Shown here: in pieces, positions 1 to 64,000 of the stretch
How the letters are laid out: every line of letters starts with the position of its first letter
How positions within the stretch are numbered: position 1 is the first letter of the stretch
Assembly: GCF_000012645.1 (NCBI RefSeq)
Contig: NC_007577.1
Location: forward strand, 1,054,001 to 1,118,000
DNA length: 64,000 nt
From: Prochlorococcus marinus str. MIT 9312
GTDB taxonomy: Bacteria > Cyanobacteriota > Cyanobacteriia > PCC-6307 > Cyanobiaceae
Reading direction: 5' to 3'
Made by a program: the position numbers and the translations under genes
The notes under the pieces: model-generated
The model's database searches: none
What the model was told of the DNA's origin: nothing
The model's input: the letters and a program-made list of their open reading frames with translations, nothing else

Positions 1-415
1 CATAACAAATATTTCTTTTGCTTGCTCGAGTAATTATGGCGAATAGAAGAATTAATGCCACAGAAACATACACAACTAAACTCATCAAAGCAACTTGATC
101 TTTTCCTTTAGCCTTTTCTTTCCTTGAATTCTTATTTTGTGAACTAACGCTATCATCATTTCTCTTGGTTGATTTTTTGTTTATATCGTTGACACTAATA
201 TTTTCAACTTTAGTAAATTCTTGTTTTTTATAACCACTTAGAAATTCATATGCATCATTTATTAGCTTTAACCTTTCTTCGGCATTAACATCATTTTTAT
301 TTAAATCAGGATGCCATTTCTTAGCCTCTTTTCTATATGCTTGCTTTAGTTCATTCTCGTCAAAATCGGATTGTAAACCTAAAATCAATAAATAATAAGC
401 TATGTCTTTTGTCAA
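1..415 (-). CDS. J-domain (DnaJ-like) protein, partial
   Basis: The N-terminal 60 residues form a J domain: YYLLILGL at the start of helix I, a basic helix II (AYRKEAKKW), the HPD tripeptide that stimulates DnaK ATPase, and a helix III ending NDAYEFL. A charged, low-complexity linker follows, then one hydrophobic segment (about residues 115-132) before the window edge cuts the gene. That suggests a membrane-anchored J protein recruiting Hsp70, not a classical DnaJ with Gly/Phe and zinc regions. There is no ATG in frame. The best start is TTG at 415, with AGGA five bases upstream. Copy A of the island palindrome lies about 45 bp before the start. The specific client is unknown. Confidence 0.8.
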   Translation of the reverse strand, partial: MTKDIAYYLLILGLQSDFDENELKQAYRKEAKKWHPDLNKNDVNAEERLKLINDAYEFLSGYKKQEFTKVENISVNDINKKSTKRNDDSVSSQNKNSRKEKAKGKDQVALMSLVVYVSVALILLFAIITRASKRNICY

Positions 416-440
416 ATAATTCCTAAAAAGAAAGTTTTTA

Positions 441-466
441 TCCCTCTATGTTAGATCGACTGTCAA
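441..466 (-). promoter_or_regulatory. Island palindrome/promoter motif, copy A
   Basis: Read on the - strand this is TTGACAGTCGATCTAACAT followed by a G-rich stretch. It belongs to a set of six related sites (copies A-F) built from a near-palindrome GATYGAC-A-GTCGATC abutting a TAAAAT-like hexamer. Copy A lies about 45 bp upstream of the J-domain gene, a sensible promoter distance. The regulator that would bind it is unknown. Confidence 0.55.
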
Positions 467-503
467 CTTGAACCACTGTAAAAAGATGAGACCTGGTACC
501 TAT

Positions 504-545
504 GTAGCACTAGGTTGCAGCTTAGCGATTATTTAGCGATTATTT
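504..545 (+). repeat. Truncated tRNA-Pro core (stub 1) with 11-bp-period repeats
   Basis: A short match to the tRNA-Pro anticodon-stem/variable region (GCACTAGGTTG from 507) is followed 17 bp later by AGCGATT repeated at 524 and 535, exactly one helical turn apart. It sits 177 bp upstream of the same core in tRNA-Pro fragment 1. The layout resembles a recombination core with arm-type binding sites for a tyrosine recombinase; that function is inferred. Confidence 0.55.
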
Positions 546-672
546 GCACATCTATGCTAAACATTGCTGCAGATTGGAGCAATATTGAGACTCAAGTAAA
601 TCCTAGTATTACCAACTCATAAGCTATAGCCTCACTTGTTTCTTATGGGTACTGTCGCAAATTGCGTACTGG

Positions 673-718
673 GTGCTTTGGGAGCACTAGGTCGCAGGTT
701 CGAATCCTGTCGCCCCGA
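673..718 (+). repeat. tRNA-Pro(UGG) 3' fragment, copy 1
   Basis: 46 nt covering most of the anticodon arm (loop TTTGGGA, anticodon UGG), the variable region, the T arm (GCAGG-TTCGAAT-CCTGT) and the 3' acceptor strand ending CGCCCCGA. No D arm or 5' acceptor strand is present, so it is not a functional tRNA. It is the attachment-site remnant left by integration of an element into tRNA-Pro. The 5' flank (AGCCTCACTTGTTT...) is shared with copies 2 and 4. Confidence 0.9.
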
Positions 719-740
719 CTCTTAAAAACCAAGTCATGCT

Positions 741-766
741 AGCGAGTTACCCAGACTCGCTTTTTT
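741..766 (+). terminator. tRNA-Pro native terminator, carried with fragment 1
   Basis: AGCGAGT, a 7-nt loop and ACTCGCT, followed by a T run: a classic rho-independent hairpin 22 bp after the tRNA 3' end. The same sequence follows fragments 2, 4, 9, 11 and 12 in varying states of decay, so the duplicated unit includes the tRNA's own terminator. Confidence 0.75.
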
Positions 767-778
767 ATTGGAAATTAT

Positions 779-810
779 GTCGGTTACTTCAGCCGACAAA
801 AAGCCGACAA
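779..810 (+). repeat. Arm-type repeats after tRNA-Pro fragment 1
   Basis: GTCGG (779) is inverted relative to two direct copies of GCCGACAA starting at 792 and 803, an 11-bp period. The same inverted-plus-direct layout, 74-76 bp from the fragment end, occurs after fragments 2, 4 and 11, in the last two cases with entirely different base sequence. Confidence 0.6.
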
Positions 811-905
811 TTGCATGATTTTTCTTAGTTGTTCATAGGTGTACTCAGTTATTCAATCCGACAGTTATGAACTAAAAATACATTTATAAGTTTTGGTGCT
901 ACTTT

Positions 906-932
906 ACCCCTCTAATATAGATCGGCTGTCAA
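906..932 (-). promoter_or_regulatory. Island palindrome/promoter motif, copy B
   Basis: On the - strand TTGACAGCCGATCTATATT followed by AGAGGGG, a slightly diverged copy of the six-member motif. It lies just beyond the 3' end of the gene ending at 936 and points toward tRNA-Pro fragment 1. No obvious gene starts downstream, so it may be a relic of an element boundary. Confidence 0.45.
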
Positions 933-935
933 CAG

Positions 936-1295
936 TTAAAAAGATATTTGGTTCTTTTTCCATTCGTTAAACCATTTCATAGCTAATCTAGCTTTTTCTT
1001 TTTCAGTCCTTTCCTCTGGTGGCCATTGCCACGGAACTAAACCACCTAATGCAGCAATATTTCTATCGGTGTCTTTAAAAAATGCAGCGTCACATTTACG
1101 GCAGCCCCAAGTTCTATGAATTGGCATATCTGGTTGGCATCCCGCAATATGCCATTTTCCAGAATGAGCAGCTTCAGCAGTTGGCATCCCAAACATTGAA
1201 GGCCTAACTTCTCTAGTCTTGCAAAGTGGACAGACTATGGGTTTTCTTGAACAGATAAACCAATCTTGTCTTTCTGGTATTGGATTGCAAGTCAT
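936..1295 (-). CDS. Small zinc-ribbon-like protein
   Basis: A 119-residue protein of unknown function. Two CxxC knuckles (CPLC near residue 22, CRKC near residue 65) with a Gly/His/Trp-rich spacer suggest one zinc-binding ribbon. The C-terminus is a basic amphipathic helix (EKEKARLAMKWFNEWKK). I place the start at ATG 1295 because it follows the upstream gene's stop by one base (TAATATG), which indicates translational coupling; a longer reading to 1331 would overlap that gene. It is the last gene of a four-gene - strand run beginning at 2885. It could bind nucleic acid, but nothing in the sequence proves this. Confidence 0.7.
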   Translation of the reverse strand: MTCNPIPERQDWFICSRKPIVCPLCKTREVRPSMFGMPTAEAAHSGKWHIAGCQPDMPIHRTWGCRKCDAAFFKDTDRNIAALGGLVPWQWPPEERTEKEKARLAMKWFNEWKKNQISF

Positions 1296-1296
1296 A

Positions 1297-1479
1297 TTAC
1301 ATAAAGTCGTTAAGAATATAGTTCCAATCAACTACACCACCTTGAGCTTTGGTTTCTTTATCCATTCTTCTAAGCTCCTTTCTATACTTTTGTCTTATTG
1401 GGCTATAGTTTTTATCCAAGCTCTCATCAGGGTGGCTTAGATAGTCCATAATGTTTCTTTTAGTCCATAAGTTTTTCAT
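1297..1479 (-). CDS. Hypothetical 60-residue protein
   Basis: A short, very hydrophilic protein with many Lys, Arg, Asp and Tyr and no recognisable domain. It is coupled to the zinc-ribbon gene through a TAATATG junction and lies 63 bp after the leader-peptide gene at 1543-2022. I do not recognise the family. The coupling is the main reason to believe it is translated. Confidence 0.5.
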   Translation of the reverse strand: MKNLWTKRNIMDYLSHPDESLDKNYSPIRQKYRKELRRMDKETKAQGGVVDWNYILNDFM

Positions 1480-1542
1480 GCGTAAATAATTTCTCTTACA
1501 AGTTTGTAACCATTGATGGTATTAGCTTAGAACTTATATAAT

Positions 1543-2022
1543 TTAAATCTTTAATTTTTTTAGATCAAATTTTACAGCCTTTTTAGCAGTTGAATATGGA
1601 CTCCATCCAAAAACTAAGGATTCATGATTTCTCATGTTTTTTATAAATGATTTATGAAATTTAAGCTCATTATCAGTTACGCGTGGGTATGGAAAGTATG
1701 CAGTTCCATCAACTGAATAATTCCAATATGCAATTTTCGGTTCATTTTTATCCCACCTTAATTGAACCTCTAAATTATCAGCATTGTATGTTGGAGTTTT
1801 TATATAAGTATTCAATTTATTTCCATTACAACGTATTCCTATTCTTGCTTGTGCTTCTTGGCCTATGGAATTTAATACAGTCGTCTCTGATAAAAGATCA
1901 ATATTCACTTTGGTGATATCTGTCATAAGATCTTCCTTCGTACTATAAAAAATATTTTTTTCAGCATTAACTGCAGCTGGTAAAGCAAGAGCAGCTAGTA
2001 GTAGGAGTAGTAAGCGTTTCAT
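1543..2022 (-). CDS. Secreted protein with shared island leader peptide
   Basis: A 159-residue protein with a strong Sec signal peptide (MKRLLLLLLAALALPAAVNA, cleavage expected after the A-x-A-like end). The leader is nearly identical to those of the genes at 6226-6444 and 19052-19474, while the mature parts are unrelated. The mature region (RIGIRCNGNKLNTYI, then alternating strands with FGWSPYS and a final FDLKKLKI) loosely resembles periplasmic VasI/IalB-like beta proteins; this is a weak impression. The start codon overlaps the stop of the acidic protein gene upstream (ATGA), so expression is probably coupled. Likely periplasmic; function unknown. Confidence 0.75.
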   Translation of the reverse strand: MKRLLLLLLAALALPAAVNAEKNIFYSTKEDLMTDITKVNIDLLSETTVLNSIGQEAQARIGIRCNGNKLNTYIKTPTYNADNLEVQLRWDKNEPKIAYWNYSVDGTAYFPYPRVTDNELKFHKSFIKNMRNHESLVFGWSPYSTAKKAVKFDLKKLKI

Positions 2023-2885
2023 TTTTTATTATTTGTACAAGCATTAGCCCAACAAATGTCTAAAACGCCAATTATATATTCACAATCAATTGATTCTAAA
2101 AATGATTCTGCATCTGGATAATCACATTCTTCACTATTTCCAATTTTTAAGAATTTATCTAAATATCCCATCTCTTCGTATAAATCAATTTTTTCATTGA
2201 TCCACTCTAAAAGATCATCTTTATTTGATAGGAGATTATAGTTATTTATTACAGACTCAATATGATCAAAGTCTTCTTCCCATGTCTCAGGATCTACCTG
2301 ACTTGCAATCTCGGCCAGAGTCCAGAAATTAGCAGATATTATTACCGCCCCATTCTCCTTTAAAAAGTCTTTAATAGAATCACTAAATGCCCTATCTGAG
2401 TTAGGTTTTGAATCCTCAAGTGATTCTTTATCTTCATCTTCTTTGTTTGCGATGGACTGTAGTTCACCTTCTAATTCCTCAATCCATTCTTCATCTTCTT
2501 CTGCATCTTCATCTTCTTCACTTAAGATTGGCGGAAAATCCTCCCTTATTTGCTCAATTCTTTTTTCGTAAATATTTTCATGTTTAGATTTAAAAGGAAT
2601 ATCAAGATAATTTTCCCCTTTAAATTCTTCATCCTTTAAATTTTCCTCATATTTTTGGAATAAAACTTCCAGAATTTCTTTATACATCTTTTCTTCATTA
2701 GAAGGTGGCTGTCCAGGATAAATCCGATCCACTTTCTTTTTTAAATAGACAAAGGCATCTTTATATCTCTCTACCCATAATTCTCTAGCAAATGGATCCA
2801 TTTTGAATAAAATTTCCGAACACATATCAATAGCCTTATCTGATTTCCATTTCTCGTTTAAGAGTCTTTTTTCACTTTCTGACAT
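2019..2885 (-). CDS. Acidic protein with C-terminal CxYPD...W..AC motif
   Basis: 288 residues, strongly acidic in the middle (EDEDAEEDEEWIEELEGE). The last 100 residues carry a module shared with the genes at 6448-7224 and 15860-17047: an aromatic/Gly segment, C.YPDAESFLESIDCEYII and a terminal W.NAC.N. I place the start at ATG 2885, not 2930, because the upstream codons are exactly copy C of the island promoter motif, leaving a 16-base leader. It overlaps the leader-peptide gene by four bases. No enzyme motif is visible. The family looks like an island-specific cytosolic protein, perhaps a partner of the secreted protein that follows. Confidence 0.7.
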   Translation of the reverse strand: MSESEKRLLNEKWKSDKAIDMCSEILFKMDPFARELWVERYKDAFVYLKKKVDRIYPGQPPSNEEKMYKEILEVLFQKYEENLKDEEFKGENYLDIPFKSKHENIYEKRIEQIREDFPPILSEEDEDAEEDEEWIEELEGELQSIANKEDEDKESLEDSKPNSDRAFSDSIKDFLKENGAVIISANFWTLAEIASQVDPETWEEDFDHIESVINNYNLLSNKDDLLEWINEKIDLYEEMGYLDKFLKIGNSEECDYPDAESFLESIDCEYIIGVLDICWANACTNNKK

Positions 2886-2900
2886 AACCTCTAGAGATTT

Positions 2901-2926
2901 GCCCCTTATTTTAGATCGACTGTCAA
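2901..2926 (-). promoter_or_regulatory. Island palindrome/promoter motif, copy C
   Basis: On the - strand GATTGACAGTCGATC followed by TAAAATAAGGGGC. The two half-sites GATTGAC and GTCGATC pair at six of seven positions around a central A. TAAAAT is a plausible -10 element, and the G run 16-20 bases before ATG 2885 a plausible transcription start. This is the best example of the six copies because the gene start lies immediately downstream. Confidence 0.6.
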
Positions 2927-2949
2927 TCAATGATATTTTACAGCTCCTA

Positions 2950-2990
2950 AAGCAATAGGTCTTTGGTTAGCGATTATTTAGCGATTAATT
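2950..2990 (+). repeat. Truncated tRNA-Pro core (stub 2) with 11-bp-period repeats
   Basis: A degenerate core (GCAATAGGTC from 2952) lies 176 bp upstream of the matching core in fragment 2. Seventeen bases after the core start, AGCGATT occurs at 2969 and 2980. The repeat sequence and layout match stub 1, so these two belong to the same element lineage. Confidence 0.55.
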
Positions 2991-3116
2991 GTATATCTAA
3001 GGATAATTTTGTATAACTTTGGCCTATTTTTAAGACTCGTAATTTTGTAGATATAGCAACTAACAAGCTATAGCCTCACTTGTTTATTTAACCTACTGTC
3101 TCAAATTGGAGGGCGG

Positions 3117-3162
3117 GTGCTTTGGGAGCACTAGGTCGCAGGTTCGAATCCTGTCGCCCCGA
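3117..3162 (+). repeat. tRNA-Pro(UGG) 3' fragment, copy 2
   Basis: Identical over 46 nt to copy 1 (anticodon arm to acceptor 3' end, no 5' half). The preceding 60 bp (AAGCTATAGCCTCACTTGTT...) is also shared with copies 1 and 4. Confidence 0.9.
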
Positions 3163-3184
3163 CTCTTAAAAACCAAGTCATACT

Positions 3185-3210
3185 AGCGAGTTACCCAGAC
3201 TCGCTTTTTT
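3185..3210 (+). terminator. tRNA-Pro terminator hairpin after fragment 2
   Basis: AGCGAGT-TACCCAG-ACTCGCT and a T run, identical to the hairpin after fragment 1. Confidence 0.7.
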
Positions 3211-3222
3211 ATTGGAAATTAT

Positions 3223-3256
3223 GTCGGTTAATTCAGCCGACAAATCGCCGACAAAT
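3223..3256 (+). repeat. Arm-type repeats after tRNA-Pro fragment 2
   Basis: GTCGG at 3223, then GCCGACAAA-like repeats at 3236 and 3247 (11-bp period), beginning 74 bp after the fragment end exactly as for fragment 1. Confidence 0.6.
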
Positions 3257-3344
3257 AATGCAGGATTTGTCATGTCAAATCCTGCAATATCCCGCAACTA
3301 TTTAGTCATGGTCTGTAGACATAGTGCCCAAATGGGCTTGTTAA

Positions 3345-3390
3345 GTGCTTTGGGAGCACTAGGTCGCAGGTTCGAATCCTGTCGCCCCGA
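3345..3390 (+). repeat. tRNA-Pro(UGG) 3' fragment, copy 3
   Basis: The same 46 nt as copies 1 and 2, only 182 bp after copy 2. The intervening DNA holds no gene and looks like a nearly empty element. The 3' flank (TTGACTTCTCACGATT...) belongs to a different family, shared with copy 7. Confidence 0.9.
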
Positions 3391-3420
3391 TTGACTTCTC
3401 ACGATTCCTAAATACTCTCT

Positions 3421-3439
3421 GGGCGATCTCTGGGCGATC
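3421..3439 (+). repeat. Arm-type repeats after tRNA-Pro fragment 3
   Basis: GGGCGATC at 3421 and 3432, an 11-bp period, starting 31 bp after the fragment end. Fragments 6 and 7 have their repeat pairs at the same 31-bp distance. Confidence 0.6.
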
Positions 3440-3486
3440 ATTTGCTATACCTTGCTGCACTTTGCATGGTGCATCGCCCGCAATAA

Positions 3487-3612
3487 CTAAAAATAAGAAT
3501 TAAAAATTGAGGTCTTTTTCCAACCCTCATCTAGTAGTTGTTTATATTCTTTTCTTGCAGCCTCAACAGTTTCTACCCTGCTGCCTTTCCTAGCAGTCAG
3601 TCCATAAACCAT
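3487..3612 (-). pseudogene. Truncated DUF1651-like protein
   Basis: A 41-codon reading frame (MVYGLTARKGSRVETVEAA...) matches the C-terminal half of the protein encoded at 34522-34785: basic residues, then a helix EAARKEYKQLLDEGW corresponding to DDARKEYQQLITLGW. The N-terminal half with its WL..P.W motif is missing, so this is probably a decayed second copy. A short functional derivative cannot be excluded. Confidence 0.5.
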
Positions 3613-3646
3613 TAAAAAAGTCAGCCCATATCCCTACTAGCTGACT
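3613..3646 (-). terminator. Terminator of the hli operon
   Basis: On the - strand AGTCAGC, a 14-base loop and GCTGACT, followed by six T residues. It lies 26 bp beyond the stop of the small membrane gene and so ends the two-gene hli transcript. Confidence 0.7.
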
Positions 3647-3671
3647 TTCATGACGATGTAAGTTTTGAAAA

Positions 3672-3779
3672 CTATACGAATGTATTTGTTGTTGTGATGC
3701 TTAAAACAACAGCAACAAAGAATATGTAAGGAACCAACTTAAGGGGTACATATCCTTGTTTTTTAGATATAAAATCCAT
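3672..3779 (-). CDS. Small membrane protein downstream of hli
   Basis: 35 residues with one transmembrane helix (VPYIFFVAVVLSI) after a basic N-terminus (MDFISKKQGYVPLKL). Its ATG follows the hli stop directly (TAAATG), so the two are translationally coupled. The second hli in this window (34986) is also followed by a tiny membrane protein through an identical TAAATG junction, which argues that both are real and act with Hli proteins in the thylakoid. I do not recognise the family. Confidence 0.65.
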   Translation of the reverse strand: MDFISKKQGYVPLKLVPYIFFVAVVLSITTTNTFV

Positions 3780-3914
3780 TTATACAAACCCCGGAATAAT
3801 TTGTCCTGTTGTTAGATATGCGCCAATAAGGGCAATAAAGCCAATCATCGCAAATCTACCATTGAGCTTCTCAGCTACAATTTTTTCCTTCTCAACTGTT
3901 TTTGTTTCGTTCAT
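3780..3914 (-). CDS. hli: High-light-inducible protein (Hli/Scp)
   Basis: 44 residues with the single chlorophyll a/b-binding-type helix. The motif AEKLNGRFAMIGFIALI matches the conserved ExxNGRxAMIGF of Hli/ELIP proteins, where the Glu and Asn/Arg residues support chlorophyll binding and helix pairing. The tail GQIIPGF is typical of the short Prochlorococcus type. Family members bind chlorophyll and carotenoid and protect photosystem II under excess light. It is divergent from psbA and shares the 324-bp intergenic region with it. Confidence 0.92.
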   Translation of the reverse strand: MNETKTVEKEKIVAEKLNGRFAMIGFIALIGAYLTTGQIIPGFV

Positions 3915-4238
3915 TTGTTTGGTTGGTTGTTTAGCTAAGACGCTTCCTAATGCAATCTTGAAATGAATCTAGTAAAAGGAAATTACAAGTGTGAGTACAA
4001 TTACTTACCCTCATACCCCCTATAAGTTGAACTTATTAAAAGTATTTCGATTTTAATTGAGCAATTATTCAATAAAAATAAGATTTAAATAATGCATTTA
4101 ATTGATAAGCATAATTTATCAATGGCATAAGATTTATTCCGCTCATTTATTGAATTTTTGGACTATGCTTACTAGGACGGAATATTTAATCCGTTCTTAC
4201 TTAAACGTCTCATATAGAGGCAATAACATAACGAACTC
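3915..4238. promoter_or_regulatory. Divergent hli/psbA regulatory region
   Basis: 324 bp without a gene between divergent hli and psbA. It holds a polypyrimidine block (CCCTCATACCCCC near 4010-4020), very AT-rich DNA, and a small hairpin (ACGGA at 4177, TCCGT ending at 4194) in what is probably the psbA 5' untranslated region. No convincing Shine-Dalgarno sequence precedes psbA. I cannot place the transcription start from sequence alone. Confidence 0.5.
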
Positions 4239-5321
4239 ATGACAACTATTCAGCAGCAGCGTTCTTCGCTGTTAAAGGGTTGGCCACAGTTTTGTGAGTG
4301 GGTAACATCAACTAACAACAGAATTTATGTTGGTTGGTTCGGCGTCTTAATGATCCCATGCCTACTTGCAGCAGCGGCTTGCTTCATCGTTGCATTCATC
4401 GCAGCACCACCAGTAGACATCGACGGAATTAGAGAGCCAGTTGCTGGTTCATTCCTATATGGAAACAACATCATCTCAGGTGCAGTTGTTCCTTCATCCA
4501 ACGCTATTGGTCTACACTTCTACCCAATTTGGGAAGCAGCTACTGTAGATGAGTGGTTATACAACGGTGGTCCTTACCAGCTTGTAATTTTCCACTTCCT
4601 AATCGGTATCTCAGCATACATGGGAAGACAGTGGGAGCTTTCATACCGTTTAGGTATGCGTCCTTGGATCTGTGTTGCATACTCTGCACCAGTTTCAGCA
4701 GCTTTCGCAGTATTTCTTGTATATCCATTCGGTCAAGGTTCATTCTCTGACGGAATGCCTTTAGGTATCTCTGGAACATTCAACTTCATGTTTGTTTTCC
4801 AGGCAGAGCACAACATTCTTATGCACCCATTCCACATGGCTGGTGTTGCTGGTATGTTCGGAGGATCTCTATTCTCAGCTATGCACGGTTCACTTGTTAC
4901 TTCATCTCTAATCAGAGAAACAACTGAGACAGAGTCTCAGAACTATGGTTACAAGTTCGGACAAGAAGAAGAAACATATAACATCGTTGCAGCTCATGGC
5001 TACTTCGGTCGTTTGATCTTCCAATATGCAAGTTTCAACAACAGCAGAAGTCTTCACTTCTTCCTAGCTGTATTCCCAGTTGTTTGTGTATGGTTAACTT
5101 CAATGGGTATCTGCACAATGGCATTCAACCTTAACGGTTTCAACTTCAACCAGTCAGTTGTTGATGCAAACGGTAAGATTGTTCCTACATGGGGTGACGT
5201 TCTTAACAGAGCAAACCTAGGTATGGAAGTAATGCACGAGCGTAACGCTCACAACTTCCCACTTGATCTAGCAGCAGCTGAGTCTACAACAGTAGCTCTT
5301 TCAGCTCCAGCTATCGGTTAA
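4239..5321 (+). CDS. psbA: Photosystem II D1 reaction-centre protein
   Basis: A full-length 360-residue D1 with five transmembrane helices. Visible landmarks are the YzTyr161 region ([15 protein letters not shown]), His198-type chlorophyll ligand and quinone-iron His residues ([15 protein letters not shown] and the [23 protein letters not shown] loop that forms the QB site), and the C-terminal manganese-cluster ligands ([20 protein letters not shown]). The C-terminal extension after Ala is removed by CtpA. It binds P680, pheophytin, QB and the oxygen-evolving cluster in the thylakoid. The rich CTTC/ATC codon choice suggests high expression. It is followed by a strong terminator. Confidence 0.99.
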
Positions 5322-5342
5322 GATTAAAGTTCTTAATTTTAC

Positions 5343-5369
5343 AAGCCCCCTTTTTGGGGGCTTTTTTTT
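5343..5369 (+). terminator. psbA terminator
   Basis: AAGCCCCC-TTTTT-GGGGGCTT followed by a T run, an eight-pair hairpin 21 bp after the psbA stop. Confidence 0.9.
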
Positions 5370-5432
5370 GTTTAATTTTCAATTGGGTATGCATATTTAT
5401 TACTGAGAACCAAATCGTGAGAAAGAAAGAAC

Positions 5433-6221
5433 CTAATTTAGATCTACATTAAAAGCTTTTAGAACGATCTCATCTGTTAATTTGATACTTTCATTTCCTC
5501 CAAGTTTGCAGTCGTTAAGAAAGTAATTCTCAAACCCAATCATTGAAGAATGCAGTAATAGCATTTGTATCTTTGTGGATAAAACTTCTCCAATTGAATT
5601 TGTAGCCGCAAAATATTCTGACAACATTTCCGTAACAAATTCTTTTCCCCTTGATTCATACTCATCGATGCAGGATGCCGTTAATGCTGCTGCACATTGA
5701 TATTCCCAATCTTCGACTTCTTTAGGATTCCACCAATATTCATCTGGCTTAGCTTCGTAATGTCCATATGTTCGTTTTTTTGTCATTTCTACTAACTGAT
5801 TTAGCCATCCTTGAGCCTCACCTTTAAATCTATTCTGTGCAAATTCTTTTAAACTTTGAAGCTTTTCTAAACTTTGCTGATGAGATTCATCAGGCATAAA
5901 ATATGGATCTAAACTTCTAATGTATTTTTTATGTAGACCAAACCATTTCTTAATAAAGTCATTGCCCTCATCATAATCAAAATCCAAAGGTAATTTATGA
6001 AAAATCATAATAACTGATTCTTCAGACTGATCAGAAACTGTTGGAAAATATTCTCCAATTCTTGACATGTCTAATAAAGTTGAGGTGTTTATTTTGTAGC
6101 CAAGGTTATCAAGTTTATCTCTTACTTCCATAGAATCAAATAATTCAATCCCAAGAGATTGTTCCTCATCAAACTGTCCTTCAAATTCTGAATAAAAACT
6201 TTCCCAACTAACAGGTTTCAT
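5433..6221 (-). CDS. Acidic hypothetical protein of the island family
   Basis: 262 residues, unknown function. The start MKPVSWESFYSEFEGQF matches that of the 15860-17047 protein (MKPVSIYSFYIHLKAYE). The stretch VIMIFHKLPLDFDYDEGNDFIKKWFGL resembles the C-terminus of the 6448-7224 protein (VFWHTLPYGWMDWMVDYEYSEG...LLGL), so modules are shuffled among these genes. It is the last gene of a tight five-gene - strand operon (8337 to 5433) with gaps of 3-15 bp. No enzymatic motif or membrane segment is seen. Confidence 0.65.
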   Translation of the reverse strand: MKPVSWESFYSEFEGQFDEEQSLGIELFDSMEVRDKLDNLGYKINTSTLLDMSRIGEYFPTVSDQSEESVIMIFHKLPLDFDYDEGNDFIKKWFGLHKKYIRSLDPYFMPDESHQQSLEKLQSLKEFAQNRFKGEAQGWLNQLVEMTKKRTYGHYEAKPDEYWWNPKEVEDWEYQCAAALTASCIDEYESRGKEFVTEMLSEYFAATNSIGEVLSTKIQMLLLHSSMIGFENYFLNDCKLGGNESIKLTDEIVLKAFNVDLN

Positions 6222-6225
6222 TTAA

Positions 6226-6444
6226 TTAATATTTAAATCTTTTCTTTACCTTAAAATAATCCTTTAACCCGAGGACTTGATTTGTTTCTTTATCATATTT
6301 ACAACTTAAAGATTTTTTATTACTTTGCCAATCTCTACAAGCAAAGTAAGCTTCTCTGCTAGAACCATATTTTCCAAACCAATTAGCTTCAACAGTAGTA
6401 GGCAGAGCGAGAGCAGCTAGTAGTGGGAGTAGTAATCGTTTCAT
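6226..6444 (-). CDS. Small secreted protein with shared island leader peptide
   Basis: 72 residues: the leader MKRLLLPLLAALALPTTVEA plus a mature part of about 50 residues with two cysteines (AYFACRDW, SLSCKYD) that could form one disulfide, and a basic tail. It lies between two acidic-family genes with gaps of 3 and 4 bases. The leader is almost the same as in the genes at 1543 and 19052. Function unknown; probably periplasmic. Confidence 0.7.
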   Translation of the reverse strand: MKRLLLPLLAALALPTTVEANWFGKYGSSREAYFACRDWQSNKKSLSCKYDKETNQVLGLKDYFKVKKRFKY

Positions 6445-6447
6445 TTG

Positions 6448-7224
6448 TTAAGAACCATACCCAAAACTTTTAATCCATTCCTCTTTTAAGCCAAGTAATT
6501 CACAAATTTGTTTTGCCTTAGGTAAGCTCAATACCTGATCATCTCCTTCAGAATATTCATAATCAACCATCCAATCCATCCATCCATAAGGAAGCGTATG
6601 CCAAAAAACAAGAACATCTGATCTCGAATCTATATATTCCCTTCTATGAAATTCGCCAGTAGTGCAATATTCAAAATCTTTATTAGGTTCATCTATCTTT
6701 TCTTTATATCCAAGAGCGATTAGTTCTTTTTCATATTTGGGATATATCCAAACTTCTATCTCATGATCATCATAAATTGTGTCCCATTCATCTTTAGGAT
6801 CTTTAAGAGAGGTATAGCAAGCATCATAGTATTTATCCCAACTATTACTCTTGCAGGCTCTAACCCAATATTTCTTGATTTCTTTAATAGTATTTTTGCA
6901 ATTTAAATCTTGCAAGAAACTTTGTATATCTGGATATTTACAATATCCAGTATCCCCGATTTGAAATAATTCAACTAGAGATTGCTTATCAAAGGTTTCT
7001 TTTATTTTCTCGAATATGAAATTTTTTAAACCTTCAGGACTAGATACTTGATTATAAAAATCTTCTATAAAATTCAGATAATTTGTATCTTCCTGCCATG
7101 ATTCTCTTTTAATGTGGAAAGCAATTTGAGAGATAGTATGAATATCTGCTCGATTTGATCCAGACCAAGTTCCAGAATGTTCTTTAAGTAGTCTATAAAA
7201 TTTAATTTTTGATTTCGGTATCAT
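6448..7224 (-). CDS. Acidic protein with C.YPD...W.RAC module
   Basis: 258 residues. The middle carries the shared module (FQIGDTGYCKYPDIQSFLQDLNC, then KKYWVRACKSN) seen at the C-terminus of the 2019-2885 protein and near the N-terminus of the 15860-17047 protein. The C-terminal third (FWHTLPYGWMDWMVDYEYSEGDD) is shared with the 5433-6221 protein. It is third in a five-gene operon. Conserved Cys and Trp residues suggest a folded domain, but I recognise no family. Confidence 0.65.
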   Translation of the reverse strand: MIPKSKIKFYRLLKEHSGTWSGSNRADIHTISQIAFHIKRESWQEDTNYLNFIEDFYNQVSSPEGLKNFIFEKIKETFDKQSLVELFQIGDTGYCKYPDIQSFLQDLNCKNTIKEIKKYWVRACKSNSWDKYYDACYTSLKDPKDEWDTIYDDHEIEVWIYPKYEKELIALGYKEKIDEPNKDFEYCTTGEFHRREYIDSRSDVLVFWHTLPYGWMDWMVDYEYSEGDDQVLSLPKAKQICELLGLKEEWIKSFGYGS

Positions 7225-7227
7225 TTA

Positions 7228-7812
7228 TTATTCAAAAATACTCGTATACATAGAATTGAATTTAGATGAATATTTCATTCCCTTATCTAGACCAAGCCAA
7301 AACTTTATAAGTCTTTCAGGTTCATTTCCATTCTCTTTACCAAGATCAGGTTGAACCACTACACACTCACCTTTTGCTGCTGCGCTATAAAGAATTTTTC
7401 TGGCAAGAAATTTCCCTAATCCTTTATTCCTATATTTTTCTTTAACTTCGAATTTTTCTAAGATTATTATTCTTGTAGAGCAGGTTTTTATCTCTTCATC
7501 TAAGCTCTCACTATCCCAATCAAGTAATTCACAAAGCAATGCTCCTGCACTGTTGAAATCATCAGAATGATTATCTAACCATAACTCTATTGTTTGGGGA
7601 GAATAGCCTTGATGCAATACTGAGGCAACTTTAGCTTCAGCTATTACTTCTACAGTATCAAAATCATCTTCTTCAAAATTTGGATACCAAGTGGCCGTCG
7701 ATTTACCTTCTAAAAATGCTCCATGTTCTAGTTCAGAACAGTCACTTATGCTAAAAGTTGTCACGGCGTCTGATAAATAATCACTTTCAAGGATCTCAAG
7801 AATTTGGCTCAT
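7228..7812 (-). CDS. GNAT-family acetyltransferase-like protein
   Basis: 194 residues. The region IIILEKFEVKEKYRNKGLGKFLARKILYSAA has the beta4-loop-alpha3 signature of GNAT proteins (R/Q-x-x-G-x-G/A, here RNKGLG), which binds the acetyl-CoA pyrophosphate. The following VVVQPDLG fits strand beta5. The N-terminal 100 residues are acidic and unlike standard GNATs. It could acetylate a protein or small molecule; GNAT proteins also occur as type II toxins. It is second in an operon behind a MarR-like regulator and ahead of the acidic protein genes. Confidence 0.7.
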   Translation of the reverse strand: MSQILEILESDYLSDAVTTFSISDCSELEHGAFLEGKSTATWYPNFEEDDFDTVEVIAEAKVASVLHQGYSPQTIELWLDNHSDDFNSAGALLCELLDWDSESLDEEIKTCSTRIIILEKFEVKEKYRNKGLGKFLARKILYSAAAKGECVVVQPDLGKENGNEPERLIKFWLGLDKGMKYSSKFNSMYTSIFE

Positions 7813-7827
7813 ATTACTTTAATTTTT

Positions 7828-8337
7828 TTAAGTTTCCTCCTCTCCGAGGGCCTTTCTAAGAAGATCTTGATCAATATCTTTATATTTCTGCATCAATGAA
7901 TAAATATCTTTTTCTTTTTCAGTTTTAATTTCTTTTTCTTCTAAAAATTTTGTAGAAAAAGCTTCTAATCCTTGCTTCTCTTCTGGTGCATAAAGAATAG
8001 CTTCTAATTCTTCTGCTAATTTCATACCATCATAAGTTAACTCTAGAGTTAATCTTTTTCTATTTAAAGGATCAACAACTTTCCTTAGCAGTGCAAAACC
8101 TTTCTTTTTTAATCTATGTGTTGGACTTAAAAAATCAGTATTTCTTGAACCTGAAGCTGAGGATGTATTGAGATCTTCCTCGAGAGCTTTTTTATGACAT
8201 CTATTATGAGTAGCAACATATAGATAAGTACTAATTACCTGAGCAGGAATCTCCTTATCAAATTTCATAAATAATTTAATAACTTCTAAAAGAGCCAATA
8301 ACTTTCTATTTGTAATAGCCCTTTTTAAAGGATCCAT
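7828..8337 (-). CDS. MarR-like winged-helix regulator
   Basis: 169 residues. The order of helices and the wing segment KKGFALLRKVVDPLNRKRLTLELTYDGMKLAEEL fits the MarR/winged-helix fold (recognition helix near SPTHRLKKKG, beta wing with DPLNRKR, then the dimerisation helix). The charged C-terminus is an extra helix. It heads a five-gene - strand operon and is divergent from the retron; only about 156 bp separates its start from the retron RNA, so it may control both. MarR proteins usually bind palindromes as dimers; TATAGAAATCTA at 8381 is a candidate site. Confidence 0.7.
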   Translation of the reverse strand: MDPLKRAITNRKLLALLEVIKLFMKFDKEIPAQVISTYLYVATHNRCHKKALEEDLNTSSASGSRNTDFLSPTHRLKKKGFALLRKVVDPLNRKRLTLELTYDGMKLAEELEAILYAPEEKQGLEAFSTKFLEEKEIKTEKEKDIYSLMQKYKDIDQDLLRKALGEEET

Positions 8338-8493
8338 GCAATTAAAATTAAAATTATACTTTCTATATTTATATATATTTTATAGAAATCTAACAATTAA
8401 CTTACTAGAGAAAAAAATAAAGACGCAAAGATAGTTTTACGCTGTAGAAAACATATTATTTACTATTTCTATAAATTTGCTACTTTTCTAGAA
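8338..8493. promoter_or_regulatory. Divergent MarR/retron promoter region
   Basis: 156 AT-rich bases between divergent transcription units. It contains TATAGAAATCTA (8381-8392), also found before the WGR-ligase gene at 18249, and a TTCTAGAA palindrome (8486-8493) directly in front of the retron RNA a1 arm. These are plausible operators; the regulator is inferred to be the MarR-like protein. Confidence 0.4.
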
Positions 8494-8718
8494 GTACTTG
8501 ATTTCTAGCAATTAAACCCTGGTGTTTCGCCTGGGTAGCAGTAAAGTCACTCAAACGGCATCGGATACCAATGTCTCTCAGCGAAGAATAGGCCTTAGGC
8601 CATATATCTTTGGCACTGGGACGACTACAGGTAGTCATGCCACGATTTATGGCCTAAGGCCTATTCTTCGCCTACAGTGATCGGCACCGATCTCTGAAGG
8701 ATAGTAGAAATCAGGTAC
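8494..8718 (+). ncRNA. Retron msr-msd non-coding RNA
   Basis: The element has the parts of a retron RNA in order. Arm a1 (GTACTTGATTTCTA, 8494-8507) pairs with a2 (TAGAAATCAGGTAC, 8705-8718) over 14 positions with one G-U. A G at 8508, just after a1, is the candidate priming guanosine. An msr hairpin occupies 8516-8536 (ACCCTGG/CCTGGGT, 7-nt loop). The msd is a 24-bp perfect stem, 8581-8604 with 8648-8671, whose apex folds further (TGGCA with TGCCA; GACTAC at 8623 with GTAGTC at 8631). A last hairpin GATCGG-CA-CCGATC lies at 8679-8692. The first protein gene starts 18 bp after a2. The RNA would template multicopy single-stranded DNA made by the RT encoded at 13348. Exact ends and branch point are inferred. 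Confidence 0.82.
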
Positions 8719-8736
8719 AACCTATTTTCTGAAAAA

Positions 8737-11709
8737 ATGAAGGACTTTAATAATTCAAAGATAAGATTTGCTACTTCTCTTGTCTCAACTAATGATCAAA
8801 GCGCAGGTGGTTACCACTATCAACTTGATACAACCATAAATATATTGGTAGTTAACGATATTGTTGAGAAAGAGAATGGCTTTGAAAGATCAGATAATTT
8901 GGTTTTTAGCGTATTTCACAAGGATTATTATGCTGAAAAAAAGCTAATTTATCTTTATGCAGGACCGACTAATTCAAATATTAAGAGAGGGGCTGATTCT
9001 TTTTCTCTCGTTAGTGATGATTTTGAAAGTCTTCAAAATGTGCCTTTACTTTTAAATGCAATTAAAGATGTTATTAAATCTAATCATAAATGTGTTTATT
9101 TAGATAAAGGTAAGGACGAAACATATGATCCAGTTCCATTTCTTGCAAGGATTGATTCATTATCTAAGACATCATCTATTGTCAGGTTTACTAAGGGGCT
9201 TGATGCAATAAATAATGAAGAACCAAATAATGAATTAAATCTTATTTCTGCTCAAAAATTAAGTGATAAGTTCAAAGATTCAAAAGTGCTAGATAAAAAT
9301 GATATTGAACTTGTAAAAATAATATTTACTACAACCCCACTTACTTTCGGATATTGGGGTACTTTTAAAGCATTGATGAAGAAATTTGATCCCGAACTTT
9401 TGCCAATTGAATTTGGGAAAGCTCTAGCACGTTTATCTGTTCATCCAGGAGCTAAATCGCATGATTCATATCATTACCCCAACTTTAATTTTGAGAATTT
9501 GATCTGGTTAAAAGATATTGTTCCTCTTCCAAATAGAAGAACTATTGATTATCTCGCCCGACGTATGCGAAGAGAATTAAAAAAAATAGGAGATACTAAA
9601 CCAGCATTATATACTTCAGTCGTATCCACAATGCTCATTGAATTTGACTCATGGGATTCACAAATTACAAATAAATCTTTTATTCCTGCTTATGTATTGT
9701 CAGGAAAATATCTTGAGCTTGATGGTTATAGAAAAAGTAGAGTCGTTTATTTACCTCTTTTTCAGCAAAAGCGTTCTGACCCGCATTCAGAGGCATGGAA
9801 TAAAAATATCTCTAAAGTTATAGATATTTTTAATAACGTTAGGAATTCTTCCGAGATATTTAATTTTAGTTATCAAATATTGAAAGATAATAATCAAATA
9901 ATTACAGATCTCACAAAGAATAATGTTTTATTGGCCTTATCTTCTAATTTTGATGAACTTGTATTAATTGCCCTTAAAACAATTCCAAGGTTTTTCAAGG
10001 ATTTATTTAATCAAATATCTGCAGATAATTGGATGATGTTCTTTGAAAGAAGTGATATGAAATCATTTGGGATTTTTATTGATGAGGTGCGTTGTGTTGG
10101 GACCGGAATGGGTAATATCTATCTTTTTAATGCTCTAGAAAAATATTTTTCTGCAAATGTCAAAGATAATATTGAGCGAGCAGCTCCTCTTGCTGGAATG
10201 TATTTAAGGTTTCTTCCTAGATATGTATATAGTGCCGAAAAATTTAGAAAAGTATTAGAACTTGTCACTTCCTTTTATTCATTTAGTAAATCATCAGAAA
10301 TATGGAGAATTTCATTAGATAAAATTCCCTTCAACCTTTTGTTGGCATTTTATTTTGAAATAATTACAAATAAAAATTTTGTTGAAGGTAATTTGGAAAT
10401 AATAGAGGAAGTAATTCTTAGTAAATGTAAATCAAATAAGAGTTATCTTTATGGGTATGGCTATGGTTACAACGATATTTTTATAGAGAGCATAATAAAA
10501 TGTTTTATTTCTGGCGAGAAAAAAGTTGAGGAATTTGGTTGGTTACTATTAAACAAATATCAAGATTCTTCAGATTTAGATCAAAGAAAAATTCAAATAG
10601 AAAGAATTTTCCAGTGGTTGAAAGATACACATTTAGATCCAATAAAAATTCAAATAGAGCCTATGATTCAATGGTTGAAAAATACACATCCATCTTCATA
10701 TTTTTTGGGAGAAAAATGGGAGACTCGCAGAATTGATCTAATAGGTATTCTTCTTGAAAAATATCCTTATTTAAGCGATGAAAAAATTGTAGATATTCTG
10801 ACTGATAATGGATGGTCTCTTACCTCATCAGGAAAGTTATATTTTCTCATAAAAAATGCAAGCCCAATGAAATCTCGAATAATTTGGAATGCACTTGCAA
10901 ATGATAATTCTAATGAAATTAAAGATCTTGTTCTGATAGATAAATCTTTTCTTAAAGTGTTTGGTGATTCAATTAATATTGAGGATCTTTCAAAATGCGG
11001 AAATATCCAACATGAAGTTTTAAAAAAATATATTGAAAATAACCCATCAAGGATAAAAAATGATATTTCTTTTGGTTTGGCTCTCGCAGCAGTTCCTAAT
11101 CCAGCATTGCAGGATATTGCAATCGATCAACTCTTAAAAATAAATGCCTTGCAATCTAAATGGCTTTTACTTGCCGAGATTGGATTACCAAAACCAATTC
11201 TTGCAGCCCGTAAATTTATAGAATCATTATCTGATAAGGAAGAATTAAGTAATTGTATTCTTGCCTCTATCGATAGTTCAGTTTTCACAGTAAGAGATAT
11301 GGGATTGGAACTATTGGATAAAAATTCAGAAATAATTAATAATGAAAAATTACTTGCTTCATTATCAACCTCTGATGATCATAAAGTTCAGGGAAGAGTA
11401 GCAGAAGAACTGCTTATAAGAGAAAGTGATAATCCAGTTTTTGAAGACTTTGATAATCGAATACTTATCACAAGAAGAAGGAATAGAAAGGCTAAGGAAA
11501 AAATTAAGGATCGACTTGATTCGGATTCAAAAATAAAAAATCAAGAAATACTTTCTCCAAAAAGGATAGAGGCATTATTGAATTTAGCTAAAGGTAAAAA
11601 TATTAGAGATAGAGAATGGGCTCTGAATCGGATCGCTTCCCTCAGTATCAAGGGAGTTAGATTTGATGGAATTGAAATAGAAAAGACTAATACAAGGAGA
11701 AATAAATGA
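8737..11709 (+). CDS. Retron-associated ARM/HEAT-like repeat protein
   Basis: 990 residues, largely alpha-helical by eye, with no catalytic motif or membrane segment. The N-terminal 120 residues are a mixed alpha/beta region. The rest reads as helical repeats, for example near residues 200-240 (TFGYWGTFKALMKKFDPELL) and 840-920 (VRDMGLELLDKN and KVQGRVAEELLIRE). It is the first protein gene after the retron RNA and overlaps the SWIM gene by four bases (ATGA). This set fits the ARM protein of type XIII retrons as I remember that class, where it would be part of the effector or sensor complex. Residues about 615-650 hold a tandem duplication of IQIE..IQWLK.TH, also visible in the DNA at 10585-10690. 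Confidence 0.75.
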   Translation: MKDFNNSKIRFATSLVSTNDQSAGGYHYQLDTTINILVVNDIVEKENGFERSDNLVFSVFHKDYYAEKKLIYLYAGPTNSNIKRGADSFSLVSDDFESLQNVPLLLNAIKDVIKSNHKCVYLDKGKDETYDPVPFLARIDSLSKTSSIVRFTKGLDAINNEEPNNELNLISAQKLSDKFKDSKVLDKNDIELVKIIFTTTPLTFGYWGTFKALMKKFDPELLPIEFGKALARLSVHPGAKSHDSYHYPNFNFENLIWLKDIVPLPNRRTIDYLARRMRRELKKIGDTKPALYTSVVSTMLIEFDSWDSQITNKSFIPAYVLSGKYLELDGYRKSRVVYLPLFQQKRSDPHSEAWNKNISKVIDIFNNVRNSSEIFNFSYQILKDNNQIITDLTKNNVLLALSSNFDELVLIALKTIPRFFKDLFNQISADNWMMFFERSDMKSFGIFIDEVRCVGTGMGNIYLFNALEKYFSANVKDNIERAAPLAGMYLRFLPRYVYSAEKFRKVLELVTSFYSFSKSSEIWRISLDKIPFNLLLAFYFEIITNKNFVEGNLEIIEEVILSKCKSNKSYLYGYGYGYNDIFIESIIKCFISGEKKVEEFGWLLLNKYQDSSDLDQRKIQIERIFQWLKDTHLDPIKIQIEPMIQWLKNTHPSSYFLGEKWETRRIDLIGILLEKYPYLSDEKIVDILTDNGWSLTSSGKLYFLIKNASPMKSRIIWNALANDNSNEIKDLVLIDKSFLKVFGDSINIEDLSKCGNIQHEVLKKYIENNPSRIKNDISFGLALAAVPNPALQDIAIDQLLKINALQSKWLLLAEIGLPKPILAARKFIESLSDKEELSNCILASIDSSVFTVRDMGLELLDKNSEIINNEKLLASLSTSDDHKVQGRVAEELLIRESDNPVFEDFDNRILITRRRNRKAKEKIKDRLDSDSKIKNQEILSPKRIEALLNLAKGKNIRDREWALNRIASLSIKGVRFDGIEIEKTNTRRNK

Positions 11710-13346
11710 CTACATTTACTGGAAATTTTACAAGATCAATTTCAGGATCTTCCCCTAATGATAGTTCTGTAACTTTTGGTGTTGATTTAGATCAAGCTCC
11801 TGTTTATCTGAATGTTGATGTTATCCCAAGTTATGCATTTGCTCGATTAATGCTTGTTTTAGGAAATGTAGTAAGAATGCAAGATGCAGGAATTGAAAAG
11901 GATCATTCTACTTATCAAGAATGGGTTAGAGGAGAATATTTGAAAGAATTAAATGATGAAATTAAAGAGAAAAAAGCAAAATTACCAGCTTTATTAGAAA
12001 AGAAAAATAAAATTACAAAGCTATTAAAATCGATTAAAGAAAAGGGTGAAAAGTATGATTCAAAGAATTTTCTTAAGGAAAGAAACACTTTTTGGAAATG
12101 GCTTTATACCCATAATCGACAAGCTTGGTATGTTCTCGACCCTATCGTAAGCGTCCAGCCTGATGCAACTTTTTTTGAAGCATTTTCATTAGATGAATCT
12201 ACATATGCGCGGGTATCGCTTCCTCATTCGGCAACAAAATCTAATAAAAAACCATCATGTGGAACTACTAATATAGATTTCAGTGTCTCGCTTGAAAGGG
12301 AACTTGCAAGGACTAGAAACTATAGACCTTTGCATCTTACTGTAGGTTCAGATTCAGTTGGAGTCGATACTGGAGTTTCTTCTACTGTTGAGAAGAAAAT
12401 AGATCTCCCAGAATCATGGGTAAGAGGATTGGTTGAGGTGCAGGCAGCTTTATCTTTAGCACCAGTTGAGCTGACTTTATCTTCTTCTTATCTTGCTGAT
12501 ATTCTTGCAAGATTAGAATCAGAAAGAGAAAGGGAAGGTCCAAGAGCATTAGTATTTAATATGAAACCCGGAGAAAAGCCTGAAATAGAAATACAACCTT
12601 GGGGAGAAATTCATAAAGTATCTGACAAACTTTATACAGGTGAAGAGAATCGAAAAATTAAAGTCTGGGGAAGACGCAGACTTCGTGTTTTGAGTAATTT
12701 ATTATCGATTGTTCCAGAATTGAAAGTCAGATTAATAGATTCGGGGATGCCATCTTTTTGGAGTATTGAGATAGAGGATGTAGTTTTAACAATTGGTATA
12801 TCTGGATGGACTTCACAAGACTGGGCAGGGAGAGCAAGGTTTTCTGCTATTACTCCTGCATCTGATTTATCTCCAAATATCATTGAAAATGCATCAACTC
12901 TTCTGAAGAAAAAAAATGCTTTATCCGTGGATGAATTAGCAAATAAAATTAATCAGAGCCCTGGAGATTGTCGTCGAATTCTTCAGAGTTTGTGTATTAA
13001 GGGATTAGCCATGTTCGATCCTGAAAATGGAAAATATCGTTGGCGGGCTCTTTTCCCATCTCTAAATCTTGAAAGTCAATCTGAAGCTGGAGTAGAGGAA
13101 AGAAAAGGTTTAGAGATATTCAAGTCAAATAAAATCAAGATAATTTCAGACCAGATAACTTCCAAGGGTCGTGAACTTAAAGGTCTCGTAGAGTCACATG
13201 AAAAAATAAATCAACCTTCCATTATCAAAGATTTGGATGGCCGAGTCATTAATGCGCAATGCGACTGTTCTCATTTTCGATTTCATAAACTTAGACAAGG
13301 ACCTTGTAGACATATTGTTTGCTTAAGCTTGAAGGGAGGTGGATAA
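11706..13346 (+). CDS. Retron-associated winged-helix + SWIM zinc-finger protein
   Basis: 546 residues. An N-terminal region with a Lys/Glu coiled coil (about 75-120) is followed by a beta-rich middle. A winged helix lies near 395-455 (ALSVDELANKINQSPGDCRRILQSLCIKGLAMFD). The C-terminal SWIM zinc finger has C-x-C-x(n)-C-x-H ligands (INAQCDCSHFRF..., then GPCRHIVCL). SWIM domains bind DNA or protein. Winged helix plus SWIM next to an RT is the WHSWIM component I associate with type XIII retrons. Its start overlaps the ARM-like gene and its stop lies one base before the RT start, so the three are one translationally coupled unit. Confidence 0.8.
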   Translation: MTTFTGNFTRSISGSSPNDSSVTFGVDLDQAPVYLNVDVIPSYAFARLMLVLGNVVRMQDAGIEKDHSTYQEWVRGEYLKELNDEIKEKKAKLPALLEKKNKITKLLKSIKEKGEKYDSKNFLKERNTFWKWLYTHNRQAWYVLDPIVSVQPDATFFEAFSLDESTYARVSLPHSATKSNKKPSCGTTNIDFSVSLERELARTRNYRPLHLTVGSDSVGVDTGVSSTVEKKIDLPESWVRGLVEVQAALSLAPVELTLSSSYLADILARLESEREREGPRALVFNMKPGEKPEIEIQPWGEIHKVSDKLYTGEENRKIKVWGRRRLRVLSNLLSIVPELKVRLIDSGMPSFWSIEIEDVVLTIGISGWTSQDWAGRARFSAITPASDLSPNIIENASTLLKKKNALSVDELANKINQSPGDCRRILQSLCIKGLAMFDPENGKYRWRALFPSLNLESQSEAGVEERKGLEIFKSNKIKIISDQITSKGRELKGLVESHEKINQPSIIKDLDGRVINAQCDCSHFRFHKLRQGPCRHIVCLSLKGGG

Positions 13347-13347
13347 G

Positions 13348-14796
13348 ATGTCAGAACAAGATGCGGACCAAAGTAATTCTTTGAATAATCAATGGAAAAA
13401 AAGATTACAAGAGATAGGGCAGGGGGCTTTTGAATTTGAAGAAATGCTCCGTTTAGGCTTCATTGATTTGGATACTATTAAGCGTTTCGATAAAGAAATG
13501 ACTATTGAGGAATCTAAAGAAGTTTTTGAACAGTTAACTAAAACCAGTGCAATATTAAGTGAAGTTGATAAAGAAATAAATTCCATTAATCGTATAGAGG
13601 AACTTCTCGCAGAAATAAGATCTCGAAGAATAAAAAGAGTTAAGGAGGCTGCTAAAGAAAAGAAAATTAAGAAGCAAGAGGAAAAGATTAAACGGTCGAA
13701 AGAAATTAAAGAACGAAAAATTAATTCCCCAACATTTTTGGGGAGAGGGGTTTCAAATAGACTTAGTTTTGAAAAAGTTAAAAAGGTAGATTTTAAATCC
13801 AATAAAATTCCTGAACTTAATTCTTTTGTTGATGTAGCTAATGCTTTAGAGGTAACTCCATCCAAATTGCAATGGCTTATTTATGAAAGAGGTGCAAGTA
13901 ATATTGATCATTATTTAAGATATGAGATACCAAAAAAATCAGGAGGTAAGAGATTAATTTCCAGTCCAAAGAAAGATATGAAAAAAGCTCAGAAATGGAT
14001 CTTGGAAAATATTTTAATTAACCTTGATGTTGATAAAGCGGCTATGGCTTTTCAAAAAGGTTTATCAATTATTGATAATGCATCCTTACATGTCAAATCA
14101 AAAATTATAGTCCGTATAGATATAAAAGACTTTTTCCCTACTATCACTTTTCCCCGTGTAAGAGGTTTTTTCGAATCTTTAGGTTATAACCCTGGTGTTG
14201 CAACTGTCTTTGCATTGATTTGTACGGATAGTCCTAAAGTAATACTTAAGCAGGAAGCGATAGATGGAGACAAAAACAATAAAGATTATCCTCATTTTAT
14301 AGCTATTAGTGAGAGGTCACTGCCTCAAGGTGCGTGTACTTCACCATCATTAGCTAATCTTATTTGCAGAAAAATTGACTCACGTCTTAATGGATATTCT
14401 TCAAAATCTGGATGGAAATATTCTAGATATGCAGATGATTTAATTTTTTCTACTACCTCTGAAGACAGCTATCCTCATAGATTAATAAAATCAATTTCAT
14501 CGATAATATCTGAAGAAGGTTTTAAGGTAAATCAATCAAAAACAAGATTGATGCGCGCACCTAATCGACAAACTGTTACTGGTTTAGTTGTTAATAATGA
14601 AGTAACTCTTAGCAGAAGAGATTTAAAACGAATGCGTGCATTTTTTCATCAATGTTCTTCTAAAGGTTTAGATTTCATGAGTGAGAAAATTGGTAAAGAT
14701 GCATTATCTGTAGCGCGTGGATATATCTCATATGTCGAAATGGTTTCACCTACAATTGCAGAAAAATTTCTTTCAACCAATTCCTGGATAAAATAA
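13348..14796 (+). CDS. Retron reverse transcriptase
   Basis: 482 residues. A basic coiled-coil extension (to about 130) precedes a complete RT domain. Motifs in order: KKSGGKRLISSP (RT1); the retron-specific NAxxH (DNASLHV, about 243); RIDIKDFFPTIT with the first catalytic Asp; SLPQGACTSPSLANLI; YADDLIFS with the catalytic Asp pair (about 361-364); and the retron-specific VTGLVVN (about 410). RT with NAxxH and VTG copies part of its cognate RNA into msDNA primed from a 2'-OH. I chose ATG 13348, one base after the preceding stop and eight bases after GGAGG, over GTG 13339. All catalytic residues are intact. The template RNA lies 4.6 kb upstream at the head of the operon. Confidence 0.95.
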   Translation: MSEQDADQSNSLNNQWKKRLQEIGQGAFEFEEMLRLGFIDLDTIKRFDKEMTIEESKEVFEQLTKTSAILSEVDKEINSINRIEELLAEIRSRRIKRVKEAAKEKKIKKQEEKIKRSKEIKERKINSPTFLGRGVSNRLSFEKVKKVDFKSNKIPELNSFVDVANALEVTPSKLQWLIYERGASNIDHYLRYEIPKKSGGKRLISSPKKDMKKAQKWILENILINLDVDKAAMAFQKGLSIIDNASLHVKSKIIVRIDIKDFFPTITFPRVRGFFESLGYNPGVATVFALICTDSPKVILKQEAIDGDKNNKDYPHFIAISERSLPQGACTSPSLANLICRKIDSRLNGYSSKSGWKYSRYADDLIFSTTSEDSYPHRLIKSISSIISEEGFKVNQSKTRLMRAPNRQTVTGLVVNNEVTLSRRDLKRMRAFFHQCSSKGLDFMSEKIGKDALSVARGYISYVEMVSPTIAEKFLSTNSWIK

Positions 14797-14806
14797 TTCA
14801 AAATAA

Positions 14807-15370
14807 ATGTCTAAAAAATTCCCAATATTATTTCCCGAATTGCTTGCTGATTTTGAATTAATTAAAGGTTCAAGTGATGATCCTGATGAAACTGATTATG
14901 AATGGAATGAAGGGAATTTAAATTTCAAAGTTAAAGAATATTCGCCTGATGACTATATTCCTTCTGAATATAATGTTTTGAAGTATAAAAATAAATTCTA
15001 TAAATGTGCATTTGATGGTCACGTAATCGATGGGTATTTATCAGAAGAACTTTTTGATGAATATGAAGAAACTTACTTTGATGAAGAAGATACTTGTGCA
15101 GGTGAATGGATAAAGATTTATAAAAATTCAAGCAGAGAAGATATTCCTGAAGGCTCTTATTTATTTGAAATACCTTCTATAGAAGAAATTATTGACGGTG
15201 GGGAAAAAGAAATAAATGAATACATATCAGAAGATCATGAAATTGTTACTGAATGGGTTGATGAGATAGATGAAGAGGATTTCAAAAATATTCTTTATGG
15301 CGTTTACGGATTTGGAAGAGAAGTTTTATTTGATGATGAATTTGTAATTAAAAAAAGATATAACGGTTAG
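14807..15370 (+). CDS. Acidic hypothetical protein following the retron RT
   Basis: 187 residues, extremely acidic (Asp/Glu through most of the sequence), no Cys clusters or membrane segments, rich in Tyr. It starts 10 bp after the RT stop, so it may be a fourth gene of the retron operon. It could equally belong to the pool of acidic island proteins. The composition resembles DNA-mimic or anti-DNA-binding proteins, but that is speculation from charge alone. Confidence 0.6.
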   Translation: MSKKFPILFPELLADFELIKGSSDDPDETDYEWNEGNLNFKVKEYSPDDYIPSEYNVLKYKNKFYKCAFDGHVIDGYLSEELFDEYEETYFDEEDTCAGEWIKIYKNSSREDIPEGSYLFEIPSIEEIIDGGEKEINEYISEDHEIVTEWVDEIDEEDFKNILYGVYGFGREVLFDDEFVIKKRYNG

Positions 15371-15423
15371 AAATTATTATTACCATCTAAGTACCAGTCG
15401 TCGGCATATCCTTTATCAGAGCC

Positions 15424-15846
15424 TTAATGCGTTTGAGTAAATTCTTCCTGTTCTTTGACAGAATCAATTAAACAATCATAAAAAAAACTCTCATCGTAAA
15501 CTTTATTTACTAGAAATAACAATGCTCTTGAATATTCCTCATCCTCTAGGTCGTCTATAAATTCAAATATCAATTCTCTCTTTTTATGCCTATCTTCAGG
15601 TTCTTGATTTTCAATTTCTTTATACTCTTCTGGATAAAATTCAGATACATATTCATTCCATATTTCAGGCAAACCTAAATCGCCTGTGTCATGATCATAT
15701 AAAACTCTTTCAATCCAAGTCATTCCTAAATCATCTGGCCACAAGTCTTCCCATATATAAGAAATCTTTTCATCATCATTCAAGGATTTAAACTCTGCAT
15801 CAGTCCTCACCCTAACTTCATCAGATCCTATTTTAAAGATAAACAT
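15424..15846 (-). CDS. Acidic hypothetical protein
   Basis: 140 residues, acidic, beginning with a short strand-rich region (MFIFKIGSDEVRVRTDAEF) and continuing with helices rich in Glu, Asp and Tyr. It is 13 bp downstream of the 15860-17047 gene and so is probably cotranscribed with it. It converges on the retron operon with only 53 bp between stops. Family not recognised. Confidence 0.6.
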   Translation of the reverse strand: MFIFKIGSDEVRVRTDAEFKSLNDDEKISYIWEDLWPDDLGMTWIERVLYDHDTGDLGLPEIWNEYVSEFYPEEYKEIENQEPEDRHKKRELIFEFIDDLEDEEYSRALLFLVNKVYDESFFYDCLIDSVKEQEEFTQTH

Positions 15847-15859
15847 TTTTTATGATCCC

Positions 15860-17047
15860 TTAATAATCTGCATAAACATGAAAATCTCCAAGTTTTAAAG
15901 TGTCATAACAGTCATAATAAATACATTCAAAATCCTCTTCAAATAAATATGAATTAATATTTGCTTCCCTGTTAATGTATTCATCATCAACCTTTATACA
16001 TATTAAACAATTAGAACTTTGAAAATATCTTCCTCCTTTATCATCTTGAAAAGAACTTTCATCAATCATTGGCAAAATGTATAAAAAACTAGAACCATCT
16101 GATTTCTTTTTTAATCCGCATAAATAAAAATCTTGTGAATTATTATCTTTTTTAGATTTATAAATGTCTAATTTTTTATTTTCATTATCATTTAAATCTT
16201 CTATATATATAGGTAAGCCTAAATCTTCATCAACTTCATCAAATGATTTAAATCTTTCAAGAGCTTTCAATTCATCTACTAAATTTTTATCTGCTATAGG
16301 AAGACATTTAGATAAATCACCAATAATATATTTTCCTTTACTTAATTTCCCTATCTTTTGAGCAGATGGGAAAAGATGATCCTTGATTGATTGACCATTA
16401 TTTTTTGCAGTCTCTAATGCATTTCTATGTTCTTTTAAAAATTCATCAAGGTTTGCTATTTCTTCACCATTTTTATTAAGGGAAATATATCCATATTTTT
16501 TGATGTTTTCATATTTTGGAAGAATATCTGATTTAATTTTTTTGAGCAATTCATCTCCTCTAAGTTTTTTGTTTTTTGAATAATCTATTTTATATTCAGG
16601 AAAATCTTTTGGTAATTGCCTTCCATTTGGATATTCATTTTTGCATGATCTCTCCCAACACTTTTTAAAAATTTTTAGGATCATCTCTATATCAAGTTCG
16701 GACTTAAATTCTTCATAGCTTTTATAAGGGCAACTATATGTATCACCTATATAAAAAAGCCATGTTTCATTATCACCCTCTAATGGGTCGGCAACAGCTT
16801 CTTGATATCTGGTCTCTAAATAATCTAGAACTCCTTCATAAGTGCTGACCCAATCAAATAGAGAAGAAAATTCTTCATCTAAAAAAGTTTCATCTACTCC
16901 ATAAGCATCAGGATCGGAATCATTTAGAAAAATTGAGATTGCTGAATATGTCGCAGATGAAATTCTTTTTTCATGAAAATATGTACAAATTTCACTTTCA
17001 TATGCCTTCAAATGAATATAGAAAGAGTATATGGAAACTGGTTTCAT
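15860..17047 (-). CDS. Large acidic island-family protein
   Basis: 395 residues. The start (MKPVSIYSFYIHL) matches the 5433-6221 protein. The module IGDTYSCPYKSYEEFKSELDIEMILKIFKKCWERSCKNE (about 115-155) is the shared C.Y...W.R.C module of this island family. The C-terminal 150 residues form an acidic beta-like region with SSFLYILPMIDES and CICIK-like strands, resembling SMI1/KNR4-type immunity folds only vaguely. Downstream of the WGR-ligase gene with a 50-bp gap. Function unknown. Confidence 0.6.
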   Translation of the reverse strand: MKPVSIYSFYIHLKAYESEICTYFHEKRISSATYSAISIFLNDSDPDAYGVDETFLDEEFSSLFDWVSTYEGVLDYLETRYQEAVADPLEGDNETWLFYIGDTYSCPYKSYEEFKSELDIEMILKIFKKCWERSCKNEYPNGRQLPKDFPEYKIDYSKNKKLRGDELLKKIKSDILPKYENIKKYGYISLNKNGEEIANLDEFLKEHRNALETAKNNGQSIKDHLFPSAQKIGKLSKGKYIIGDLSKCLPIADKNLVDELKALERFKSFDEVDEDLGLPIYIEDLNDNENKKLDIYKSKKDNNSQDFYLCGLKKKSDGSSFLYILPMIDESSFQDDKGGRYFQSSNCLICIKVDDEYINREANINSYLFEEDFECIYYDCYDTLKLGDFHVYADY

Positions 17048-17097
17048 TTTTAAAAATATCTAGTCAGATTAATCCGGTTCTAATTAAAAAAAATCAT

Positions 17098-18192
17098 TTA
17101 ATCTTTTTTATATTTAAGCTGAGAAATTACAGCTGCAGTTTCATCTAGATCATTACGCTTTCCTTTATAAATAGGTTGAAAAAGAGCACCATCTTTAATG
17201 GCATATAGATAATCCACTTCAATTAATTCGCCTGGATTTGGAATATCTTGATTAGCAGGAACCGTACACTTACCTACAGATATCCAAATTCCATTATCAT
17301 TTATTTCGATAGATACAGAACGCTTACCTTCCGTAATTGAAGAGACACGCAGCGTGGCACTTTCTACAAATTTAAGCTTAAGAGCGTTTCCTCCAGAACT
17401 TGGTCTGCCTTCGTTGTATGTTGCATCTCCATTTTTAAAAACAACTCCCTCTTCATTTTTTGATTTTGCGCTTTCTACAAAATCTTTAACTTTTTCTAAG
17501 CTATCTGCAATGGTTGGGTAATCAACTTTTAAAGCATTATCAAGTTTTTTTGATTTGATTTCTTCTCCAAGTTTCTCAAGATAAGTAACACGATCGCTAA
17601 ATGAATTTTCTTTAGTTTCCAAGCCTTTGAACTTGAGAACATCAAAGATAACTAAATGATCCCCCATGTCTTCAGAATCTATTTCTGTATCTATAAACCC
17701 TCCGTCTTTTAGTTTTTCCAGTGCATCCTGAATAGGTTTCTGCAAACCTACTCGCAAACCTTTGCGGTTAGATGCAATGATTTCTGAGTTATTAATACTT
17801 GCGCCCCTACGTTCTCCATCATGTTTTGTCTGCATATAAACTCTAGAAAAATTATTGAAAAGTTCTTCAAGATTTTCATTATTAATCGGGTTTAATAATT
17901 GAGGTTTAAAGTCAGTAGATTCTCCAGCTTTTTCTGTCTCTGCATACTCAACTGAACTATCTTCAGGTGCATATCCCTTTGAGGTTTTTGATAGTACTAA
18001 CTTGTCATATATTTTTTTCGCATCATCATAAGTAGCAGGAGTTTTTGTTTTTGTCCCACTTTGGAGGGGTTTTCCTCTTCGACCATATTGAAAGGTCACA
18101 TTAAAACCACCATCAACTTCCTTTAGTTCTGCTTGATAAACTTTGTCAGATGAACCCTCTGTGAAAGATAAAGATATTTTTTCGTTTTTCAT
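17098..18192 (-). CDS. WGR-domain ATP-dependent DNA ligase
   Basis: 364 residues. Residues 1-75 form a WGR domain (Y.AEL...VTFQYGRRGKPLQSGTKT), a nucleic-acid-binding module known from PARPs and some bacterial ligases. From about 105 comes an ATP-dependent ligase core: motif I TKHDGER (Lys forms the AMP adduct), motif Ia SNRKG, motif III FIDTEID, motif IV EEGVVFK, motif V ALKLKF. A short OB-like C-terminus follows (VGKCTVP...EVDYLYA). It should seal nicks in DNA; cyanobacteria rely on an NAD-dependent LigA for replication, so this one is accessory. The compact size resembles phage and mobile-element ligases. Operators seem to lie just upstream (18211-18272). Confidence 0.88.
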   Translation of the reverse strand: MKNEKISLSFTEGSSDKVYQAELKEVDGGFNVTFQYGRRGKPLQSGTKTKTPATYDDAKKIYDKLVLSKTSKGYAPEDSSVEYAETEKAGESTDFKPQLLNPINNENLEELFNNFSRVYMQTKHDGERRGASINNSEIIASNRKGLRVGLQKPIQDALEKLKDGGFIDTEIDSEDMGDHLVIFDVLKFKGLETKENSFSDRVTYLEKLGEEIKSKKLDNALKVDYPTIADSLEKVKDFVESAKSKNEEGVVFKNGDATYNEGRPSSGGNALKLKFVESATLRVSSITEGKRSVSIEINDNGIWISVGKCTVPANQDIPNPGELIEVDYLYAIKDGALFQPIYKGKRNDLDETAAVISQLKYKKD

Positions 18193-18204
18193 GTTAAAGA
18201 TTTA

Positions 18205-18275
18205 AAAATCCTAGAACTTTAAACTTCTAGCAGTATAAATATAAAAATTATAGAAATCTATAAATATCTATAAAT
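18205..18275 (-). promoter_or_regulatory. Putative operator region of the ligase gene
   Basis: Contains a perfect inverted repeat CTAGAA-(8)-TTCTAG (18211-18230) and TATAGAAATCTA (18249-18260), followed by a related TATCTATAAATG. The second motif also occurs before the MarR-like gene (8381). Probably binding sites for a dimeric regulator, either the MarR-like protein or the RHH protein encoded next door. Confidence 0.4.
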
Positions 18276-18306
18276 GAACTATTTATATTAAAAATCTAAA
18301 TTTGAA

Positions 18307-18912
18307 CTATTTTATTTCTATTGAATCAACAAGGTCAGAACCCTTATCACAGATGATCTGCTGAGTGGGGAAGTCATTACATCCTGACCACTCTCTAAGG
18401 GCACTGTATATGGGACAAGGGCATTTATTTCCTAAGCAAAGTTCATTTAATTCATCTCCTGTCCATGGATCTGGATCATCAATTAACATTACCTCTTTTA
18501 ACCTTAAGGTATAGAAATGATTCCATTGACTAAATTTCTCAACTAGAGGGATAAAATCTTTCCAGCATTGATTGATTTTTGTGTAATTGCGTTCCTGAAA
18601 TATTTTATTAAATAAGCCTTTCATAAATAGAGTACAGTTTTTAGCCTCTTGATCAGTAAATGCAGTTCCCTTTAAAGAATTTATATTATTTCCCAAAAAT
18701 ACTTTTTCTAAATTTGTAAGTCTCTTATTAATATCTTCAATAACGCTGCTCTTTACTCCTTCATCAATGAAGTCAACCTCAGCAGATTGTTTAAGGATTG
18801 AGTTAATATACTTCTCCATCGTCTTGTCACTATTTTGCGCAAGAAATTTTAATTTGCTATGTAGTTCCTTGCTAACTTTTATATTCAATTGAGCAAGATC
18901 CTTTTCTTTCAA
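18307..18912 (-). CDS. Ribbon-helix-helix N-terminal domain protein
   Basis: 201 residues. The first 45 (AQLNIKVSKELHSKLKFLAQNSDKTMEKYINSIL) fit an Arc/ParD-type ribbon-helix-helix: a beta strand followed by two helices, which dimerises to bind DNA. The remaining 150 residues include a Cys-rich stretch (NELCLGNKCPCPIYSALREW) that could bind metal. It is encoded just upstream of the WGR-ligase in the same direction. A regulator role is inferred from the N-terminus only. Confidence 0.6.
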   Translation of the reverse strand: MKEKDLAQLNIKVSKELHSKLKFLAQNSDKTMEKYINSILKQSAEVDFIDEGVKSSVIEDINKRLTNLEKVFLGNNINSLKGTAFTDQEAKNCTLFMKGLFNKIFQERNYTKINQCWKDFIPLVEKFSQWNHFYTLRLKEVMLIDDPDPWTGDELNELCLGNKCPCPIYSALREWSGCNDFPTQQIICDKGSDLVDSIEIK

Positions 18913-19051
18913 CTTCCTTCAATTTTTTCATTTATCATAACTAGAATTATCTTATTAATTAGACAAATAGTTAAATAAATAATAAAGTCTTTCTAAAACG
19001 AAGTAGATATTCATTATTTAATAAGCGGTGCAAGTAATAAGGGTTTGATTT

Positions 19052-19474
19052 TTACCAAATAAACTTATCCCACCTACCTTTATTTGTAAATCTATAAGTT
19101 CTATTGTTCCACTTTAATTTATTTAAACCTTTTTCTGAACGAGCAACATTATCAAGATAATTTATATGAATTTCAACTAAATACAAAGTGTAATAGCTAT
19201 ATTGAGTTGCTTCACTTCCTCCCCACCAAATAGGTTTTAGAGATTTTTTACTTTCTAATGCTTTTATCCTTCTCCCTTCAAATATGACTGAAGAGTCTCC
19301 ATCATTAGTCTCTATAAATTTATAGCATTTGTAGTTAGAAGAAGGTGCTTTTGGCTTGGATCCTCTTGAACACCAACCATTGCTGCTCATTTTCTCGTAA
19401 ACAACACTTGCTTTCATTGCAGTAGGTAAAGCTAGTGCAGCTAGTAGTGGGAGTAGTAAGCGTTTTACTTTCAT
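19052..19474 (-). CDS. Secreted protein with shared island leader peptide
   Basis: 140 residues: leader VKRLLLPLLAALALPTAMKA, then a mature part of about 115 residues with two cysteines near its start (GWCSRG, NYKCYKF) and alternating aromatic strands (YYTLYLVEIHINYL, RTYRFTNKGRW). The mature part is unrelated to the other two proteins sharing this leader. The start overlaps the stop of the small membrane gene upstream (ATGA), repeating the coupling seen at 2022. Likely periplasmic; function unknown. Confidence 0.7.
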   Translation of the reverse strand: MKVKRLLLPLLAALALPTAMKASVVYEKMSSNGWCSRGSKPKAPSSNYKCYKFIETNDGDSSVIFEGRRIKALESKKSLKPIWWGGSEATQYSYYTLYLVEIHINYLDNVARSEKGLNKLKWNNRTYRFTNKGRWDKFIW

Positions 19475-19656
19475 CGGCTTTTTGTGTTTTGTGCAATAGA
19501 CCCTAAAACAATTAGGCTAAGCCCAAATCCGAAACCTAGTATTTCATAAATCTGATGTATGGAAGTAGTACCCTGTCCGTAAATTGAAATAGTGTTGGCT
19601 AAAATTATGATTCCCGATACATACCCGATAATTGCTCCGAAAGAAAAGTTATTCAC
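19471..19656 (-). CDS. Small two-helix membrane protein
   Basis: 61 residues with two predicted membrane helices (FGAIIGYVSGIIILANTISIY and ILGFGFGLSLIVLGSIA). The start is GTG at 19656; no ATG is available. It overlaps the leader-peptide gene by four bases. Copy D of the island promoter motif lies about 20 bp upstream, giving this two-gene unit the same promoter as the locus at 2885. Confidence 0.6.
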   Translation of the reverse strand: MNNFSFGAIIGYVSGIIILANTISIYGQGTTSIHQIYEILGFGFGLSLIVLGSIAQNTKSR

Positions 19657-19672
19657 AAAAAAATTAGCTAAT

Positions 19673-19700
19673 TGCCCCTTATTTTAGATCGACTGTCAAT
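19673..19700 (-). promoter_or_regulatory. Island palindrome/promoter motif, copy D
   Basis: Same sequence as copy C over 26 bases: GATTGACAGTCGATC then TAAAATAAGGGGC on the - strand. It stands just upstream of the GTG at 19656, so two unrelated transcription units share an identical promoter block. Confidence 0.6.
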
Positions 19701-19770
19701 CATAGAAGTGTTATTTTGGCTTTTTTTGCGTTTATATCGCACTATGTGAATGTATATATTTATAACTTCT

Positions 19771-19905
19771 ATGATTAATTTCCCTGTATTTGTAGAAAGT
19801 TTGCTGATTCCTTTAGTATTTTTAGGATTTTTTGCGGTTTATAAGAGATCAAAAAGAAAGAAAAGACAGTTTCATGCACCGCCTACACATCAACTACCTA
19901 GTTAA
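19771..19905 (+). CDS. Small single-helix membrane protein
   Basis: 44 residues: MINFPVFVESLLIPLVFLGF and a helix end FAVYKR, followed by a highly basic tail (SKRKKRQF) and HAPPTHQLPS. It is clearly paralogous to the - strand gene at 35517-35654 (same first 30 residues with few changes), which supports translation of both. Membrane insertion with a cytoplasmic basic tail is expected. Family not recognised. Confidence 0.65.
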   Translation: MINFPVFVESLLIPLVFLGFFAVYKRSKRKKRQFHAPPTHQLPS

Positions 19906-19909
19906 TTGA

Positions 19910-20203
19910 ATGAAAGTTCTCGAAAATATTGCATCCGATTTAGAACAAAGAATTACTGAAGCTTCAATTGGGAATTCTTCTAGACCAACTATTTTATTTT
20001 GTGGCTGCGATCCTCGACTGAAAAAGGATTTGCATAAACGTGCTAAGCGTATTGGCTTTACTCCCTCTTACTCAATAAAACATCCATCTATTAAAGTTGA
20101 ATTGCAGAATTTTGGTAATAGAAAAATAGAAACAGATAGATTTAAAACAATAACTATGGACTACGAAAACTTTGAATTTATTTGTAGATATTTAGAGAGT
20201 TAA
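19910..20203 (+). CDS. Hypothetical 97-residue protein
   Basis: Starts four bases after the preceding small membrane gene, so the two are probably cotranscribed. Visible features: a strand FCGCDP with two close cysteines, basic helices (KKDLHKRAKRIGF) and an acidic C-terminus. No family recognised. Confidence 0.55.
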   Translation: MKVLENIASDLEQRITEASIGNSSRPTILFCGCDPRLKKDLHKRAKRIGFTPSYSIKHPSIKVELQNFGNRKIETDRFKTITMDYENFEFICRYLES

Positions 20204-20241
20204 GCAGATTGAAAAACAAAGGTTTTAATGTAACTCAGGGC

Positions 20242-20340
20242 ATGGCTTTACTACTATTGAAGCCTTTAAGTCTACCTGCAAATCTAGTCCTTAAATTAAT
20301 TATTTTTATTACTGATCCCAAAAATAAAATAGGAAGTTAA
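20242..20340 (+). CDS. Possible 32-residue peptide
   Basis: ATG at 20242 opens a frame with a hydrophobic segment (LLLLKPLSLPANLVLKLIIFI) and a short polar end. It could also start at an in-frame TTG 33 bp earlier. Size and hydrophobicity match the other micro-membrane proteins here, but there is no paralogue in the window to support it. Confidence 0.3.
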   Translation: MALLLLKPLSLPANLVLKLIIFITDPKNKIGS

Positions 20341-20510
20341 TTAGAAAAGAACCTATTCTCACTTTTGATTATTCCTAAGGATTTTATCCATTTTCATATT
20401 TGATTGTTGGTCCTCTATCCGTATATATCTGTACCTTAAACCGTACATCTTTTTTAGTCGGTTGGTGAGTCTGTCTAGTTAGAACGTAGTAGTAGCAGCC
20501 ATGAGTTCAA

Positions 20511-20696
20511 ATGTCTTCAACACCAATCAGATCTTGTAAAAAATATGTACTAAGTTACAAAGATTCATCAAACAGTACACATCAAATAGGGTTCTACGCT
20601 CGCGATGCATATGACTGCCTGATGCTTGCTAGAGAATTTAATTCTTATGTACATGACCATCCAAATTCTGTAACTAGAATCCAACAAAAATTTTGA
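20511..20696 (+). CDS. Hypothetical 61-residue protein
   Basis: A compact soluble protein (RSCKKYVLSYKDSSNSTHQIGFYARDAYDCLMLAREFN): a beta-hairpin-like start and an amphipathic helix. It lies 11 bp before the CP12-like gene and is probably cotranscribed. Similar small proteins are familiar from marine picocyanobacteria, but I cannot name a function. Confidence 0.6.
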   Translation: MSSTPIRSCKKYVLSYKDSSNSTHQIGFYARDAYDCLMLAREFNSYVHDHPNSVTRIQQKF

Positions 20697-20707
20697 GGTA
20701 ATTAATT

Positions 20708-20896
20708 ATGAACTTAAAAAGATCACCATTCGCAATTCAAGATAAGAACTCAAGAGATCTTGATAATGCAAATGAATATTCAACTCTCAAGGAATTAATC
20801 CAAGAGCAAGAGATTTCAACAGATTTATCAGATTACTGGGATAAGGAATGTGAATTAAATCCATCCAACCCACGTTGTCTGGTCTATGAAGATTAA
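20708..20896 (+). CDS. CP12-like protein
   Basis: 62 residues. The end CELNPSNPRCLVYED matches the CP12 C-terminal motif (C-x-x-NP-x(n)-C-x-x-Y-[ED]). There the two redox-active cysteines form a loop that inserts into GAPDH and, with phosphoribulokinase, switches off the Calvin cycle in the dark. The N-terminal cysteine pair of full CP12 is absent and the helical part (LKELIQEQEIS...SDYWDKE) differs. It should bind GAPDH rather than assemble the full ternary complex. Cyanophages carry CP12 to redirect carbon flow, so a mobile-element origin is plausible. A GAGGT Shine-Dalgarno lies 10 bases before the ATG. Confidence 0.75.
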   Translation: MNLKRSPFAIQDKNSRDLDNANEYSTLKELIQEQEISTDLSDYWDKECELNPSNPRCLVYED

Positions 20897-20956
20897 TGAT
20901 CCTTTTTTTGGCACACCCACATTCTTGCTATTAATTAAGTAGAAACTTTTTTATTA

Positions 20957-21046
20957 ATGCCATTAGACGTATTTCTAATGAATATGTGTGTTGTGGTAAT
21001 TGGTTTACTAGTCAGAAGAGAGATCAAACTTAAGAAGGCTAGATAG
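20957..21046 (+). CDS. Possible micro-membrane protein
   Basis: A 29-codon frame: hydrophobic segment FLMNMCVVVIGLLV and a basic end RREIKLKKAR. Four bases separate it from the next tiny frame. Composition fits the positive-inside rule for a single-helix membrane protein. Support is compositional only. Confidence 0.35.
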   Translation: MPLDVFLMNMCVVVIGLLVRREIKLKKAR

Positions 21047-21049
21047 ATT

Positions 21050-21169
21050 ATGAAGACACAAATTTTCAAAGAGCAGTTCATTCCAAATGTTCATGCTATT
21101 ACTCTTTTACTAATGCTGCTTCTATGTTTGTGGTTGCCGCTAGCACTCCGATTCTTATTAATCTTCTAG
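21050..21169 (+). CDS. Possible micro-membrane protein
   Basis: 39 residues with one strongly hydrophobic helix (AITLLLMLLLCLWLPLALRF). It follows the previous tiny frame after three bases, suggesting a bicistronic unit. No family recognised. Confidence 0.4.
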   Translation: MKTQIFKEQFIPNVHAITLLLMLLLCLWLPLALRFLLIF

Positions 21170-21208
21170 AACCTAAGTTAGATCTCGGAAAAATGTATCC
21201 TTATAAAA

Positions 21209-21463
21209 CTAGATCTTATTTATTCGTAGCTTATAACCAAACTCAATCATTTTGTTATATGTAGATTTTGTTTGTACAAGGTTAAGAGAAAGACGTTTTT
21301 CTTCATTCTTTTGTAAATAAAAAAAACCTTTGTTCTTTACGTTTTTCTCAATAGTTACATATTCCTTTCCTTTATTTAAAATCCAAGGTTCTTTTTGGAA
21401 ATTCTCATCTCCAATTTGATAATCCCATGGAAAAATACTATTAGTTTGATTTTGAAGTGACAA
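21209..21463 (-). CDS. Hypothetical 84-residue protein
   Basis: Polar, aromatic-rich N-terminus (IFPWDYQIGDENFQKEPWIL) and a basic, strand-like remainder. No membrane segment, no cysteines, no recognised domain. It stands alone between the micro-protein pair and a gene-poor region. Confidence 0.45.
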   Translation of the reverse strand: MSLQNQTNSIFPWDYQIGDENFQKEPWILNKGKEYVTIEKNVKNKGFFYLQKNEEKRLSLNLVQTKSTYNKMIEFGYKLRINKI

Positions 21464-21581
21464 ATTGAATATTTAACCTTTATTTTTTTTACTCTAGTAC
21501 TTTGTGATGTCTATTAAGAGTATCTATATAGAATGTTTTATATTGCTGCCTGAATCATTCACGTTTTGGTTTTTTTTAGGC

Positions 21582-21605
21582 AAAAAAAAAAGACCCTTGC
21601 GAGCC
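21582..21605 (-). terminator. Rho-independent terminator in a gene-free stretch
   Basis: On the - strand GGCTC-GCAA-GGGTC (with G-U pairs) is followed by ten T residues. The 360 bases from 21464 to 21825 contain no convincing gene, so this terminator may end a small RNA. On the same strand CCCCATCACC occurs twice, 111 bp apart (at 21608 and 21719). Confidence 0.5.
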
Positions 21606-21825
21606 TAGGTGATGGGGACCTCTATCATGGCAAATAAAACATCAATAAACAACACCACCTAAAGCAAGAAATATTACAGTCAAACACCATATGTAGTGCT
21701 ATTATATTAGAAAGGCTGGGTGATGGGGATGATCTAGCTTTTAAATTTGGTATAGCTAACGCCCTTTTTTTATGGATATAATTCAGCTAATCAATAAGTT
21801 TAAACATCTTACGATCTAGTTCTCA

Positions 21826-21867
21826 TAGGGCACTAGGTTGCTTCTGAGCGAGATTTGAGCGAGATTT
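21826..21867 (+). repeat. Truncated tRNA-Pro core (stub 4) with 11-bp-period repeats
   Basis: GCACTAGGTTG from 21830, followed by TGAGCGAGATT at 21845 and 21856. It lies 176 bp upstream of the same core in fragment 4, the spacing found for stubs 1, 2 and 9. Confidence 0.6.
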
Positions 21868-21994
21868 TGCTTATTTATGCACCACCTTGCTACATCTTTC
21901 TACTTTTTAAGACTCATAAATTTTCTTTTAATGCCAACTAATAAGCTATAGCCTCACTTGTTTATTTAGCCTACTGTCGCAATTTGCGTAGCGG

Positions 21995-22040
21995 GTGCTT
22001 TGGGAGCACTAGGTCGCAGGTTCGAATCCTGTCGCTCCGA
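21995..22040 (+). repeat. tRNA-Pro(UGG) 3' fragment, copy 4
   Basis: 46 nt, one change from copies 1-3 (CGCTCCGA in the acceptor strand). The 5' flank is the AGCCTCACTTGTTT family. Confidence 0.9.
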
Positions 22041-22063
22041 CTCAATCAAATCCAAGTCATACT

Positions 22064-22093
22064 AGCGATTTACCCAGACTCGCTTTTTTAATG
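22064..22093 (+). terminator. Terminator hairpin after fragment 4
   Basis: AGCGA...TCGCT with a T run, a slightly shortened version of the tRNA-Pro terminator. Confidence 0.6.
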
Positions 22094-22100
22094 GGAAAGT

Positions 22101-22135
22101 TGACATCGCTCTCTTGATGTCAGTTTGATGTCAAA
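22101..22135 (+). repeat. Arm-type repeats after tRNA-Pro fragment 4
   Basis: TGACATC (22101) is inverted relative to GATGTCA at 22116 and 22127 (11-bp period). The layout is the same as after fragments 1 and 2, but with a completely different repeat sequence. Confidence 0.65.
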
Positions 22136-22206
22136 ACTAAATTGGCATAATATATATATTAAATATTCATTTGATAATTTCTTATTTAAAATTCAAAAAA
22201 TAACAA

Positions 22207-22860
22207 TCAATTCTTGGGAGAGATTCTTCTATAGGCCTTATCCTCAATAATAGTTTCATAGTGAGGGCTATCTTTTAGGAAGGCATCGATTATCATTTGC
22301 ACCCCCTTCTCTTTTATTTGCTCATAATTGTATAGTTTTTTTACCATAGGGAAAACTTTAGGGTTCATTGATGGAGAGGTCGCCATTGACCAATCATTAT
22401 CATCAAAATCAATAATGCTTCCAACTTTCAAACATTTTTCTATTAAGAAAAAGGTCAAACAGTCAATTGGAAATGTATGGGCGCCATCAAGAAAAACATA
22501 ATCATATTGGGGAGGATTTTTGCTCACTATATTTTTAAATAATGTAGTGTTGTAACTATCCAGGTATTTATAAGTATTCCCAAAAAAAGTTATCCTCTTC
22601 AAATCATCCTGAGATATTTTAGTTTTTAGAGGCTCAAATTTGTCTTTAAAATCATATAAATCAATTTTTGAATTTTCTGGAAGAATTTTTAAGACTTCAA
22701 TTAGAGTGTGTCCTTTGTAGAATCCGATCTCACAATAATTTTTTGGTTGAAACTCCTTTACCAACTCTACTGTTTCAACATTGGGTGCTCCAACTGCCAA
22801 TGACCTTGGGAAAGATCTTCCAAGATTTAATAAACTTTTAACTTTTTCTTTGATATTCAT
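22207..22860 (-). CDS. Class I SAM-dependent methyltransferase-like protein
   Basis: 217 residues. Motif I YCEIGFYKGHTLIEVL (SAM-binding Gly loop), an acidic strand end (KIDLYDFKD) and YDYVFLDGAHTFPIDCLTFFLIEKCLKVGSIIDFDD match the Methyltransf_24-type Rossmann fold. There the Asp-Gly-x-His segment commonly binds metal or substrate. Such proteins usually methylate sugars or small hydroxylated compounds, often for surface glycans; the substrate here is unknown. It is the only gene between fragments 4 and 5, a single-gene cassette on the - strand. Confidence 0.8.
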   Translation of the reverse strand: MNIKEKVKSLLNLGRSFPRSLAVGAPNVETVELVKEFQPKNYCEIGFYKGHTLIEVLKILPENSKIDLYDFKDKFEPLKTKISQDDLKRITFFGNTYKYLDSYNTTLFKNIVSKNPPQYDYVFLDGAHTFPIDCLTFFLIEKCLKVGSIIDFDDNDWSMATSPSMNPKVFPMVKKLYNYEQIKEKGVQMIIDAFLKDSPHYETIIEDKAYRRISPKN

Positions 22861-23126
22861 GAATTATTGATTTTTGGTTAAATATCTCTTTATATATAAA
22901 TAACAAAAAAAGATTTCAAATTAAATTTTGGCAATGAATCTTTGGAATACAGATACAAATTGTTTAATTAATACGGTCAAAAAAAAATAGGAGCTTGGAA
23001 TACTAACTTTAAAAAAAATTGACAAATTATGGGCAAACATCGCTTTATTTAAACAAATAAATTACGCAACACCACGTAAGAATTAAGTTATAGCTATAAA
23101 GACTAATGCTTGCAATGTGGTTGGAT

Positions 23127-23169
23127 GTGCTTTGGGAGCACTAGGTCGCAGGTTTGAATCTCTCGCCCG
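23127..23169 (+). repeat. tRNA-Pro 3' fragment, copy 5 (diverged end)
   Basis: Identical to the core through the T-arm start, then GGTTTGAATCTCTCGCCCG, with a deletion in the 3' T stem and acceptor. The 3' flank (TATAGCAGTAAGTCTCAGCTAATA) is shared with copies 10 and 15. Confidence 0.85.
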
Positions 23170-23205
23170 TTCAGTTATAGCAGTAAGTCTCAGCTAATAC
23201 CTGAT

Positions 23206-23227
23206 TCACGCAAAACTCACGCAAAAA
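23206..23227 (+). repeat. Arm-type repeats after tRNA-Pro fragment 5
   Basis: TCACGCAAAA at 23206 and 23217, an 11-bp period, just before the pilin gene stop. Confidence 0.6.
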
Positions 23228-23232
23228 TTAAT

Positions 23233-23765
23233 TTAACAATCCACAGATGGGATATTTCTACCTAACCTTTGACTTTGTTCACTAATTTTTAAAACTCCTG
23301 TTTGGGAATTAAAGCAGGCTGAAGTCCCATAACCTAAAAGCTCATAAACCGGAACTGGTAAGGCTCTGAAGGTAATTTTATTAGCACTTGTTTCCATATA
23401 TATATCAAAATAACCACTCGGGGTTGTCCAACTAACTGATTCCAAATTTGTATAGTCAATAGGAGATTCAGATTGACAATAAGAAGGATAATTTTTAGTG
23501 CATGCAGTTACGCTCATGTACTCGCCTAAATCCATTGTATTTTTAGGTAAATCTCCATATTCAGTGAAATAAGCTTGAGCAGCTCTTAAATAACTAGCAA
23601 TGAGATTTGTAGGTTCTTTTTGCCTAGCTTTATCACTAGCATTTTGAAAAGTTGGGACCGCTATCGCTGACAATATTCCAATAACCATAACTACGACGAC
23701 TAATTCGACAAGTGTAAAAGCATTAGATATTATTTTTTTTTCTTTTTAGTTATTTGAAAATTCAT
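23233..23765 (-). pseudogene. Type IV pilin-like gene split by a poly-A frameshift
   Basis: From 23688 down the frame encodes most of a pilin (IGILSAIAVPTFQNASDKARQKE, then a Cys-paired globular end). The essential N-terminus lies upstream: SNAFTLVELVVVVMVIG is readable in this same frame before the internal ATG. The only suitable start, ATG 23765 (MNFQITKKKK), is out of frame and meets TAA right after a run of nine A residues (23733-23741). One extra A would give MNFQITKKKKIISN-AFTLVELVVVV, a normal class III prepilin leader with Ala at -1. So the gene is either a frameshift pseudogene, a phase-variable gene, or one rescued by polymerase slippage on the A run. It is the only gene in its cassette. 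Confidence 0.75.
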
Positions 23766-23947
23766 TTTATAAATTTTCAACAAGATCTTATTTATATTAT
23801 TCAACTTATAAATTTATTTCTAACTTATCCACAATCTCGACTTCTGAAGCCTCACGTAAATTTAATTAATTTAGCCAAATTTACTTCTTACTTTATTCAC
23901 TAAAGTCCCTATAGAAACTTAAGTCTCAGTTATAGCCTTGTTTCTGC

Positions 23948-23995
23948 GGGTTCTTTGGGAGTATTAGGTCGGGAGTTCGAATCTCCCCGCCCCGA
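23948..23995 (+). repeat. tRNA-Pro 3' fragment, copy 6 (variant)
   Basis: Keeps the TTTGGGA anticodon loop, but the T stem is GGGAG-TTCGAAT-CTCCC instead of GCAGG/CCTGT, with both strands changed so pairing is kept. Acceptor CGCCCCGA retained. It therefore probably derives from a different functional tRNA-Pro allele rather than from decay in place. Confidence 0.8.
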
Positions 23996-24025
23996 CTGGC
24001 TTTTCAGCGAAGGTCAAAACCCACC

Positions 24026-24046
24026 TTGGGAAAAAATTGGGAAAAA
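24026..24046 (+). repeat. Arm-type repeats after tRNA-Pro fragment 6
   Basis: TTGGGAAAAA at 24026 and 24037 (11-bp period), 31 bp after the fragment end. The related TAGGGAAAAAC/TTGAAAAAAAG pair at stub 7 flanks the other side of the same cargo. Confidence 0.65.
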
Positions 24047-24088
24047 TTCTAATTAAATAAAATAATTATGGAATTAAATTGAATAACT

Positions 24089-24721
24089 TCACTCATATCC
24101 AAATTCTTTAAGAACAGGGTAATTTATTTTATTAAATAAGTTTAATTCTTCACTTGAAATTTTTTCCTTCCAATCTGTTTTAGACCTTACCCACCTCCCA
24201 TCAAAAGTAGCGACAGTATCTCTAGAGGGTAATTTTTTACTCAATACTTTTATTTCTAAAAAAGTTTCAATCGAATTTAAAACATATTCAAAATTACATA
24301 ATATATCTTCATATTTTATTAGAAGAGTATTAGGCCTTTTTAATGGATTCCATGAAATTAAATGATCCTTCCATGTACCAAAACGATGATTCCCAAGAAT
24401 AATATCTTTGATTGGAATTTTTTTACCATAGAAATTCCATAAACTCACACTTGCTGCTCTTCCATCTCTAATTATGTATATTGTTCTATTATCGTCTTGG
24501 TTTAATTTATGGGTTTTAATTATTGGGATAGAGCCTTTTTGAAATGTAATAGTTTTATTTTGATTATGTTCTATATGACCTACAAAATTTTCTAAAATTT
24601 TATTTCCTCCTAGATCTTTAGGATAAATACTGGCAGTCTTAATCCCAAAACAATTGAACAAAATTGTTCTTAAGTAAGTATTGCCACTTCTTGGGTATGA
24701 TGCCAACCAAGTAATTTTCAT
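24089..24721 (-). CDS. Sulfotransferase domain protein
   Basis: 210 residues. The N-terminal WLASYPRSGNTYLRTIL is the 5'-phosphosulfate loop of PAPS-dependent sulfotransferases. IYIIRDGRAASVSLWNFYG is the 3'-phosphate-binding motif (R-x-G-R, Ser). A C-terminal RSKTDWKEKIS fits the second PAPS contact. It should transfer sulfate from PAPS to a hydroxyl acceptor, probably a surface polysaccharide or lipid; the acceptor cannot be told. It is the only gene in the cassette between fragment 6 and stub 7, flanked on both sides by matching GGGAAAAA-type arm repeats. Confidence 0.88.
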   Translation of the reverse strand: MKITWLASYPRSGNTYLRTILFNCFGIKTASIYPKDLGGNKILENFVGHIEHNQNKTITFQKGSIPIIKTHKLNQDDNRTIYIIRDGRAASVSLWNFYGKKIPIKDIILGNHRFGTWKDHLISWNPLKRPNTLLIKYEDILCNFEYVLNSIETFLEIKVLSKKLPSRDTVATFDGRWVRSKTDWKEKISSEELNLFNKINYPVLKEFGYE

Positions 24722-24800
24722 ACATTTCTTAAGAAATTTGAATTTAGTTTATTCCTATCAAAGCAAAATTTGTTGTTTGTGGCATCTTTTAACCTCTTAA

Positions 24801-24841
24801 GTAGCACTAGGTCAACTCTAGGGAAAAACTTGAAAAAAAGC
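24801..24841 (+). repeat. Truncated tRNA-Pro core (stub 7) with 11-bp-period repeats
   Basis: GCACTAGGTCAA from 24804, then TAGGGAAAAAC at 24819 and TTGAAAAAAAG at 24830. The core lies 146 bp upstream of that of fragment 7. Confidence 0.6.
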
Positions 24842-24938
24842 CTACAAGCATAAGAAAGTCTCATAACAGATTAGAAGATTTTTGTAGCGATAACCGCAGT
24901 TATAGCTTAAAAACGAAGTTATAGGGTCTTCTGACATA

Positions 24939-24984
24939 GTGATTTGGGAGCACTAGGTCGTAGGTTCGAATCCTATCTCCCCGA
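24939..24984 (+). repeat. tRNA-Pro 3' fragment, copy 7 (variant)
   Basis: Anticodon loop changed to ATTTGGGA; T stem GTAGG/CCTAT, where a C-G pair has become T-A on both strands; acceptor CTCCCCGA. The paired changes again point to capture from a different tRNA-Pro. The 3' flank CTGACTTCTCACGATT is shared with copy 3. Confidence 0.85.
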
Positions 24985-25014
24985 CTGACTTCTCACGATT
25001 TTTAAAAACCTTTT

Positions 25015-25035
25015 GGGCGATCCCTGGGTGATCGA
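25015..25035 (+). repeat. Arm-type repeats after tRNA-Pro fragment 7
   Basis: GGGCGATC at 25015 and GGGTGATC at 25026 (11-bp period), 31 bp after the fragment. The same type recurs at 29080/29091 beyond the transporter operon, bracketing it. Confidence 0.65.
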
Positions 25036-25189
25036 TCATCTTCTATACCCTGCTAAACTTTGCGTTTTGGCTCACCCTTACTGGAGATTGAATATGCACA
25101 GCTAATCATTAGTAAGTGGCCATTAGCTCTATTTTCCTGAAAAAACACCTCTGCTTATTTGAATTTAAATAGTTTTTTTGATAAATGGA

Positions 25190-25930
25190 TCAGTTGATTT
25201 GATTTAGAAACTTTCTACTCCTTTCATGACTAGCATTTGAAAAGAAAACTTCTGGAGAAGAGATTTCTAAAATCTTTCCTGAATCTATAAATAAAACCTG
25301 ATCACTTACTTCTTTGGCAAATTTAATTTCATGCGTTACCACAATCATAGTCATTCCTTGATGAGCAAGCCTTCTCATTGCATCAAGCACTTCATTAATA
25401 CGCTCTGGATCCAATGCACTAGTGGGTTCATCAAATAATAATAATTCAGGTTTTAAGGCTAAAGATCGTGCAATAGCAACTCGTTGTTGTTCTCCACCAC
25501 TAAGTTGACCAGGGTACTTTTTTGCATGAGATTCTATTCCCATTTGACAAAGTAAATACATCCCATACTCTTCTGCTTCTTTTTTATTACGTTTTTGAAC
25601 CTGGATTGGAGCAAGTGTTATATTTTCTAAAATTGATAAATGGGGAAACAAATTAAATTGCTGGAAAACCATCCCAACTCTACGTCTAATTTTTTGAATT
25701 TTTCTTTCGTCTGAATCTGCCCTAATTTTTATACCTAAAACATTTAATTCACCTTTATCAAAAGTCTCAAGACCATTAATGGTCCTAATAAGTGTACTCT
25801 TTCCTGATCCAGATGGACCCATAACCACCAGAACTTTGCCTTGATCTAAGGTAAATGAAACTTTATTAAGAGCAAGAATACCTTTAGCATATGATTTGGT
25901 GAGATTTTTAGCGGTAAGTATTGGCTTCAT
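25190..25930 (-). CDS. aapP: Amino-acid ABC transporter ATPase
   Basis: 246 residues, full length for a polar amino-acid transporter ATPase. Walker A VVMGPSGSGKSTLIR, Q loop FQQFNLFPHL, signature LSGGEQQRVAIARSLA, Walker B LLLFDEPTSALDPE, H loop VVTHEI. Powers uptake by the two permeases encoded just upstream (11-bp gap). The best match in my memory is the Aap/Nat general amino-acid system (BgtA in cyanobacteria). It is the last gene of a four-gene - strand operon carried between tRNA-Pro fragments 7 and 8. Confidence 0.92.
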   Translation of the reverse strand: MKPILTAKNLTKSYAKGILALNKVSFTLDQGKVLVVMGPSGSGKSTLIRTINGLETFDKGELNVLGIKIRADSDERKIQKIRRRVGMVFQQFNLFPHLSILENITLAPIQVQKRNKKEAEEYGMYLLCQMGIESHAKKYPGQLSGGEQQRVAIARSLALKPELLLFDEPTSALDPERINEVLDAMRRLAHQGMTMIVVTHEIKFAKEVSDQVLFIDSGKILEISSPEVFFSNASHERSRKFLNQIN

Positions 25931-25940
25931 AGATGTAAGA

Positions 25941-26972
25941 TTAATATCCTTTATTAATTGTCATTTTTTGCTCAAGTTTTTTTGAAACAAATGCCATAAT
26001 TGTGCAAAAAAGCCAATAGACGGAAGCCAACCAAATATATACTTCAATATATTGTCCTATGAATTCTGGATTAGCAAGAATACTCCTGCTTACACCAAGT
26101 AATTCCATCAAACCTAAGATAGCCATTAAAGATGTATTTTGAAAAAGCCCAATTAACTGGTTTGTAATAGCCGGCAATGCAACTCTTAAGGCTTGTGGAA
26201 TAAGAATGTATATATTGATTTGATATTTGTTTAAGCCAAGACTTTTAGCAGCTTCTATTTGATTTTTAGGTATCGACTGTAATCCTCCTTTAATATCTTC
26301 AGCTATATATGCTGAGACAAAAAAAGTAAAAGCTATTACAGCCCTCCAGACACGATCTATTTCTAAACCTACAGGTAGAAATAAAGGTATTAACAATTGT
26401 CCAAAAAAAAGTACAGAAATAAGAGGAACAGCTCTCATTACATCAATATAAAGAGAACTTGATTTCTGAATTAAAAATATTGAACTTCTTCTGCAAAGAG
26501 CTAATAAAATACCAATTGGTAAAGAAAAAAGAATACTACAAGAAGTTATAAGAATTGTTAGGGTTAATCCACCCCAATGACGTGTCATTACTGGATTTAA
26601 ACCCAAACCACCACTTAGCAAATAAATTCCTAATGGTACTGTTCCAATCCATCCAAAAATTAAATTTTTACGAAGCCATTTCCATTTAGGCCCATAAACT
26701 GTAATAAATGTAATAGATAAAAGACTGAAGAACCAAAGAGTAGGTCTCCATTGCTGATCGATTGGAAAGCTCCCAAATGCATATAAATTAAGATTTGATG
26801 TTACGACTTCCCAATTTGAATTTATAAAAATCGAAGTTAAAATTTTTAAAATTAATGAAATTGAAATCAGAAAAAATATAAAATTGCAGAAATTATATTT
26901 TGATTTTGCTAATAAAGAATTTTTAATTTTTTTAAATAAATTTGTATTTAAATTTGGATTTATATTATTCAT
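25941..26972 (-). CDS. aapM: Amino-acid ABC transporter permease (AapM/NatH-like)
   Basis: 343 residues with an N-terminal hydrophobic extension and a C-terminal core of about six helices. The permease EAA loop is SIPKNQIEAAKSLGLNKYQINIYILIPQALRVALPAI, and the stretch YIDVMRAVPLISVLFF is typical of HisM-type subunits. It pairs with the 26980-27873 permease and the AapP-like ATPase for uptake across the plasma membrane. The longer N-terminus is characteristic of AapM-type subunits. Eight bases separate it from the upstream gene. Confidence 0.9.
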   Translation of the reverse strand: MNNINPNLNTNLFKKIKNSLLAKSKYNFCNFIFFLISISLILKILTSIFINSNWEVVTSNLNLYAFGSFPIDQQWRPTLWFFSLLSITFITVYGPKWKWLRKNLIFGWIGTVPLGIYLLSGGLGLNPVMTRHWGGLTLTILITSCSILFSLPIGILLALCRRSSIFLIQKSSSLYIDVMRAVPLISVLFFGQLLIPLFLPVGLEIDRVWRAVIAFTFFVSAYIAEDIKGGLQSIPKNQIEAAKSLGLNKYQINIYILIPQALRVALPAITNQLIGLFQNTSLMAILGLMELLGVSRSILANPEFIGQYIEVYIWLASVYWLFCTIMAFVSKKLEQKMTINKGY

Positions 26973-26979
26973 TAATAAG

Positions 26980-27873
26980 TTATATCCTTGTTTTCATTAT
27001 TGATTTATCAATGATCCCCATTACTTTTGTTATTACTAAATTAAGGATTAAAAAACTGCAAAGCAAAATCATAAAGCACTCTACAGCTCTTCCTGTTTGG
27101 TTGATGATCGTGTCATTTATTGCATATATATCTGCGTAGCCTATAGCTATTGCAAGTGTGCTATTTTTTGCAAGATTTAGATATTGACTCGTAAGTCCTG
27201 GAATAAAAGCTGGTAATGCTTGAGGTATTATTATTTTAATAAATCCTTGTTTTTCGGAAATACCTAAACTTCGAAAAGCTTCCCATTGACCTACAGGAAC
27301 AGACTGAATTCCACCTCGAATTACTTCTGCAATAAATGCGCTTGAAAATATGCTTAAACCAAATAATAATGCTGAAAACTCTGAAGATAAATTAAGTCCA
27401 AATAACTCTATCCCTTTATTGGAAATATTAACTACATTACTTAAATTCAAAAAAGAATTATTTCTTATACTTAGAAATCCAACAAAATACCAACACATAA
27501 GTTGAATTAAAAGTGGAGTCTGTCTAATAACTGTGATATATCCAGCAGTAATAATTCTAAAAAATGAATTTTTACCTACTCTCAAAAAACCTATTAACGT
27601 TCCAATAAAAGATGCTAAAACAAGAGATGAAATAATAACTTTCAAGCTATTCATCCATCCCATAAAAAGGGCCCAAGCATAACTGTCCGAAGGACTATAG
27701 GGCAAGGGATGTTCTGCCAAAGAAAAGCTTGCCGGCTTTGTTAACCAATTAAAATTGAATCCTATGCCAGTTCTTGTAAGATTAATGATTAAGTTATTAG
27801 TTAATATCCCTAAAAAACCAAGAACTCCAAACACCAAAAGAATCTGAAAAAATATTTTTTTATTTTTACTCAT
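26980..27873 (-). CDS. aapQ: Amino-acid ABC transporter permease (AapQ/NatG-like)
   Basis: 297 residues. EAA loop SVPVGQWEAFRSLGISEKQGFIKIIIPQALPAFIP and the YITVIRQTPLLIQLMCW segment mark a HisM-family permease. The periplasmic insertion between the first helices (NWLTKPASFSLAEHPLPYSPSDSY) is typical of AapQ. It lies 19 bp after the binding-protein gene and 7 bp before the second permease. Confidence 0.9.
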   Translation of the reverse strand: MSKNKKIFFQILLVFGVLGFLGILTNNLIINLTRTGIGFNFNWLTKPASFSLAEHPLPYSPSDSYAWALFMGWMNSLKVIISSLVLASFIGTLIGFLRVGKNSFFRIITAGYITVIRQTPLLIQLMCWYFVGFLSIRNNSFLNLSNVVNISNKGIELFGLNLSSEFSALLFGLSIFSSAFIAEVIRGGIQSVPVGQWEAFRSLGISEKQGFIKIIIPQALPAFIPGLTSQYLNLAKNSTLAIAIGYADIYAINDTIINQTGRAVECFMILLCSFLILNLVITKVMGIIDKSIMKTRI

Positions 27874-27892
27874 TCCTCAATATATTTTGCAA

Positions 27893-28942
27893 TCAATTAA
27901 ATGGTGGAGAGATATGTAAACCACCTTTACTGTAAATTTCATTCAATCCTCTTGGAATAGGTACATCGCTATCTATCCCAAGATTTCTATCATAAATTTC
28001 ACCATAATTTCCAGTAGCTTTTATAACATTAACTACGAAGTCATTTCTTAATCCGATTTTTTCTCCTAAGCCTCCATCAACCCCAAGAAATCTTCTTAAT
28101 GATTTTAATTGTGGATTATTTTTTGCGAGCTGGAGCCTATCAGCAATATTTGATTGGGTTATACCTTGCTCTTCAGCAGCAATCAAAGCAAAAACTGTCC
28201 ATCTCATAGCATCGGCAAGTTTCTGTTCAGACCCATCTGATGCAGGTGCTAAAGGCTCCTTACTTAAAACATCATCAAGGATAATATGATCTTTTGCATT
28301 CTTAAAACCTGATCTAGCTGCTGCTAATTGAGATCGATCAGAGGTCATCGCTTGACATCTACCTTGTAGATATCCTGCTACTACCTGATTAAGATCTTGA
28401 TATTTAATTGGGACATAAGGGAGCGAGAGACTTTCAAAAGTGTCATTAATATTTTGCTCAGTAGTTGTTCCTGAACCTACACATATAGACTTATTAGCGA
28501 GTTCTTGAATACTTTCAATACCACTATTTTTTTTAACCATTAACCCTTGCCCATCATGAAAAACTACAGGAGCGAAAGTTAACCCATTACCTCCAAAAGA
28601 ATCTCTACTAAGAGTTAAAGTAGTGTTCCTTGATAACAAATCAATATCTCCTGTTTTAATAGCTAAAAATCTTTCAGCAGCAGTTAGAGGTCTAAACTGA
28701 ATTTTTTCTGAATCTCCTATTATTGCTGCAGCAAAGGCTTTACATATATCTACGTCTAATCCTTTATAACTTCCGTCTCTTTCAATAAAGCTAAAACCTG
28801 GAATTTTTCCACTTACCCCGCAAATTAATTCATCTCTTTCTTGTATTAGGGATAGCCTAGAAATATTATCGTTTTGATTACTAGCACAACCAGTTAAAAG
28901 CAGACCAAAAGCGGCAATTCCAAAGAATAATCTATTCATCAT
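27893..28942 (-). CDS. aapJ: Amino-acid ABC transporter substrate-binding lipoprotein
   Basis: About 349 residues from ATG 28942. The lipobox LLLTGC gives a lipid-anchored periplasmic protein. The SBP family 3 signature follows (LICGVSGKIPGFSFIERDGSYKGLDVDICKAFAAAI), with the AapJ-type long C-terminus (NYGEIYDRNLGIDSDVPIPRGLNEIY). It captures polar or general L-amino acids for the permeases. I chose the ATG pair at 28939-28942 because the preceding residues would place a charged extension before the signal peptide. First gene of the operon; arm repeats and fragment 8 lie upstream. Confidence 0.9.
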   Translation of the reverse strand: MMNRLFFGIAAFGLLLTGCASNQNDNISRLSLIQERDELICGVSGKIPGFSFIERDGSYKGLDVDICKAFAAAIIGDSEKIQFRPLTAAERFLAIKTGDIDLLSRNTTLTLSRDSFGGNGLTFAPVVFHDGQGLMVKKNSGIESIQELANKSICVGSGTTTEQNINDTFESLSLPYVPIKYQDLNQVVAGYLQGRCQAMTSDRSQLAAARSGFKNAKDHIILDDVLSKEPLAPASDGSEQKLADAMRWTVFALIAAEEQGITQSNIADRLQLAKNNPQLKSLRRFLGVDGGLGEKIGLRNDFVVNVIKATGNYGEIYDRNLGIDSDVPIPRGLNEIYSKGGLHISPPFN

Positions 28943-29073
28943 ATTTTTTAAAAACTTAATCAGTAATTTCCTTAATTTTAATGCGCAAATCAATTAATAA
29001 ACAAAATTTAAATATTCTCCCCCGTTTGTCATAGAAACAATAAAACAGTAGCCAATCAGCTTCCCTTTTTGTC

Positions 29074-29102
29074 TTGAGCGGGTGATCCTCATGCGATCAT
29101 TC
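29074..29102 (+). repeat. 11-bp-period repeats at the end of the transporter cassette
   Basis: GGGTGATC at 29080 and ATGCGATC at 29091 match the GGGCGATC-type pair after fragment 7. No clear GCACTAGG core precedes it, but the position, about 150 bp before fragment 8, is that of a stub. Confidence 0.5.
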
Positions 29103-29228
29103 ACATTACTTTGCCATATCATGCTTTATTTGAGAGGAATTTTGAGACTTATTTCTATAAGTCTGTCCTAAGAAAGAAGTTTTACCAGCACTTATTTATT
29201 TGATCTACTGTCGCAATTTGCTGATTGT

Positions 29229-29274
29229 GTGCTTTGGGAGCACTAGGTCACAGGTTCGAATCCTGTCGACCCGA
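29229..29274 (+). repeat. tRNA-Pro 3' fragment, copy 8
   Basis: 46 nt, two changes (GGTCACAGG, CGACCCGA). The 3' flank TCAGTTATACCAATGGATTA is shared with copy 13. Confidence 0.9.
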
Positions 29275-29425
29275 TCAGTTATACCAATGGATTATAAATA
29301 TTTGAGTTAGTCTTATATTGAGAAAGGTTATCTCTAGGGGTAGCTAGAGTTATGTACTTTGTATATACTTGTGCCTAGTTTTCTCCTTATATATAATGTT
29401 TTTTGAAACGTCCTAAGTAAGAAAA

Positions 29426-29554
29426 ATGCTCTTTGCAAAAACTGGACAAGGTGTTGATATTTTTTCTCCAATAGGGATTTTGATTCTTCTTATTGGGGTT
29501 GTTTTGACTGTTGGGTTCCCTGTCGCAATGATTAAGTTCGGCAGAAAGAGCTAG
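29426..29554 (+). CDS. Small single-helix membrane protein
   Basis: 42 residues: a short amphipathic start (MLFAKTGQGVDIFSP), one transmembrane helix (IGILILLIGVVLTVGFPVAMI) and a basic end (KFGRKS). Size and design resemble the low-molecular-mass photosystem subunits, but I cannot match it to a named one. The cassette between fragments 8 and 9 contains only such tiny genes. Confidence 0.6.
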   Translation: MLFAKTGQGVDIFSPIGILILLIGVVLTVGFPVAMIKFGRKS

Positions 29555-29611
29555 TAAGCATTTAATTCCGTAAATGCTTCTTCTTTATCAAACAATTAAT
29601 AATCAATTTTT

Positions 29612-29734
29612 TTAGTAATTAATTAATTTTCTATTTCCATCTCTAGTTTCTACTTTATTTATTCTTAACCCAATGAAAAGCACCCATATAAGTGCAAAGA
29701 CTACTGGTAAGAAAACGATAGCAAGTTTCATCAT
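29612..29734 (-). CDS. Small PsbY-like single-helix membrane protein
   Basis: 40 residues (two adjacent ATGs at the start). MKLAIVFLPVVFALIWVLFIGLRINKVE resembles PsbY, a single-helix protein beside cytochrome b559 in photosystem II (M-[DK]-x-R/A-V/I...P...A...W), and also the N-termini of the genes at 37306 and 37505. The resemblance is short, so the assignment is tentative. Confidence 0.5.
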   Translation of the reverse strand: MMKLAIVFLPVVFALIWVLFIGLRINKVETRDGNRKLINY

Positions 29735-29965
29735 TTTTTTAAAAGTGTAATTTGCTCAATATAATACCGTTGAAATAGGTATTTTATTTAAAATTTCACG
29801 TTTATTTACTATGCAATGCACAATTAGGGAGGCCACAAAAGCTCTCGGATTTAAAAGTAGAAATTCTCTTTATCTATTACGGAATATATTATCTCTAAAT
29901 TTAATATTCATTTTATATAAATAAACTAGTGATTCAAATAATAAAGAATTAATAGAATTTCACAC

Positions 29966-29996
29966 AAAAAAAAAGACTCTAATGAGTCTTTTAATT
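29966..29996 (-). terminator. Terminator for the 30151-30014 gene
   Basis: AAAAGACTC-TAAT-GAGTCTTTT, a symmetrical hairpin with an A run on the + strand (T run on the - strand), 18 bp after the stop at 30014. It may work in both directions. Confidence 0.75.
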
Positions 29997-30013
29997 CAAA
30001 TCTATAAAAAAAT

Positions 30014-30151
30014 TTATTGATCAGTGTCAAGTTTACTAAAGTTTGGTCCAAGAATAATCCATATAAGGCCAAAAAGACCCATAAAAGCACCTCCTACGGC
30101 AGCTGCAGAAGGATTGAAACCACCTATAGTGATTGTAGTTAATAAATCCAT
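30014..30151 (-). CDS. Small single-helix membrane protein
   Basis: 45 residues: MDLLTTITIGGFNPSAAAVG, a Gly/Ala-rich helix continuing GAFMGLFGLIWIILG, and an acidic end. A longer frame overlapping it in another phase gives an implausible Cys/Tyr-rich protein. The terminator just downstream supports this reading. Family not recognised; thylakoid or plasma membrane location inferred. Confidence 0.55.
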   Translation of the reverse strand: MDLLTTITIGGFNPSAAAVGGAFMGLFGLIWIILGPNFSKLDTDQ

Positions 30152-30257
30152 TGATTAAAAAAACAAATTTCTTGCAATCATACAGAACTTTAGAGGAAAT
30201 ATACCTAATATATATAGAAAAGAAATAATCTAAATATATCTTCATTGATCGATCTAC

Positions 30258-30302
30258 GTGGCACTAGATCGCTCAGGAGGTAGCTAGGGGGGTAGCTAAA
30301 GT
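30258..30302 (+). repeat. Truncated tRNA-Pro core (stub 9) with paired repeats
   Basis: GCACTAGATCG from 30261, then GGTAGCTA at 30279 and 30291 (12-bp period here). The related sequence GGGGTAGCTAGAGTTAT lies after fragment 8, so matching arm sequences bracket the tiny-gene cassette. The core is 175 bp from that of fragment 9. Confidence 0.55.
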
Positions 30303-30424
30303 TATATACAAACTAAATACGACTATATAGTTACTGCAATATTGAGACTCAAACTTATTCCACCTACTTATAAAAACTCTAGTCATAGTAATGAAATATT
30401 GATTAATCTCAATAAAATTACGGA

Positions 30425-30470
30425 GTGCTTTGAGAGCACTAGGTCGCAGGTTCGAATCCTGTCGCCCCTA
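30425..30470 (+). repeat. tRNA-Pro 3' fragment, copy 9
   Basis: 46 nt with TTTGAGA in the loop and CGCCCCTA at the end. It is followed by a decayed tRNA-Pro terminator (30494-30517) in which the hairpin arms no longer pair fully. Confidence 0.9.
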
Positions 30471-30595
30471 CCAGTTAAAAGCCAAGTCATACTAGCGAGT
30501 CTCCCAGCGCGCTTTTTTATTTCTCATTTGTCTTAAAATCTCTACGGGCGAGGGTTTGTATACTTTGGATAGCTTTGGATTTAGCTCGCCCATTA

Positions 30596-30715
30596 TTATT
30601 GATATTTATTGAGTAATCGATTATAAATTACCAACAATACTATTACTCCTCCTATACCAAGAGCTGCATGGTATGGGTCATGATGATTATGCCAAAGCTC
30701 CTTTAAAAATTCCAC
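30596..30715 (-). CDS. Small membrane protein, paralogue of 34872-34985
   Basis: 39 residues starting at GTG 30715: VEFLKELWHNHHDPYHAALG, then a helix IGGVIVLLVIYNRLL. It aligns along its length with the protein at 34872 (VEFFKELWHNQPNTLLGAGAIG...IYNRL). The conservation of this short pair, including ELWHN and IYNRL, supports both genes and the GTG start (an in-frame stop lies nine bases upstream). Function unknown. Confidence 0.65.
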   Translation of the reverse strand: MEFLKELWHNHHDPYHAALGIGGVIVLLVIYNRLLNKYQ

Positions 30716-30773
30716 AAAATATTAGTCCTTATATATAGAGAGTAATTGCTATCTAATTAAATATATAGAGTAA

Positions 30774-31784
30774 TTATTCTCTAATTAAGTATCTTCTTTG
30801 TAAATCAATGTTAGGCAATCTTTTTTTTGTATTGATTGATGCCTTTCCCTTAAGCCAGCAAGATAGAGTGGTCATAGTTATGTTTAGCTCATTCGCTAGG
30901 ACTTTTAGTGCTTTCAAGTCTGCTCCATAACCTGCTCTTTCTATCCAACTAGCCATTAGCGCAATATCGTGCTCAATGACATTCATAAGTTTGCGTGGGA
31001 CCATTGAATAGCGGACTGAAGGAGATTCCTTAAGGTTTATTTTTTGCCATAGAGCTGCCATTTCCTGCCCTGTCATCTCTTCTCCAGCAATATTCATTGA
31101 TTCTCCCAAAAACCTTTTGGGGTGTTCAAAAACAGCCCTTGTCCATAGTCCAACATCATCAACTGCGATGGTTTGCCAAACTTTGTCTTTATGAACAATT
31201 CCCGGAAAAATTGATTCGGAAATCTTCACACCAGGAAGATCACTATCGAAATTCTCAAAGTAGCTAACAGGTCGAAGAATTGTTGAAAGTTTTTTCAACC
31301 CATTAATCAGAATGTATTCCTCAATATTCCACTTGCTTGTGAAATGTCCTGGTGCTGGCTCATTCCTTAGAGGGTCCTTGGGTTTGCAAACCGAACTAAA
31401 AACAAAGTGCTTTAATGTACCTAAGTCAGCAAGTTGCTTTACAACATCTACTAAGTTTCTCCCTTGCTCTATTTCATATTGACGAACCATGCTTCCACGG
31501 CCCAATACCCACCCTTTTGTGGGCGTCGTATTGCCAAAAATTCCGTAAGCCCCTGAAAAAACTCTTTTTAAGCTTTCTGGTTCAAGGAGATCTCCTTGAA
31601 CAATTTCAACATTTGGCAAGTTGGCCAAAACCTTAGCCCGCTTACTATAGGGAGAACGAGTAATTGCTCGAATCTGAAAAACACCACTTTGGGACAAATG
31701 CCTTACGACTGAAGACCCCTGTCGACCGGAGGCCATTGTCACTGCAATTACTGGCCTAGAGTTTTTTTTGATTAAGTTCCTCAT
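30774..31784 (-). CDS. NmrA-like NAD(P)-binding protein
   Basis: 336 residues from ATG 31784. The N-terminal Rossmann strand and turn (PVIAVTMASGRQGSSVVRHL), the basic specificity residue region (RAITRSPYSKRA), VEIVQGDLLEPESL and HFVFSSVCKP are those of NmrA/atypical short-chain dehydrogenases. The Gly-rich loop is modified (TMASGRQG), as in NmrA regulators that sense NAD(P) redox state rather than catalyse. The last 45 residues are helical and basic. A TTG start at 31886 would add 34 hydrophobic residues and is less likely. It is the only gene of the cassette between fragments 9 and 10. Confidence 0.8.
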   Translation of the reverse strand: MRNLIKKNSRPVIAVTMASGRQGSSVVRHLSQSGVFQIRAITRSPYSKRAKVLANLPNVEIVQGDLLEPESLKRVFSGAYGIFGNTTPTKGWVLGRGSMVRQYEIEQGRNLVDVVKQLADLGTLKHFVFSSVCKPKDPLRNEPAPGHFTSKWNIEEYILINGLKKLSTILRPVSYFENFDSDLPGVKISESIFPGIVHKDKVWQTIAVDDVGLWTRAVFEHPKRFLGESMNIAGEEMTGQEMAALWQKINLKESPSVRYSMVPRKLMNVIEHDIALMASWIERAGYGADLKALKVLANELNITMTTLSCWLKGKASINTKKRLPNIDLQRRYLIRE

Positions 31785-31896
31785 AACTAGATAAATCGCC
31801 GAGAGAAGGACCAACCTGAAGCGATAAGTCCAAATGTTAAGAAAAATTACGTTTCTGTTAAGAAATGTAAAGTATTTTCTCCTCAATCGTGGCTAT

Positions 31897-31945
31897 GTTA
31901 TGGGAGAACTAGGTCGCAAGCGGGCGAGGATTTGTACATCTAAGG
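31897..31945 (+). repeat. Truncated tRNA-Pro core (stub 10)
   Basis: GGGAGAACTAGGTCGCAAG followed by CGGGCGAGGATTTGTACATC. The same GGGCGAGG-TTTGTA sequence stands after fragment 9 (30546), so it brackets the NmrA cassette. The core is 164 bp upstream of that of fragment 10. Confidence 0.6.
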
Positions 31946-32058
31946 CTAATTGCGTATATCTTTGACCTATTTCTGAGACTAAGAATTTCTCTGAAATTGC
32001 GACTAACTTGCCCAGCCTGAATAGTTTATTTAACCTGCCGTCTAAAATTGGAGGGCGG

Positions 32059-32104
32059 GTGTTTAGGAAGCACTAGGTCGCAGGTTCGAATCCTGTCGCC
32101 CCGA
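32059..32104 (+). repeat. tRNA-Pro 3' fragment, copy 10
   Basis: 46 nt; the anticodon arm is altered (GTGTTTAGGAAGCAC), while the T arm and acceptor are intact. The 5' flank (AAATTGGAGGGCGG) matches copy 2, the 3' flank matches copies 5 and 15. Confidence 0.88.
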
Positions 32105-32216
32105 TCGTTTATAGCAGTAAGTCTCAGCTAATAAAATATTTACCTCAAAAATTCTTTCCCTCAAATAGTTATTATTAGGCTTGTTTTAATAATTAAATTA
32201 AAATATTTATTAAATT

Positions 32217-32828
32217 TTAGTATTCTTCAAAGCTAAACTTTTGCCCTCCTATGCTTGCTTCATACATAAGGCCTCCTTTTGAGTACGTAAGAACTGCAAC
32301 TCCATCACTGTAATCAGCAGATGCATTAGCTCCCTCTGAAATTAATGCTGCACTAGCTGATGCCCCAAATTCAAAATTACCTTCAGTAAATCTCTCAAGA
32401 GATTTCTTATCTTTGAAAAAGATAATTTGGCTAAATGCTTGTCCACCTAATTGAAAGCCGATTGATACTTGAGTTAAGGTGGTTTTTCCAATAACATTTC
32501 CTTTTTCAAATACCTCACCACTACCTCTAGCTCCTCCGATTCCAATTCCTCCTTTTCCTACATTTGGGAAAACAGCGTAACCTCTAGCTTTTTTAAAGTA
32601 GGGTTTCAAAGAGGATATGTTTTTAAACTTATTTAATGCCTTTATTGTCTTATCACTAGCTTTTTTATCTTTAATATTTTTATCTAATAATGGTTTCCAA
32701 CCAGAAATTAATAATTCATCTGAAATTTTATTTAATTGAGATTCATTAAAAGCAGATGATTGAACTGAAGTTAAATATTGCGGAAAAATTAATAGTGCAA
32801 CAAAAAAAAACTTTCTAGTCATTTTCAA
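32217..32828 (-). CDS. SYLF-domain (YSC84-like) secreted protein
   Basis: 203 residues. A signal peptide (FFFVALLIFPQYLTSVQSSA) is followed by about 55 helical residues, then a SYLF/Ysc84 domain: KARGYAVFPNVGKGGIGIGGARGSGEVFEKG, QVSIGFQLGGQAFSQIIFFKD, FEFGASASAAL and YSKGGLMYEASIGGQKF. SYLF domains bind lipids; bacterial members are periplasmic or outer-membrane associated. Length is normal for the bacterial family. Single-gene cassette between fragments 10 and 11. Confidence 0.88.
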   Translation of the reverse strand: MKMTRKFFFVALLIFPQYLTSVQSSAFNESQLNKISDELLISGWKPLLDKNIKDKKASDKTIKALNKFKNISSLKPYFKKARGYAVFPNVGKGGIGIGGARGSGEVFEKGNVIGKTTLTQVSIGFQLGGQAFSQIIFFKDKKSLERFTEGNFEFGASASAALISEGANASADYSDGVAVLTYSKGGLMYEASIGGQKFSFEEY

Positions 32829-32886
32829 ATAATTAATTACTAAATAAGAAATAATATACCCTAATCAAGAAATTTCACATCTCATG

Positions 32887-32932
32887 GTGCTTTGGGAGCA
32901 GTAGGTCGCAGGTTCGAATCCTGTCGCCCCTA
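32887..32932 (+). repeat. tRNA-Pro 3' fragment, copy 11
   Basis: 46 nt with one stem change (GCAGTAGG) and CGCCCCTA end. The 3' flank is the terminator family, but the hairpin is decayed (TAGGGAT...ACTCGCT). Confidence 0.9.
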
Positions 32933-32991
32933 CTCTTAAAGACCAATTCATACTAGGGATTTACCCAGACTCGCTTTTTTATTGGAAAATC

Positions 32992-33026
32992 TGACGGCAG
33001 CAAGAGCCGTCAAATTGCCGTCAAAA
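32992..33026 (+). repeat. Arm-type repeats after tRNA-Pro fragment 11
   Basis: TGACGGC (32992) inverted relative to GCCGTCA at 33006 and 33017 (11-bp period), starting 74 bp after the fragment end as for fragments 1 and 2. The architecture equals that after fragment 4 (TGACATC/GATGTCA/GATGTCA). Confidence 0.65.
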
Positions 33027-33038
33027 CGTTATTAATTT

Positions 33039-33563
33039 TTAGTATGAACAAGCATTCCAAGGATTTGATTGCATATGCCAGCCTGGCCCTTGGTAATATT
33101 CGTTTTTACCCCATTTATAAATTGATCGTGAGCCATTCTTAGAAACACAACCAAAGACACTCATATTTCTTGAAGTTGAACCTTCATTGCTAAATCTCCA
33201 TGCACTAACTCTTAATTCAGAATCATTGGAGTACATTCCAATTAGATAATTACCCTTTTGAATCACTTTAATTTCTCCACTACAATCAGAATTATATTTT
33301 TCACAACTTTCCAGAGGGCCCGATGGAATATCTCCTATTTCTTCCCATCCTTCTGGGAGATAATCATTTTGAATAATAGATGCATGAGCTGTTGTTAGCA
33401 CCTGATCAACATAAGTTGCGGCCACAGCTTGTCTAGCTTTACGAACTATATCCTGATAAACAAATTGTCCTAAAAAAATTAAGCCTCCAAATATAGCCAA
33501 AACAACTGATAATTCAGAAATACTATATCCATTCTTTTTTTCAAATATTTTATTTAAACTCAT
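33039..33563 (-). CDS. Type IV pilin-like protein
   Basis: 174 residues from ATG 33563. The prepilin leader MSLNKIFEKKNG is followed by YSISELSVVLAIFGGLIFLGQFVYQ: Gly at -1, Glu at +5, hydrophobic N-terminal helix, as required for PilD cleavage and pilus assembly. The globular part has two Cys pairs (LESC..NSDC; FGC...NAC at the C-terminus). A longer upstream reading would overlap the gene at 33641 and has no leader, so it is rejected. Probably processed by the PilD encoded at 51215. Confidence 0.82.
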   Translation of the reverse strand: MSLNKIFEKKNGYSISELSVVLAIFGGLIFLGQFVYQDIVRKARQAVAATYVDQVLTTAHASIIQNDYLPEGWEEIGDIPSGPLESCEKYNSDCSGEIKVIQKGNYLIGMYSNDSELRVSAWRFSNEGSTSRNMSVFGCVSKNGSRSIYKWGKNEYYQGPGWHMQSNPWNACSY

Positions 33564-33640
33564 ATTAAAAATGAAATCATTAATAAGTAGCTGTCCCTCC
33601 ACTCTTCCTAAACATTTGAAAAGTTCAAGATTGTAAATAA

Positions 33641-33874
33641 CTAATTTTCTATACCGCCCGCTACTTTTTGTTCCTCTAGTCGTTTTTTTAGTATTGCATA
33701 AGCTTCTATAGCCCATTCTCTAGATAATCGTAATTCATCAAAATAAGCTTCTAACTTCTCTCTAATTAATTTGCCAATTTTAAATACTTCTACGAAGCCT
33801 AGATAAATTATTACCGCCAACTTACTTATGGTTACTGCAAAAGCTGCTGTCTTTTCAACTGTTTTTTCTGGCAT
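33641..33874 (-). CDS. Hypothetical small protein with one hydrophobic helix
   Basis: 77 residues: polar start MPEKTVEKTAAF, hydrophobic helix AVTISKLAVIIYLGFVEVF, then a charged amphipathic helix (REKLEAYFDELRLSREWAIEAYAILKKRLEEQ). It may be a membrane-anchored coiled-coil protein. It lies 77 bp upstream of the pilin gene in the same direction. Upstream, 33875-34205 contains no gene, only AT-rich DNA with one hairpin (34072-34100). Confidence 0.5.
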   Translation of the reverse strand: MPEKTVEKTAAFAVTISKLAVIIYLGFVEVFKIGKLIREKLEAYFDELRLSREWAIEAYAILKKRLEEQKVAGGIEN

Positions 33875-34203
33875 TTGAACTTATCTAATTTAATTAAAAT
33901 TAACAGACGTAAAAAATATATCTAGCCCAATATTTTGGGGATCATATTATTTGTAATTTATAGAGAAGAATATGTTCATAGCAATACATTGAGTAGAATT
34001 AATAGTGAATAAGTGTATATTAGCTATACAGAATCCGTTCCAAAATTCTGTAGGTTTAAGGTCTGCCTATCTTTCAACTGCTAATAATTATTAGTTGAAA
34101 ATAAAAAACCTATTTAATTTTCAAGAAATAAATATTGTTAATTGCCACTTTTTGTAGATCTACTTTTCAAAAAAACTATCAAATCAACGACCTAGTTAAC
34201 ATA

Positions 34204-34272
34204 AGACACTATGTCGTAGAGGGGGCTCTAAGTTCTATAAACATCTTGTATGATCTTCGAAGATTTAGCAAT
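34204..34272 (+). repeat. Diverged stub 12 with palindrome
   Basis: ACACTATGTCGTAGAGGGGGC is a degraded version of the GCACTAGGTCG core, 161 bp upstream of that of fragment 12. The perfect palindrome ATCTTCGAAGAT occurs about 50 bp later; ATCTTCGAAGAT returns at about 34498 after fragment 12. Confidence 0.4.
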
Positions 34273-34355
34273 AAGTTGCCTCAAACTCGTTCCAGCATCT
34301 ATAGTTAGTCTAGGCTATAACTAAAGTCTCAAGGTTTTCTTAAAAATAACGCCCA

Positions 34356-34401
34356 GTGCTTTGGGAGCACTAGGTCGCAGGTTCAAATCCTGTCGCCCCG
34401 A
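34356..34401 (+). repeat. tRNA-Pro 3' fragment, copy 12
   Basis: 46 nt, one T-loop change (GGTTCAAATCC, itself a canonical tRNA T loop). Followed by a variant terminator hairpin (CGAGT-CTAGCA-ACTCG, 34425-34440). Confidence 0.9.
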
Positions 34402-34521
34402 ATCTTAAAAACCAATTCATACTATCGAGTCTAGCAACTCGCTCTTTTATTATCTATTAGTCTCACAACCCAAAGGGTATCTGTAGGGGGGCCTACAATC
34501 TTCGAAGATCCCCATAGGTGC

Positions 34522-34785
34522 TTACCATTTAGGTTCAGTTACTTGCCATCCTAAAGTAATTAATTGTTGGTACTCTTTGCGAGCATCATCTATTTTTATC
34601 TCTTTTCTTGTCTTCATAAGCGGTGGATTTTCACCTAACGCTCCAACAACTATTCCACTATCAATAAACATATACTCAAAAAACTTATCCTTATTATTCT
34701 TATTCTTCGTAAATCTTCTTACCTCAATCCAGTTAGGACATATTAACCATGCTTCCTCTGTTATCTTTCTTGCTTCACTATCCAT
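34522..34785 (-). CDS. DUF1651-like protein
   Basis: 87 residues from ATG 34785. The order W-L-x-x-P-x-W...R-F, an acidic F-I-D-S-G segment, PP-L-x-K-x-R and a C-terminal helix DDARKEYQQLITLGW fits the small DUF1651 family I know from marine picocyanobacteria. Function unknown. A truncated relative lies at 3487-3612 near another tRNA-Pro fragment, showing that the family travels with these elements. A longer start at 34818 adds an unlikely hydrophobic segment. Confidence 0.65.
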   Translation of the reverse strand: MDSEARKITEEAWLICPNWIEVRRFTKNKNNKDKFFEYMFIDSGIVVGALGENPPLMKTRKEIKIDDARKEYQQLITLGWQVTEPKW

Positions 34786-34871
34786 AATTAAATAAGCAAT
34801 AATCAAACAATTTCTCAAATACTAAAAATTAAGCTTCACCCCAGCGAATTAATTTTCAGTGAAAATACTAC

Positions 34872-34985
34872 TTATATATATATTAATCTGTTATAAATTA
34901 TCAACAATATTAGTCCTATTGCGCCTGCACCAAGAAGTGTATTTGGTTGATTATGCCAAAGCTCTTTAAAAAATTCTACATTCAT
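34872..34985 (-). CDS. Small membrane protein coupled to hli
   Basis: 37 residues: MNVEFFKELWHNQPNTLLGAG and a helix running to LIIYNRLIYI. Its ATG follows the hli stop directly (TAAATG). Paralogue of the gene at 30596. The coupling to hli repeats the design at 3780/3779, although the small proteins themselves differ. Confidence 0.7.
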   Translation of the reverse strand: MNVEFFKELWHNQPNTLLGAGAIGLILLIIYNRLIYI

Positions 34986-35240
34986 TTAAAGGATTGGATA
35001 TGCTATCCAACCAAATAAGGTGTAATTAATAATGACAGCCATAAAGCCTATCATTGCAAGCCTTCCATTTGTTCTTTCCGCAATATACCAATAGCTATTT
35101 GGCCATTCAAAAATTCCTCCCGTATTAAATATTTGGTCTTCTGAAACAAGAGTCTCTTTAGGAGTATTGTCCTGATCAAGATAATAATTACTATCTGGGT
35201 AAAAGCTTTCGCTTGAAAAATTATCTTTAAAGTCAACCAT
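34986..35240 (-). CDS. hli: High-light-inducible protein, long form
   Basis: 84 residues. A 50-residue acidic/aromatic N-terminal extension precedes the Hli helix AERTNGRLAMIGFMAVIINY, which keeps the ExxNGRxAMIGF chlorophyll-binding signature, and the end TLFGWIAYPIL. Longer Hli proteins of this type are common in Prochlorococcus islands. Expected in the thylakoid membrane, protecting photosystem II or chlorophyll-synthesis complexes. First gene of a two-gene - strand unit. Confidence 0.92.
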   Translation of the reverse strand: MVDFKDNFSSESFYPDSNYYLDQDNTPKETLVSEDQIFNTGGIFEWPNSYWYIAERTNGRLAMIGFMAVIINYTLFGWIAYPIL

Positions 35241-35333
35241 TTTATTAGAAATTTGATTTCAATTATCTTAAAAAGTTTTTTTTAATTATGTTGTTTTTAG
35301 TTCCTAAAACCTCACTATTAATTTAATAACAAT

Positions 35334-35516
35334 ATGAGGACAATATATTATGTGGAGACAGGAGGTCATATAAAACTCATTACTCCTCTCACTATCCTCA
35401 TTAAAAACTTCCACGAAATGGATTTTATTAGAGAAGCAATGAAAAACAGAAAGTTAGCGACTGAAAAATTGCATAAATATTATAGAAAAATATACAAAAA
35501 TCACCAATTTGCTTAA
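35334..35516 (+). CDS. Possible small basic protein
   Basis: 60-codon frame with a basic C-terminus (REAMKNRKLATEKLHKYYRKIYKNHQFA). The credible part begins at an internal ATG (MDFIREAM). No paralogue and no clear ribosome-binding site; low confidence. Confidence 0.3.
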   Translation: MRTIYYVETGGHIKLITPLTILIKNFHEMDFIREAMKNRKLATEKLHKYYRKIYKNHQFA

Positions 35517-35654
35517 TTAACTTGGAGGTTTGTTTTTAGGTCGGTTATAGACTTTATTATTTTTCTTTCTTTTTGATTTCTTATAAACCGCAAAAAATCC
35601 TAAAAACACTAAAGGAATTAATAAACCCTCTAGAAATAAAGGAAAATTAATCAT
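35517..35654 (-). CDS. Small membrane protein, paralogue of 19771-19905
   Basis: 45 residues: MINFPLFLEGLLIPLVFLGF, then FAVYKKSKRKKN and a polar end RPKNKPPS. The first 30 residues match the 19771 protein almost exactly, so the pair is real. It overlaps the end of the upstream gene (35647-35790) by eight bases, suggesting coupling. Confidence 0.65.
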   Translation of the reverse strand: MINFPLFLEGLLIPLVFLGFFAVYKKSKRKKNNKVYNRPKNKPPS

Positions 35655-35790
35655 AGACCTGAACTAATGGTAACGCTTTTCTCTTTTCAGCCTCCTTATA
35701 AAGAAAATAGAAAAAATAACTTCTAGTAACGGTAATACAAGCGGTTAGAAATGCTACTGCGACACATATAGGGCAATGAGGAAATCCCAT
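35647..35790 (-). CDS. Small Cys-containing membrane protein
   Basis: 47 residues: MGFPHCPICVAVAFLTACITV, aromatic helix end SYFFYFLYK and a charged tail. The CPIC pair at the N-terminus could bind metal or form a disulfide. A decayed copy of the same DNA exists at 39482-39570, so this gene family has been duplicated within the island. Copy E of the island promoter motif lies about 160 bp upstream. Confidence 0.55.
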   Translation of the reverse strand: MGFPHCPICVAVAFLTACITVTRSYFFYFLYKEAEKRKALPLVQVYD

Positions 35791-35950
35791 ATTTAAAGTT
35801 TATTTTTGATTATATTGTCGAGAATCTAGGGATACAATAAGCAGAAATACTAAATAGCTTGATATAACTAGCATCTATTCACAAATATATACATTAAATA
35901 GTGAAAAGTAAATGTTAAAAAGCATACTTAAGCTAATTTATTCGAAAAAT

Positions 35951-35970
35951 TTTTAGATCGACTGTCAATC
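35951..35970 (-). promoter_or_regulatory. Island palindrome/promoter motif, copy E
   Basis: On the - strand GATTGACAGTCGATC followed by TAAAAA and a T-rich stretch. The palindrome is intact, but the GGGG part is missing. It lies upstream of the 35790-35517 gene pair. Confidence 0.5.
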
Positions 35971-36003
35971 ATTCCGCTCCTATATTTTCTTAAGTCTTTC
36001 GTA

Positions 36004-36141
36004 TTAAACGTGTAGAAAAGCTAAACGCCAAGCATCTTTCAATCCTTTTACACCTCCCATTAAAAGTTTTGCATCTGAAGGAGAATATGACTTCATGCTT
36101 AAGGAATCTTTTTGCCAAGATTTTTCATTCCATTTAGTCAT
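36004..36141 (-). CDS. Hypothetical 45-residue protein
   Basis: MTKWNEKSWQKDSLSMKSYS, continuing PSDAKLLMGGVKGLKDAWRLAFLHV: a polar start and one amphipathic helix. A longer frame to 36228 only adds translation of the tRNA-Pro fragment's complementary strand (the familiar spurious TGFEPAT peptide), so I start at ATG 36141. Family not recognised. Confidence 0.45.
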   Translation of the reverse strand: MTKWNEKSWQKDSLSMKSYSPSDAKLLMGGVKGLKDAWRLAFLHV

Positions 36142-36180
36142 GAAAAAGATGGGTCTTATCCCCTCAAGTTTAGATCGAGT

Positions 36181-36223
36181 TTTTTGGGAGCAATAGGTCG
36201 CAGGTTCGAATCCTGTCGTCCCG
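36181..36223 (+). repeat. tRNA-Pro 3' fragment, copy 13
   Basis: Begins inside the anticodon loop (TTTTGGGAGCAATAGG), with intact T arm and CGTCCCGA end. 3' flank as copy 8. Confidence 0.85.
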
Positions 36224-36290
36224 ATCATTTATACCAATGAATTAGAAATATACAGTAATTACATCCTCAAATTTTGCGGACAAAAGATGT

Positions 36291-36704
36291 TTAATTGAAA
36301 GGTAAGGTATTCTTAGTAGGAGATATGAAAAGTAATTCAAAAACAATTCCCGTCAAAGCAATAGGCAATACCCAAATAGCAATAAATCTATGATCAAAAA
36401 ATCTTAAATGTTCTTCTCCTTTAAAAACACCTTTTAAAGAAGTGTATAAAGTTTCTGGTTTCTTATAGGATGGGCCATTTTTAATTGGAGAATATGGTTT
36501 TATAAATGCAGAGGAAGCTGCGAATGTTGCGAGTTTCCTAATTAAATAAATAGGCAATACCCAAGTAGCTACAAATCTTCCTCCTAGCCATTGACGCGCA
36601 TTTGGGAGAGCATACTCTTTAATAGATTTATTCTCTGGCATTCCAGATTCCAAATTCTTATAAATATTTTCTAATGTGGATTCATTTTTTGATTTATTGA
36701 TCAT
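36291..36704 (-). CDS. Two-helix membrane protein with internal duplication
   Basis: 137 residues. Two similar segments, GGRFVATWVLPIYLIRK (about 41-57) and DHRFIAIWVLPIALTG (about 104-119), each form one membrane helix introduced by R-F-[VI]-A-x-W-V-L-P-I. The linker is Lys/Pro/Tyr-rich. It is probably a tandem duplication of a single-helix photosynthetic-type protein. I do not recognise the parent. It lies next to the PsbY/PsbF-like genes. Confidence 0.6.
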   Translation of the reverse strand: MINKSKNESTLENIYKNLESGMPENKSIKEYALPNARQWLGGRFVATWVLPIYLIRKLATFAASSAFIKPYSPIKNGPSYKKPETLYTSLKGVFKGEEHLRFFDHRFIAIWVLPIALTGIVFELLFISPTKNTLPFN

Positions 36705-36982
36705 GTGATAAAAAAAATAACCTTAAAATTAATATCGAATAAAAATATTCCTAACTACTAAAATAACTAAAAAGCAGTTAAGAATATTTTCCTTGGCTAG
36801 GTTCATAAAGACGGAATGTTATACCGTTGCAGATTCGCCAAATATCTACATATTATTTATATATAAGAAACTCTTTTTTTAAAAGTAAATAATATACATA
36901 ATCATGAATAATTTTTTAATAATTAAAGTTATTTAAAAAGGGAATTTAATTTATTATTTGAGCTTCTTTAAAAATTATTTAA

Positions 36983-37090
36983 ACCTCATTTTCTAAGATT
37001 GCGAAAAAGAAAATGAGGTCAAAGGGAGGTTCTCATTACAAACCGCATTTCTCAAAGCTAGCGGTTAGTAGATTGCCCTAATATCTACTA
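36983..37090. ncRNA. Candidate structured RNA (three adjacent hairpins)
   Basis: In a 600-bp gene-free stretch (36705-37305) three hairpins follow each other: ACCTCATTTTCT/AGAAAATGAGGT (12 perfect pairs, 36983-37019), ACCGC/GCGGT (37042-37065) and TAGTAGAT/ATCTACTA (37066-37090). In such AT-rich DNA the clustering is unusual. The strand is not clear: on the - strand the long hairpin comes last and is followed by TTTAAATAATTTTT, a weak terminator. The rest of the stretch shows nothing I can name. Confidence 0.4.
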
Positions 37091-37305
37091 ATAAATTTAT
37101 ATAATGAGATATCAAATAAAGGAAGACTAATTTTATACAAATAAGTGTTTAATATTTTATTAAATAATTACTTAGTATTAGGAAATTAATGCGCTTACTA
37201 AATTGATTGAAAGATGAAAAAAAGAATAAAGAGAAACTGCAAAAAATAAATACTGTTCTATTGGAATCATGACAAGGTACTAACTAAGAGTTAAAAGAAA
37301 TTAGA

Positions 37306-37491
37306 TTAATTTTTTGTTAAAAAAATATATTCTAAAATATAAATTTGTTCTAATGATTCATTTTTAAGAATCATTTTTTTTTGCAAATTATCATCTGGAG
37401 AATTAAAAGCACCCCATCTTTTTAGCCAAAATAAGGTATAAAAAAATGCCATTATAAAAGGAGTTCCAACAATTAAAAATCTTATATCCAT
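37306..37491 (-). CDS. PsbY-like single-helix protein
   Basis: 61 residues. MDIRFLIVGTPFIMAFFYTLFWLKRWGAF parallels both PsbY (MDWRVLVV..P...A...W) and the N-terminus of the next gene ([29 protein letters not shown]). The polar C-terminus is unlike PsbY. It is 13 bp downstream of the PsbY/PsbF-like gene, so the two are cotranscribed and probably arose by duplication. Confidence 0.55.
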   Translation of the reverse strand: MDIRFLIVGTPFIMAFFYTLFWLKRWGAFNSPDDNLQKKMILKNESLEQIYILEYIFLTKN

Positions 37492-37504
37492 TTTAATTTC
37501 CTAA

Positions 37505-37801
37505 TTAATAAGATTTAAACTGCATCGCCAAAATTGCTCCCAAGAAGAAAACCGTTGGAATCCCCAGGGCATTAACAGCAGCCGTTCTGACTGTAAAAAC
37601 TGGATATCCTTCTGATGGTCTTCCTGTATTAGGAACAACAGCTGAATCTCCCCAAACTTGATAGTTTTCAAAAGGGGCTACTCCTCTTTTTGGCAACCCA
37701 AATGGAGTCAATCTAAATACATCCCATTTACCTAACCAAAACACTGTAAATATCCATGCAAATATTATTGGTGAAATAACGAGTAAAACTCTAAAGTCCA
37801 T
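37505..37801 (-). CDS. PsbY-like/PsbF-like two-helix fusion protein
   Basis: 98 residues. The N-terminal helix ([20 protein letters not shown]) is PsbY-like. The C-terminal 33 residues ([20 protein letters not shown], continuing [10 protein letters not shown]) align with PsbF, the beta subunit of cytochrome b559 ([20 protein letters not shown], continuing FLGAIAAMQF). The PsbF haem-ligating His is Asn here (VNALGIP) and the preceding Trp is Thr, so it should not bind haem in the standard way. It is therefore not the normal psbF, but a derived protein that may dock at the b559 site or its edge. Divergent from the + strand gene at 38021. Confidence 0.75.
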
Positions 37802-38020
37802 TTGTATAGTAATAATAAATTTGATTATTATTTTGTCTCTTTTACTTAAAAAAATAATTGAATCATTAACTTATATTTAAACAAAAACTCTTAATAACAT
37901 TGGTTCTTATCATTATTAACATCAGGAAATGATTAATTGATTAAAGTAAAGTATATTTTTTAAATTGCGATATTTGGCTATTTTTTTTGATGTAGATTTT
38001 AGATAATTATAAAAACTAAT

Positions 38021-38389
38021 ATGGAGACCTTTAGATTCTTACTTTTTGGTTTTGCAGGAGTTAGTGTATTTTTTTGGGTAGCCGTTATAGCTTTATGGCA
38101 TGCATACATGTTTCCAAGATTCTTCAAAGAAGATAAAGGTTTAAATTCAGTAATTAATGAAGAAATTAGTTTTTCAAAAACTCCTATCTTAGGTAATCTA
38201 GTTAAGAGCAATAATTTCAGAAATAGAGAAAAGTATTCAATGAAAAGTTTTGTCATAGCAGACTTTTCATCTGAAAATAATAATTTCAAACTTAATAAAC
38301 TTTATACAATAGTAATGATTGGAGTTACTTTTGCTAGTTTTATTTTTCTCACTTATGGATTAAGCAGTTCAATAACAACAGTAAGTTAA
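38021..38389 (+). CDS. Two-helix membrane protein, unknown
   Basis: 122 residues: helix 1 FLLFGFAGVSVFFWVAVIALW, a polar middle, helix 2 IVMIGVTFASFIFLTYGLSSS. The middle holds KTPILGNLVKSNNF. Located in the small photosynthesis-like gene group. Family not recognised. Confidence 0.55.
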   Translation: METFRFLLFGFAGVSVFFWVAVIALWHAYMFPRFFKEDKGLNSVINEEISFSKTPILGNLVKSNNFRNREKYSMKSFVIADFSSENNNFKLNKLYTIVMIGVTFASFIFLTYGLSSSITTVS

Positions 38390-38476
38390 ATGGATCTATA
38401 TATTTAATTGTTTTTATTACTTGCTTTGTTTATTTAATTTTTGACTCATTCAAAAATATAAATATTAAATAGATTA

Positions 38477-38602
38477 CTAATGTTTTTTACCCGCTAATAA
38501 AAATTTCCTTCTTATGTAAAAAAAAACTAATGTAGTTATTATCATTACAGGCGGATGAATTGATATTGAATTTAGATATTCGTAGAAATCAAAGGGGGCC
38601 AA
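38477..38602 (-). CDS. Possible small single-helix membrane protein
   Basis: 41 residues from TTG 38602: MAPFDFYEYLNSISIHPPVM, then IITTLVFFYIRRKFLLAGKKH. One helix with a basic end; acidic/aromatic start. The TTG start is the only option in frame. Its style matches neighbouring micro-proteins, but there is no paralogue. 38603-38825 contains nothing I can name. Confidence 0.4.
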   Translation of the reverse strand: MAPFDFYEYLNSISIHPPVMIITTLVFFYIRRKFLLAGKKH

Positions 38603-38825
38603 ATTTTTTGCTCATAATTTCTTAAAACTATATAACAGCTTTCAAATTTTGATTGATTTAAATAGATCAATATCGCGTATAAAATGCTAGTTAAGTTTTA
38701 TCTTGACGAATATTTTGAGGCCAAATTGCAAACAAATATTGCTTAATTTGTCCTGACAAACTTCGCAGTACTAAGCAAAAAAATAGATATGCCTTGAAAA
38801 CCTATTACTTCACTAGGGTCGTTAA

Positions 38826-38871
38826 GTACTTTGGGATCACTAGGTCCCAGGTTGGAATCATATAGACCCGA
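38826..38871 (+). repeat. tRNA-Pro 3' fragment, copy 14 (degraded)
   Basis: GTACTTTGGGATCACTAGGT, then CCCAGGTTGGAATCATATAG and ACCCGA: about three quarters of positions match the consensus fragment. The 3' flank (CTCTAACAATCCAAGTAAT) is a worn version of the terminator-family flank. An old attachment site. Confidence 0.75.
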
Positions 38872-39034
38872 CTCTAACAATCCAAGTAATAGAAAGTATT
38901 ATCAACCTGTCTTGTTTTTGTTTACTATCTCAAATTGAGAAGGGTGATCTCAGAGGATGCACTTTGATGTATTTAGTGTCTAGGAATTGCTACTAGAAAA
39001 ATTGTTTGTTTCCACCCCTGATAACGTAATCCAG

Positions 39035-39349
39035 TTAATCTCTTTTCATATCTTTCTTTTTCTTCTTCTTTTTATCTTTCTTTTTCTTTTTTACCTTTTC
39101 ATAAACCTCATCAGCCTTTTGTTCAATATTATCCAGCTTATTTGAAAGTACTTTTATAGCTTCAGCTTTTTCTTCTTTAACTACAGTATCTTTTACCTCA
39201 ATAAATTTAACTGTGTCTTCTTTAACCACATGATCTTTTACCTCTTGTGTTTCAACTCCAAACATACCTTTAATAAAATTGGCTATAAAAATAAGAACAG
39301 GAATATGGGCTAAACCACCAAATACTATTTTTGTTTCTGAATAAGCCAT
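39035..39349 (-). CDS. Membrane-anchored coiled-coil protein with poly-Lys tail
   Basis: 104 residues. One hydrophobic segment (IVFGGLAHIPVLIFIANFIKGMFG), two imperfect VKDTVVKEE/VKEDTVKFIEV repeats, a heptad-like coiled coil (LSNKLDNIEQKADEVYEKV) and a C-terminal run dominated by Lys. The tail could bind nucleic acid or membrane surfaces. Family not recognised. Confidence 0.6.
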   Translation of the reverse strand: MAYSETKIVFGGLAHIPVLIFIANFIKGMFGVETQEVKDHVVKEDTVKFIEVKDTVVKEEKAEAIKVLSNKLDNIEQKADEVYEKVKKKKKDKKKKKKKDMKRD

Positions 39350-39481
39350 TTATGAGTTAAAAGAACTGAGATATTTAAGCATAAATTTAATTTTTATAAT
39401 ACTTTTATTAAGCCATTAACTAGAGAGTTGATATAAAGGTTCTGCATGGAATTTTCGTTTTTTTCTTTATTAATCTCTTAT

Positions 39482-39570
39482 AAAAAATAACCTTGAGTAA
39501 CAGTTTTACAAGCGGTTAGAAATGCTAGGAAGACACATACATATAGGGAATGTGGAGATCTTATATTTAA
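39482..39570 (-). pseudogene. Decayed copy of the 35647-35790 gene
   Basis: About 85 bp align with the other copy (shared ACAAGCGGTTAGAAATGCTA and ACATATAGGG), but an inserted segment, a changed start codon and an in-frame TAA destroy the frame. It stands about 50 bp before degraded tRNA-Pro fragment 15, so an entire small element has decayed here. Confidence 0.65.
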
Positions 39571-39621
39571 TTAGTCTATGCCTTAACAAAATTCTCAGGA
39601 TTTTCTTCAAAATAATGTCCA

Positions 39622-39666
39622 GTGATTTGAGAGTCCTTTGTCGCTGGTTAAATAGTATCGTTTCGA
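39622..39666 (+). repeat. tRNA-Pro 3' fragment, copy 15 (degraded)
   Basis: GTGATTTGAGAGTCCTTTGT, then CGCTGGTTAAATAGTATCGT and TTCGA. Recognisable by the TTTGAGA loop, the T-arm position and the 3' flank (TTTAGCAGTAAATCTCATCT) shared with copies 5 and 10. It is the last copy and marks the island's right edge in this window. Confidence 0.65.
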
Positions 39667-39814
39667 TCAGTTTTAGCAGTAAATCTCATCTAATAAATTA
39701 CAGATAAAAAAGCTTGCTCCCAAAATGTACAAAAAAATCTCTTTGGTGCTGGTTTGTTTATAAAGATCCAGCTAATTAAATAAACAAATGATATAATTTC
39801 GTAAAAAAAACCAA

Positions 39815-40933
39815 GTGAAAATATCTCAAGCTCTAACTTCAATAACTTTAGTTTTTGGATCAATTTTGTCTGTTTCTGCTAACGAATACAAATTTGAAGA
39901 AATCAAATTTAATCAAATTCCTAATGAACAAAATAATTATGAGCCTAAAGACAAATTAGATGAATACATAATCAAAGGGGCAAATTATTCAACCAAATTT
40001 GTTCCATTAATGAATAACGGGGCAAAGGGTGATGAATATACTGGCATAATGGCAGATGATCTTAATAGATTATTAGTTGACGCTGGATTTGATTTTGCAA
40101 ATGCAAAGGCAAATGGTGAGATACAAAAAATCCCATTTTTTGCTCAGACATCTGTAAATATTTCTGGTGGGACAGAATCAGATACCAGCTTCTCAATAAA
40201 TAGTTTGATGAAGCTAGGCGAGCTTGCAAAAGATGATCAGGGTGATTTAAAAACTCTTGCTTTCTCTCAAGCAAGATTTGCCACTGCTACAAATGCAGAA
40301 GGTTCCACTATTAATATTGGTTTAGGAATTAGAAATCGTCCCGATGATATTTCTATGGTTGGAGCTAATGCATTCTGGGATTACAGAATGACAGATTACA
40401 GTGATGCACATAGCAGACTTGGATTAGGTGGAGAATATTTCTGGAAGGATTTTGAATTTAGAAATAACTGGTATATGGCAATTACTAATGAAAAGGACGT
40501 AATTATAAAAGGTGTTGATTACCAAGAGAGGGTAGTACCAGGATGGGATTTAGAAGTAGGTTACAGACTTCCAAATAATCCAGAACTTGCTTTTTATATT
40601 AGAGGATTTAACTGGGATTACAAATATACTCAAGACAATTCTGGATTAGAAGGAGCGGTTAGTTGGCAAGCTACTCCGCACGTTGGTTTAGAAGCTTATG
40701 TTTCTAATGAAATATCCGCAGCATCAACAACAGCTAATACTGACCTACCGGGTACGGACGAAAACTTTTTTGGTTTAAGAATGAACATAACAGGCAATCC
40801 AGTCAAATTTGAGAAATCAAATTACAAGAAAAACATGGTTACTCAAATGACTCAACCAGTAAAACGTAAGTATGATGTTCTGCTAGAAAGATCAGCAGGT
40901 GGGGTTTTCCAGAATAGGGCTAAAGGAGTTTAA
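39815..40933 (+). CDS. Inverse-autotransporter-like outer-membrane barrel
   Basis: 372 residues from GTG 39815. Signal peptide (ALTSITLVFGSILSVSANE), a linker, then a beta-barrel region with alternating aromatic strands: INIGLGIRNRP, VGANAFWDYRMTD, RLGLGGEYFWKDFEFRNNWYM, VPGWDLEVGYRLP and HVGLEAYVSNE. This pattern (GANAFWDY...R.GLG.E) is that of the intimin/invasin barrel. Unlike intimins it has no C-terminal Ig-like passenger; it ends soon after the barrel. It may anchor or export the secreted protein encoded four bases downstream. Confidence 0.75.
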   Translation: MKISQALTSITLVFGSILSVSANEYKFEEIKFNQIPNEQNNYEPKDKLDEYIIKGANYSTKFVPLMNNGAKGDEYTGIMADDLNRLLVDAGFDFANAKANGEIQKIPFFAQTSVNISGGTESDTSFSINSLMKLGELAKDDQGDLKTLAFSQARFATATNAEGSTINIGLGIRNRPDDISMVGANAFWDYRMTDYSDAHSRLGLGGEYFWKDFEFRNNWYMAITNEKDVIIKGVDYQERVVPGWDLEVGYRLPNNPELAFYIRGFNWDYKYTQDNSGLEGAVSWQATPHVGLEAYVSNEISAASTTANTDLPGTDENFFGLRMNITGNPVKFEKSNYKKNMVTQMTQPVKRKYDVLLERSAGGVFQNRAKGV

Positions 40934-40936
40934 ACA

Positions 40937-41872
40937 TTGAAAACTAAATTTAACAACTCAACAAAAACTATTCCATTGAAATTAAAACAAAATCTTTTAA
41001 AAAACATTAACTCAATTGCAGTTGGATTTGGGTTAATTGGATTTACAGCTTTTACAGATGTTGCCAAGGCTGAAGCGCCTCTAAAATGCATGACTAGGGA
41101 TGGTGTAGCAGGAGGGATCGGTGAAAAAGTGGATGGCAAATATTCGAAAACACCTGCACAAATTGGAGATGCCATGACATTTTGCACAGATACTCCAGAC
41201 AGGTTTGTAATAACAATTCATGAATTAGGGTTGTGCACTGATCCACCTATCCAGGAAGGTTCTCCAAGAACATTTAGTCGTAATGACTGTGTAGTAACTA
41301 TGACCAGCGATGGGGTTACTGCAGATTTGGCAAATAGTACAGTTAATCTTCCTCAAATGGATGGGAGACCTCCTTCAAATACTTACACACACGCATATAT
41401 AATTCTCACAAATACTTTTGGTTTAAGAGGAAGTGTCACTCTCAAAAATAATTTAGGTGCAGATGTAAGATACTGCTCCCAAAATACAGAAGATGCAAAT
41501 AGTACTCCTGGCACAACAGAAGGTAATTTCTGCACTCCAGAAAATCACACAGAAGTTCTTAACAATTTTGCGGATGGGGATGATTATAGTCCATTCTTCC
41601 CTGCTGAGACAATGGATGGAGGAGGGAAAGTATCTGCACTTCTTACAGGAGATGATACAAATTTAACAACTGCTACAAATGAAAGTGAAGCAAAAAGACT
41701 TATAGGTGTTTTTGAGACAAATGCTGGAACTCCAGTAGTTATTAATAATGGAACTAATGGATTAGAAATGCAACTTACAGTAACCGATATAGGATACGGT
41801 ATAGAATTCCGAGGTGGAGAACCCCTAGATTTTGGATCAATGCCTTTCAAGCCAGTTTTTGCGACCTTCTAA
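40937..41872 (+). CDS. Secreted Cys-rich protein paired with the barrel
   Basis: 311 residues from TTG 40937. A long signal peptide ends near AKAEA; the mature part has about eight cysteines (KCMT, TFCTD, GLCTDPP, NDCVV, RYCSQ, NFCTP) and Thr/Asn/Gly-rich beta sequence. It starts three bases after the barrel gene's stop, so the two form one operon and probably one surface system. I do not recognise a domain. Possibly a surface-exposed adhesin-like partner. Confidence 0.65.
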   Translation: MKTKFNNSTKTIPLKLKQNLLKNINSIAVGFGLIGFTAFTDVAKAEAPLKCMTRDGVAGGIGEKVDGKYSKTPAQIGDAMTFCTDTPDRFVITIHELGLCTDPPIQEGSPRTFSRNDCVVTMTSDGVTADLANSTVNLPQMDGRPPSNTYTHAYIILTNTFGLRGSVTLKNNLGADVRYCSQNTEDANSTPGTTEGNFCTPENHTEVLNNFADGDDYSPFFPAETMDGGGKVSALLTGDDTNLTTATNESEAKRLIGVFETNAGTPVVINNGTNGLEMQLTVTDIGYGIEFRGGEPLDFGSMPFKPVFATF

Positions 41873-41902
41873 TATTTCCAACCTCAAATAAAAAGATGAT
41901 AT

Positions 41903-41930
41903 CCCCTAATTTTTGATCGACTATCAATCA
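41903..41930 (-). promoter_or_regulatory. Island palindrome/promoter motif, copy F (diverged)
   Basis: On the - strand GATTGATAGTCGATC followed by AAAAATTAGGGG. It sits between converging genes, so a promoter here would run antisense into the 40937-41872 gene. It may be a relic. Confidence 0.4.
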
Positions 41931-42011
41931 AAAATTTTATGACACATAACACGTAGTTTCTCTCAATAAATTTCTTAACTCTAAAAACTAATTATCTATT
42001 AAATTAAATAT

Positions 42012-43832
42012 TTATAAGTATGAATCAAAGCAATTTTTCTGAGTTTGAGGATTTTTTATATCCTCACATGATTCATGTGAATCATAAGAATCACTTCTAT
42101 CAGAAAATACCTTCTCTTCATTCGATAGATCTTCTTTAGGTTGTTTTTTAATATTTTTGTCATCCGAATCTTTTGATTTAAAATTAGAATTTTTATCATT
42201 CATAATTTTATTTATGTTATTTTTATACAATTTAAATTCTTTAGTTTTATAAGAAAATTGACCTTCTTTATTGAAAGGTATTTGACATGCAATGCTTAAA
42301 TCAATCTCTTTTTCAAATGTGTAAGATTTGGCAACTAATTCTTCATTAATGACACATTTTTTTAAGGAGCCTAAGTTAGTAATATTTTTGAGATCTATTA
42401 AATTCTTATTATAGTTAGCGATAGAATTAGCATAAACAATCCGTGATTGAGTCAGATCTCTTTGATTATTTATAATTTCTCTTTGTGAAGCAACTCCTGC
42501 ATTAAATCTTAATCGCGAAATTTTTAAAATATTTTTATTATTATTTACTTGGCTACTTGTATTTAAGATATTTTTGAGAGAGGTTTTTAAAGTTTTGTAG
42601 CTTTCTGAAACTTTAAATTTTATTTTATTTTCTTCATCTTTTATTCTCAGATTAAATTCATCATATTTACTTTTCTTGAATTCTCTTATGTATCTATTTT
42701 TTCCCCCGTTGAATATATCCCATTTTGCTGTAATTGCAATAGTATTTTCATATTCACTTCCAGTTTCATCAAAATCAACAGGAGGGACAACATTAGACTG
42801 CCCCTGATTAAGATTTGAAGATAGCCTATTAACCAAACTAAATTTTGGCTTACTTTTACCAAGTTCTTTGTTACTTTTATTATGGCTAATCTTGAGATCT
42901 AAATTTAATTTTTCTAAGCTTTTATTTTTTGTTTTAGCAAAATCTATAGTTTCATCTAAATCCATTTCCCAAAATCCTATAATCGAATTTGCATATCTAA
43001 ATTTTCTGATATCTTTTTTATTAACTCCAATAATTTCACTTAGGGAATTAATTATTAATTCAAGTTCATTTTTTTTATCATTTAGAAATTTCATATCTCT
43101 AGACAATTGACTTTCAGCCTCTAAAACTTCAATATCTGAAACTAATAATGCTTTATTTAATATTTTTGCATCATCGAGACTAGATCCTGACAACAAAAAA
43201 GCTTTTTGGGCAATTTCAACCTTTTCATATGCTAATTGCAATTCTACAAAAAACTTTTGAGCTCTAGAAATTAATGCATCCCTAAAAATATTGAATTCTA
43301 ATTTAGCTTTTGATAGTTGATTTTCTGAGAGAATTACATTTTGAGATTTTTCCGGATCATATAATTTATAACTTACAGTAGCTGATAAAGAACCTTTTAA
43401 TTCACTCGTTTCTTTTTTAGGATTATCACCTTTTCCTATCGAATATTTTGGGATCCCATCAGTAGATATCTGTATAGAAGGTTTTAATTCAGATTTCACA
43501 ATTGATAAATTATTTTGAGCTTGTTCCAATTTTATTTTTTCCGCCTTAAGCTCTAAGTTGTTTTCATCAATCAAATTTATTAAATCATCAAATTCTAAAG
43601 ATTTGATTGAAATCTCATCCATTTGTGATTTTTCACTTACTTTAGTCACATTATTATTTTTGGAAATTCTTTTAAATTGATATGATTTAATATCTTTCTT
43701 ATCAAAGGAATTACTTAAAAACTCTGGATTAGTGGACGAATAAGATTGAGATCCTAAGAAGGTGCTTAATAAAAAGATTTTTAAATATATTTTTAAATAT
43801 ATTTTTAAACTTTTTTTCAAAAACCCTTCCAT
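42012..43832 (-). CDS. TolC-like outer-membrane efflux protein
   Basis: 606 residues. Signal segment near residues 12-27. Two long helical repeats follow, typical of the outer-membrane factor family: KLEQAQNNLSIVKSELKPSI, then SVTISYKLYDPEKSQN-type strands, SQLSRDMKFLNDKKNELELI, and in the second half WDIFNGGKNRYIREFKKSKYDEFNLR and LRFNAGVASQREIINNQRDLTQSRI. It would form the trimeric outer-membrane channel for the exporter encoded divergently at 44042. The Asp/Ser/Lys-rich C-terminal 80 residues are an unusual extension with a Cys pair. Confidence 0.85.
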   Translation of the reverse strand: MEGFLKKSLKIYLKIYLKIFLLSTFLGSQSYSSTNPEFLSNSFDKKDIKSYQFKRISKNNNVTKVSEKSQMDEISIKSLEFDDLINLIDENNLELKAEKIKLEQAQNNLSIVKSELKPSIQISTDGIPKYSIGKGDNPKKETSELKGSLSATVSYKLYDPEKSQNVILSENQLSKAKLEFNIFRDALISRAQKFFVELQLAYEKVEIAQKAFLLSGSSLDDAKILNKALLVSDIEVLEAESQLSRDMKFLNDKKNELELIINSLSEIIGVNKKDIRKFRYANSIIGFWEMDLDETIDFAKTKNKSLEKLNLDLKISHNKSNKELGKSKPKFSLVNRLSSNLNQGQSNVVPPVDFDETGSEYENTIAITAKWDIFNGGKNRYIREFKKSKYDEFNLRIKDEENKIKFKVSESYKTLKTSLKNILNTSSQVNNNKNILKISRLRFNAGVASQREIINNQRDLTQSRIVYANSIANYNKNLIDLKNITNLGSLKKCVINEELVAKSYTFEKEIDLSIACQIPFNKEGQFSYKTKEFKLYKNNINKIMNDKNSNFKSKDSDDKNIKKQPKEDLSNEEKVFSDRSDSYDSHESCEDIKNPQTQKNCFDSYL

Positions 43833-44041
43833 ATATACATCAATTTTAGTTGCTACTTTCTCAATGGCAATAGATATTTCATTTGTTATCTTACAAATCT
43901 TTTAATAAAATTATTTATTAAAGAAATTAGTAATGACATGCAAACAAGCTTTCAATTTACTCCAATATTTTAAAAAACTGTTGGAGATGTATTTCTTTTT
44001 TTTTAATTTATAATTATTATGTAAGTATTTTTGGAATTCTT

Positions 44042-46990
44042 GTGAATAAGCCAAAAGAGATAAAAACCCTATCCCAAGAAAAAAATAAATATAATTTATT
44101 TAATGAAATAGTAAAAAAAGAAAAAAATAAACTGAAATTTATTTCATTAGAAATAGGCAGTTCATTTTTAAAAAAAGAAGAACTACCAAAAGGAATATTA
44201 ATTATAAAAAAAGGGATATTGAGCATAAAACTCACTGACCAAAATGATAATAAGAAATTCACTATTCAAAACTTAAAAAAAGGAGATTTGGCTGGTGTTG
44301 ATCAAATAATAGGACAAAGTAATTACTCTGATATAGTTGCCTCTACTAAAGTTGAAGGTTACTTTCTAGAAAAAAAAATTTTTTTAGAACTAATTAATAA
44401 AAACTTCCAAATAATAAACTCTTATATTAAATCTAGTAAGTATGAATTATATTGCACAATTTCATTTTTTTTATTTGGAAAAATACAAAAATCACATGAT
44501 ATTTTTAATTTTTTAAATTCTTCATCATTTGATTTAAAAACAGTAATACTTACTCCCGGTATTAATAATTTAAACAGCAATTTTGGTGCCTATATTTCGA
44601 GTAGCTCCAATATTGAAGGTTTAAATATTGGATCTACTATTGAAGGGCCTAAATCTTTAAATGTATTAGGTGATTTGCCTGCAAGATTAATTAAAAGTGA
44701 AGAATTATCTAATTTAAAAAATATTGATGAATCAAATATATCAATTATTAATAATAAAAATTCTACTGGAAGCATTATAGAAAAATTTGATCTACAAAAA
44801 GAAGGTTTAGAAGATTACTATGGTCCAAAAAACAACGATTTATCTTTCCCTCATTTTAAGGGTGATGGAATTATAGAAGAGTCATTGGCATGTCTAAGAA
44901 TGATAGTTAGATTCTTCGATATGCCATTTAAAAAAGATTTAATAGTTACCATTTTGAAAGATCAGATTATACGTTCAAAAAACAAAAGAATTTCACTCCC
45001 TCAATTCGCTGCAATTTTTGAATTATTAGGCTTCAAGGTAACGCCTTTAACTATCAGAAATTATAGGCTTATAAACAGAATAAATTTACCAGCATTTGTA
45101 GTTTGTGATGGAGCGCCGCATATTATCTGGTCTAAAAAAAGAAATAAATTTCTAAAAAGTGATCCTAAATCCGATCAACAATGGTTTACTTCTGAAGAAA
45201 TATTTGAGACTGGAAAACATCAATTAGATTTTCTACTGATTGAAAAGGCTTTACAAAATAAAAACTCTAAATTTGACTTAAGTTGGTTTTTGCCTGCGCT
45301 AAGAAAAAATAAGGGTATTCTATTTCAAGTTGTTCTAGCAAGTTTTTTTGTTCAGCTTCTTGCTCTTTTTAATCCATTACTAATACAACAAATATTTGAT
45401 GCCGTAATTAGTCAAGGAAATTTATCTAGCCTTAATGTACTTGGAACTATTTTAATTTCAATGTCTTTAGCTCAGGCATTATTAGGTGCATTGAGAACGT
45501 TCTTATTTGCAGATATGACTAATCATATTGATACAAATTTAGGTTCTTCAATTATTCATCATTTGTTAAGACTTCCAATTGTTTATTTTTCTAAACGTTC
45601 AGTTGGAGAATTAAATGGAAGGATAAATGAACTTGAAAAAATAAGGAGGTTCTTGACTAGTACTGCCATCACAGTTTTTCTAGATGCAATTTTCTCTCTC
45701 ATCTATATAGGTGTGATGATGCTTTATTCAGTCAAACTAACTTTTATGGCATTAACAATTCTGCCTCTTTTTATTATCCTCACATTTATTATTGCTCCAA
45801 TAAATAAAAAACAGCTAAGGAAACAAGCAGAATCAAAAGCAAAAGTACAGGGTCATCTTGTTGAAGCTCTAAATGGAATAGAAACAATCAAAGGACAAGG
45901 AATGGAAATATATAGTCATTGGAGATGGGAACAACTATACAGTCGACAAATTAAAAATGGTTTTAGAAATATTATTACCAATACTGCAGCTAGTTCTGTA
46001 AGTCAATTCCTTTCTCAATTATCGGGATTGATAGTAATTTGGGGAGGAGCAGTTCTTGTTCTTAATGGGGAAATGACTTTAGGACAACTTATTGCCTTTA
46101 GGATATTGTCGGGATACGTAACAAGTCCTATATTAAGATTGACTAGTACTTGGCAAAACTTTCAAGATATTTCTTTATCAGTAGAAAGATTAGGCGATGT
46201 TATTGATAGTAAAAAAGAGAGTGAATTAAATGGAGATAATTTACCTCCTTTAGAAAATATTGAAGGTGATATCTCTTTCGAGAATGTTAGTTTAAAATTC
46301 GAAAATTCTCATGATTACCAGCTTAAAGACATCAACTTTAAAGTAAAAAAGGGAGAATTTGTAGCTGTCATTGGAAGTAGTGGATCAGGTAAAAGTACTT
46401 TAATGAAAGTTCTAATGAGGCTATATACTCCAAGTAAAGGTTTAGTAAAAATTGACAGCAATGATATAAATAAATTTGACCTTTACTCCTTAAGGAATCA
46501 AATTGGTTTTGTTCCTCAAGAAACCCTTTTGTTTAGCGGAACTATTCAATCAAATATATCCTTACCGAAACCTGAGGCTAGTTTCGAGGAGATCAGAGAG
46601 GCAGCCAGAGTAGCAAATGCTCATGATTTTATCCAAGAATTATCCAAAGGATATAGTAATGATATTGGAGAAAAGGGTATAAAGATATCTGGAGGTCAAA
46701 GACAACGATTGTCAATAGCAAGAATGATCATTAAAGAACCAAAAATTGTGATATTAGATGAAGCAACGAGCTCATTAGATGGAGAAAACGAGAGAAAAGT
46801 ATTACTTAACATTATGAAGAAGTTTGAAAACCAAACAGTTTTTTTTGTCACTCATAAATTAGATAATATGGAAATGTTTACAAAAATACTTTTAATGGAT
46901 GAAGGAAAACTTATTGAGATTGGTAATCATGAAAATTTAATGAAGGAGAATGGGAAATATGCTGCATTAATTAAAAAAAAATATACATAA
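44042..46990 (+). CDS. Type I secretion ABC exporter with cNMP-like and degenerate C39 domains
   Basis: 982 residues from GTG 44042. An N-terminal cyclic-nucleotide-binding-like fold lies at about 30-140 (LPKGILIIKKGILSIKL, LKKGDLAGVDQIIG). A C39-like domain follows (about 285-400) in which the catalytic Cys position reads Glu (EESLACLRMI against DCGLACLAMI), as in HlyB, so it should bind rather than cleave substrate. Six membrane helices come next, then the ATPase: Walker A VIGSSGSGKSTLM, signature ISGGQRQRLSIARM, Walker B IVILDEATSSLDG, H loop VTHKL. It exports a protein, most likely the subtilase encoded at 48422. The regulatory N-terminus recalls cyanobacterial HetC-type exporters. Confidence 0.9.
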   Translation: MNKPKEIKTLSQEKNKYNLFNEIVKKEKNKLKFISLEIGSSFLKKEELPKGILIIKKGILSIKLTDQNDNKKFTIQNLKKGDLAGVDQIIGQSNYSDIVASTKVEGYFLEKKIFLELINKNFQIINSYIKSSKYELYCTISFFLFGKIQKSHDIFNFLNSSSFDLKTVILTPGINNLNSNFGAYISSSSNIEGLNIGSTIEGPKSLNVLGDLPARLIKSEELSNLKNIDESNISIINNKNSTGSIIEKFDLQKEGLEDYYGPKNNDLSFPHFKGDGIIEESLACLRMIVRFFDMPFKKDLIVTILKDQIIRSKNKRISLPQFAAIFELLGFKVTPLTIRNYRLINRINLPAFVVCDGAPHIIWSKKRNKFLKSDPKSDQQWFTSEEIFETGKHQLDFLLIEKALQNKNSKFDLSWFLPALRKNKGILFQVVLASFFVQLLALFNPLLIQQIFDAVISQGNLSSLNVLGTILISMSLAQALLGALRTFLFADMTNHIDTNLGSSIIHHLLRLPIVYFSKRSVGELNGRINELEKIRRFLTSTAITVFLDAIFSLIYIGVMMLYSVKLTFMALTILPLFIILTFIIAPINKKQLRKQAESKAKVQGHLVEALNGIETIKGQGMEIYSHWRWEQLYSRQIKNGFRNIITNTAASSVSQFLSQLSGLIVIWGGAVLVLNGEMTLGQLIAFRILSGYVTSPILRLTSTWQNFQDISLSVERLGDVIDSKKESELNGDNLPPLENIEGDISFENVSLKFENSHDYQLKDINFKVKKGEFVAVIGSSGSGKSTLMKVLMRLYTPSKGLVKIDSNDINKFDLYSLRNQIGFVPQETLLFSGTIQSNISLPKPEASFEEIREAARVANAHDFIQELSKGYSNDIGEKGIKISGGQRQRLSIARMIIKEPKIVILDEATSSLDGENERKVLLNIMKKFENQTVFFVTHKLDNMEMFTKILLMDEGKLIEIGNHENLMKENGKYAALIKKKYT

Positions 46991-47015
46991 AAAGAGATAA
47001 ATTCAACGATTAAAT

Positions 47016-47975
47016 TTGGAAATGGACTTTGACAACGAAGCAATACTTTATAAGCCAGCCTCACTTTGGATAAGAGGATTAATTTGGGCAATTGTTGGTA
47101 GTTTTAGTTTTGGATTTATATATGCTTGCTTTGCAAGAATGGATGAGGTCGTAATAGCAAAAGGCGAATTACAAGCTTTAGGAGCTGAAAGGCCAATAAG
47201 AGCACCAATATCAGGAATAGTAAGCGAAATTTTTATAAAAGAAGGTGATTCAGTTGAAAAGGATTCTAAGCTTTTAAGATTTGATAGTAATGTTCTACAT
47301 GCAAAAAAAGAGGGTCTTGAAGCAAAGTTAGGGGAATTAGAGTCTAGTATTCAATCAGAAAAGGAGATTCTAAAAGAGATATCAATTCTTGCTGATGCTG
47401 GGGGGATTCAAAAACTTCAATACTTACAACAAAAAAATAAAGTAAGCGAACTAGGTTATGAAAAAAAACAAGTAGAAGCCGAAATTAAGGAGCTAAATTT
47501 TGATAAATCAAAAACACTTTTAGTTTCACCAGTAAAAGGAAAAGTTTTTAATCTGATTTCAGTAAGTAAAGGATTTGCAGCTAATCAAGGCGAAACACTT
47601 TTAAAAATAGTTCCAAGTGGGGACACCGAAGCAAAAATATTTCTCAAAAACTCAGATATTGGTTTCGTTAAAAGTAATATGAAAGCAAAAATAAGAGTAG
47701 ATGCATTTCCCTTTACCCAATTTGGTTCAATTGAGGGTATTCTTAAATCTATTGGTGATGAAGTCATTCGTTCAAATCAACAGAATCAAAGTTCTCTTTT
47801 CCCCGCCTATGTAAGTTTAGAAAAACAGTATCTTGAAAAAAATGGTGAGAAATTTTTTGTTAGATCTGGTCAAAGTGTTTCTGTTAATTTAATTGTTAGA
47901 GATAAAAGAATAATAAGTCTTTTAACTGATGCTATAGATAAAGCTATTGATTCGCTGAGGGGCATTAAAAGTTAA
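47016..47975 (+). CDS. HlyD-like membrane-fusion protein
   Basis: 319 residues (TTG 47016 or, six bases later, ATG 47022). One N-terminal membrane helix (GLIWAIVGSFSFGFIYACFA), the split biotinyl-lipoyl motif (RPIRAPISGIVSEIFIKEGDSVEKDSKLLRFD ... TLLVSPVKGKVFNLISVSKGFAANQGETLLKIVP) around a short coiled-coil hairpin, and a beta-barrel end (AKIRVDAFPFTQFGSIEGILKSIG). It bridges the ABC exporter and TolC across the periplasm. It starts 25 bp after the exporter gene. The hairpin is shorter than in E. coli HlyD. Confidence 0.9.
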   Translation: MEMDFDNEAILYKPASLWIRGLIWAIVGSFSFGFIYACFARMDEVVIAKGELQALGAERPIRAPISGIVSEIFIKEGDSVEKDSKLLRFDSNVLHAKKEGLEAKLGELESSIQSEKEILKEISILADAGGIQKLQYLQQKNKVSELGYEKKQVEAEIKELNFDKSKTLLVSPVKGKVFNLISVSKGFAANQGETLLKIVPSGDTEAKIFLKNSDIGFVKSNMKAKIRVDAFPFTQFGSIEGILKSIGDEVIRSNQQNQSSLFPAYVSLEKQYLEKNGEKFFVRSGQSVSVNLIVRDKRIISLLTDAIDKAIDSLRGIKS

Positions 47976-47984
47976 ATTTCTAAT

Positions 47985-48413
47985 TTAGAAATAAGCATTT
48001 TGATAATCTCTAATAATAAAGTTGTTAATATTATCTTTAACTTCTATATGACTATAGTTACCTACTCCATCAAAATTATTTAAATACGCTTTATCATTTT
48101 TCAAAATAAAAAAAGTATATATGCCTGGCTTTAAATCAATCTGGAATTCGCCATTCTTTTTTGTATTAATTATTTCATAATTAGAATCTAAATAACTTAA
48201 ATCAAGCTCTGGTTTACCATCATGAGCATGAATCCCCTCAACTGCTAAAACTTTATAAGACTTTTTAAATATAGGCTTTACTTCATTAATATCCATTTGA
48301 TTACCTGAATACATCTTTACAAAACCTTTAACAATAAAATTCTGATAATCCATAGAAATAAATACAGGCTGTTTGGCATTTAAAAAACATGACAGGAGAA
48401 AGCTTTCTATCAA
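47985..48413 (-). CDS. Small protein with carboxypeptidase-regulatory-like fold
   Basis: 142 residues. The segment NTKKNGEFQIDLKPGIYTFFILKNDKAYLNNFDG has the G-x-F-x-[VI]-x-L-x-P-G-x-Y-x-F pattern of CarboxypepD_reg-like beta sandwiches. The N-terminal 20 residues are mildly hydrophobic. It lies nine bases downstream of the subtilase gene in the same direction, so probably cotranscribed; it may be a periplasmic partner. Function unknown. Confidence 0.55.
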   Translation of the reverse strand: MIESFLLSCFLNAKQPVFISMDYQNFIVKGFVKMYSGNQMDINEVKPIFKKSYKVLAVEGIHAHDGKPELDLSYLDSNYEIINTKKNGEFQIDLKPGIYTFFILKNDKAYLNNFDGVGNYSHIEVKDNINNFIIRDYQNAYF

Positions 48414-48421
48414 TTAACTTG

Positions 48422-51097
48422 TTAAACAGAATAATTATTATTTTGATTTTCTAAATAATTTTGGAAACCATTATTACTCAAAATTAAATTATCTTCAAAA
48501 AGATTATTTTCATTTTCTAAATTAGAGTTAAAACCCAAAATAGTTCCATTTTTACTTTGGTTTTCATAAAATCCATCTGTTCCGCCCGCATATGCTATCT
48601 CTTCTTCTTTATCTTCTACTCCTTGATTAATTTCATCAATAAAAGAATTTAATTCTTCAATTTTATTTTTACTTTGGTTTTCATAAAATCCATCTGTTCC
48701 GCCCGCATATGCTATCTCTTCTTCTTTATCTTCTACTCCTTGATTAATTTCATCAATAAAAGAATTTAATTCTTCAATTTTATTTTTACTTTGGTTTTCA
48801 TAAAATCCATCTGTTCCGCCCGCATATGCTATCTCTTCTTCTTTATCTTCTACTCCTTGATTAATTTCATCAATAAAAGAATTTAATTCTTCAATTTTAT
48901 TTTTACTTTGGTTTTCATAAAATCCATCTGTTCCGCCCGCATATGCTATCTCTTCTTCTTTATCTTCTACTCCTTGATTAATTTCATCAATAAAAGAATT
49001 TAATTCTTCAATTTTATTTTTACTTTGGTTTTCATAAAATCCATCTGTTCCGCCCGCATATGCTATCTCTTCTTCTTTATCTTCTACTCCTTGATTAATT
49101 TCATCAATAAAAGAATTTAATTCTTCAATTTTATTTTTACTTTGGTTTTCATAAAATCCATCTGTTCCGCCCGCATATGCTATCTCTTCTTCTTTATCTT
49201 CTACTCCTTGATTAATTTCATCAATAAAAGAATTTAATTCTTCAATTTTATTTTTACTTTGGTTTTCATAAAATCCATCTGTTCCGCCCGCATATGCTAT
49301 CTCTTCTTCTTTATCTTCTACTCCTTGATTAATTTCATCAATAAAAGAATTTAATTCTTCAATTTTATTTTTACTTTGGTTTTCATAAAATCCATCTGTT
49401 CCGCCCGCATATGCTATCTCTTCTTCTTTATCTTCTACTCCTTGATTAATTTCATCAATAAAAGAATTTAATTCTTCAATTTTATTTTTACTTTGGTTTT
49501 CATAAAATCCATCTGTTCCTGCTATGTACATTTTTTCATTATTCTCACCAATTAAATCTAGGGCCCAATCCAAATAATCTGAACCAGATGAGTTTGAATC
49601 AAAACTATATTCATAACCTGAGATTAATTCGTTAGATTCAAAGAACAAATCATCAAAGTCTTTGGAATAGAACATATTAAATTCTGAATTGGATTCAAAA
49701 TAATTATTTGAATTATTAGATGAGTTTGAATCCGAATTAGACGCTGATGCAGAAATTAAAGTTTCTATTTGTAATGGAGTTAAAGTTTTATCATAACTTT
49801 TCAATAATGCAGCCATTCCAGCAACATGCGGAGCAGCCATTGAAGTTCCATTCCAACTTTCATATCCTCCTCCAGGAAGAGAAGAATAAACATTTACACC
49901 AGGTGCAGATACATAATCCATCGTGGTGTTGCCAGCGCGATTAGAAAAATAAGCATCATTTTTGTTTATATCAACAGCACCAACTGCTATTCCATAATCC
50001 GTAGCATATCTAGCAGGCCATAAAGGAGCACTAGAGGAAGAATTTCCTGAAGCCATCGCAACCACAACCCCATTATCTGCAGCATATTTTAAAGCATCCA
50101 AATAATCGCTATTAGGCGCGCCACCCCCTAAAGAAAGATTAAGTACATCAGCTCCATTATCTACCGCCCATCTCATACCAGCAACTATTCCTGCTATCGA
50201 TCCACGGCCACTATCATTTAAAACTTTAATTGGCATAATTTTTGCATCATAAGCAACTCCTGTAATTCCCACTCCATCATTAGCTCCTAATATAGTTCCT
50301 GAACAATGAGTACCATGTCCATGCACATCTTGTGCAATATTATCATTATCAATAAAATCATATCCATCTACAATTCTCCCAGAAAATTCAGAATGACTAT
50401 AATCAAGACCAGTATCTAATACAGCTACAACAACATCTTTTCCCGTACTGCCACTAAAACATCCTGTACTTGTCCAAACCTCAGGGGCTCCAATATTATC
50501 TAAACCCCATAAATTACCTCCCAAATCATCCTTTGAAGAGATATCAATCCCTTTAAGAATCTCAAATGCCCTTTCAATATTTGCATGTCCATAGCCATCT
50601 GTACTTGAAAAATTTATAGGAGTAGGAATTTCCTGATTACCACATCCTGAACCTGAAGATGATTTTGTTCGTTCAAGTATATTTTCTGAATTTTTAAAAT
50701 CTATAATTGTATTTTGATTAAATTGAATTAAAGAAATTTCTTGATTTTCATAACTATCTATTGAATACGAATTAAAATAATCTTCGTAGTATTTATTTTT
50801 ATATTCCAAATCAAATGTTTGCAATTTTCGAATTCTTTCTAGATTAAATTGTTTTAAATCTGAACTTTTATCTATAGGATTCTGTATTTGATCAATTGAA
50901 TATTCAATCTCATATGATTCTCCTTCAGTTGATATTTGTTTAATTAAATTTATTTCTGTATTACTTTTATTATTTTCTAGCTTATTTAATCCATTTTCAA
51001 CTTCACTATTTTGTTTCGAAAGATTTTTTTTATTGTTATTGTTATCAGTGTTTAATTTATCAAAACTACCTGATGAGCCTTCTTTTTTATTGCTCAT
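48422..51097 (-). CDS. Subtilisin-like serine protease with eight identical repeats
   Basis: 891 residues. A 130-residue Asn/Ser-rich N-terminus without a Sec signal is followed by an S8 peptidase domain: catalytic Asp in VAVLDTGLDYSH (about 228), His in HGHGTHCSGT (about 261), oxyanion Asn in MASGNSSS (about 352) and Ser in WNGTSMAAPHVAG (about 419). After an acidic Ser/Asn linker come eight tandem 39-residue repeats (GTDGFYENQSKNKIEELNSF...) plus a partial ninth, strongly acidic. Lack of a signal peptide and the adjoining type I exporter suggest it is secreted by that system, the acidic C-terminus perhaps acting as recognition or calcium-binding region. All catalytic residues are present. 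Confidence 0.92.
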   Translation of the reverse strand: MSNKKEGSSGSFDKLNTDNNNNKKNLSKQNSEVENGLNKLENNKSNTEINLIKQISTEGESYEIEYSIDQIQNPIDKSSDLKQFNLERIRKLQTFDLEYKNKYYEDYFNSYSIDSYENQEISLIQFNQNTIIDFKNSENILERTKSSSGSGCGNQEIPTPINFSSTDGYGHANIERAFEILKGIDISSKDDLGGNLWGLDNIGAPEVWTSTGCFSGSTGKDVVVAVLDTGLDYSHSEFSGRIVDGYDFIDNDNIAQDVHGHGTHCSGTILGANDGVGITGVAYDAKIMPIKVLNDSGRGSIAGIVAGMRWAVDNGADVLNLSLGGGAPNSDYLDALKYAADNGVVVAMASGNSSSSAPLWPARYATDYGIAVGAVDINKNDAYFSNRAGNTTMDYVSAPGVNVYSSLPGGGYESWNGTSMAAPHVAGMAALLKSYDKTLTPLQIETLISASASNSDSNSSNNSNNYFESNSEFNMFYSKDFDDLFFESNELISGYEYSFDSNSSGSDYLDWALDLIGENNEKMYIAGTDGFYENQSKNKIEELNSFIDEINQGVEDKEEEIAYAGGTDGFYENQSKNKIEELNSFIDEINQGVEDKEEEIAYAGGTDGFYENQSKNKIEELNSFIDEINQGVEDKEEEIAYAGGTDGFYENQSKNKIEELNSFIDEINQGVEDKEEEIAYAGGTDGFYENQSKNKIEELNSFIDEINQGVEDKEEEIAYAGGTDGFYENQSKNKIEELNSFIDEINQGVEDKEEEIAYAGGTDGFYENQSKNKIEELNSFIDEINQGVEDKEEEIAYAGGTDGFYENQSKNKIEELNSFIDEINQGVEDKEEEIAYAGGTDGFYENQSKNGTILGFNSNLENENNLFEDNLILSNNGFQNYLENQNNNYSV
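48551..49518 (-). repeat. Tandem 117-bp repeat inside the subtilase gene
   Basis: Eight complete units start every 117 bp (for example ACTTTGG at 48554, 48671 ... 49490 on the + strand), with a partial ninth. The copies look identical at nucleotide level, so they expanded recently or are homogenised. Copy number is likely to vary between strains and could be collapsed or expanded in assemblies. Confidence 0.95.
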
Positions 51098-51214
51098 AAA
51101 CTACTCATTTATTCATTAAATATATTAGTTTTTTATAGAATTGGCAATTTTATTTTTAAAATTATAATTTAAAAGAAAAATCTTTTATCCCAAAAATCTA
51201 TATGATTTTTATAA

Positions 51215-52063
51215 ATGATTAATATTAAATTAAATAATAATTTAGTAATGCTTTATTCCAAAATATTATTTAGTTGCACTTCAATATTTTTTGGACTTAT
51301 ATTTGGGAGTTTTCTAAATGTAGTAATTTATAGGCTTCCAAATAATCAGTCAATCCTTACACCTAGAAGTTTTTGTCCTAAATGCAATAAAAAATTAAGC
51401 TGGCATGAAAATATACCAATCTATAGTTGGATAAAACTCAAAGGAAAATGTTCTAATTGTGATAAAGCAATTTCTACTAAATATCCATTGACAGAATTAG
51501 CAACTGGCATGTTATTTCTTTTTAGTTTTAACGCTATCCCTAAAGATATATATTTTGAAAATTTTGCTTTTAATCTTTTTTTTAGTTGGGCACTTATTTT
51601 AATCTTATTATCAATTTCAATTATTGATTATGAATTTCTTTGGATTCCTAATTCAATAATAATGATTGGATTTTTATTTGGGTTGGCATCATCAATATTT
51701 TCTGCAATAGTAAATGATCAAAATATAGTAATTCAATTATTTGTAAATTTAATTTCGGGCATTTTAGGTTTTTTAATAATAATTTTGATAATGAAATCCG
51801 GTGAACTAGTTTTCAAAAAACCATCAATGGGTTTAGGAGATGCTAAGTTAGCTGGAATGATAGGTTTTTGGATTGGTTTACCTGGAGTAATTATTTCAAT
51901 CTGGTTATCTTTCATAATCTCTGGGCTATTTGTTATTTTGGGATTAGCAACAAAAAAAATTAAGAAAGGACAATTAATACCTTTTGGTCCATTTTTATCT
52001 ATTAGTGGATTTTTAATTTGGTTATTTGGTGAGGATATTTTTCTTAAAATTATTTTTCAATAA
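51215..52063 (+). CDS. pilD: Prepilin peptidase / N-methyltransferase
   Basis: 282 residues. The N-terminal methyltransferase zinc region has two CxxC pairs (FCPKCNKKL, KCSNCDKAI). The A24 peptidase part has its catalytic Asp residues in SIIDYEFLWIPN and GLGDAKLAG, within about eight membrane helices (GSFLNVVIYRLP near the start). It cleaves class III signal peptides of the pilins encoded at 33039, 61765 and 63237, and methylates the new N-terminus. Divergent from the subtilase gene and convergent with pilC. Confidence 0.95.
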   Translation: MINIKLNNNLVMLYSKILFSCTSIFFGLIFGSFLNVVIYRLPNNQSILTPRSFCPKCNKKLSWHENIPIYSWIKLKGKCSNCDKAISTKYPLTELATGMLFLFSFNAIPKDIYFENFAFNLFFSWALILILLSISIIDYEFLWIPNSIIMIGFLFGLASSIFSAIVNDQNIVIQLFVNLISGILGFLIIILIMKSGELVFKKPSMGLGDAKLAGMIGFWIGLPGVIISIWLSFIISGLFVILGLATKKIKKGQLIPFGPFLSISGFLIWLFGEDIFLKIIFQ

Positions 52064-52091
52064 AAAATATTTAATACTATTTTTTTCGATT

Positions 52092-53432
52092 TTAGCCAAC
52101 TGTATCCATCATACTAAACATAGGTAGATACATAGCTATTAATATAACCGCTACAATAACTGCTACAAAAACGATTAATAGAGGTTCCATAATTGAAGTC
52201 AAAGTCTTAACACTTGCCGTAACCTCTTCCTCGTAAAAATCAGCTAATTTATTGATCATTTGGCTTAATTCCCCAGTTTCTTCTCCAATACGAAACATTG
52301 ATGTAAACATTACTGGAATTACCATCTCTTTTTCCAAAACCTTATAAATTGGATTGCCAGATTGAATATCTTTATACATGTTATCTATGATTTTTTTAAA
52401 AATTCTATTTGATATTGTCTTCCTAGAAATAGAAAGAGCTTCTAAAATTGGAACTCCTGCTGAATTCAATGCAGAAAGAGTTCTTGAAAAATTTGCTAAG
52501 CATGACTTAGTTACAAGATCTTTAACAACAGGAAGGTATAACATAGATCTATCAAACCACCACAAAACTGAAGGTCTTCTCGAAATATATTTATATGCTT
52601 GGAACAAAATAAAAACTGTTGGAATAGCTTTTATATAAAAATCTAAACTAATTAATTGATTCGATGCATCTACTAATAATTGAGTTATGGTCGGCAATTT
52701 GGCATTAGATTGTTCATAGATATCAACAAATATTGGTATAACAAAAATCAACATTGCTATAACAACAACAATAGTCAATGTAAATATAGCGATTGGATAG
52801 GCCATTGCACTTTTAATTTGACCCTTAATTTTTGCTAAACTCTCAAGCAATTTGGCCTCTCTGTCTAGAGTATCTGGCAATAATCCTGCCGTTTCTCCAG
52901 CAGATACAAGAGCAAGATACATTTCATTAAAAACCTCTGGATATTTCTCTAAATTCTCAGACATAGATAATCCTTTACTTATTCCCAAGGATGTCTCTTT
53001 AAATACATATTTGATAGTTACATTCTCAGATGTTTCAGAAATTATATTTAATGAATCTAATAGAGGTAAACCAGTCTTGATCATTGATGATAATTGTTTA
53101 GTTGTAACGGCAAGATCTTTTGTTGGAGGGGATTTTAGTTTTTTACTGTTCATTTTTTTTGGTTTTTTTATTTTTTGGCCATCTCCTCTTAATGCACCCA
53201 TCTTACCCTCAGCTCTTATTTTTGATCTTTGCTTGCTTTCCTCCATATATGTCTGAAGTGCATAAACTTTACTTTGATATTTTTTTCTTTTTTCTGGAGA
53301 AATTTGTGGAATTTTTTTAATCTTATTTTTGCTTTTAGATATTTTTATCGAATTTCCAGAAAATTTCCTCTTTTTATTAGCTAAAAGCATTACATTTCTT
53401 AATTTTAAGTCAGTTATGTAATAGTATTTCAT
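52092..53432 (-). CDS. pilC: Type IV pilus inner-membrane platform protein
   Basis: 446 residues: a basic N-terminal extension, then two T2SSF domains (LAVTTKQLSSMIKTGLPLLDSL...LSMSENLEKYPEVFNEMYLALVSAGETAG and LANFSRTLSALNSAGVPILEALSI...VIPVMFTSMFRIGEETGEL), each followed by membrane helices. It is the platform on which PilB and PilT act. Five bases downstream of pilT. The Lys-rich start of about 90 residues is longer than usual. Confidence 0.93.
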   Translation of the reverse strand: MKYYYITDLKLRNVMLLANKKRKFSGNSIKISKSKNKIKKIPQISPEKRKKYQSKVYALQTYMEESKQRSKIRAEGKMGALRGDGQKIKKPKKMNSKKLKSPPTKDLAVTTKQLSSMIKTGLPLLDSLNIISETSENVTIKYVFKETSLGISKGLSMSENLEKYPEVFNEMYLALVSAGETAGLLPDTLDREAKLLESLAKIKGQIKSAMAYPIAIFTLTIVVVIAMLIFVIPIFVDIYEQSNAKLPTITQLLVDASNQLISLDFYIKAIPTVFILFQAYKYISRRPSVLWWFDRSMLYLPVVKDLVTKSCLANFSRTLSALNSAGVPILEALSISRKTISNRIFKKIIDNMYKDIQSGNPIYKVLEKEMVIPVMFTSMFRIGEETGELSQMINKLADFYEEEVTASVKTLTSIMEPLLIVFVAVIVAVILIAMYLPMFSMMDTVG

Positions 53433-53437
53433 CTAAT

Positions 53438-54514
53438 TTATTCTTCTTTAGACGTAGGGTTTAATTCCTCTAAAAGTCCTTTTAAAACTGTTGGTCTATT
53501 GCACTTATAAATTGCCTCTTCATTTGTGATTACTCCCCTCTTTACTAAGTTAGATAAATGTTGCTCTAAGGTTTGCATCCCAAATTTTGTTCCAATTTGA
53601 AGTTGAGAATATACTTGAGACGACTTTGCTTCCCTGATTAAATTAGCAATTGCATTATTATTCACAAGAATTTCAGCCGCTAAAGATCTTTTATTGTCAA
53701 TAGTTTTACATAGTGTTTGAGAAATTACTCCTATCAAAGAAGAAGAAAGTTGAACTCTAACTTGTGTTTGTTGAGAGGTGGGGAAAACATCAATAATCCT
53801 ATCAATGGTCTGCGATGCTGAGGCAGTATGAAGGGTTCCCATTACTAAATGTCCAGTTTCAGCTGCTGTTATAGCAAGACTTATTGTTTCCAAATCTCTC
53901 ATCTCGCCAACGAGAATAATATCCGGATCTTCTCGAAGAGCGGATCTCAAAGCTTTTGAAAAAGAGTATGTGTCTTCACCTACTTCTCTTTGCCTAATAA
54001 GACAATTTTTGTTTTCATAAATAAACTCTATGGGATCTTCAATGGTAAGAATATGATGGGCTTTATTACTATTTATCCAATCAATTGAACTTGCTAATGT
54101 AGTAGTCTTACCAGAACCGGTGGGTCCGGTTACCAGCATTAGGCCTCTTGGTCTATTTAATAGTTGCTGAACACTATCAGGCAATCCAATTTTAGAAAAA
54201 CTTGGAATGGAAGTACTTAAAGCCCTCATCACACATGAAATATTACCCCTATCAAAAAAGATATTTATTCTGAATCGCGCAATTCCTTTAAGACCATAAC
54301 TACAATCCAATTCTTTTTCTTTCTCAAAGTTAACCATTTTCTCACCTCCGAGAATTTTAGTTAATTGATCCTTTAATTCTTCAGAAGAGAAAATTTCTGA
54401 ATCAGCAGGCACTATTTGACCTTGCACCCTAAAAAAGGGAACAGAATTGCCAGTCAGATGTAAATCTGACCCATTTCTTTTAACTAAATCAGACATTAAT
54501 TGTGTTAATTTCAT
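53438..54514 (-). CDS. pilT: Type IV pilus retraction ATPase
   Basis: 358 residues, standard PilT length. N-terminal PAS-like domain, then Walker A VTGPTGSGKTTT, Asp box ILTIEDPIEFIYENK, Walker B DPDIILVGEMRD and His box AAETGHLVMGTLHT. The AIRNLIRE-like C-terminal segment reads AIANLIREAKSSQVYSQLQIG, needed for retraction. It drives pilus disassembly and hence twitching or DNA uptake. Overlaps pilB by four bases (ATGA). Confidence 0.95.
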   Translation of the reverse strand: MKLTQLMSDLVKRNGSDLHLTGNSVPFFRVQGQIVPADSEIFSSEELKDQLTKILGGEKMVNFEKEKELDCSYGLKGIARFRINIFFDRGNISCVMRALSTSIPSFSKIGLPDSVQQLLNRPRGLMLVTGPTGSGKTTTLASSIDWINSNKAHHILTIEDPIEFIYENKNCLIRQREVGEDTYSFSKALRSALREDPDIILVGEMRDLETISLAITAAETGHLVMGTLHTASASQTIDRIIDVFPTSQQTQVRVQLSSSLIGVISQTLCKTIDNKRSLAAEILVNNNAIANLIREAKSSQVYSQLQIGTKFGMQTLEQHLSNLVKRGVITNEEAIYKCNRPTVLKGLLEELNPTSKEE

Positions 54515-56295
54515 GATTCCTCAGGTAATGGCTCCTCAAGCAGGCATACTCTTTCTACTTCTTCAATAGTAGTTAATTCTTTTTTTACAAGTTCCATTCC
54601 ATAATCTAATAAACTCCTTCCTTCTACTAAAAAAGCTTTTGACCTTATTACATCTGCGGTACTTTCTTTCATAATTAATTCTCGCAAATTTTCATTTATT
54701 TTCATAACTTCATAAATCCCAACTCTACCTTTATATCCGCTCCCACCACAAACTGGACATGATCTACTCTTTGAGTCATTGCTAGTTTCATTTATTATTC
54801 TTGCTTTATTTAATCCATATTTTATAGCTCTGTCATCTTTCCCTTTACTTAAAGATTTAACAGAACTACATGACAAACAAACTTTTCTAACTAATCTTTG
54901 AGCAACAACTCCTATGATTGATGCTCCAATCAAATATGGAGGAATATTCATTTCAGAGAGACGGGTAATTGCGGTCGCAGTATCATTTGCATGAAGAGTA
55001 GTAAAAACCATATGTCCAGTTAATGCTGCTTCCATGGCGGCTTGGGCAGTTTCTTTATCTCTAGTCTCACCTACTAAAATTATATCTGGATCTTGCCTCA
55101 TCAACGATCTCAAAGCTCTTGAGAAATCAAGACCTTTCTCTCTAATTACTTGCACTTGATGAATACCATCCAAAGTGTATTCAACTGGATCCTCAACAGT
55201 ACTAATATTGACTCCAGGAGAGTTTAATTCACTCAACATAGAGTATAAAGTAGTGGATTTTCCACTTCCAGTTGGACCTACTACAACGACAATTCCATAG
55301 GGAGTTTTAGACATTATTCTTATTAAATCTAATTCACTTTTTTCAGTTATTAACTTTGAAAGATTAAGTACTGAACTATCGCTTTCTAAAACTCTGAGAA
55401 CAACTTTTTCACCCCATTTACCTGGTAGTGTGCTAACTCTAAAATCAGACTTTCTTCCTCTTAGCAAACATCTTATTCTTCCATCTTGCGGTATTCTTTT
55501 TTCAGCTATGTCTAAATTACTCATTATCTTAAGTCTGCTTACAATTGGACTGATATGAGATCTTGGGAAAGCGAATACCTCTTCGAGCATTCCATCAATT
55601 CTATAGCGTATTCTTAATCTGTCTTCAAGGGGTTCTATGTGTACATCTGAAGCATTAAGAGAGAAACACTTACTTAACAATGATGCAACACCAGATATCA
55701 CTGGATCCTTAGATTTTGTAATTTCATCTCCAAAAAAACTATCTACATCATTTTCAAAATCTTCACCTAAATTAGTTTGTGCGAGTTTAATTAAAGCATT
55801 ATCGTTTTCAACATCTTCTTCAAATGGCTTTTCTTTAATTTCTTTGGATTCATAATGAAAGTTATTAGTTTCATTTGAATAATTAATATCTATTGAATTA
55901 TTGTTTTCCTCATTTTCTACAATATCAAAATTATCTATTTCATCATTTAGATTATCACTCTTAAGATCTTCAGTTGATTTTGATTGGATATTTATTTCAT
56001 CACTAGTATCTTCTATTCCATTTTTTAATTGATTTTCATCAGTCAATGATATTGATGAATTATTTTCAAACCATTCTTCCCATTCAGATGCAGTTATTTG
56101 TTTTAATACAACTTCAACATTAAAACGTCTCTTAATATCAGTTATTACTTCTTTAACTCTAATAAAATCTGGATTCATTGCTCCTATTTCAATTACCCCA
56201 AACTCAATACTCACAGGAATTATTCCAGCATCTTCACAAACTCTATTATTCAAACTCTTTTGAATATCACTGACTATAATTTCTTTATTAACCAT
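54511..56295 (-). CDS. pilB: Type IV pilus assembly ATPase
   Basis: 594 residues. N-terminal MshEN-like domain, a long acidic linker (about 100-190, many Asn/Glu), then the GspE/PilB core: Walker A VVGPTGSGKSTT, Asp box STVEDPVEYTLDG, Walker B DPDIILVGETRD, His box TGHMVFTTLHAND, and a four-Cys zinc site (CLSCSSVK, CPVCGGSGYKGRVGIYE). Powers pilin polymerisation. First gene of pilB-pilT-pilC; divergent from the pilP-like to pilQ operon. Confidence 0.95.
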   Translation of the reverse strand: MVNKEIIVSDIQKSLNNRVCEDAGIIPVSIEFGVIEIGAMNPDFIRVKEVITDIKRRFNVEVVLKQITASEWEEWFENNSSISLTDENQLKNGIEDTSDEINIQSKSTEDLKSDNLNDEIDNFDIVENEENNNSIDINYSNETNNFHYESKEIKEKPFEEDVENDNALIKLAQTNLGEDFENDVDSFFGDEITKSKDPVISGVASLLSKCFSLNASDVHIEPLEDRLRIRYRIDGMLEEVFAFPRSHISPIVSRLKIMSNLDIAEKRIPQDGRIRCLLRGRKSDFRVSTLPGKWGEKVVLRVLESDSSVLNLSKLITEKSELDLIRIMSKTPYGIVVVVGPTGSGKSTTLYSMLSELNSPGVNISTVEDPVEYTLDGIHQVQVIREKGLDFSRALRSLMRQDPDIILVGETRDKETAQAAMEAALTGHMVFTTLHANDTATAITRLSEMNIPPYLIGASIIGVVAQRLVRKVCLSCSSVKSLSKGKDDRAIKYGLNKARIINETSNDSKSRSCPVCGGSGYKGRVGIYEVMKINENLRELIMKESTADVIRSKAFLVEGRSLLDYGMELVKKELTTIEEVERVCLLEEPLPEES

Positions 56296-56459
56296 AATTA
56301 GTGAAAAGTATCATTAAAAATTTTCAAGCCATACTATAAATTATATTAAAAAAATATTTTCTGGCTTATAGAATTTATACAGCTATAATAATCATATTAT
56401 TTCTAATTAAAATTGCATAAAAACAAGTATCAATATAAAAGATTTAACTTAAAGTTAAA

Positions 56460-56933
56460 ATGAAAAAATTTATTAAATTTTTATTTTTTGTTTTTATATG
56501 TGGACTTGTTAGTAATTCACATCTAGTACTTACAAAAGATGATAATAGATCAAAAAAAGAAATAAAATTGCATGAATTACCAATAAAAATTAAAAATTCA
56601 AAAAACAATCAAATACAACTTAAAACTCTACCTTTACCTCTTATAGAAGTCGCAGCAAATTCAGTTAATAGCGAGAGGAATCCATTCTTAGAATTAAATA
56701 AAAGTATTGAAGAAATTGGTATTAATCCAAAAAAATTTTTTACTTTAACTGGAATAATTCAAACAGGCGAACAACTTAGTGCAATGCTTAAATCTTCTGA
56801 TGGTGTAAATTTATTCAAAGAGGGTGAAAATATTAATAAAAATCTAAAAATCAAAAAAATATCGCTAGAAAATGAAACTGTTATTTTTACAGATGGCGAG
56901 AATGAATTTAAATTGGAATTTTCAGAAAAATGA
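56460..56933 (+). CDS. PilP-like pilus lipoprotein/periplasmic protein
   Basis: 157 residues: signal peptide (FIKFLFFVFICGLVSNSH), linker with RNPFLEL, then a small beta domain (LTGIIQTGEQLSAMLKSSDG...FKEGENINKNLKIKKISLENETVIF) with the homology-region pattern of GspC/PilP. It would connect the PilN/PilO complex to the secretin. No lipobox Cys at a suitable place. Overlaps the PilM-like gene by four bases, heading a five-gene operon. Confidence 0.65.
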   Translation: MKKFIKFLFFVFICGLVSNSHLVLTKDDNRSKKEIKLHELPIKIKNSKNNQIQLKTLPLPLIEVAANSVNSERNPFLELNKSIEEIGINPKKFFTLTGIIQTGEQLSAMLKSSDGVNLFKEGENINKNLKIKKISLENETVIFTDGENEFKLEFSEK

Positions 56934-58528
56934 TAGATAAAAAGAAAAAGAAAAAGAAAAATATTAAATTTCTTAATTTCTTAAAGGATCTAAGTTATAA
57001 ATATAAAAAGGAGATAAATAATATACTTGATATTACAATTGTTGAGGATGATCAATTAAAGCTTTTAAAAGTTAAATTACACAAGGGACATAAAAACTTA
57101 AAATGTTTTCTCAACAAAACGGTTATTAGCTCTAGTCAGTTTAAAGAATTATATAGATATTTATCCTTTGCCGATAAAGAAAAAATTACTTCAAAATTTA
57201 ATTCATATTTCTCCAAAAACAAAGAAAAATATATTAATTTAAAAAAATCAAACTTTAGTAAATTGAAATTCAACAATTTTAATTTAAAAAGATTAACACC
57301 TCCAACTAATTTTAGGAGTATTCAAAGTTTAAAAAAAATTAATCAATTAATAACTTTTTCAAAATTTAAATCATTCTTAGATGAAAAAGCTCACAAATCT
57401 TATTTAGGAAAGTTATTTACAAATTTTGAAATAGTAAAAATAATAGAGAAAATAAAATACAAAAAATATTTTAGTGGGAGTTTAAATAAAAAATTCACAG
57501 TTATTGGTGACTATAAAAAGATTCAATTCGGTAATAAAAAATTTCTAGAGACCTTTCAAGAAAAAATTAGCAATTATAAATTTTTTTCAAATTTATTTGA
57601 TAGTCAATCGACAATATCAATTAATAAACCTGAATACATAGCTGCATTATATTATAGCGATCATTTTTTATTTATCACCAAGTTATGGAAGTCCTCAGAA
57701 AATATATTAAATGTTGAAAAAGTAATAGAATTGCCTGTTCCTGCAAGTGTAATTGGAGATGATGTAGTAAATAACGTAGATGAATTGATTGAACTTTCTC
57801 TAGATTCTTTTGAAGTATTAGATCTTAAAAATCCGCCAATATTAATTGTGCTTTCTTCATCTTTTTTTACTATTAAATCTTTTAAGAGTGATAAATCAAA
57901 TGAAGTTAGCGAAAATGATGAAATTATTCAGAGCAAGAGTCCATATTTACCTCAAGACACATTAATAGATATACAAAAAATTAATGATTCTATTTATAAT
58001 GCTATTTTTACTCGTAAATCATTAATTAATGGTTGGATCAAAGCTCTAAGGAAAATCAATTATCCTGTTGTAGGGATTACGACCCCAGGTCCTCATCAGA
58101 TAGATTTTCTAAGAGAAAACAAAAAAATAATAAATGAACTAGAAATAATTATAGATATTGAATTTAATTCAACTACAATATTTATCAGTAATAGAGATTA
58201 TGAATTAAGTTCACAGAAAATTCCATATGGTTCAACACTTTATAGAAAAAAAGAATTAGTTGAGAGCTACTTTTCTAGGTTGATAAAATCTATAAAATTA
58301 TTAACTGATGATATTAAAATGGATTTCCCAGAAACAATTTATGTTAGTGGTTTTGGATTAGATGACTTTGATTATAAATCACAAAAATTACCTTATCCAT
58401 TTGTAAGATTTTCAGAATTAAATAAAACTAATTTCAAATTTAATAAAAAAGATTCAGAAGATTTAGTTACTACAGAGATTAATTCAAAATTAAATACTAT
58501 TCTAGGAATTACAAGTAAATGCCTCTAA
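56930..58528 (+). CDS. pilM: PilM-like actin-fold protein
   Basis: 532 residues, longer than typical PilM (about 350) because of a basic N-terminal region of about 190 residues (poly-Lys at the start). The C-terminal part shows actin-like segments (PEYIAALYYSDHFLFITKLW, ELEIIIDIEFNSTTIFISNRD, PETIYVSGFGLDDF) and VVGITTPGPHQIDFLRENK. Assigned mainly from its place before PilN/PilO/PilQ. Cytoplasmic; binds the N-terminal tail of PilN. Strongly diverged. Confidence 0.65.
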   Translation: MIDKKKKKKKNIKFLNFLKDLSYKYKKEINNILDITIVEDDQLKLLKVKLHKGHKNLKCFLNKTVISSSQFKELYRYLSFADKEKITSKFNSYFSKNKEKYINLKKSNFSKLKFNNFNLKRLTPPTNFRSIQSLKKINQLITFSKFKSFLDEKAHKSYLGKLFTNFEIVKIIEKIKYKKYFSGSLNKKFTVIGDYKKIQFGNKKFLETFQEKISNYKFFSNLFDSQSTISINKPEYIAALYYSDHFLFITKLWKSSENILNVEKVIELPVPASVIGDDVVNNVDELIELSLDSFEVLDLKNPPILIVLSSSFFTIKSFKSDKSNEVSENDEIIQSKSPYLPQDTLIDIQKINDSIYNAIFTRKSLINGWIKALRKINYPVVGITTPGPHQIDFLRENKKIINELEIIIDIEFNSTTIFISNRDYELSSQKIPYGSTLYRKKELVESYFSRLIKSIKLLTDDIKMDFPETIYVSGFGLDDFDYKSQKLPYPFVRFSELNKTNFKFNKKDSEDLVTTEINSKLNTILGITSKCL

Positions 58529-59217
58529 AGTATAATTTTGCCCTTAAGAATAACGAGCTTCAAAGGTGGGAGCCCAGAGGGAATATAGAGCGCAAAAAAA
58601 CAACTTCATTTAAAGAAAAAATTGAACTTCTAAAAAAATACATTAAAAATAATCCTTTATTATTTTATCCCCAATTTGCCACTATTTTTTTAGTAATATT
58701 AATCCAAATACTTAATTTATATCCTTCTTTTATTGTAAGAAGATTAAAACCAAAGCATGAAGAATATATTTTTGTTGTACAAAGAATCAAAAGAATTAAA
58801 ACTGATATTAAAAAATTTAAAAAAGAATTAAATGATCTAAAACCAAATTTCACATTAATTACTCCAACATATCTATTTACTTTTTATATTCAAAACTCAA
58901 TGCCAATAAATATTAAATTAAAAAAATATAAGCTAAATAAAAATTTCTTTTTTCTAGAAGCAGAATCTTATACATTAAAAGCCATTAATGAAATGATTAC
59001 ATTATTAATCGAATCTCCAATTATTGACGAGAAATCAGTTTCAATTAAGAGAATAAAAAGAAAAGCCGACAAAGATAGTACTTTTTCTCTTGAAATTGCA
59101 GGGAAAATTCTTAAAACTAATATTGATTCAAAAGAATATCTTTATAATGAATCCTCAGCATTTGGATTATTAGAGAAACTTTTGAGATTTAAAAAAACTA
59201 ACATGCTTTTAAAATGA
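58519..59217 (+). CDS. pilN: PilN-like protein
   Basis: 232 residues: a cytoplasmic start (about 50 residues, containing KYNFALKNNELQRWEPRGNIE), one membrane helix (LLFYPQFATIFLVILIQILNL), a coiled coil (YIFVVQRIKRIKTDIKKFKKELNDL) and a small alpha/beta domain. That is the PilN layout. Overlaps the PilM-like gene by ten bases and the PilO-like gene by four. Sequence identity to known PilN is too low for me to judge directly. Confidence 0.65.
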   Translation: MPLKYNFALKNNELQRWEPRGNIERKKTTSFKEKIELLKKYIKNNPLLFYPQFATIFLVILIQILNLYPSFIVRRLKPKHEEYIFVVQRIKRIKTDIKKFKKELNDLKPNFTLITPTYLFTFYIQNSMPINIKLKKYKLNKNFFFLEAESYTLKAINEMITLLIESPIIDEKSVSIKRIKRKADKDSTFSLEIAGKILKTNIDSKEYLYNESSAFGLLEKLLRFKKTNMLLK

Positions 59218-59975
59218 TGAATAACTTTAAATCTTATAAAGAAAAATTAATAAAAACTTATCAGGATCTAAATAATATTGATCTTAATTTAATTGCAGAA
59301 AAACTAAAAAATACTAATCTATCTGACATTAAAAATCTTAATTCTAAGGATATAATTTCCTATTTAAAATCATCAAAGTATTCGAAACCAATTATAGGTT
59401 TCTTAATTTTTTCATCATTCATTTATTTTTTGCTTATCCCAAACATAAAGTTATTTAATTCAAAATATAAATTATCAAGACAATATATAAAAGAAAGTCG
59501 AATTTTACCAACTTTAAATAATGATCTGATGATTATTAAAAATAAATATAAAAAAATAAATTCTTCAATGGCAGAAATTAAATCTTCAATAATTGAAAAG
59601 GAGAAATTAATTTATCTTACAAATTTATTTGATGATCTATCCAAATCCACATCTGTAAGGATAGATCTTTTTGCTCCAATCAATAAGATTAAAGAAAAAT
59701 CTATTTGTAAAATATCTGAAGTTAATCAAATTTCTAAAAATGATCTAGCTAAGAGAAATAAGTCTAAATCAAATAAAAAAGAGATTAATGAAGCAATATA
59801 CGAATTAAAGCTTTTCGGCAATTATCTAAATATAATTTCATTTCTAAATTCTATCCAAAACTATGATCTCATGATAATACCCAGTTGTATCCAAGTTAAT
59901 GAAGAAAACAATCAGAACCTTGTAAATGGAGGATATGTCAAGGCAAATCTAATTCTGAAATTACCCATTAGGTAA
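59214..59975 (+). CDS. pilO: PilO-like protein
   Basis: 253 residues: polar start, one membrane helix (PIIGFLIFSSFIYFLLIPNI), a long coiled coil (KNKYKKINSSMAEIKSSIIEKEKL) and a ferredoxin-like end (YELKLFGNYLNIISFLNSIQNYDLMIIPSCIQV). Layout and position fit PilO, which pairs with PilN in the periplasm. Confidence 0.7.
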   Translation: MMNNFKSYKEKLIKTYQDLNNIDLNLIAEKLKNTNLSDIKNLNSKDIISYLKSSKYSKPIIGFLIFSSFIYFLLIPNIKLFNSKYKLSRQYIKESRILPTLNNDLMIIKNKYKKINSSMAEIKSSIIEKEKLIYLTNLFDDLSKSTSVRIDLFAPINKIKEKSICKISEVNQISKNDLAKRNKSKSNKKEINEAIYELKLFGNYLNIISFLNSIQNYDLMIIPSCIQVNEENNQNLVNGGYVKANLILKLPIR

Positions 59976-60071
59976 AATTTTTAAGTTTGAATGATTTCTA
60001 AAAATTTATTCTTTTTGATAAACAAATAGCTAATTATTAAGACTTAGCTAAAATAATAAATAAACCCAAGT

Positions 60072-61742
60072 ATGGTTATAAGAAAATTAGCAATTTATTC
60101 TTTTGCAGGAATAATATTAAGCCTAAATTTAGCCATTAATGCAAATACATCAAATAAAAACTTTTCTGTTAATAGGAATGTTCTCACAAAAAACAAAAAT
60201 TTAAATGAAAAAAAAATTAAGCCTCAAGTAATATTTCTAGCCGAAAATCAATATCAATCTAATAAGATTGATATTGATGACTCCAAACCTATTGCAAATC
60301 CAAATTTAATAAATATAAAAGGTCCTAAGATATCAATAATATTAAACAAAACACCTGCTAAAAAGGCGTTCGAGTACCTAGCTAAATTGGGGAATTATGG
60401 TTTCGTGTGGATTAAAAATGATCCAACTAATAAAGATGAGAAAGGATCCGGAAAAGCTGATGATCAAAGACTAATTACTTTGAATATGAAAAATGTTAAT
60501 TTTAGACGTGCATTTAACGCCATTATTATTGCTAGTGGATTACAAGCAAAAATCTATAACAACGTAATTTATGTAGGACCAAATGTAAGGAATACAGTTT
60601 TCACTTATAGAGAAACAGCAATAATCCAATTAAATCAAATTACAGCTAGTTCTGCCGCAGATTATCTAGCCAATTTAGGAGCAAGAGTTACTAAAACTTT
60701 TACAGTAAGTACTTCGGTTACTGAAGGTGCCTCTCAGTCACAAAGTATTCAAGGTGGAGCTTCTTCATCAACTACTACATCACAATCAGACACAAAAGTA
60801 AAAACTTACGGAGCGGATATTGGTCCTCTCGTTGGGTTAATAGCTACTACAGATGAAAGACTTCAAACCATAACTCTTGTTGGAGAAAAAAATATACTTA
60901 GATTAGCTAAATCTTATCTTAAAAATTTAGATAAAAGACAAAAACAAGTTGCTTTAAATGTAAAAGTTTTAGATGTAAACCTTTCGGACAAAGATTCATT
61001 TTCTCAATCTTGGTTCCTTCCATTTGGCTCTGGATCACCATACATAATTACTCAATCTCCAAATTTAAAAGCAGGCATTGGGCCAGATCGTTTAGGTAAA
61101 TTTGTAAGTAGTGAGCTAACAGCAAGTATTCAAAAAGGTACTACAAAAGTTCTTGCTAGTCCTACACTAATATTAAATGAATCAGGAGGTTCTGCTGGTG
61201 ATGGCTCTTCAATAGGACGAAGACTAGCAAATGAAGGTTTTGTTGAAGTAGGAGATCAAGTACCTGTTAATGCAACTTTTGTAGAAGGTTCTGGTTGTAA
61301 TTTTACATATGATTTAGTAGGAATAAAACTTGGAGCGAAAGTTCTGGGAATAGATAGAAATAGATTTGTTACATTTGCAATGACTCCAATAGTTACCGGA
61401 ATTTCTGGAACTCAGACAATTACAAATTGCGGAGAAGTTAACCTTTTAAACACCCGAAGATTAGATACTGGTGCCGTGAGAATAAAAAATGGTGAAACCT
61501 TAGTACTCACAGGAGTAATTCAAGATTCAGATATAGAAACATTAGTAAAATTTCCGATATTAGGAGATCTTCCTATTATGGGCCCGCTTTTCCGTTCCAC
61601 TTCAAAAGAAGTTGGCAAAAGAGAATTAATAGTTTTAGTAACCCCAAGAATTATTGACGATAAAGGGGATAATCTCAAAAACTATGATTTTAAGCTTAAC
61701 AATAAAGAATCTATTGATTTAATTAATTCCCTTAAAGATTAA
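60072..61742 (+). CDS. pilQ: Type IV pilus secretin
   Basis: 556 residues. Signal peptide; STN-like N0 domain (ISIILNKTPAKKAFEYLAKLGNYGFVWIK); N1 domain (ETAIIQLNQITASSAADYLANLG) with a Ser/Gln-rich insertion; secretin core ending TGAVRIKNGETLVLTGVIQDSDIETLVKFPILGDLPIMGPLFRSTSKEVGKRELIVLVTPRII, the PF00263 signature. It forms the outer-membrane pilus pore. AMIN domains usually found in PilQ are absent. Last gene of the operon, 96 bp after pilO. Confidence 0.93.
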   Translation: MVIRKLAIYSFAGIILSLNLAINANTSNKNFSVNRNVLTKNKNLNEKKIKPQVIFLAENQYQSNKIDIDDSKPIANPNLINIKGPKISIILNKTPAKKAFEYLAKLGNYGFVWIKNDPTNKDEKGSGKADDQRLITLNMKNVNFRRAFNAIIIASGLQAKIYNNVIYVGPNVRNTVFTYRETAIIQLNQITASSAADYLANLGARVTKTFTVSTSVTEGASQSQSIQGGASSSTTTSQSDTKVKTYGADIGPLVGLIATTDERLQTITLVGEKNILRLAKSYLKNLDKRQKQVALNVKVLDVNLSDKDSFSQSWFLPFGSGSPYIITQSPNLKAGIGPDRLGKFVSSELTASIQKGTTKVLASPTLILNESGGSAGDGSSIGRRLANEGFVEVGDQVPVNATFVEGSGCNFTYDLVGIKLGAKVLGIDRNRFVTFAMTPIVTGISGTQTITNCGEVNLLNTRRLDTGAVRIKNGETLVLTGVIQDSDIETLVKFPILGDLPIMGPLFRSTSKEVGKRELIVLVTPRIIDDKGDNLKNYDFKLNNKESIDLINSLKD

Positions 61743-61764
61743 AATTTTTTTTTCAATAATATAT

Positions 61765-63237
61765 CTATTTAATATAAGTACATTGCGATTCATCTCCCAT
61801 TGAAATTCTTCCCATCCAGTTATCATTCAGATAATTTTTATTGGAATCGCAAAAATTATGAAAATAGGAAACTGTATCTATTATCAAGGAACCTTGATTA
61901 TTTAAGCTTCTGCTATCACGGTTATATTCCTCGATAATTTCAGCATAATCGTTTGAAGAAGATGCTGATCTTCCTGCGCAAGTTCCTTCTGAATTTGAGG
62001 GCACACTACTAGATACTAAAATAACTTGTTCTGTAGATTCATTTACTAATGCAGAACACAAACCATCCCAAGGTTTGGAAAAGCCCTCGGTTGTTAAATT
62101 ATCAAGGAATTCGAATGCAGCCAATCTTGTTGAATTTGATAATTTTATTGGCGAAGAATCAGGGTATTTCTGAGTTGTATTATTAAATGCAATTATTTGA
62201 AAATAAACCTGGTCACTCTCAGATGTCGGAAGCCTATTTAGATGATCTTTAAGTGAAGAAATAGCATAAGTTATTAAACCTTTTCCATTAATTCTAGGCC
62301 TAAGAAATTCAGGACTTGATTGAGTCCATCTTCCTTTAATAATTTCGCCATTTCTATGTTCAAAATTATCATCCATATTTTCTGAGATGTCCAGCATGAA
62401 AGTAATTTTTCTTGACTTCAAACAAACTCCTAGCCAACAGCATTCACCTCCAATACAATTTGGCGCATTTCCACTACTTAAGGATGGAGGTGGAATCAAA
62501 CTAATTTGAGATGAGTCCTGAACTCTGCTAAATCCACCTGAAGAAAGTAATGAAGTATTAGGGTTATTTGCAATTTTATTTTTATTATCCTCTACTTTGA
62601 TTTGAATTTCTATTGCCTTATTAAAATTATCGATACAGTAAGAAAGACCACGCATAGTTTTGAGGGACTTCCAAGAATTATTGCACTTAATTTTCTGATA
62701 ATTTTCTTTTGAAGATATATTTTCAAGAATAGTAGAATTCTGAAAATCATTAAATGAAGGTGATAAATAAAAACCTTTTTCATTAAATTGAGGCCCATAT
62801 CTAATTAATTCATATGGGCCGTTTTCTTGGTTTGTACTTTGTTTTAAAGAATATACTATTGGACAATCAATTTGACTTAAGTTGAACTGATCTCCTCCTT
62901 TTATATAATCACTTTTTGCTAAAGCTTGGTTCGGTAACTTTATTCCAAAGATAAATTCACTATCTGAAGGAAATGAACAATTATTATTTAAAGACCTTAT
63001 ATCTGATTCCTTATCAATTATTCTTTCACCACTCTCTACTTCATCAATAATAAAATCTAAAGCATCATTTACTTGGGAATTTAATCCAAACTGAATTTCA
63101 TCTATTTTATTTCCTTCAATGATATTTCTAAGAACAAAATACCCCATCATAATTGTCGATAGTGAAATTGAAGAAGCTAGAATTAGTTCAACTAATGTGA
63201 ATCCATTTTCTTTCCTAAAGTAATTCTTGAATTTCAT
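61765..63237 (-). CDS. Minor pilin fused to a von Willebrand A-like domain
   Basis: 490 residues from ATG 63237, set by the TAATG junction with the preceding gene. Prepilin leader MKFKNYFRKENG then FTLVELILASSISLSTIMMG: Gly at -1, Glu at +5. After a pilin body comes a Cys-rich hinge (CIGGECCWLGVCLK) and a vWA-like domain: KITFMLDISENMD (metal site D-x-S-x-N in place of D-x-S-x-S), YFQIIAFNNTTQKYP, then LTTEGFSKPWDGLCSALV and QVILVSSS. It is probably a tip adhesin. Pilin-vWA fusions are known from other type IV pili, where they mediate adhesion. Metal binding is uncertain given the changed motif. Confidence 0.85.
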   Translation of the reverse strand: MKFKNYFRKENGFTLVELILASSISLSTIMMGYFVLRNIIEGNKIDEIQFGLNSQVNDALDFIIDEVESGERIIDKESDIRSLNNNCSFPSDSEFIFGIKLPNQALAKSDYIKGGDQFNLSQIDCPIVYSLKQSTNQENGPYELIRYGPQFNEKGFYLSPSFNDFQNSTILENISSKENYQKIKCNNSWKSLKTMRGLSYCIDNFNKAIEIQIKVEDNKNKIANNPNTSLLSSGGFSRVQDSSQISLIPPPSLSSGNAPNCIGGECCWLGVCLKSRKITFMLDISENMDDNFEHRNGEIIKGRWTQSSPEFLRPRINGKGLITYAISSLKDHLNRLPTSESDQVYFQIIAFNNTTQKYPDSSPIKLSNSTRLAAFEFLDNLTTEGFSKPWDGLCSALVNESTEQVILVSSSVPSNSEGTCAGRSASSSNDYAEIIEEYNRDSRSLNNQGSLIIDTVSYFHNFCDSNKNYLNDNWMGRISMGDESQCTYIK

Positions 63238-63860
63238 TAGAATTCGCATCTTTCGGGAGTAAGAATCCCGTTACTCGATAATTGGCTTACAGGCATATTA
63301 TCCAATAACCAAGAATTTGTATTGAATTTCCCTTTTTTTATTTGACCTGTAGGGATATTTATCGTAATGCAATTTAAAATTTTTGGTCTTGTTTTGTGGT
63401 ACTTAGAACCTATAACTACAACTATTGGTTTTGAGGCTGATATCCTTCCATTTGGAGTAACTTGAAAATTATTATTTACAACTTGAAAAAAAGAATTGTT
63501 TAATGCTGGAACCAATTCTTGAATCCTTCCTACATTCATTTTTGAACTATCGTAAGGCGTTGAAGTATATTTACAATTCACTACAAAACCCATATATTTT
63601 TTATCATCACGAATAGATTCATAATCAAAACTATTTGTATAAATAAAGCAGCTAGATCCCCATCTCCTTGCCTCTAATCTAATTAATCTAAAGAATTCAG
63701 AAAGTTCTCTTGTATAAGCATTTACCTTTTCCGTTCTAAGCCAAGTTAAAGAATAAGGGATAACAAATGAGGAGGTTATTGAAATGATACTTATAGCAAC
63801 TATCAATTCTAAAAGACTAAAACCTTTGCAGTTTATTATTTTATTTTTTGGCAACCTCAT
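63237..63860 (-). CDS. GspH/FimT-like minor pilin
   Basis: 207 residues from ATG 63860 (TAATG overlap with the upstream gene). Leader MRLPKNKIINCKG then FSLLELIVAISIISITSSFVIPYSLTWL, a class III signal with Glu at +5. The body RELSEFFRLIRLEARRWGSSCFIY matches the GspH/FimT helix where new pseudopilins lack the major-pilin disulfide. It may prime pilus assembly or bind DNA. Three minor-pilin genes are linked by one-base overlaps. Confidence 0.85.
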   Translation of the reverse strand: MRLPKNKIINCKGFSLLELIVAISIISITSSFVIPYSLTWLRTEKVNAYTRELSEFFRLIRLEARRWGSSCFIYTNSFDYESIRDDKKYMGFVVNCKYTSTPYDSSKMNVGRIQELVPALNNSFFQVVNNNFQVTPNGRISASKPIVVVIGSKYHKTRPKILNCITINIPTGQIKKGKFNTNSWLLDNMPVSQLSSNGILTPERCEF

Positions 63861-64000
63861 TAGAAACACCAACTGTGAGCCTCAGCTCCCAAATCAATAC
63901 TAATCCAATGCAAATTATTATCATTCCATTTGACCCTATAATTAATATTTGAGATATTTTGGTCTAAATTATTATTTTTATTGAATGATTTAACAACAAG
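63860..64000 (-). CDS. C-terminus of another minor-pilin-cluster protein, partial
   Basis: 46 codons before the window edge, ending INYRVKWNDNNLHWISIDLGAEAHSWCF. It shares TAATG with the next gene, so it belongs to the same minor-pilin operon. The beta-rich end with a terminal Cys would suit a minor pilin. The N-terminus lies outside the window. Confidence 0.6.
   Translation of the reverse strand, partial: LVVKSFNKNNNLDQNISNINYRVKWNDNNLHWISIDLGAEAHSWCF

Follow-up and report, generated by a model that had tools for sequence, protein, structure and literature searches.

A putative type XIII retron RNA in Prochlorococcus marinus heads an ARM-SWIM-RT operon, and its relatives accompany effector genes even where the reverse transcriptase gene lies elsewhere

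Passages of PMC6868368 describe retrons as compact cassettes, the RNA and the reverse transcriptase (RT) gene of which travel together. In Prochlorococcus marinus str. MIT 9312, the original prediction placed a retron RNA at the head of an operon, about 4.6 kb away from its RT gene and separated from it by two large genes, and the coordinates agree with this description. The locus raises the questions of whether this interval is a retron RNA and with which genes such RNAs are associated. The window analysed here is a 64-kb stretch of the 1,709,204-base single-contig genome, and positions refer to it unless a locus is named. Our favoured reading, to which we assign a probability of roughly 85%, is that the interval 8494-8718 on the plus strand encodes the msr-msd, or template RNA, of a type XIII retron of the ARM subtype, acting by the mechanism proposed below. 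It draws on the anatomy of the RNA, on folding and on comparison with related loci.

All the components of the operon are on the plus strand. The RNA is followed by the genes of a HEAT/ARM-repeat protein, the presumed effector (8737-11709; ARM; PADLOC HEAT-ARM_XIII, helical solenoid model), of a SWIM zinc-finger protein with a predicted sliding-clamp (PCNA) fold (11706-13346; PADLOC SWIM_XIII, VIA-align) and of a type XIII retron RT (13339-14796; RT_XIII, motifs), and then by orf187 (14807-15370; 187 residues). The ARM, SWIM and RT genes overlap by 4 and 8 nucleotides, and a gap of 10 nucleotides follows the RT gene. The ARM start codon is 18 nucleotides past the end of the a2 arm of the RNA, as predicted, and the RT start is 4,620 nucleotides past it. 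No family match was found for orf187 in profile searches, and its sole match among 20 loci compared is in L027. The 9.7-kb block 8476-18192, in which orf187 is included, is 93% identical between the window and genome G004, and no long match between the two extends it to the left. The block begins at the retron RNA, 18 nucleotides before a1; on the right, it ends at the start of the 17098-18192 gene. The stretch directly 5' of a1 (8476-8493), conserved in that the G004 homology starts at its first position, may hold the promoter; a scan for the sigma-70 consensus detected no promoter there. Two further genes are found on the minus strand. The gene at 17098-18192, in the same G004-shared block, codes for a protein with WGR and ATP-dependent DNA ligase domains (Pfam E values of 4e-9 and 8e-12, respectively), and that at 15860-17047 codes for a 395-residue protein without family match, which was detected in this genome and two others out of 60 from the genus.

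By its anatomy, 8494-8718 is a complete msr-msd, that is, a retron RNA. The a1 arm (8494-8507) pairs with the a2 arm (8705-8718) over 14 positions, with one G-U pair, and is followed by the presumed priming (branch) guanosine at 8508 in a TAGC motif, the commonest retron priming site according to a section of PMC6868368. The predicted msr hairpin, SL1 (8517-8535), has an 8-bp stem and a UUU loop and resembles the element bound by the Eco1 RT, as depicted in the same section (PMC6868368); its pairing is seen over 13 RNAs. A long-range stem, the 5' strand of which (8560-8572) pairs with 8680-8691, encloses the msd. The latter consists of a perfect stem of 24 Watson-Crick pairs (5' arm, 8581-8604; 3' arm, 8648-8671), as had been noticed, with a 43-nucleotide apex (8605-8647) defined by folding, and of a 3' segment (8672-8704) that harbours a CTACAGTGA sequence conserved in the alignment and the 3' strand of the long-range stem. 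cDNA synthesis would be expected to start near 8704. The features by which retron RNAs are recognized are thus all present, namely a1/a2 arms ending at a (T)AGC priming guanosine, an msr with a hairpin in the range expected for retrons (one to three of ~7-10 bp; SL1 has 8 bp) and a long msd hairpin. In the alignment, the priming site is AGC in 9 of 13 rows and GGC in L059; L062 and the two RNAs of L065 (L065a and L065b) are misaligned at this column, with a GGC (L062) or a TTAGC (L065, in two places) nearby. The predicted fold of 8480-8740 has an energy of -106.5 kcal/mol, compared with a mean of -63.4 for shuffled sequences (z score of -9.39; none of 200 shuffles as low), and no uninterrupted stem exceeds 12 bp among 60 mononucleotide shuffles, versus 24 bp in the window. 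Rfam yielded no match above gathering score in the window, and the five matches of a permissive Rfam scan of 8400-8800 are all under their gathering scores.

Retron types were reportedly defined by Mestre et al. in 2020. The assignment to type XIII is based on PADLOC models, as the ARM, SWIM and RT proteins all match those of this type, and so do the proteins of relatives L063 and L031; the RT_XIII, SWIM_XIII and HEAT-ARM_XIII/WGR_XIII components that define membership are all found. RT_XIII is the best PADLOC model for the RT (E value of 7e-146), followed by RT_other (5e-91). The residues N247, A248 and H251 (NAxxH), Y364-D367 (YADD) and V413-G415 (VTG) are invariant in nine RTs, with region X (NAxxH) and region Y (VTG) taken as in the motif definitions given in part of PMC6868368. 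Ec86 is the closest solved RT by sequence (E value of 1e-53), and in the type XIII profile this match starts at around residue 147, indicating that the type XIII RT has approximately 150 extra N-terminal residues. The Eco1 (Ec86) retron also differs by its partner genes, which are unlike those in the window. Compared with type XIII as represented in PADLOC, the RNA family described here occupies two main positions, ahead of ARM or after SWIM, and its RT gene can be unlinked from it. A literature search retrieved no paper on type XIII retrons by title.

The ARM protein has partial matches of approximately 150 residues with HEAT-ARM_XIII and WGR_XIII (E values of 9e-13 and 7e-11), and profiles of the ARM and WGR_XIII-type proteins match each other with an hhalign probability of 99.2 at 13% identity, a match possibly helped by the helical-repeat nature that they share. 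A fold search with ARM returned generic HEAT proteins (best E value of 6e-5, TM-scores of at most 0.26 among the matches listed), and hence no specific function can be read from it. In the ARM-type operons of L062 (2081-3373, by similarity) and L065 (7859-8818, by Pfam), a WGR domain is encoded by a separate gene, which suggests fusion or fission events with the ARM protein; in L062, the WGR gene sits between the RNA and ARM. For its part, the SWIM protein matches SWIM_XIII with an E value of 3.6e-158, and C519, C521, C534 and H536 are invariant in 16 proteins. It is predicted to adopt a PCNA/sliding-clamp fold, a claim based on one model (AlphaFold, 16 sequences; mean pLDDT of 70, pTM of 0.51). 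This model matches PCNA and beta clamps in Foldseek (E value of 5e-9), and VIA-align superimposes its residues 34-369 on a clamp with a Z score of 19.9 and an rmsd of 2.6-3.1 Å over ~230 aligned residues. The SWIM protein is predicted to share the fold of PCNA and beta clamps over this segment and differs from them by an additional C-terminal SWIM zinc finger; sequence searches with it gave no clamp match, and its winged-helix matches are weak and below threshold. Among the papers listed by a literature search on clamps and retrons, two on medical subjects contain PCNA together with a single mention of 'retron'.

To see with what the RNA is associated elsewhere, we collected related loci. A single-protein query (P0003) found no relative in the genome or viral contigs. 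A search with an RT alignment yielded 76 loci in named genomes and 65 viral loci (L124-L188), and 22 of the 76 genome loci (L048-L069) were read for the genes that they contain. The RNA model R1 was run on 74 sources, including L052-L102, and L103-L123 were covered by motif pattern only. Within the genus, 5 of 266 genomes have SWIM_XIII, counting this one; within the cyanobacterial phylum, 19 of 386 have it. Upstream sequence could be read for 12 ARM-SWIM-RT operons (the window, L027, L028, L030, L043, L057, L059, L060, L062, L063, L064 and L065), which include members of the Armatimonadota and Bacteroidota, and in every one of them the RNA is upstream of ARM. The a2 arm is 4.4-7.0 kb from the RT gene in these operons. 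Neither R1 nor a search for inverted repeats found an alternative msr-msd near the RT gene: the sole R1 match in the window is at 8489-8722, and 13200-15900 contains just two AT-rich inverted repeats of 14 nucleotides. In L065, two related tandem RNAs with differing stems precede a single ARM gene (1905-2570), and each appears by inspection to have its own a1/a2 arms.

In the RT relatives that lack an ARM match (L052-L056, L058 and L061), no such RNA is seen within the sequence stretches covered, that of L052 ending just before its RT gene; with the filters of R1 turned off, the best match in these seven loci is AT-rich, without the RNA body (14.6 bits, E value of 0.03). Thus, the RT alone does not predict the RNA. 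R1 detected SL1-like fragments in L068 and L069 (18.5 and 17.2 bits, respectively), and R2, a second RNA model described below, had no match in L067-L069. The RTs of L053, L054-L056, L058 and L061, devoid of ARM match and RNA, are 41-43% identical to that of the window. SWIM is missing as well in six of the seven or so ARM-less loci, and L053 retains it. As judged from these stretches, lone type XIII-like RTs exist, also in Bacteroidota.

A second position of the RNA was revealed in other cyanobacteria. With model R2, which was trained on five of the loci L031-L040, we found the RNA 3' of SWIM in all ten of these loci. It starts between -2 and +42 nucleotides from the SWIM stop codon in eight of them, and 0.87 and 2.2 kb past SWIM in the other two. 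A WGR gene precedes SWIM in nine of the ten; L039 has no WGR match within its stretch. In L035, two copies of R2-type RNAs are found downstream of SWIM, on the minus strand (3246-3540 and 4572-4820). In two other members of the phylum, L042 (genome G283) and L215 (G303), the RNA adjoins the RT gene. The RNA of the ARM-type locus L057 (E value of 1e-11) is matched by R2 as well, as is a Methylobacterium plasmid (L047). Both were outside its training set, which suggests that the two groups of RNAs are homologous.

Of 386 cyanobacterial genomes, 14 have strong SWIM_XIII matches (E value <1e-150), and these same 14 are the ones with full-length type XIII RTs (E value <1e-170), both searches having apparently used the same draw. 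The thresholds were chosen after the match lists had been seen and leave out weaker SWIM matches in five further genomes and partial RT matches in six. The naive probability of this co-occurrence, which ignores shared ancestry, is 7e-26. In 7 of the 14 genomes, 28 kb or more separate the RT gene from the RNA: it is 28 kb away in G609, at least 30, 35, 80 and 93 kb away in G571, G472, G273 and G432, respectively (distances to contig ends), and on a different long contig in G393, and in G559 the RT and SWIM genes are ~638 kb apart on one contig. G303 is also split over different contigs and is too fragmented to be counted. R2 found no match in the RT-containing stretches of the seven split genomes (L208-L214). 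The separation in these genomes implies that RT and RNA act in trans. The comparison of genomes shows that the conserved feature is the linkage of the RNA to the effector genes, and that the RT gene sits elsewhere in some relatives.

These layouts bear on whether the distance to the RT gene has any meaning. In an ordinary retron layout, the RNA might come first by chance, and open reading frames between the msr-msd and RT are indeed described in part of PMC6868368 for Eco3 (Ec73), Sen2 (St85) and Vch2 (Vc81). Here, however, two large genes intervene, over 4.4-7.0 kb, and in seven relatives the RNA stays with SWIM while the RT gene is at least 28 kb off. As the separation recurs, it is not the accident of one operon, and we consider chance placement a somewhat unlikely explanation.

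The original prediction also proposed that the RNA is made as the 5' leader of the effector mRNA, which could couple the level of msDNA to effector expression. The first part fits the picocyanobacterial operons, in all five of which the a2 arm ends 15-21 nucleotides before the ARM start; no terminator-like site is found between RNA and ARM in the window, and we infer that in picocyanobacteria the RNA heads the operon transcript. If the RNA were a leader regulator, folding of a1/a2 and of the msd would gate ARM translation, and reverse transcription would switch the effector. The short spacing and the window fold, which pairs bases up to just before the ATG, are compatible with this idea, but conservation of the latter pairing was judged by eye only, and other layouts speak against it. 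The gaps between RNA and ARM are 290 and 569 nucleotides in the Aureivirga loci L063 and L064; the RNA of L063 is followed by a terminator-like hairpin, and a similar one is visible in L064 although it is absent from the list of the terminator scan; moreover, the RNAs of L031-L040 are 3' of SWIM. Leader coupling is therefore not a conserved property, the proposed link between msDNA and effector expression is not generally supported and would at most be a local one, and a leader regulator appears quite improbable to us. Of note, the gap that separates the retron RNA from ARM in L063 contains a Flavo-1 RNA (Rfam RF01705; 4182-4260).

An alignment of 13 RNAs was built by sequence only and submitted to RNAalifold, which predicted 25 pairs, 16 of which are kept with a double change. 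The predicted structure consists of SL1 and of the long-range stem around the msd. In SL1, 95.2% of the cells are paired and three of the eight pairs show double changes; in the long-range stem (8560-8572/8680-8691), 92.3% are paired and nine of the ten pairs show them. Compensatory changes between homologous loci thus support both elements. Together, their cells are paired in 93.6% of cases, with 51 double-change cells versus 17.4 after shuffling and a covariation score of 0.614 versus 0.275 for shuffled and 0.06-0.143 for slid alignments, an excess that is partly expected because the structure, including the long-range stem, was derived from the alignment in which the pairs were then counted.

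The GATCGG-CA-CCGATC hairpin of the original prediction fared differently. The string is present at 8679-8692 (alignment columns 260-273) and can pair locally in the window, where both foldings are possible (six of six local pairs, nine of ten long-range pairs). Comparison does not support the local pairing, with 71.8% of the cells paired over the 13 RNAs, a value reached by 85 of 500 shuffles, and a covariation score of 0.321 and double-change cells reached by 35 and 32 of 500 shuffles, respectively. This local hairpin scores above its slid versions, and the local SL2 has 76.9% of its cells paired versus 92.3% for the long-range stem. We set it aside as a conserved pairing, as it is not clearly above shuffles and the long-range partner is better; as far as the alignment can tell, it may be an alternative folding in some members.

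Another complementarity was observed between the msr/msd junction (CTCAGCG-like) and the msd apex (CGCTGAG-like) in L028, L030, L057, L060, L065a and the window, where TCTCAG at 8576-8581 is complementary to 8616-8621. In shuffle tests, its p value is at most 0.01 in L028, L030, L057, L060 and L065a; in the window it is not above chance (0.15), and the values for L027, L043, L065b, L059 and L062 are 0.13, 0.37, 0.39, 0.42 and 0.86, respectively. The combined p value is 1e-6 for nine chosen lineages, with mononucleotide shuffles. Tentatively, it may represent an alternative pairing near the expected stop of reverse transcription.

That the long palindrome is a terminator, a transposon end or a replication palindrome unrelated to RT, as its position on the border of a variable cassette could suggest (the G004-shared block starts 18 nucleotides before a1), is hardly credible, because a1/a2, the branch site, SL1 and the long-range stem all recur in the same place across phyla and the region has no terminator-like site.

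In the 13 RNAs, the longest uninterrupted stems of the msd all have 18-44 pairs, nearly all Watson-Crick; according to a passage of PMC6868368, msd stems generally hold mismatched or wobble pairs. Over three close pairs of RNAs, and leaving out the apex, 27 of 140 sites differ in the stem arms versus 17 of 450 elsewhere in the RNA (Fisher p = 3e-8). The identity of the stem arms versus that of the other RNA parts is 81.2% versus 97.9% between the window and L027, 73.7% versus 96.6% between L028 and L030 and 85.2% versus 94.3% between L063 and L064, and the corresponding SWIM coding sequences are 92.4%, 85.0% and 88.3% identical, respectively. Both sides are altered in 13 of the 14 changed stem pairs. 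In these alignments, the msd stem is thus diverging faster than the other parts of the RNA, with its pairing maintained.

By analogy with other retrons, we propose that the RT recognizes SL1, primes from G8508 and starts near 8704, which would yield an msDNA of ~120-130 nucleotides with a perfect 24-bp DNA duplex. This ribonucleoprotein would be bound by both the HEAT/ARM protein and the SWIM protein with its predicted clamp, and the clamp fold could plausibly hold an uninterrupted duplex whatever its sequence. Such a sequence-blind grip would explain a stem that changes fast and yet remains paired. As proposed for other retrons, tampering of a phage with the msDNA or with replication would release the effector, and growth would stop, as in abortive defence; the retron is likely an antiviral element on this analogy. 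A broader proposal, which we put forward at somewhat less than even odds, is that type XIII retrons are bipartite and trans-acting, with the RNA beside HEAT/WGR solenoid and PCNA-fold genes and the RT possibly hundreds of kb away, and that the clamp grips the msDNA duplex irrespective of sequence while the stem turns over in paired form.

As the RNA accompanies the effector genes and the RT is far away in seven genomes, surveys restricted to the flanks of RT genes would overlook RNAs of this kind and would take a wrong view of WGR-SWIM loci devoid of RT. The predicted clamp fold in a retron partner provides a concrete hypothesis for the role of the msDNA duplex.
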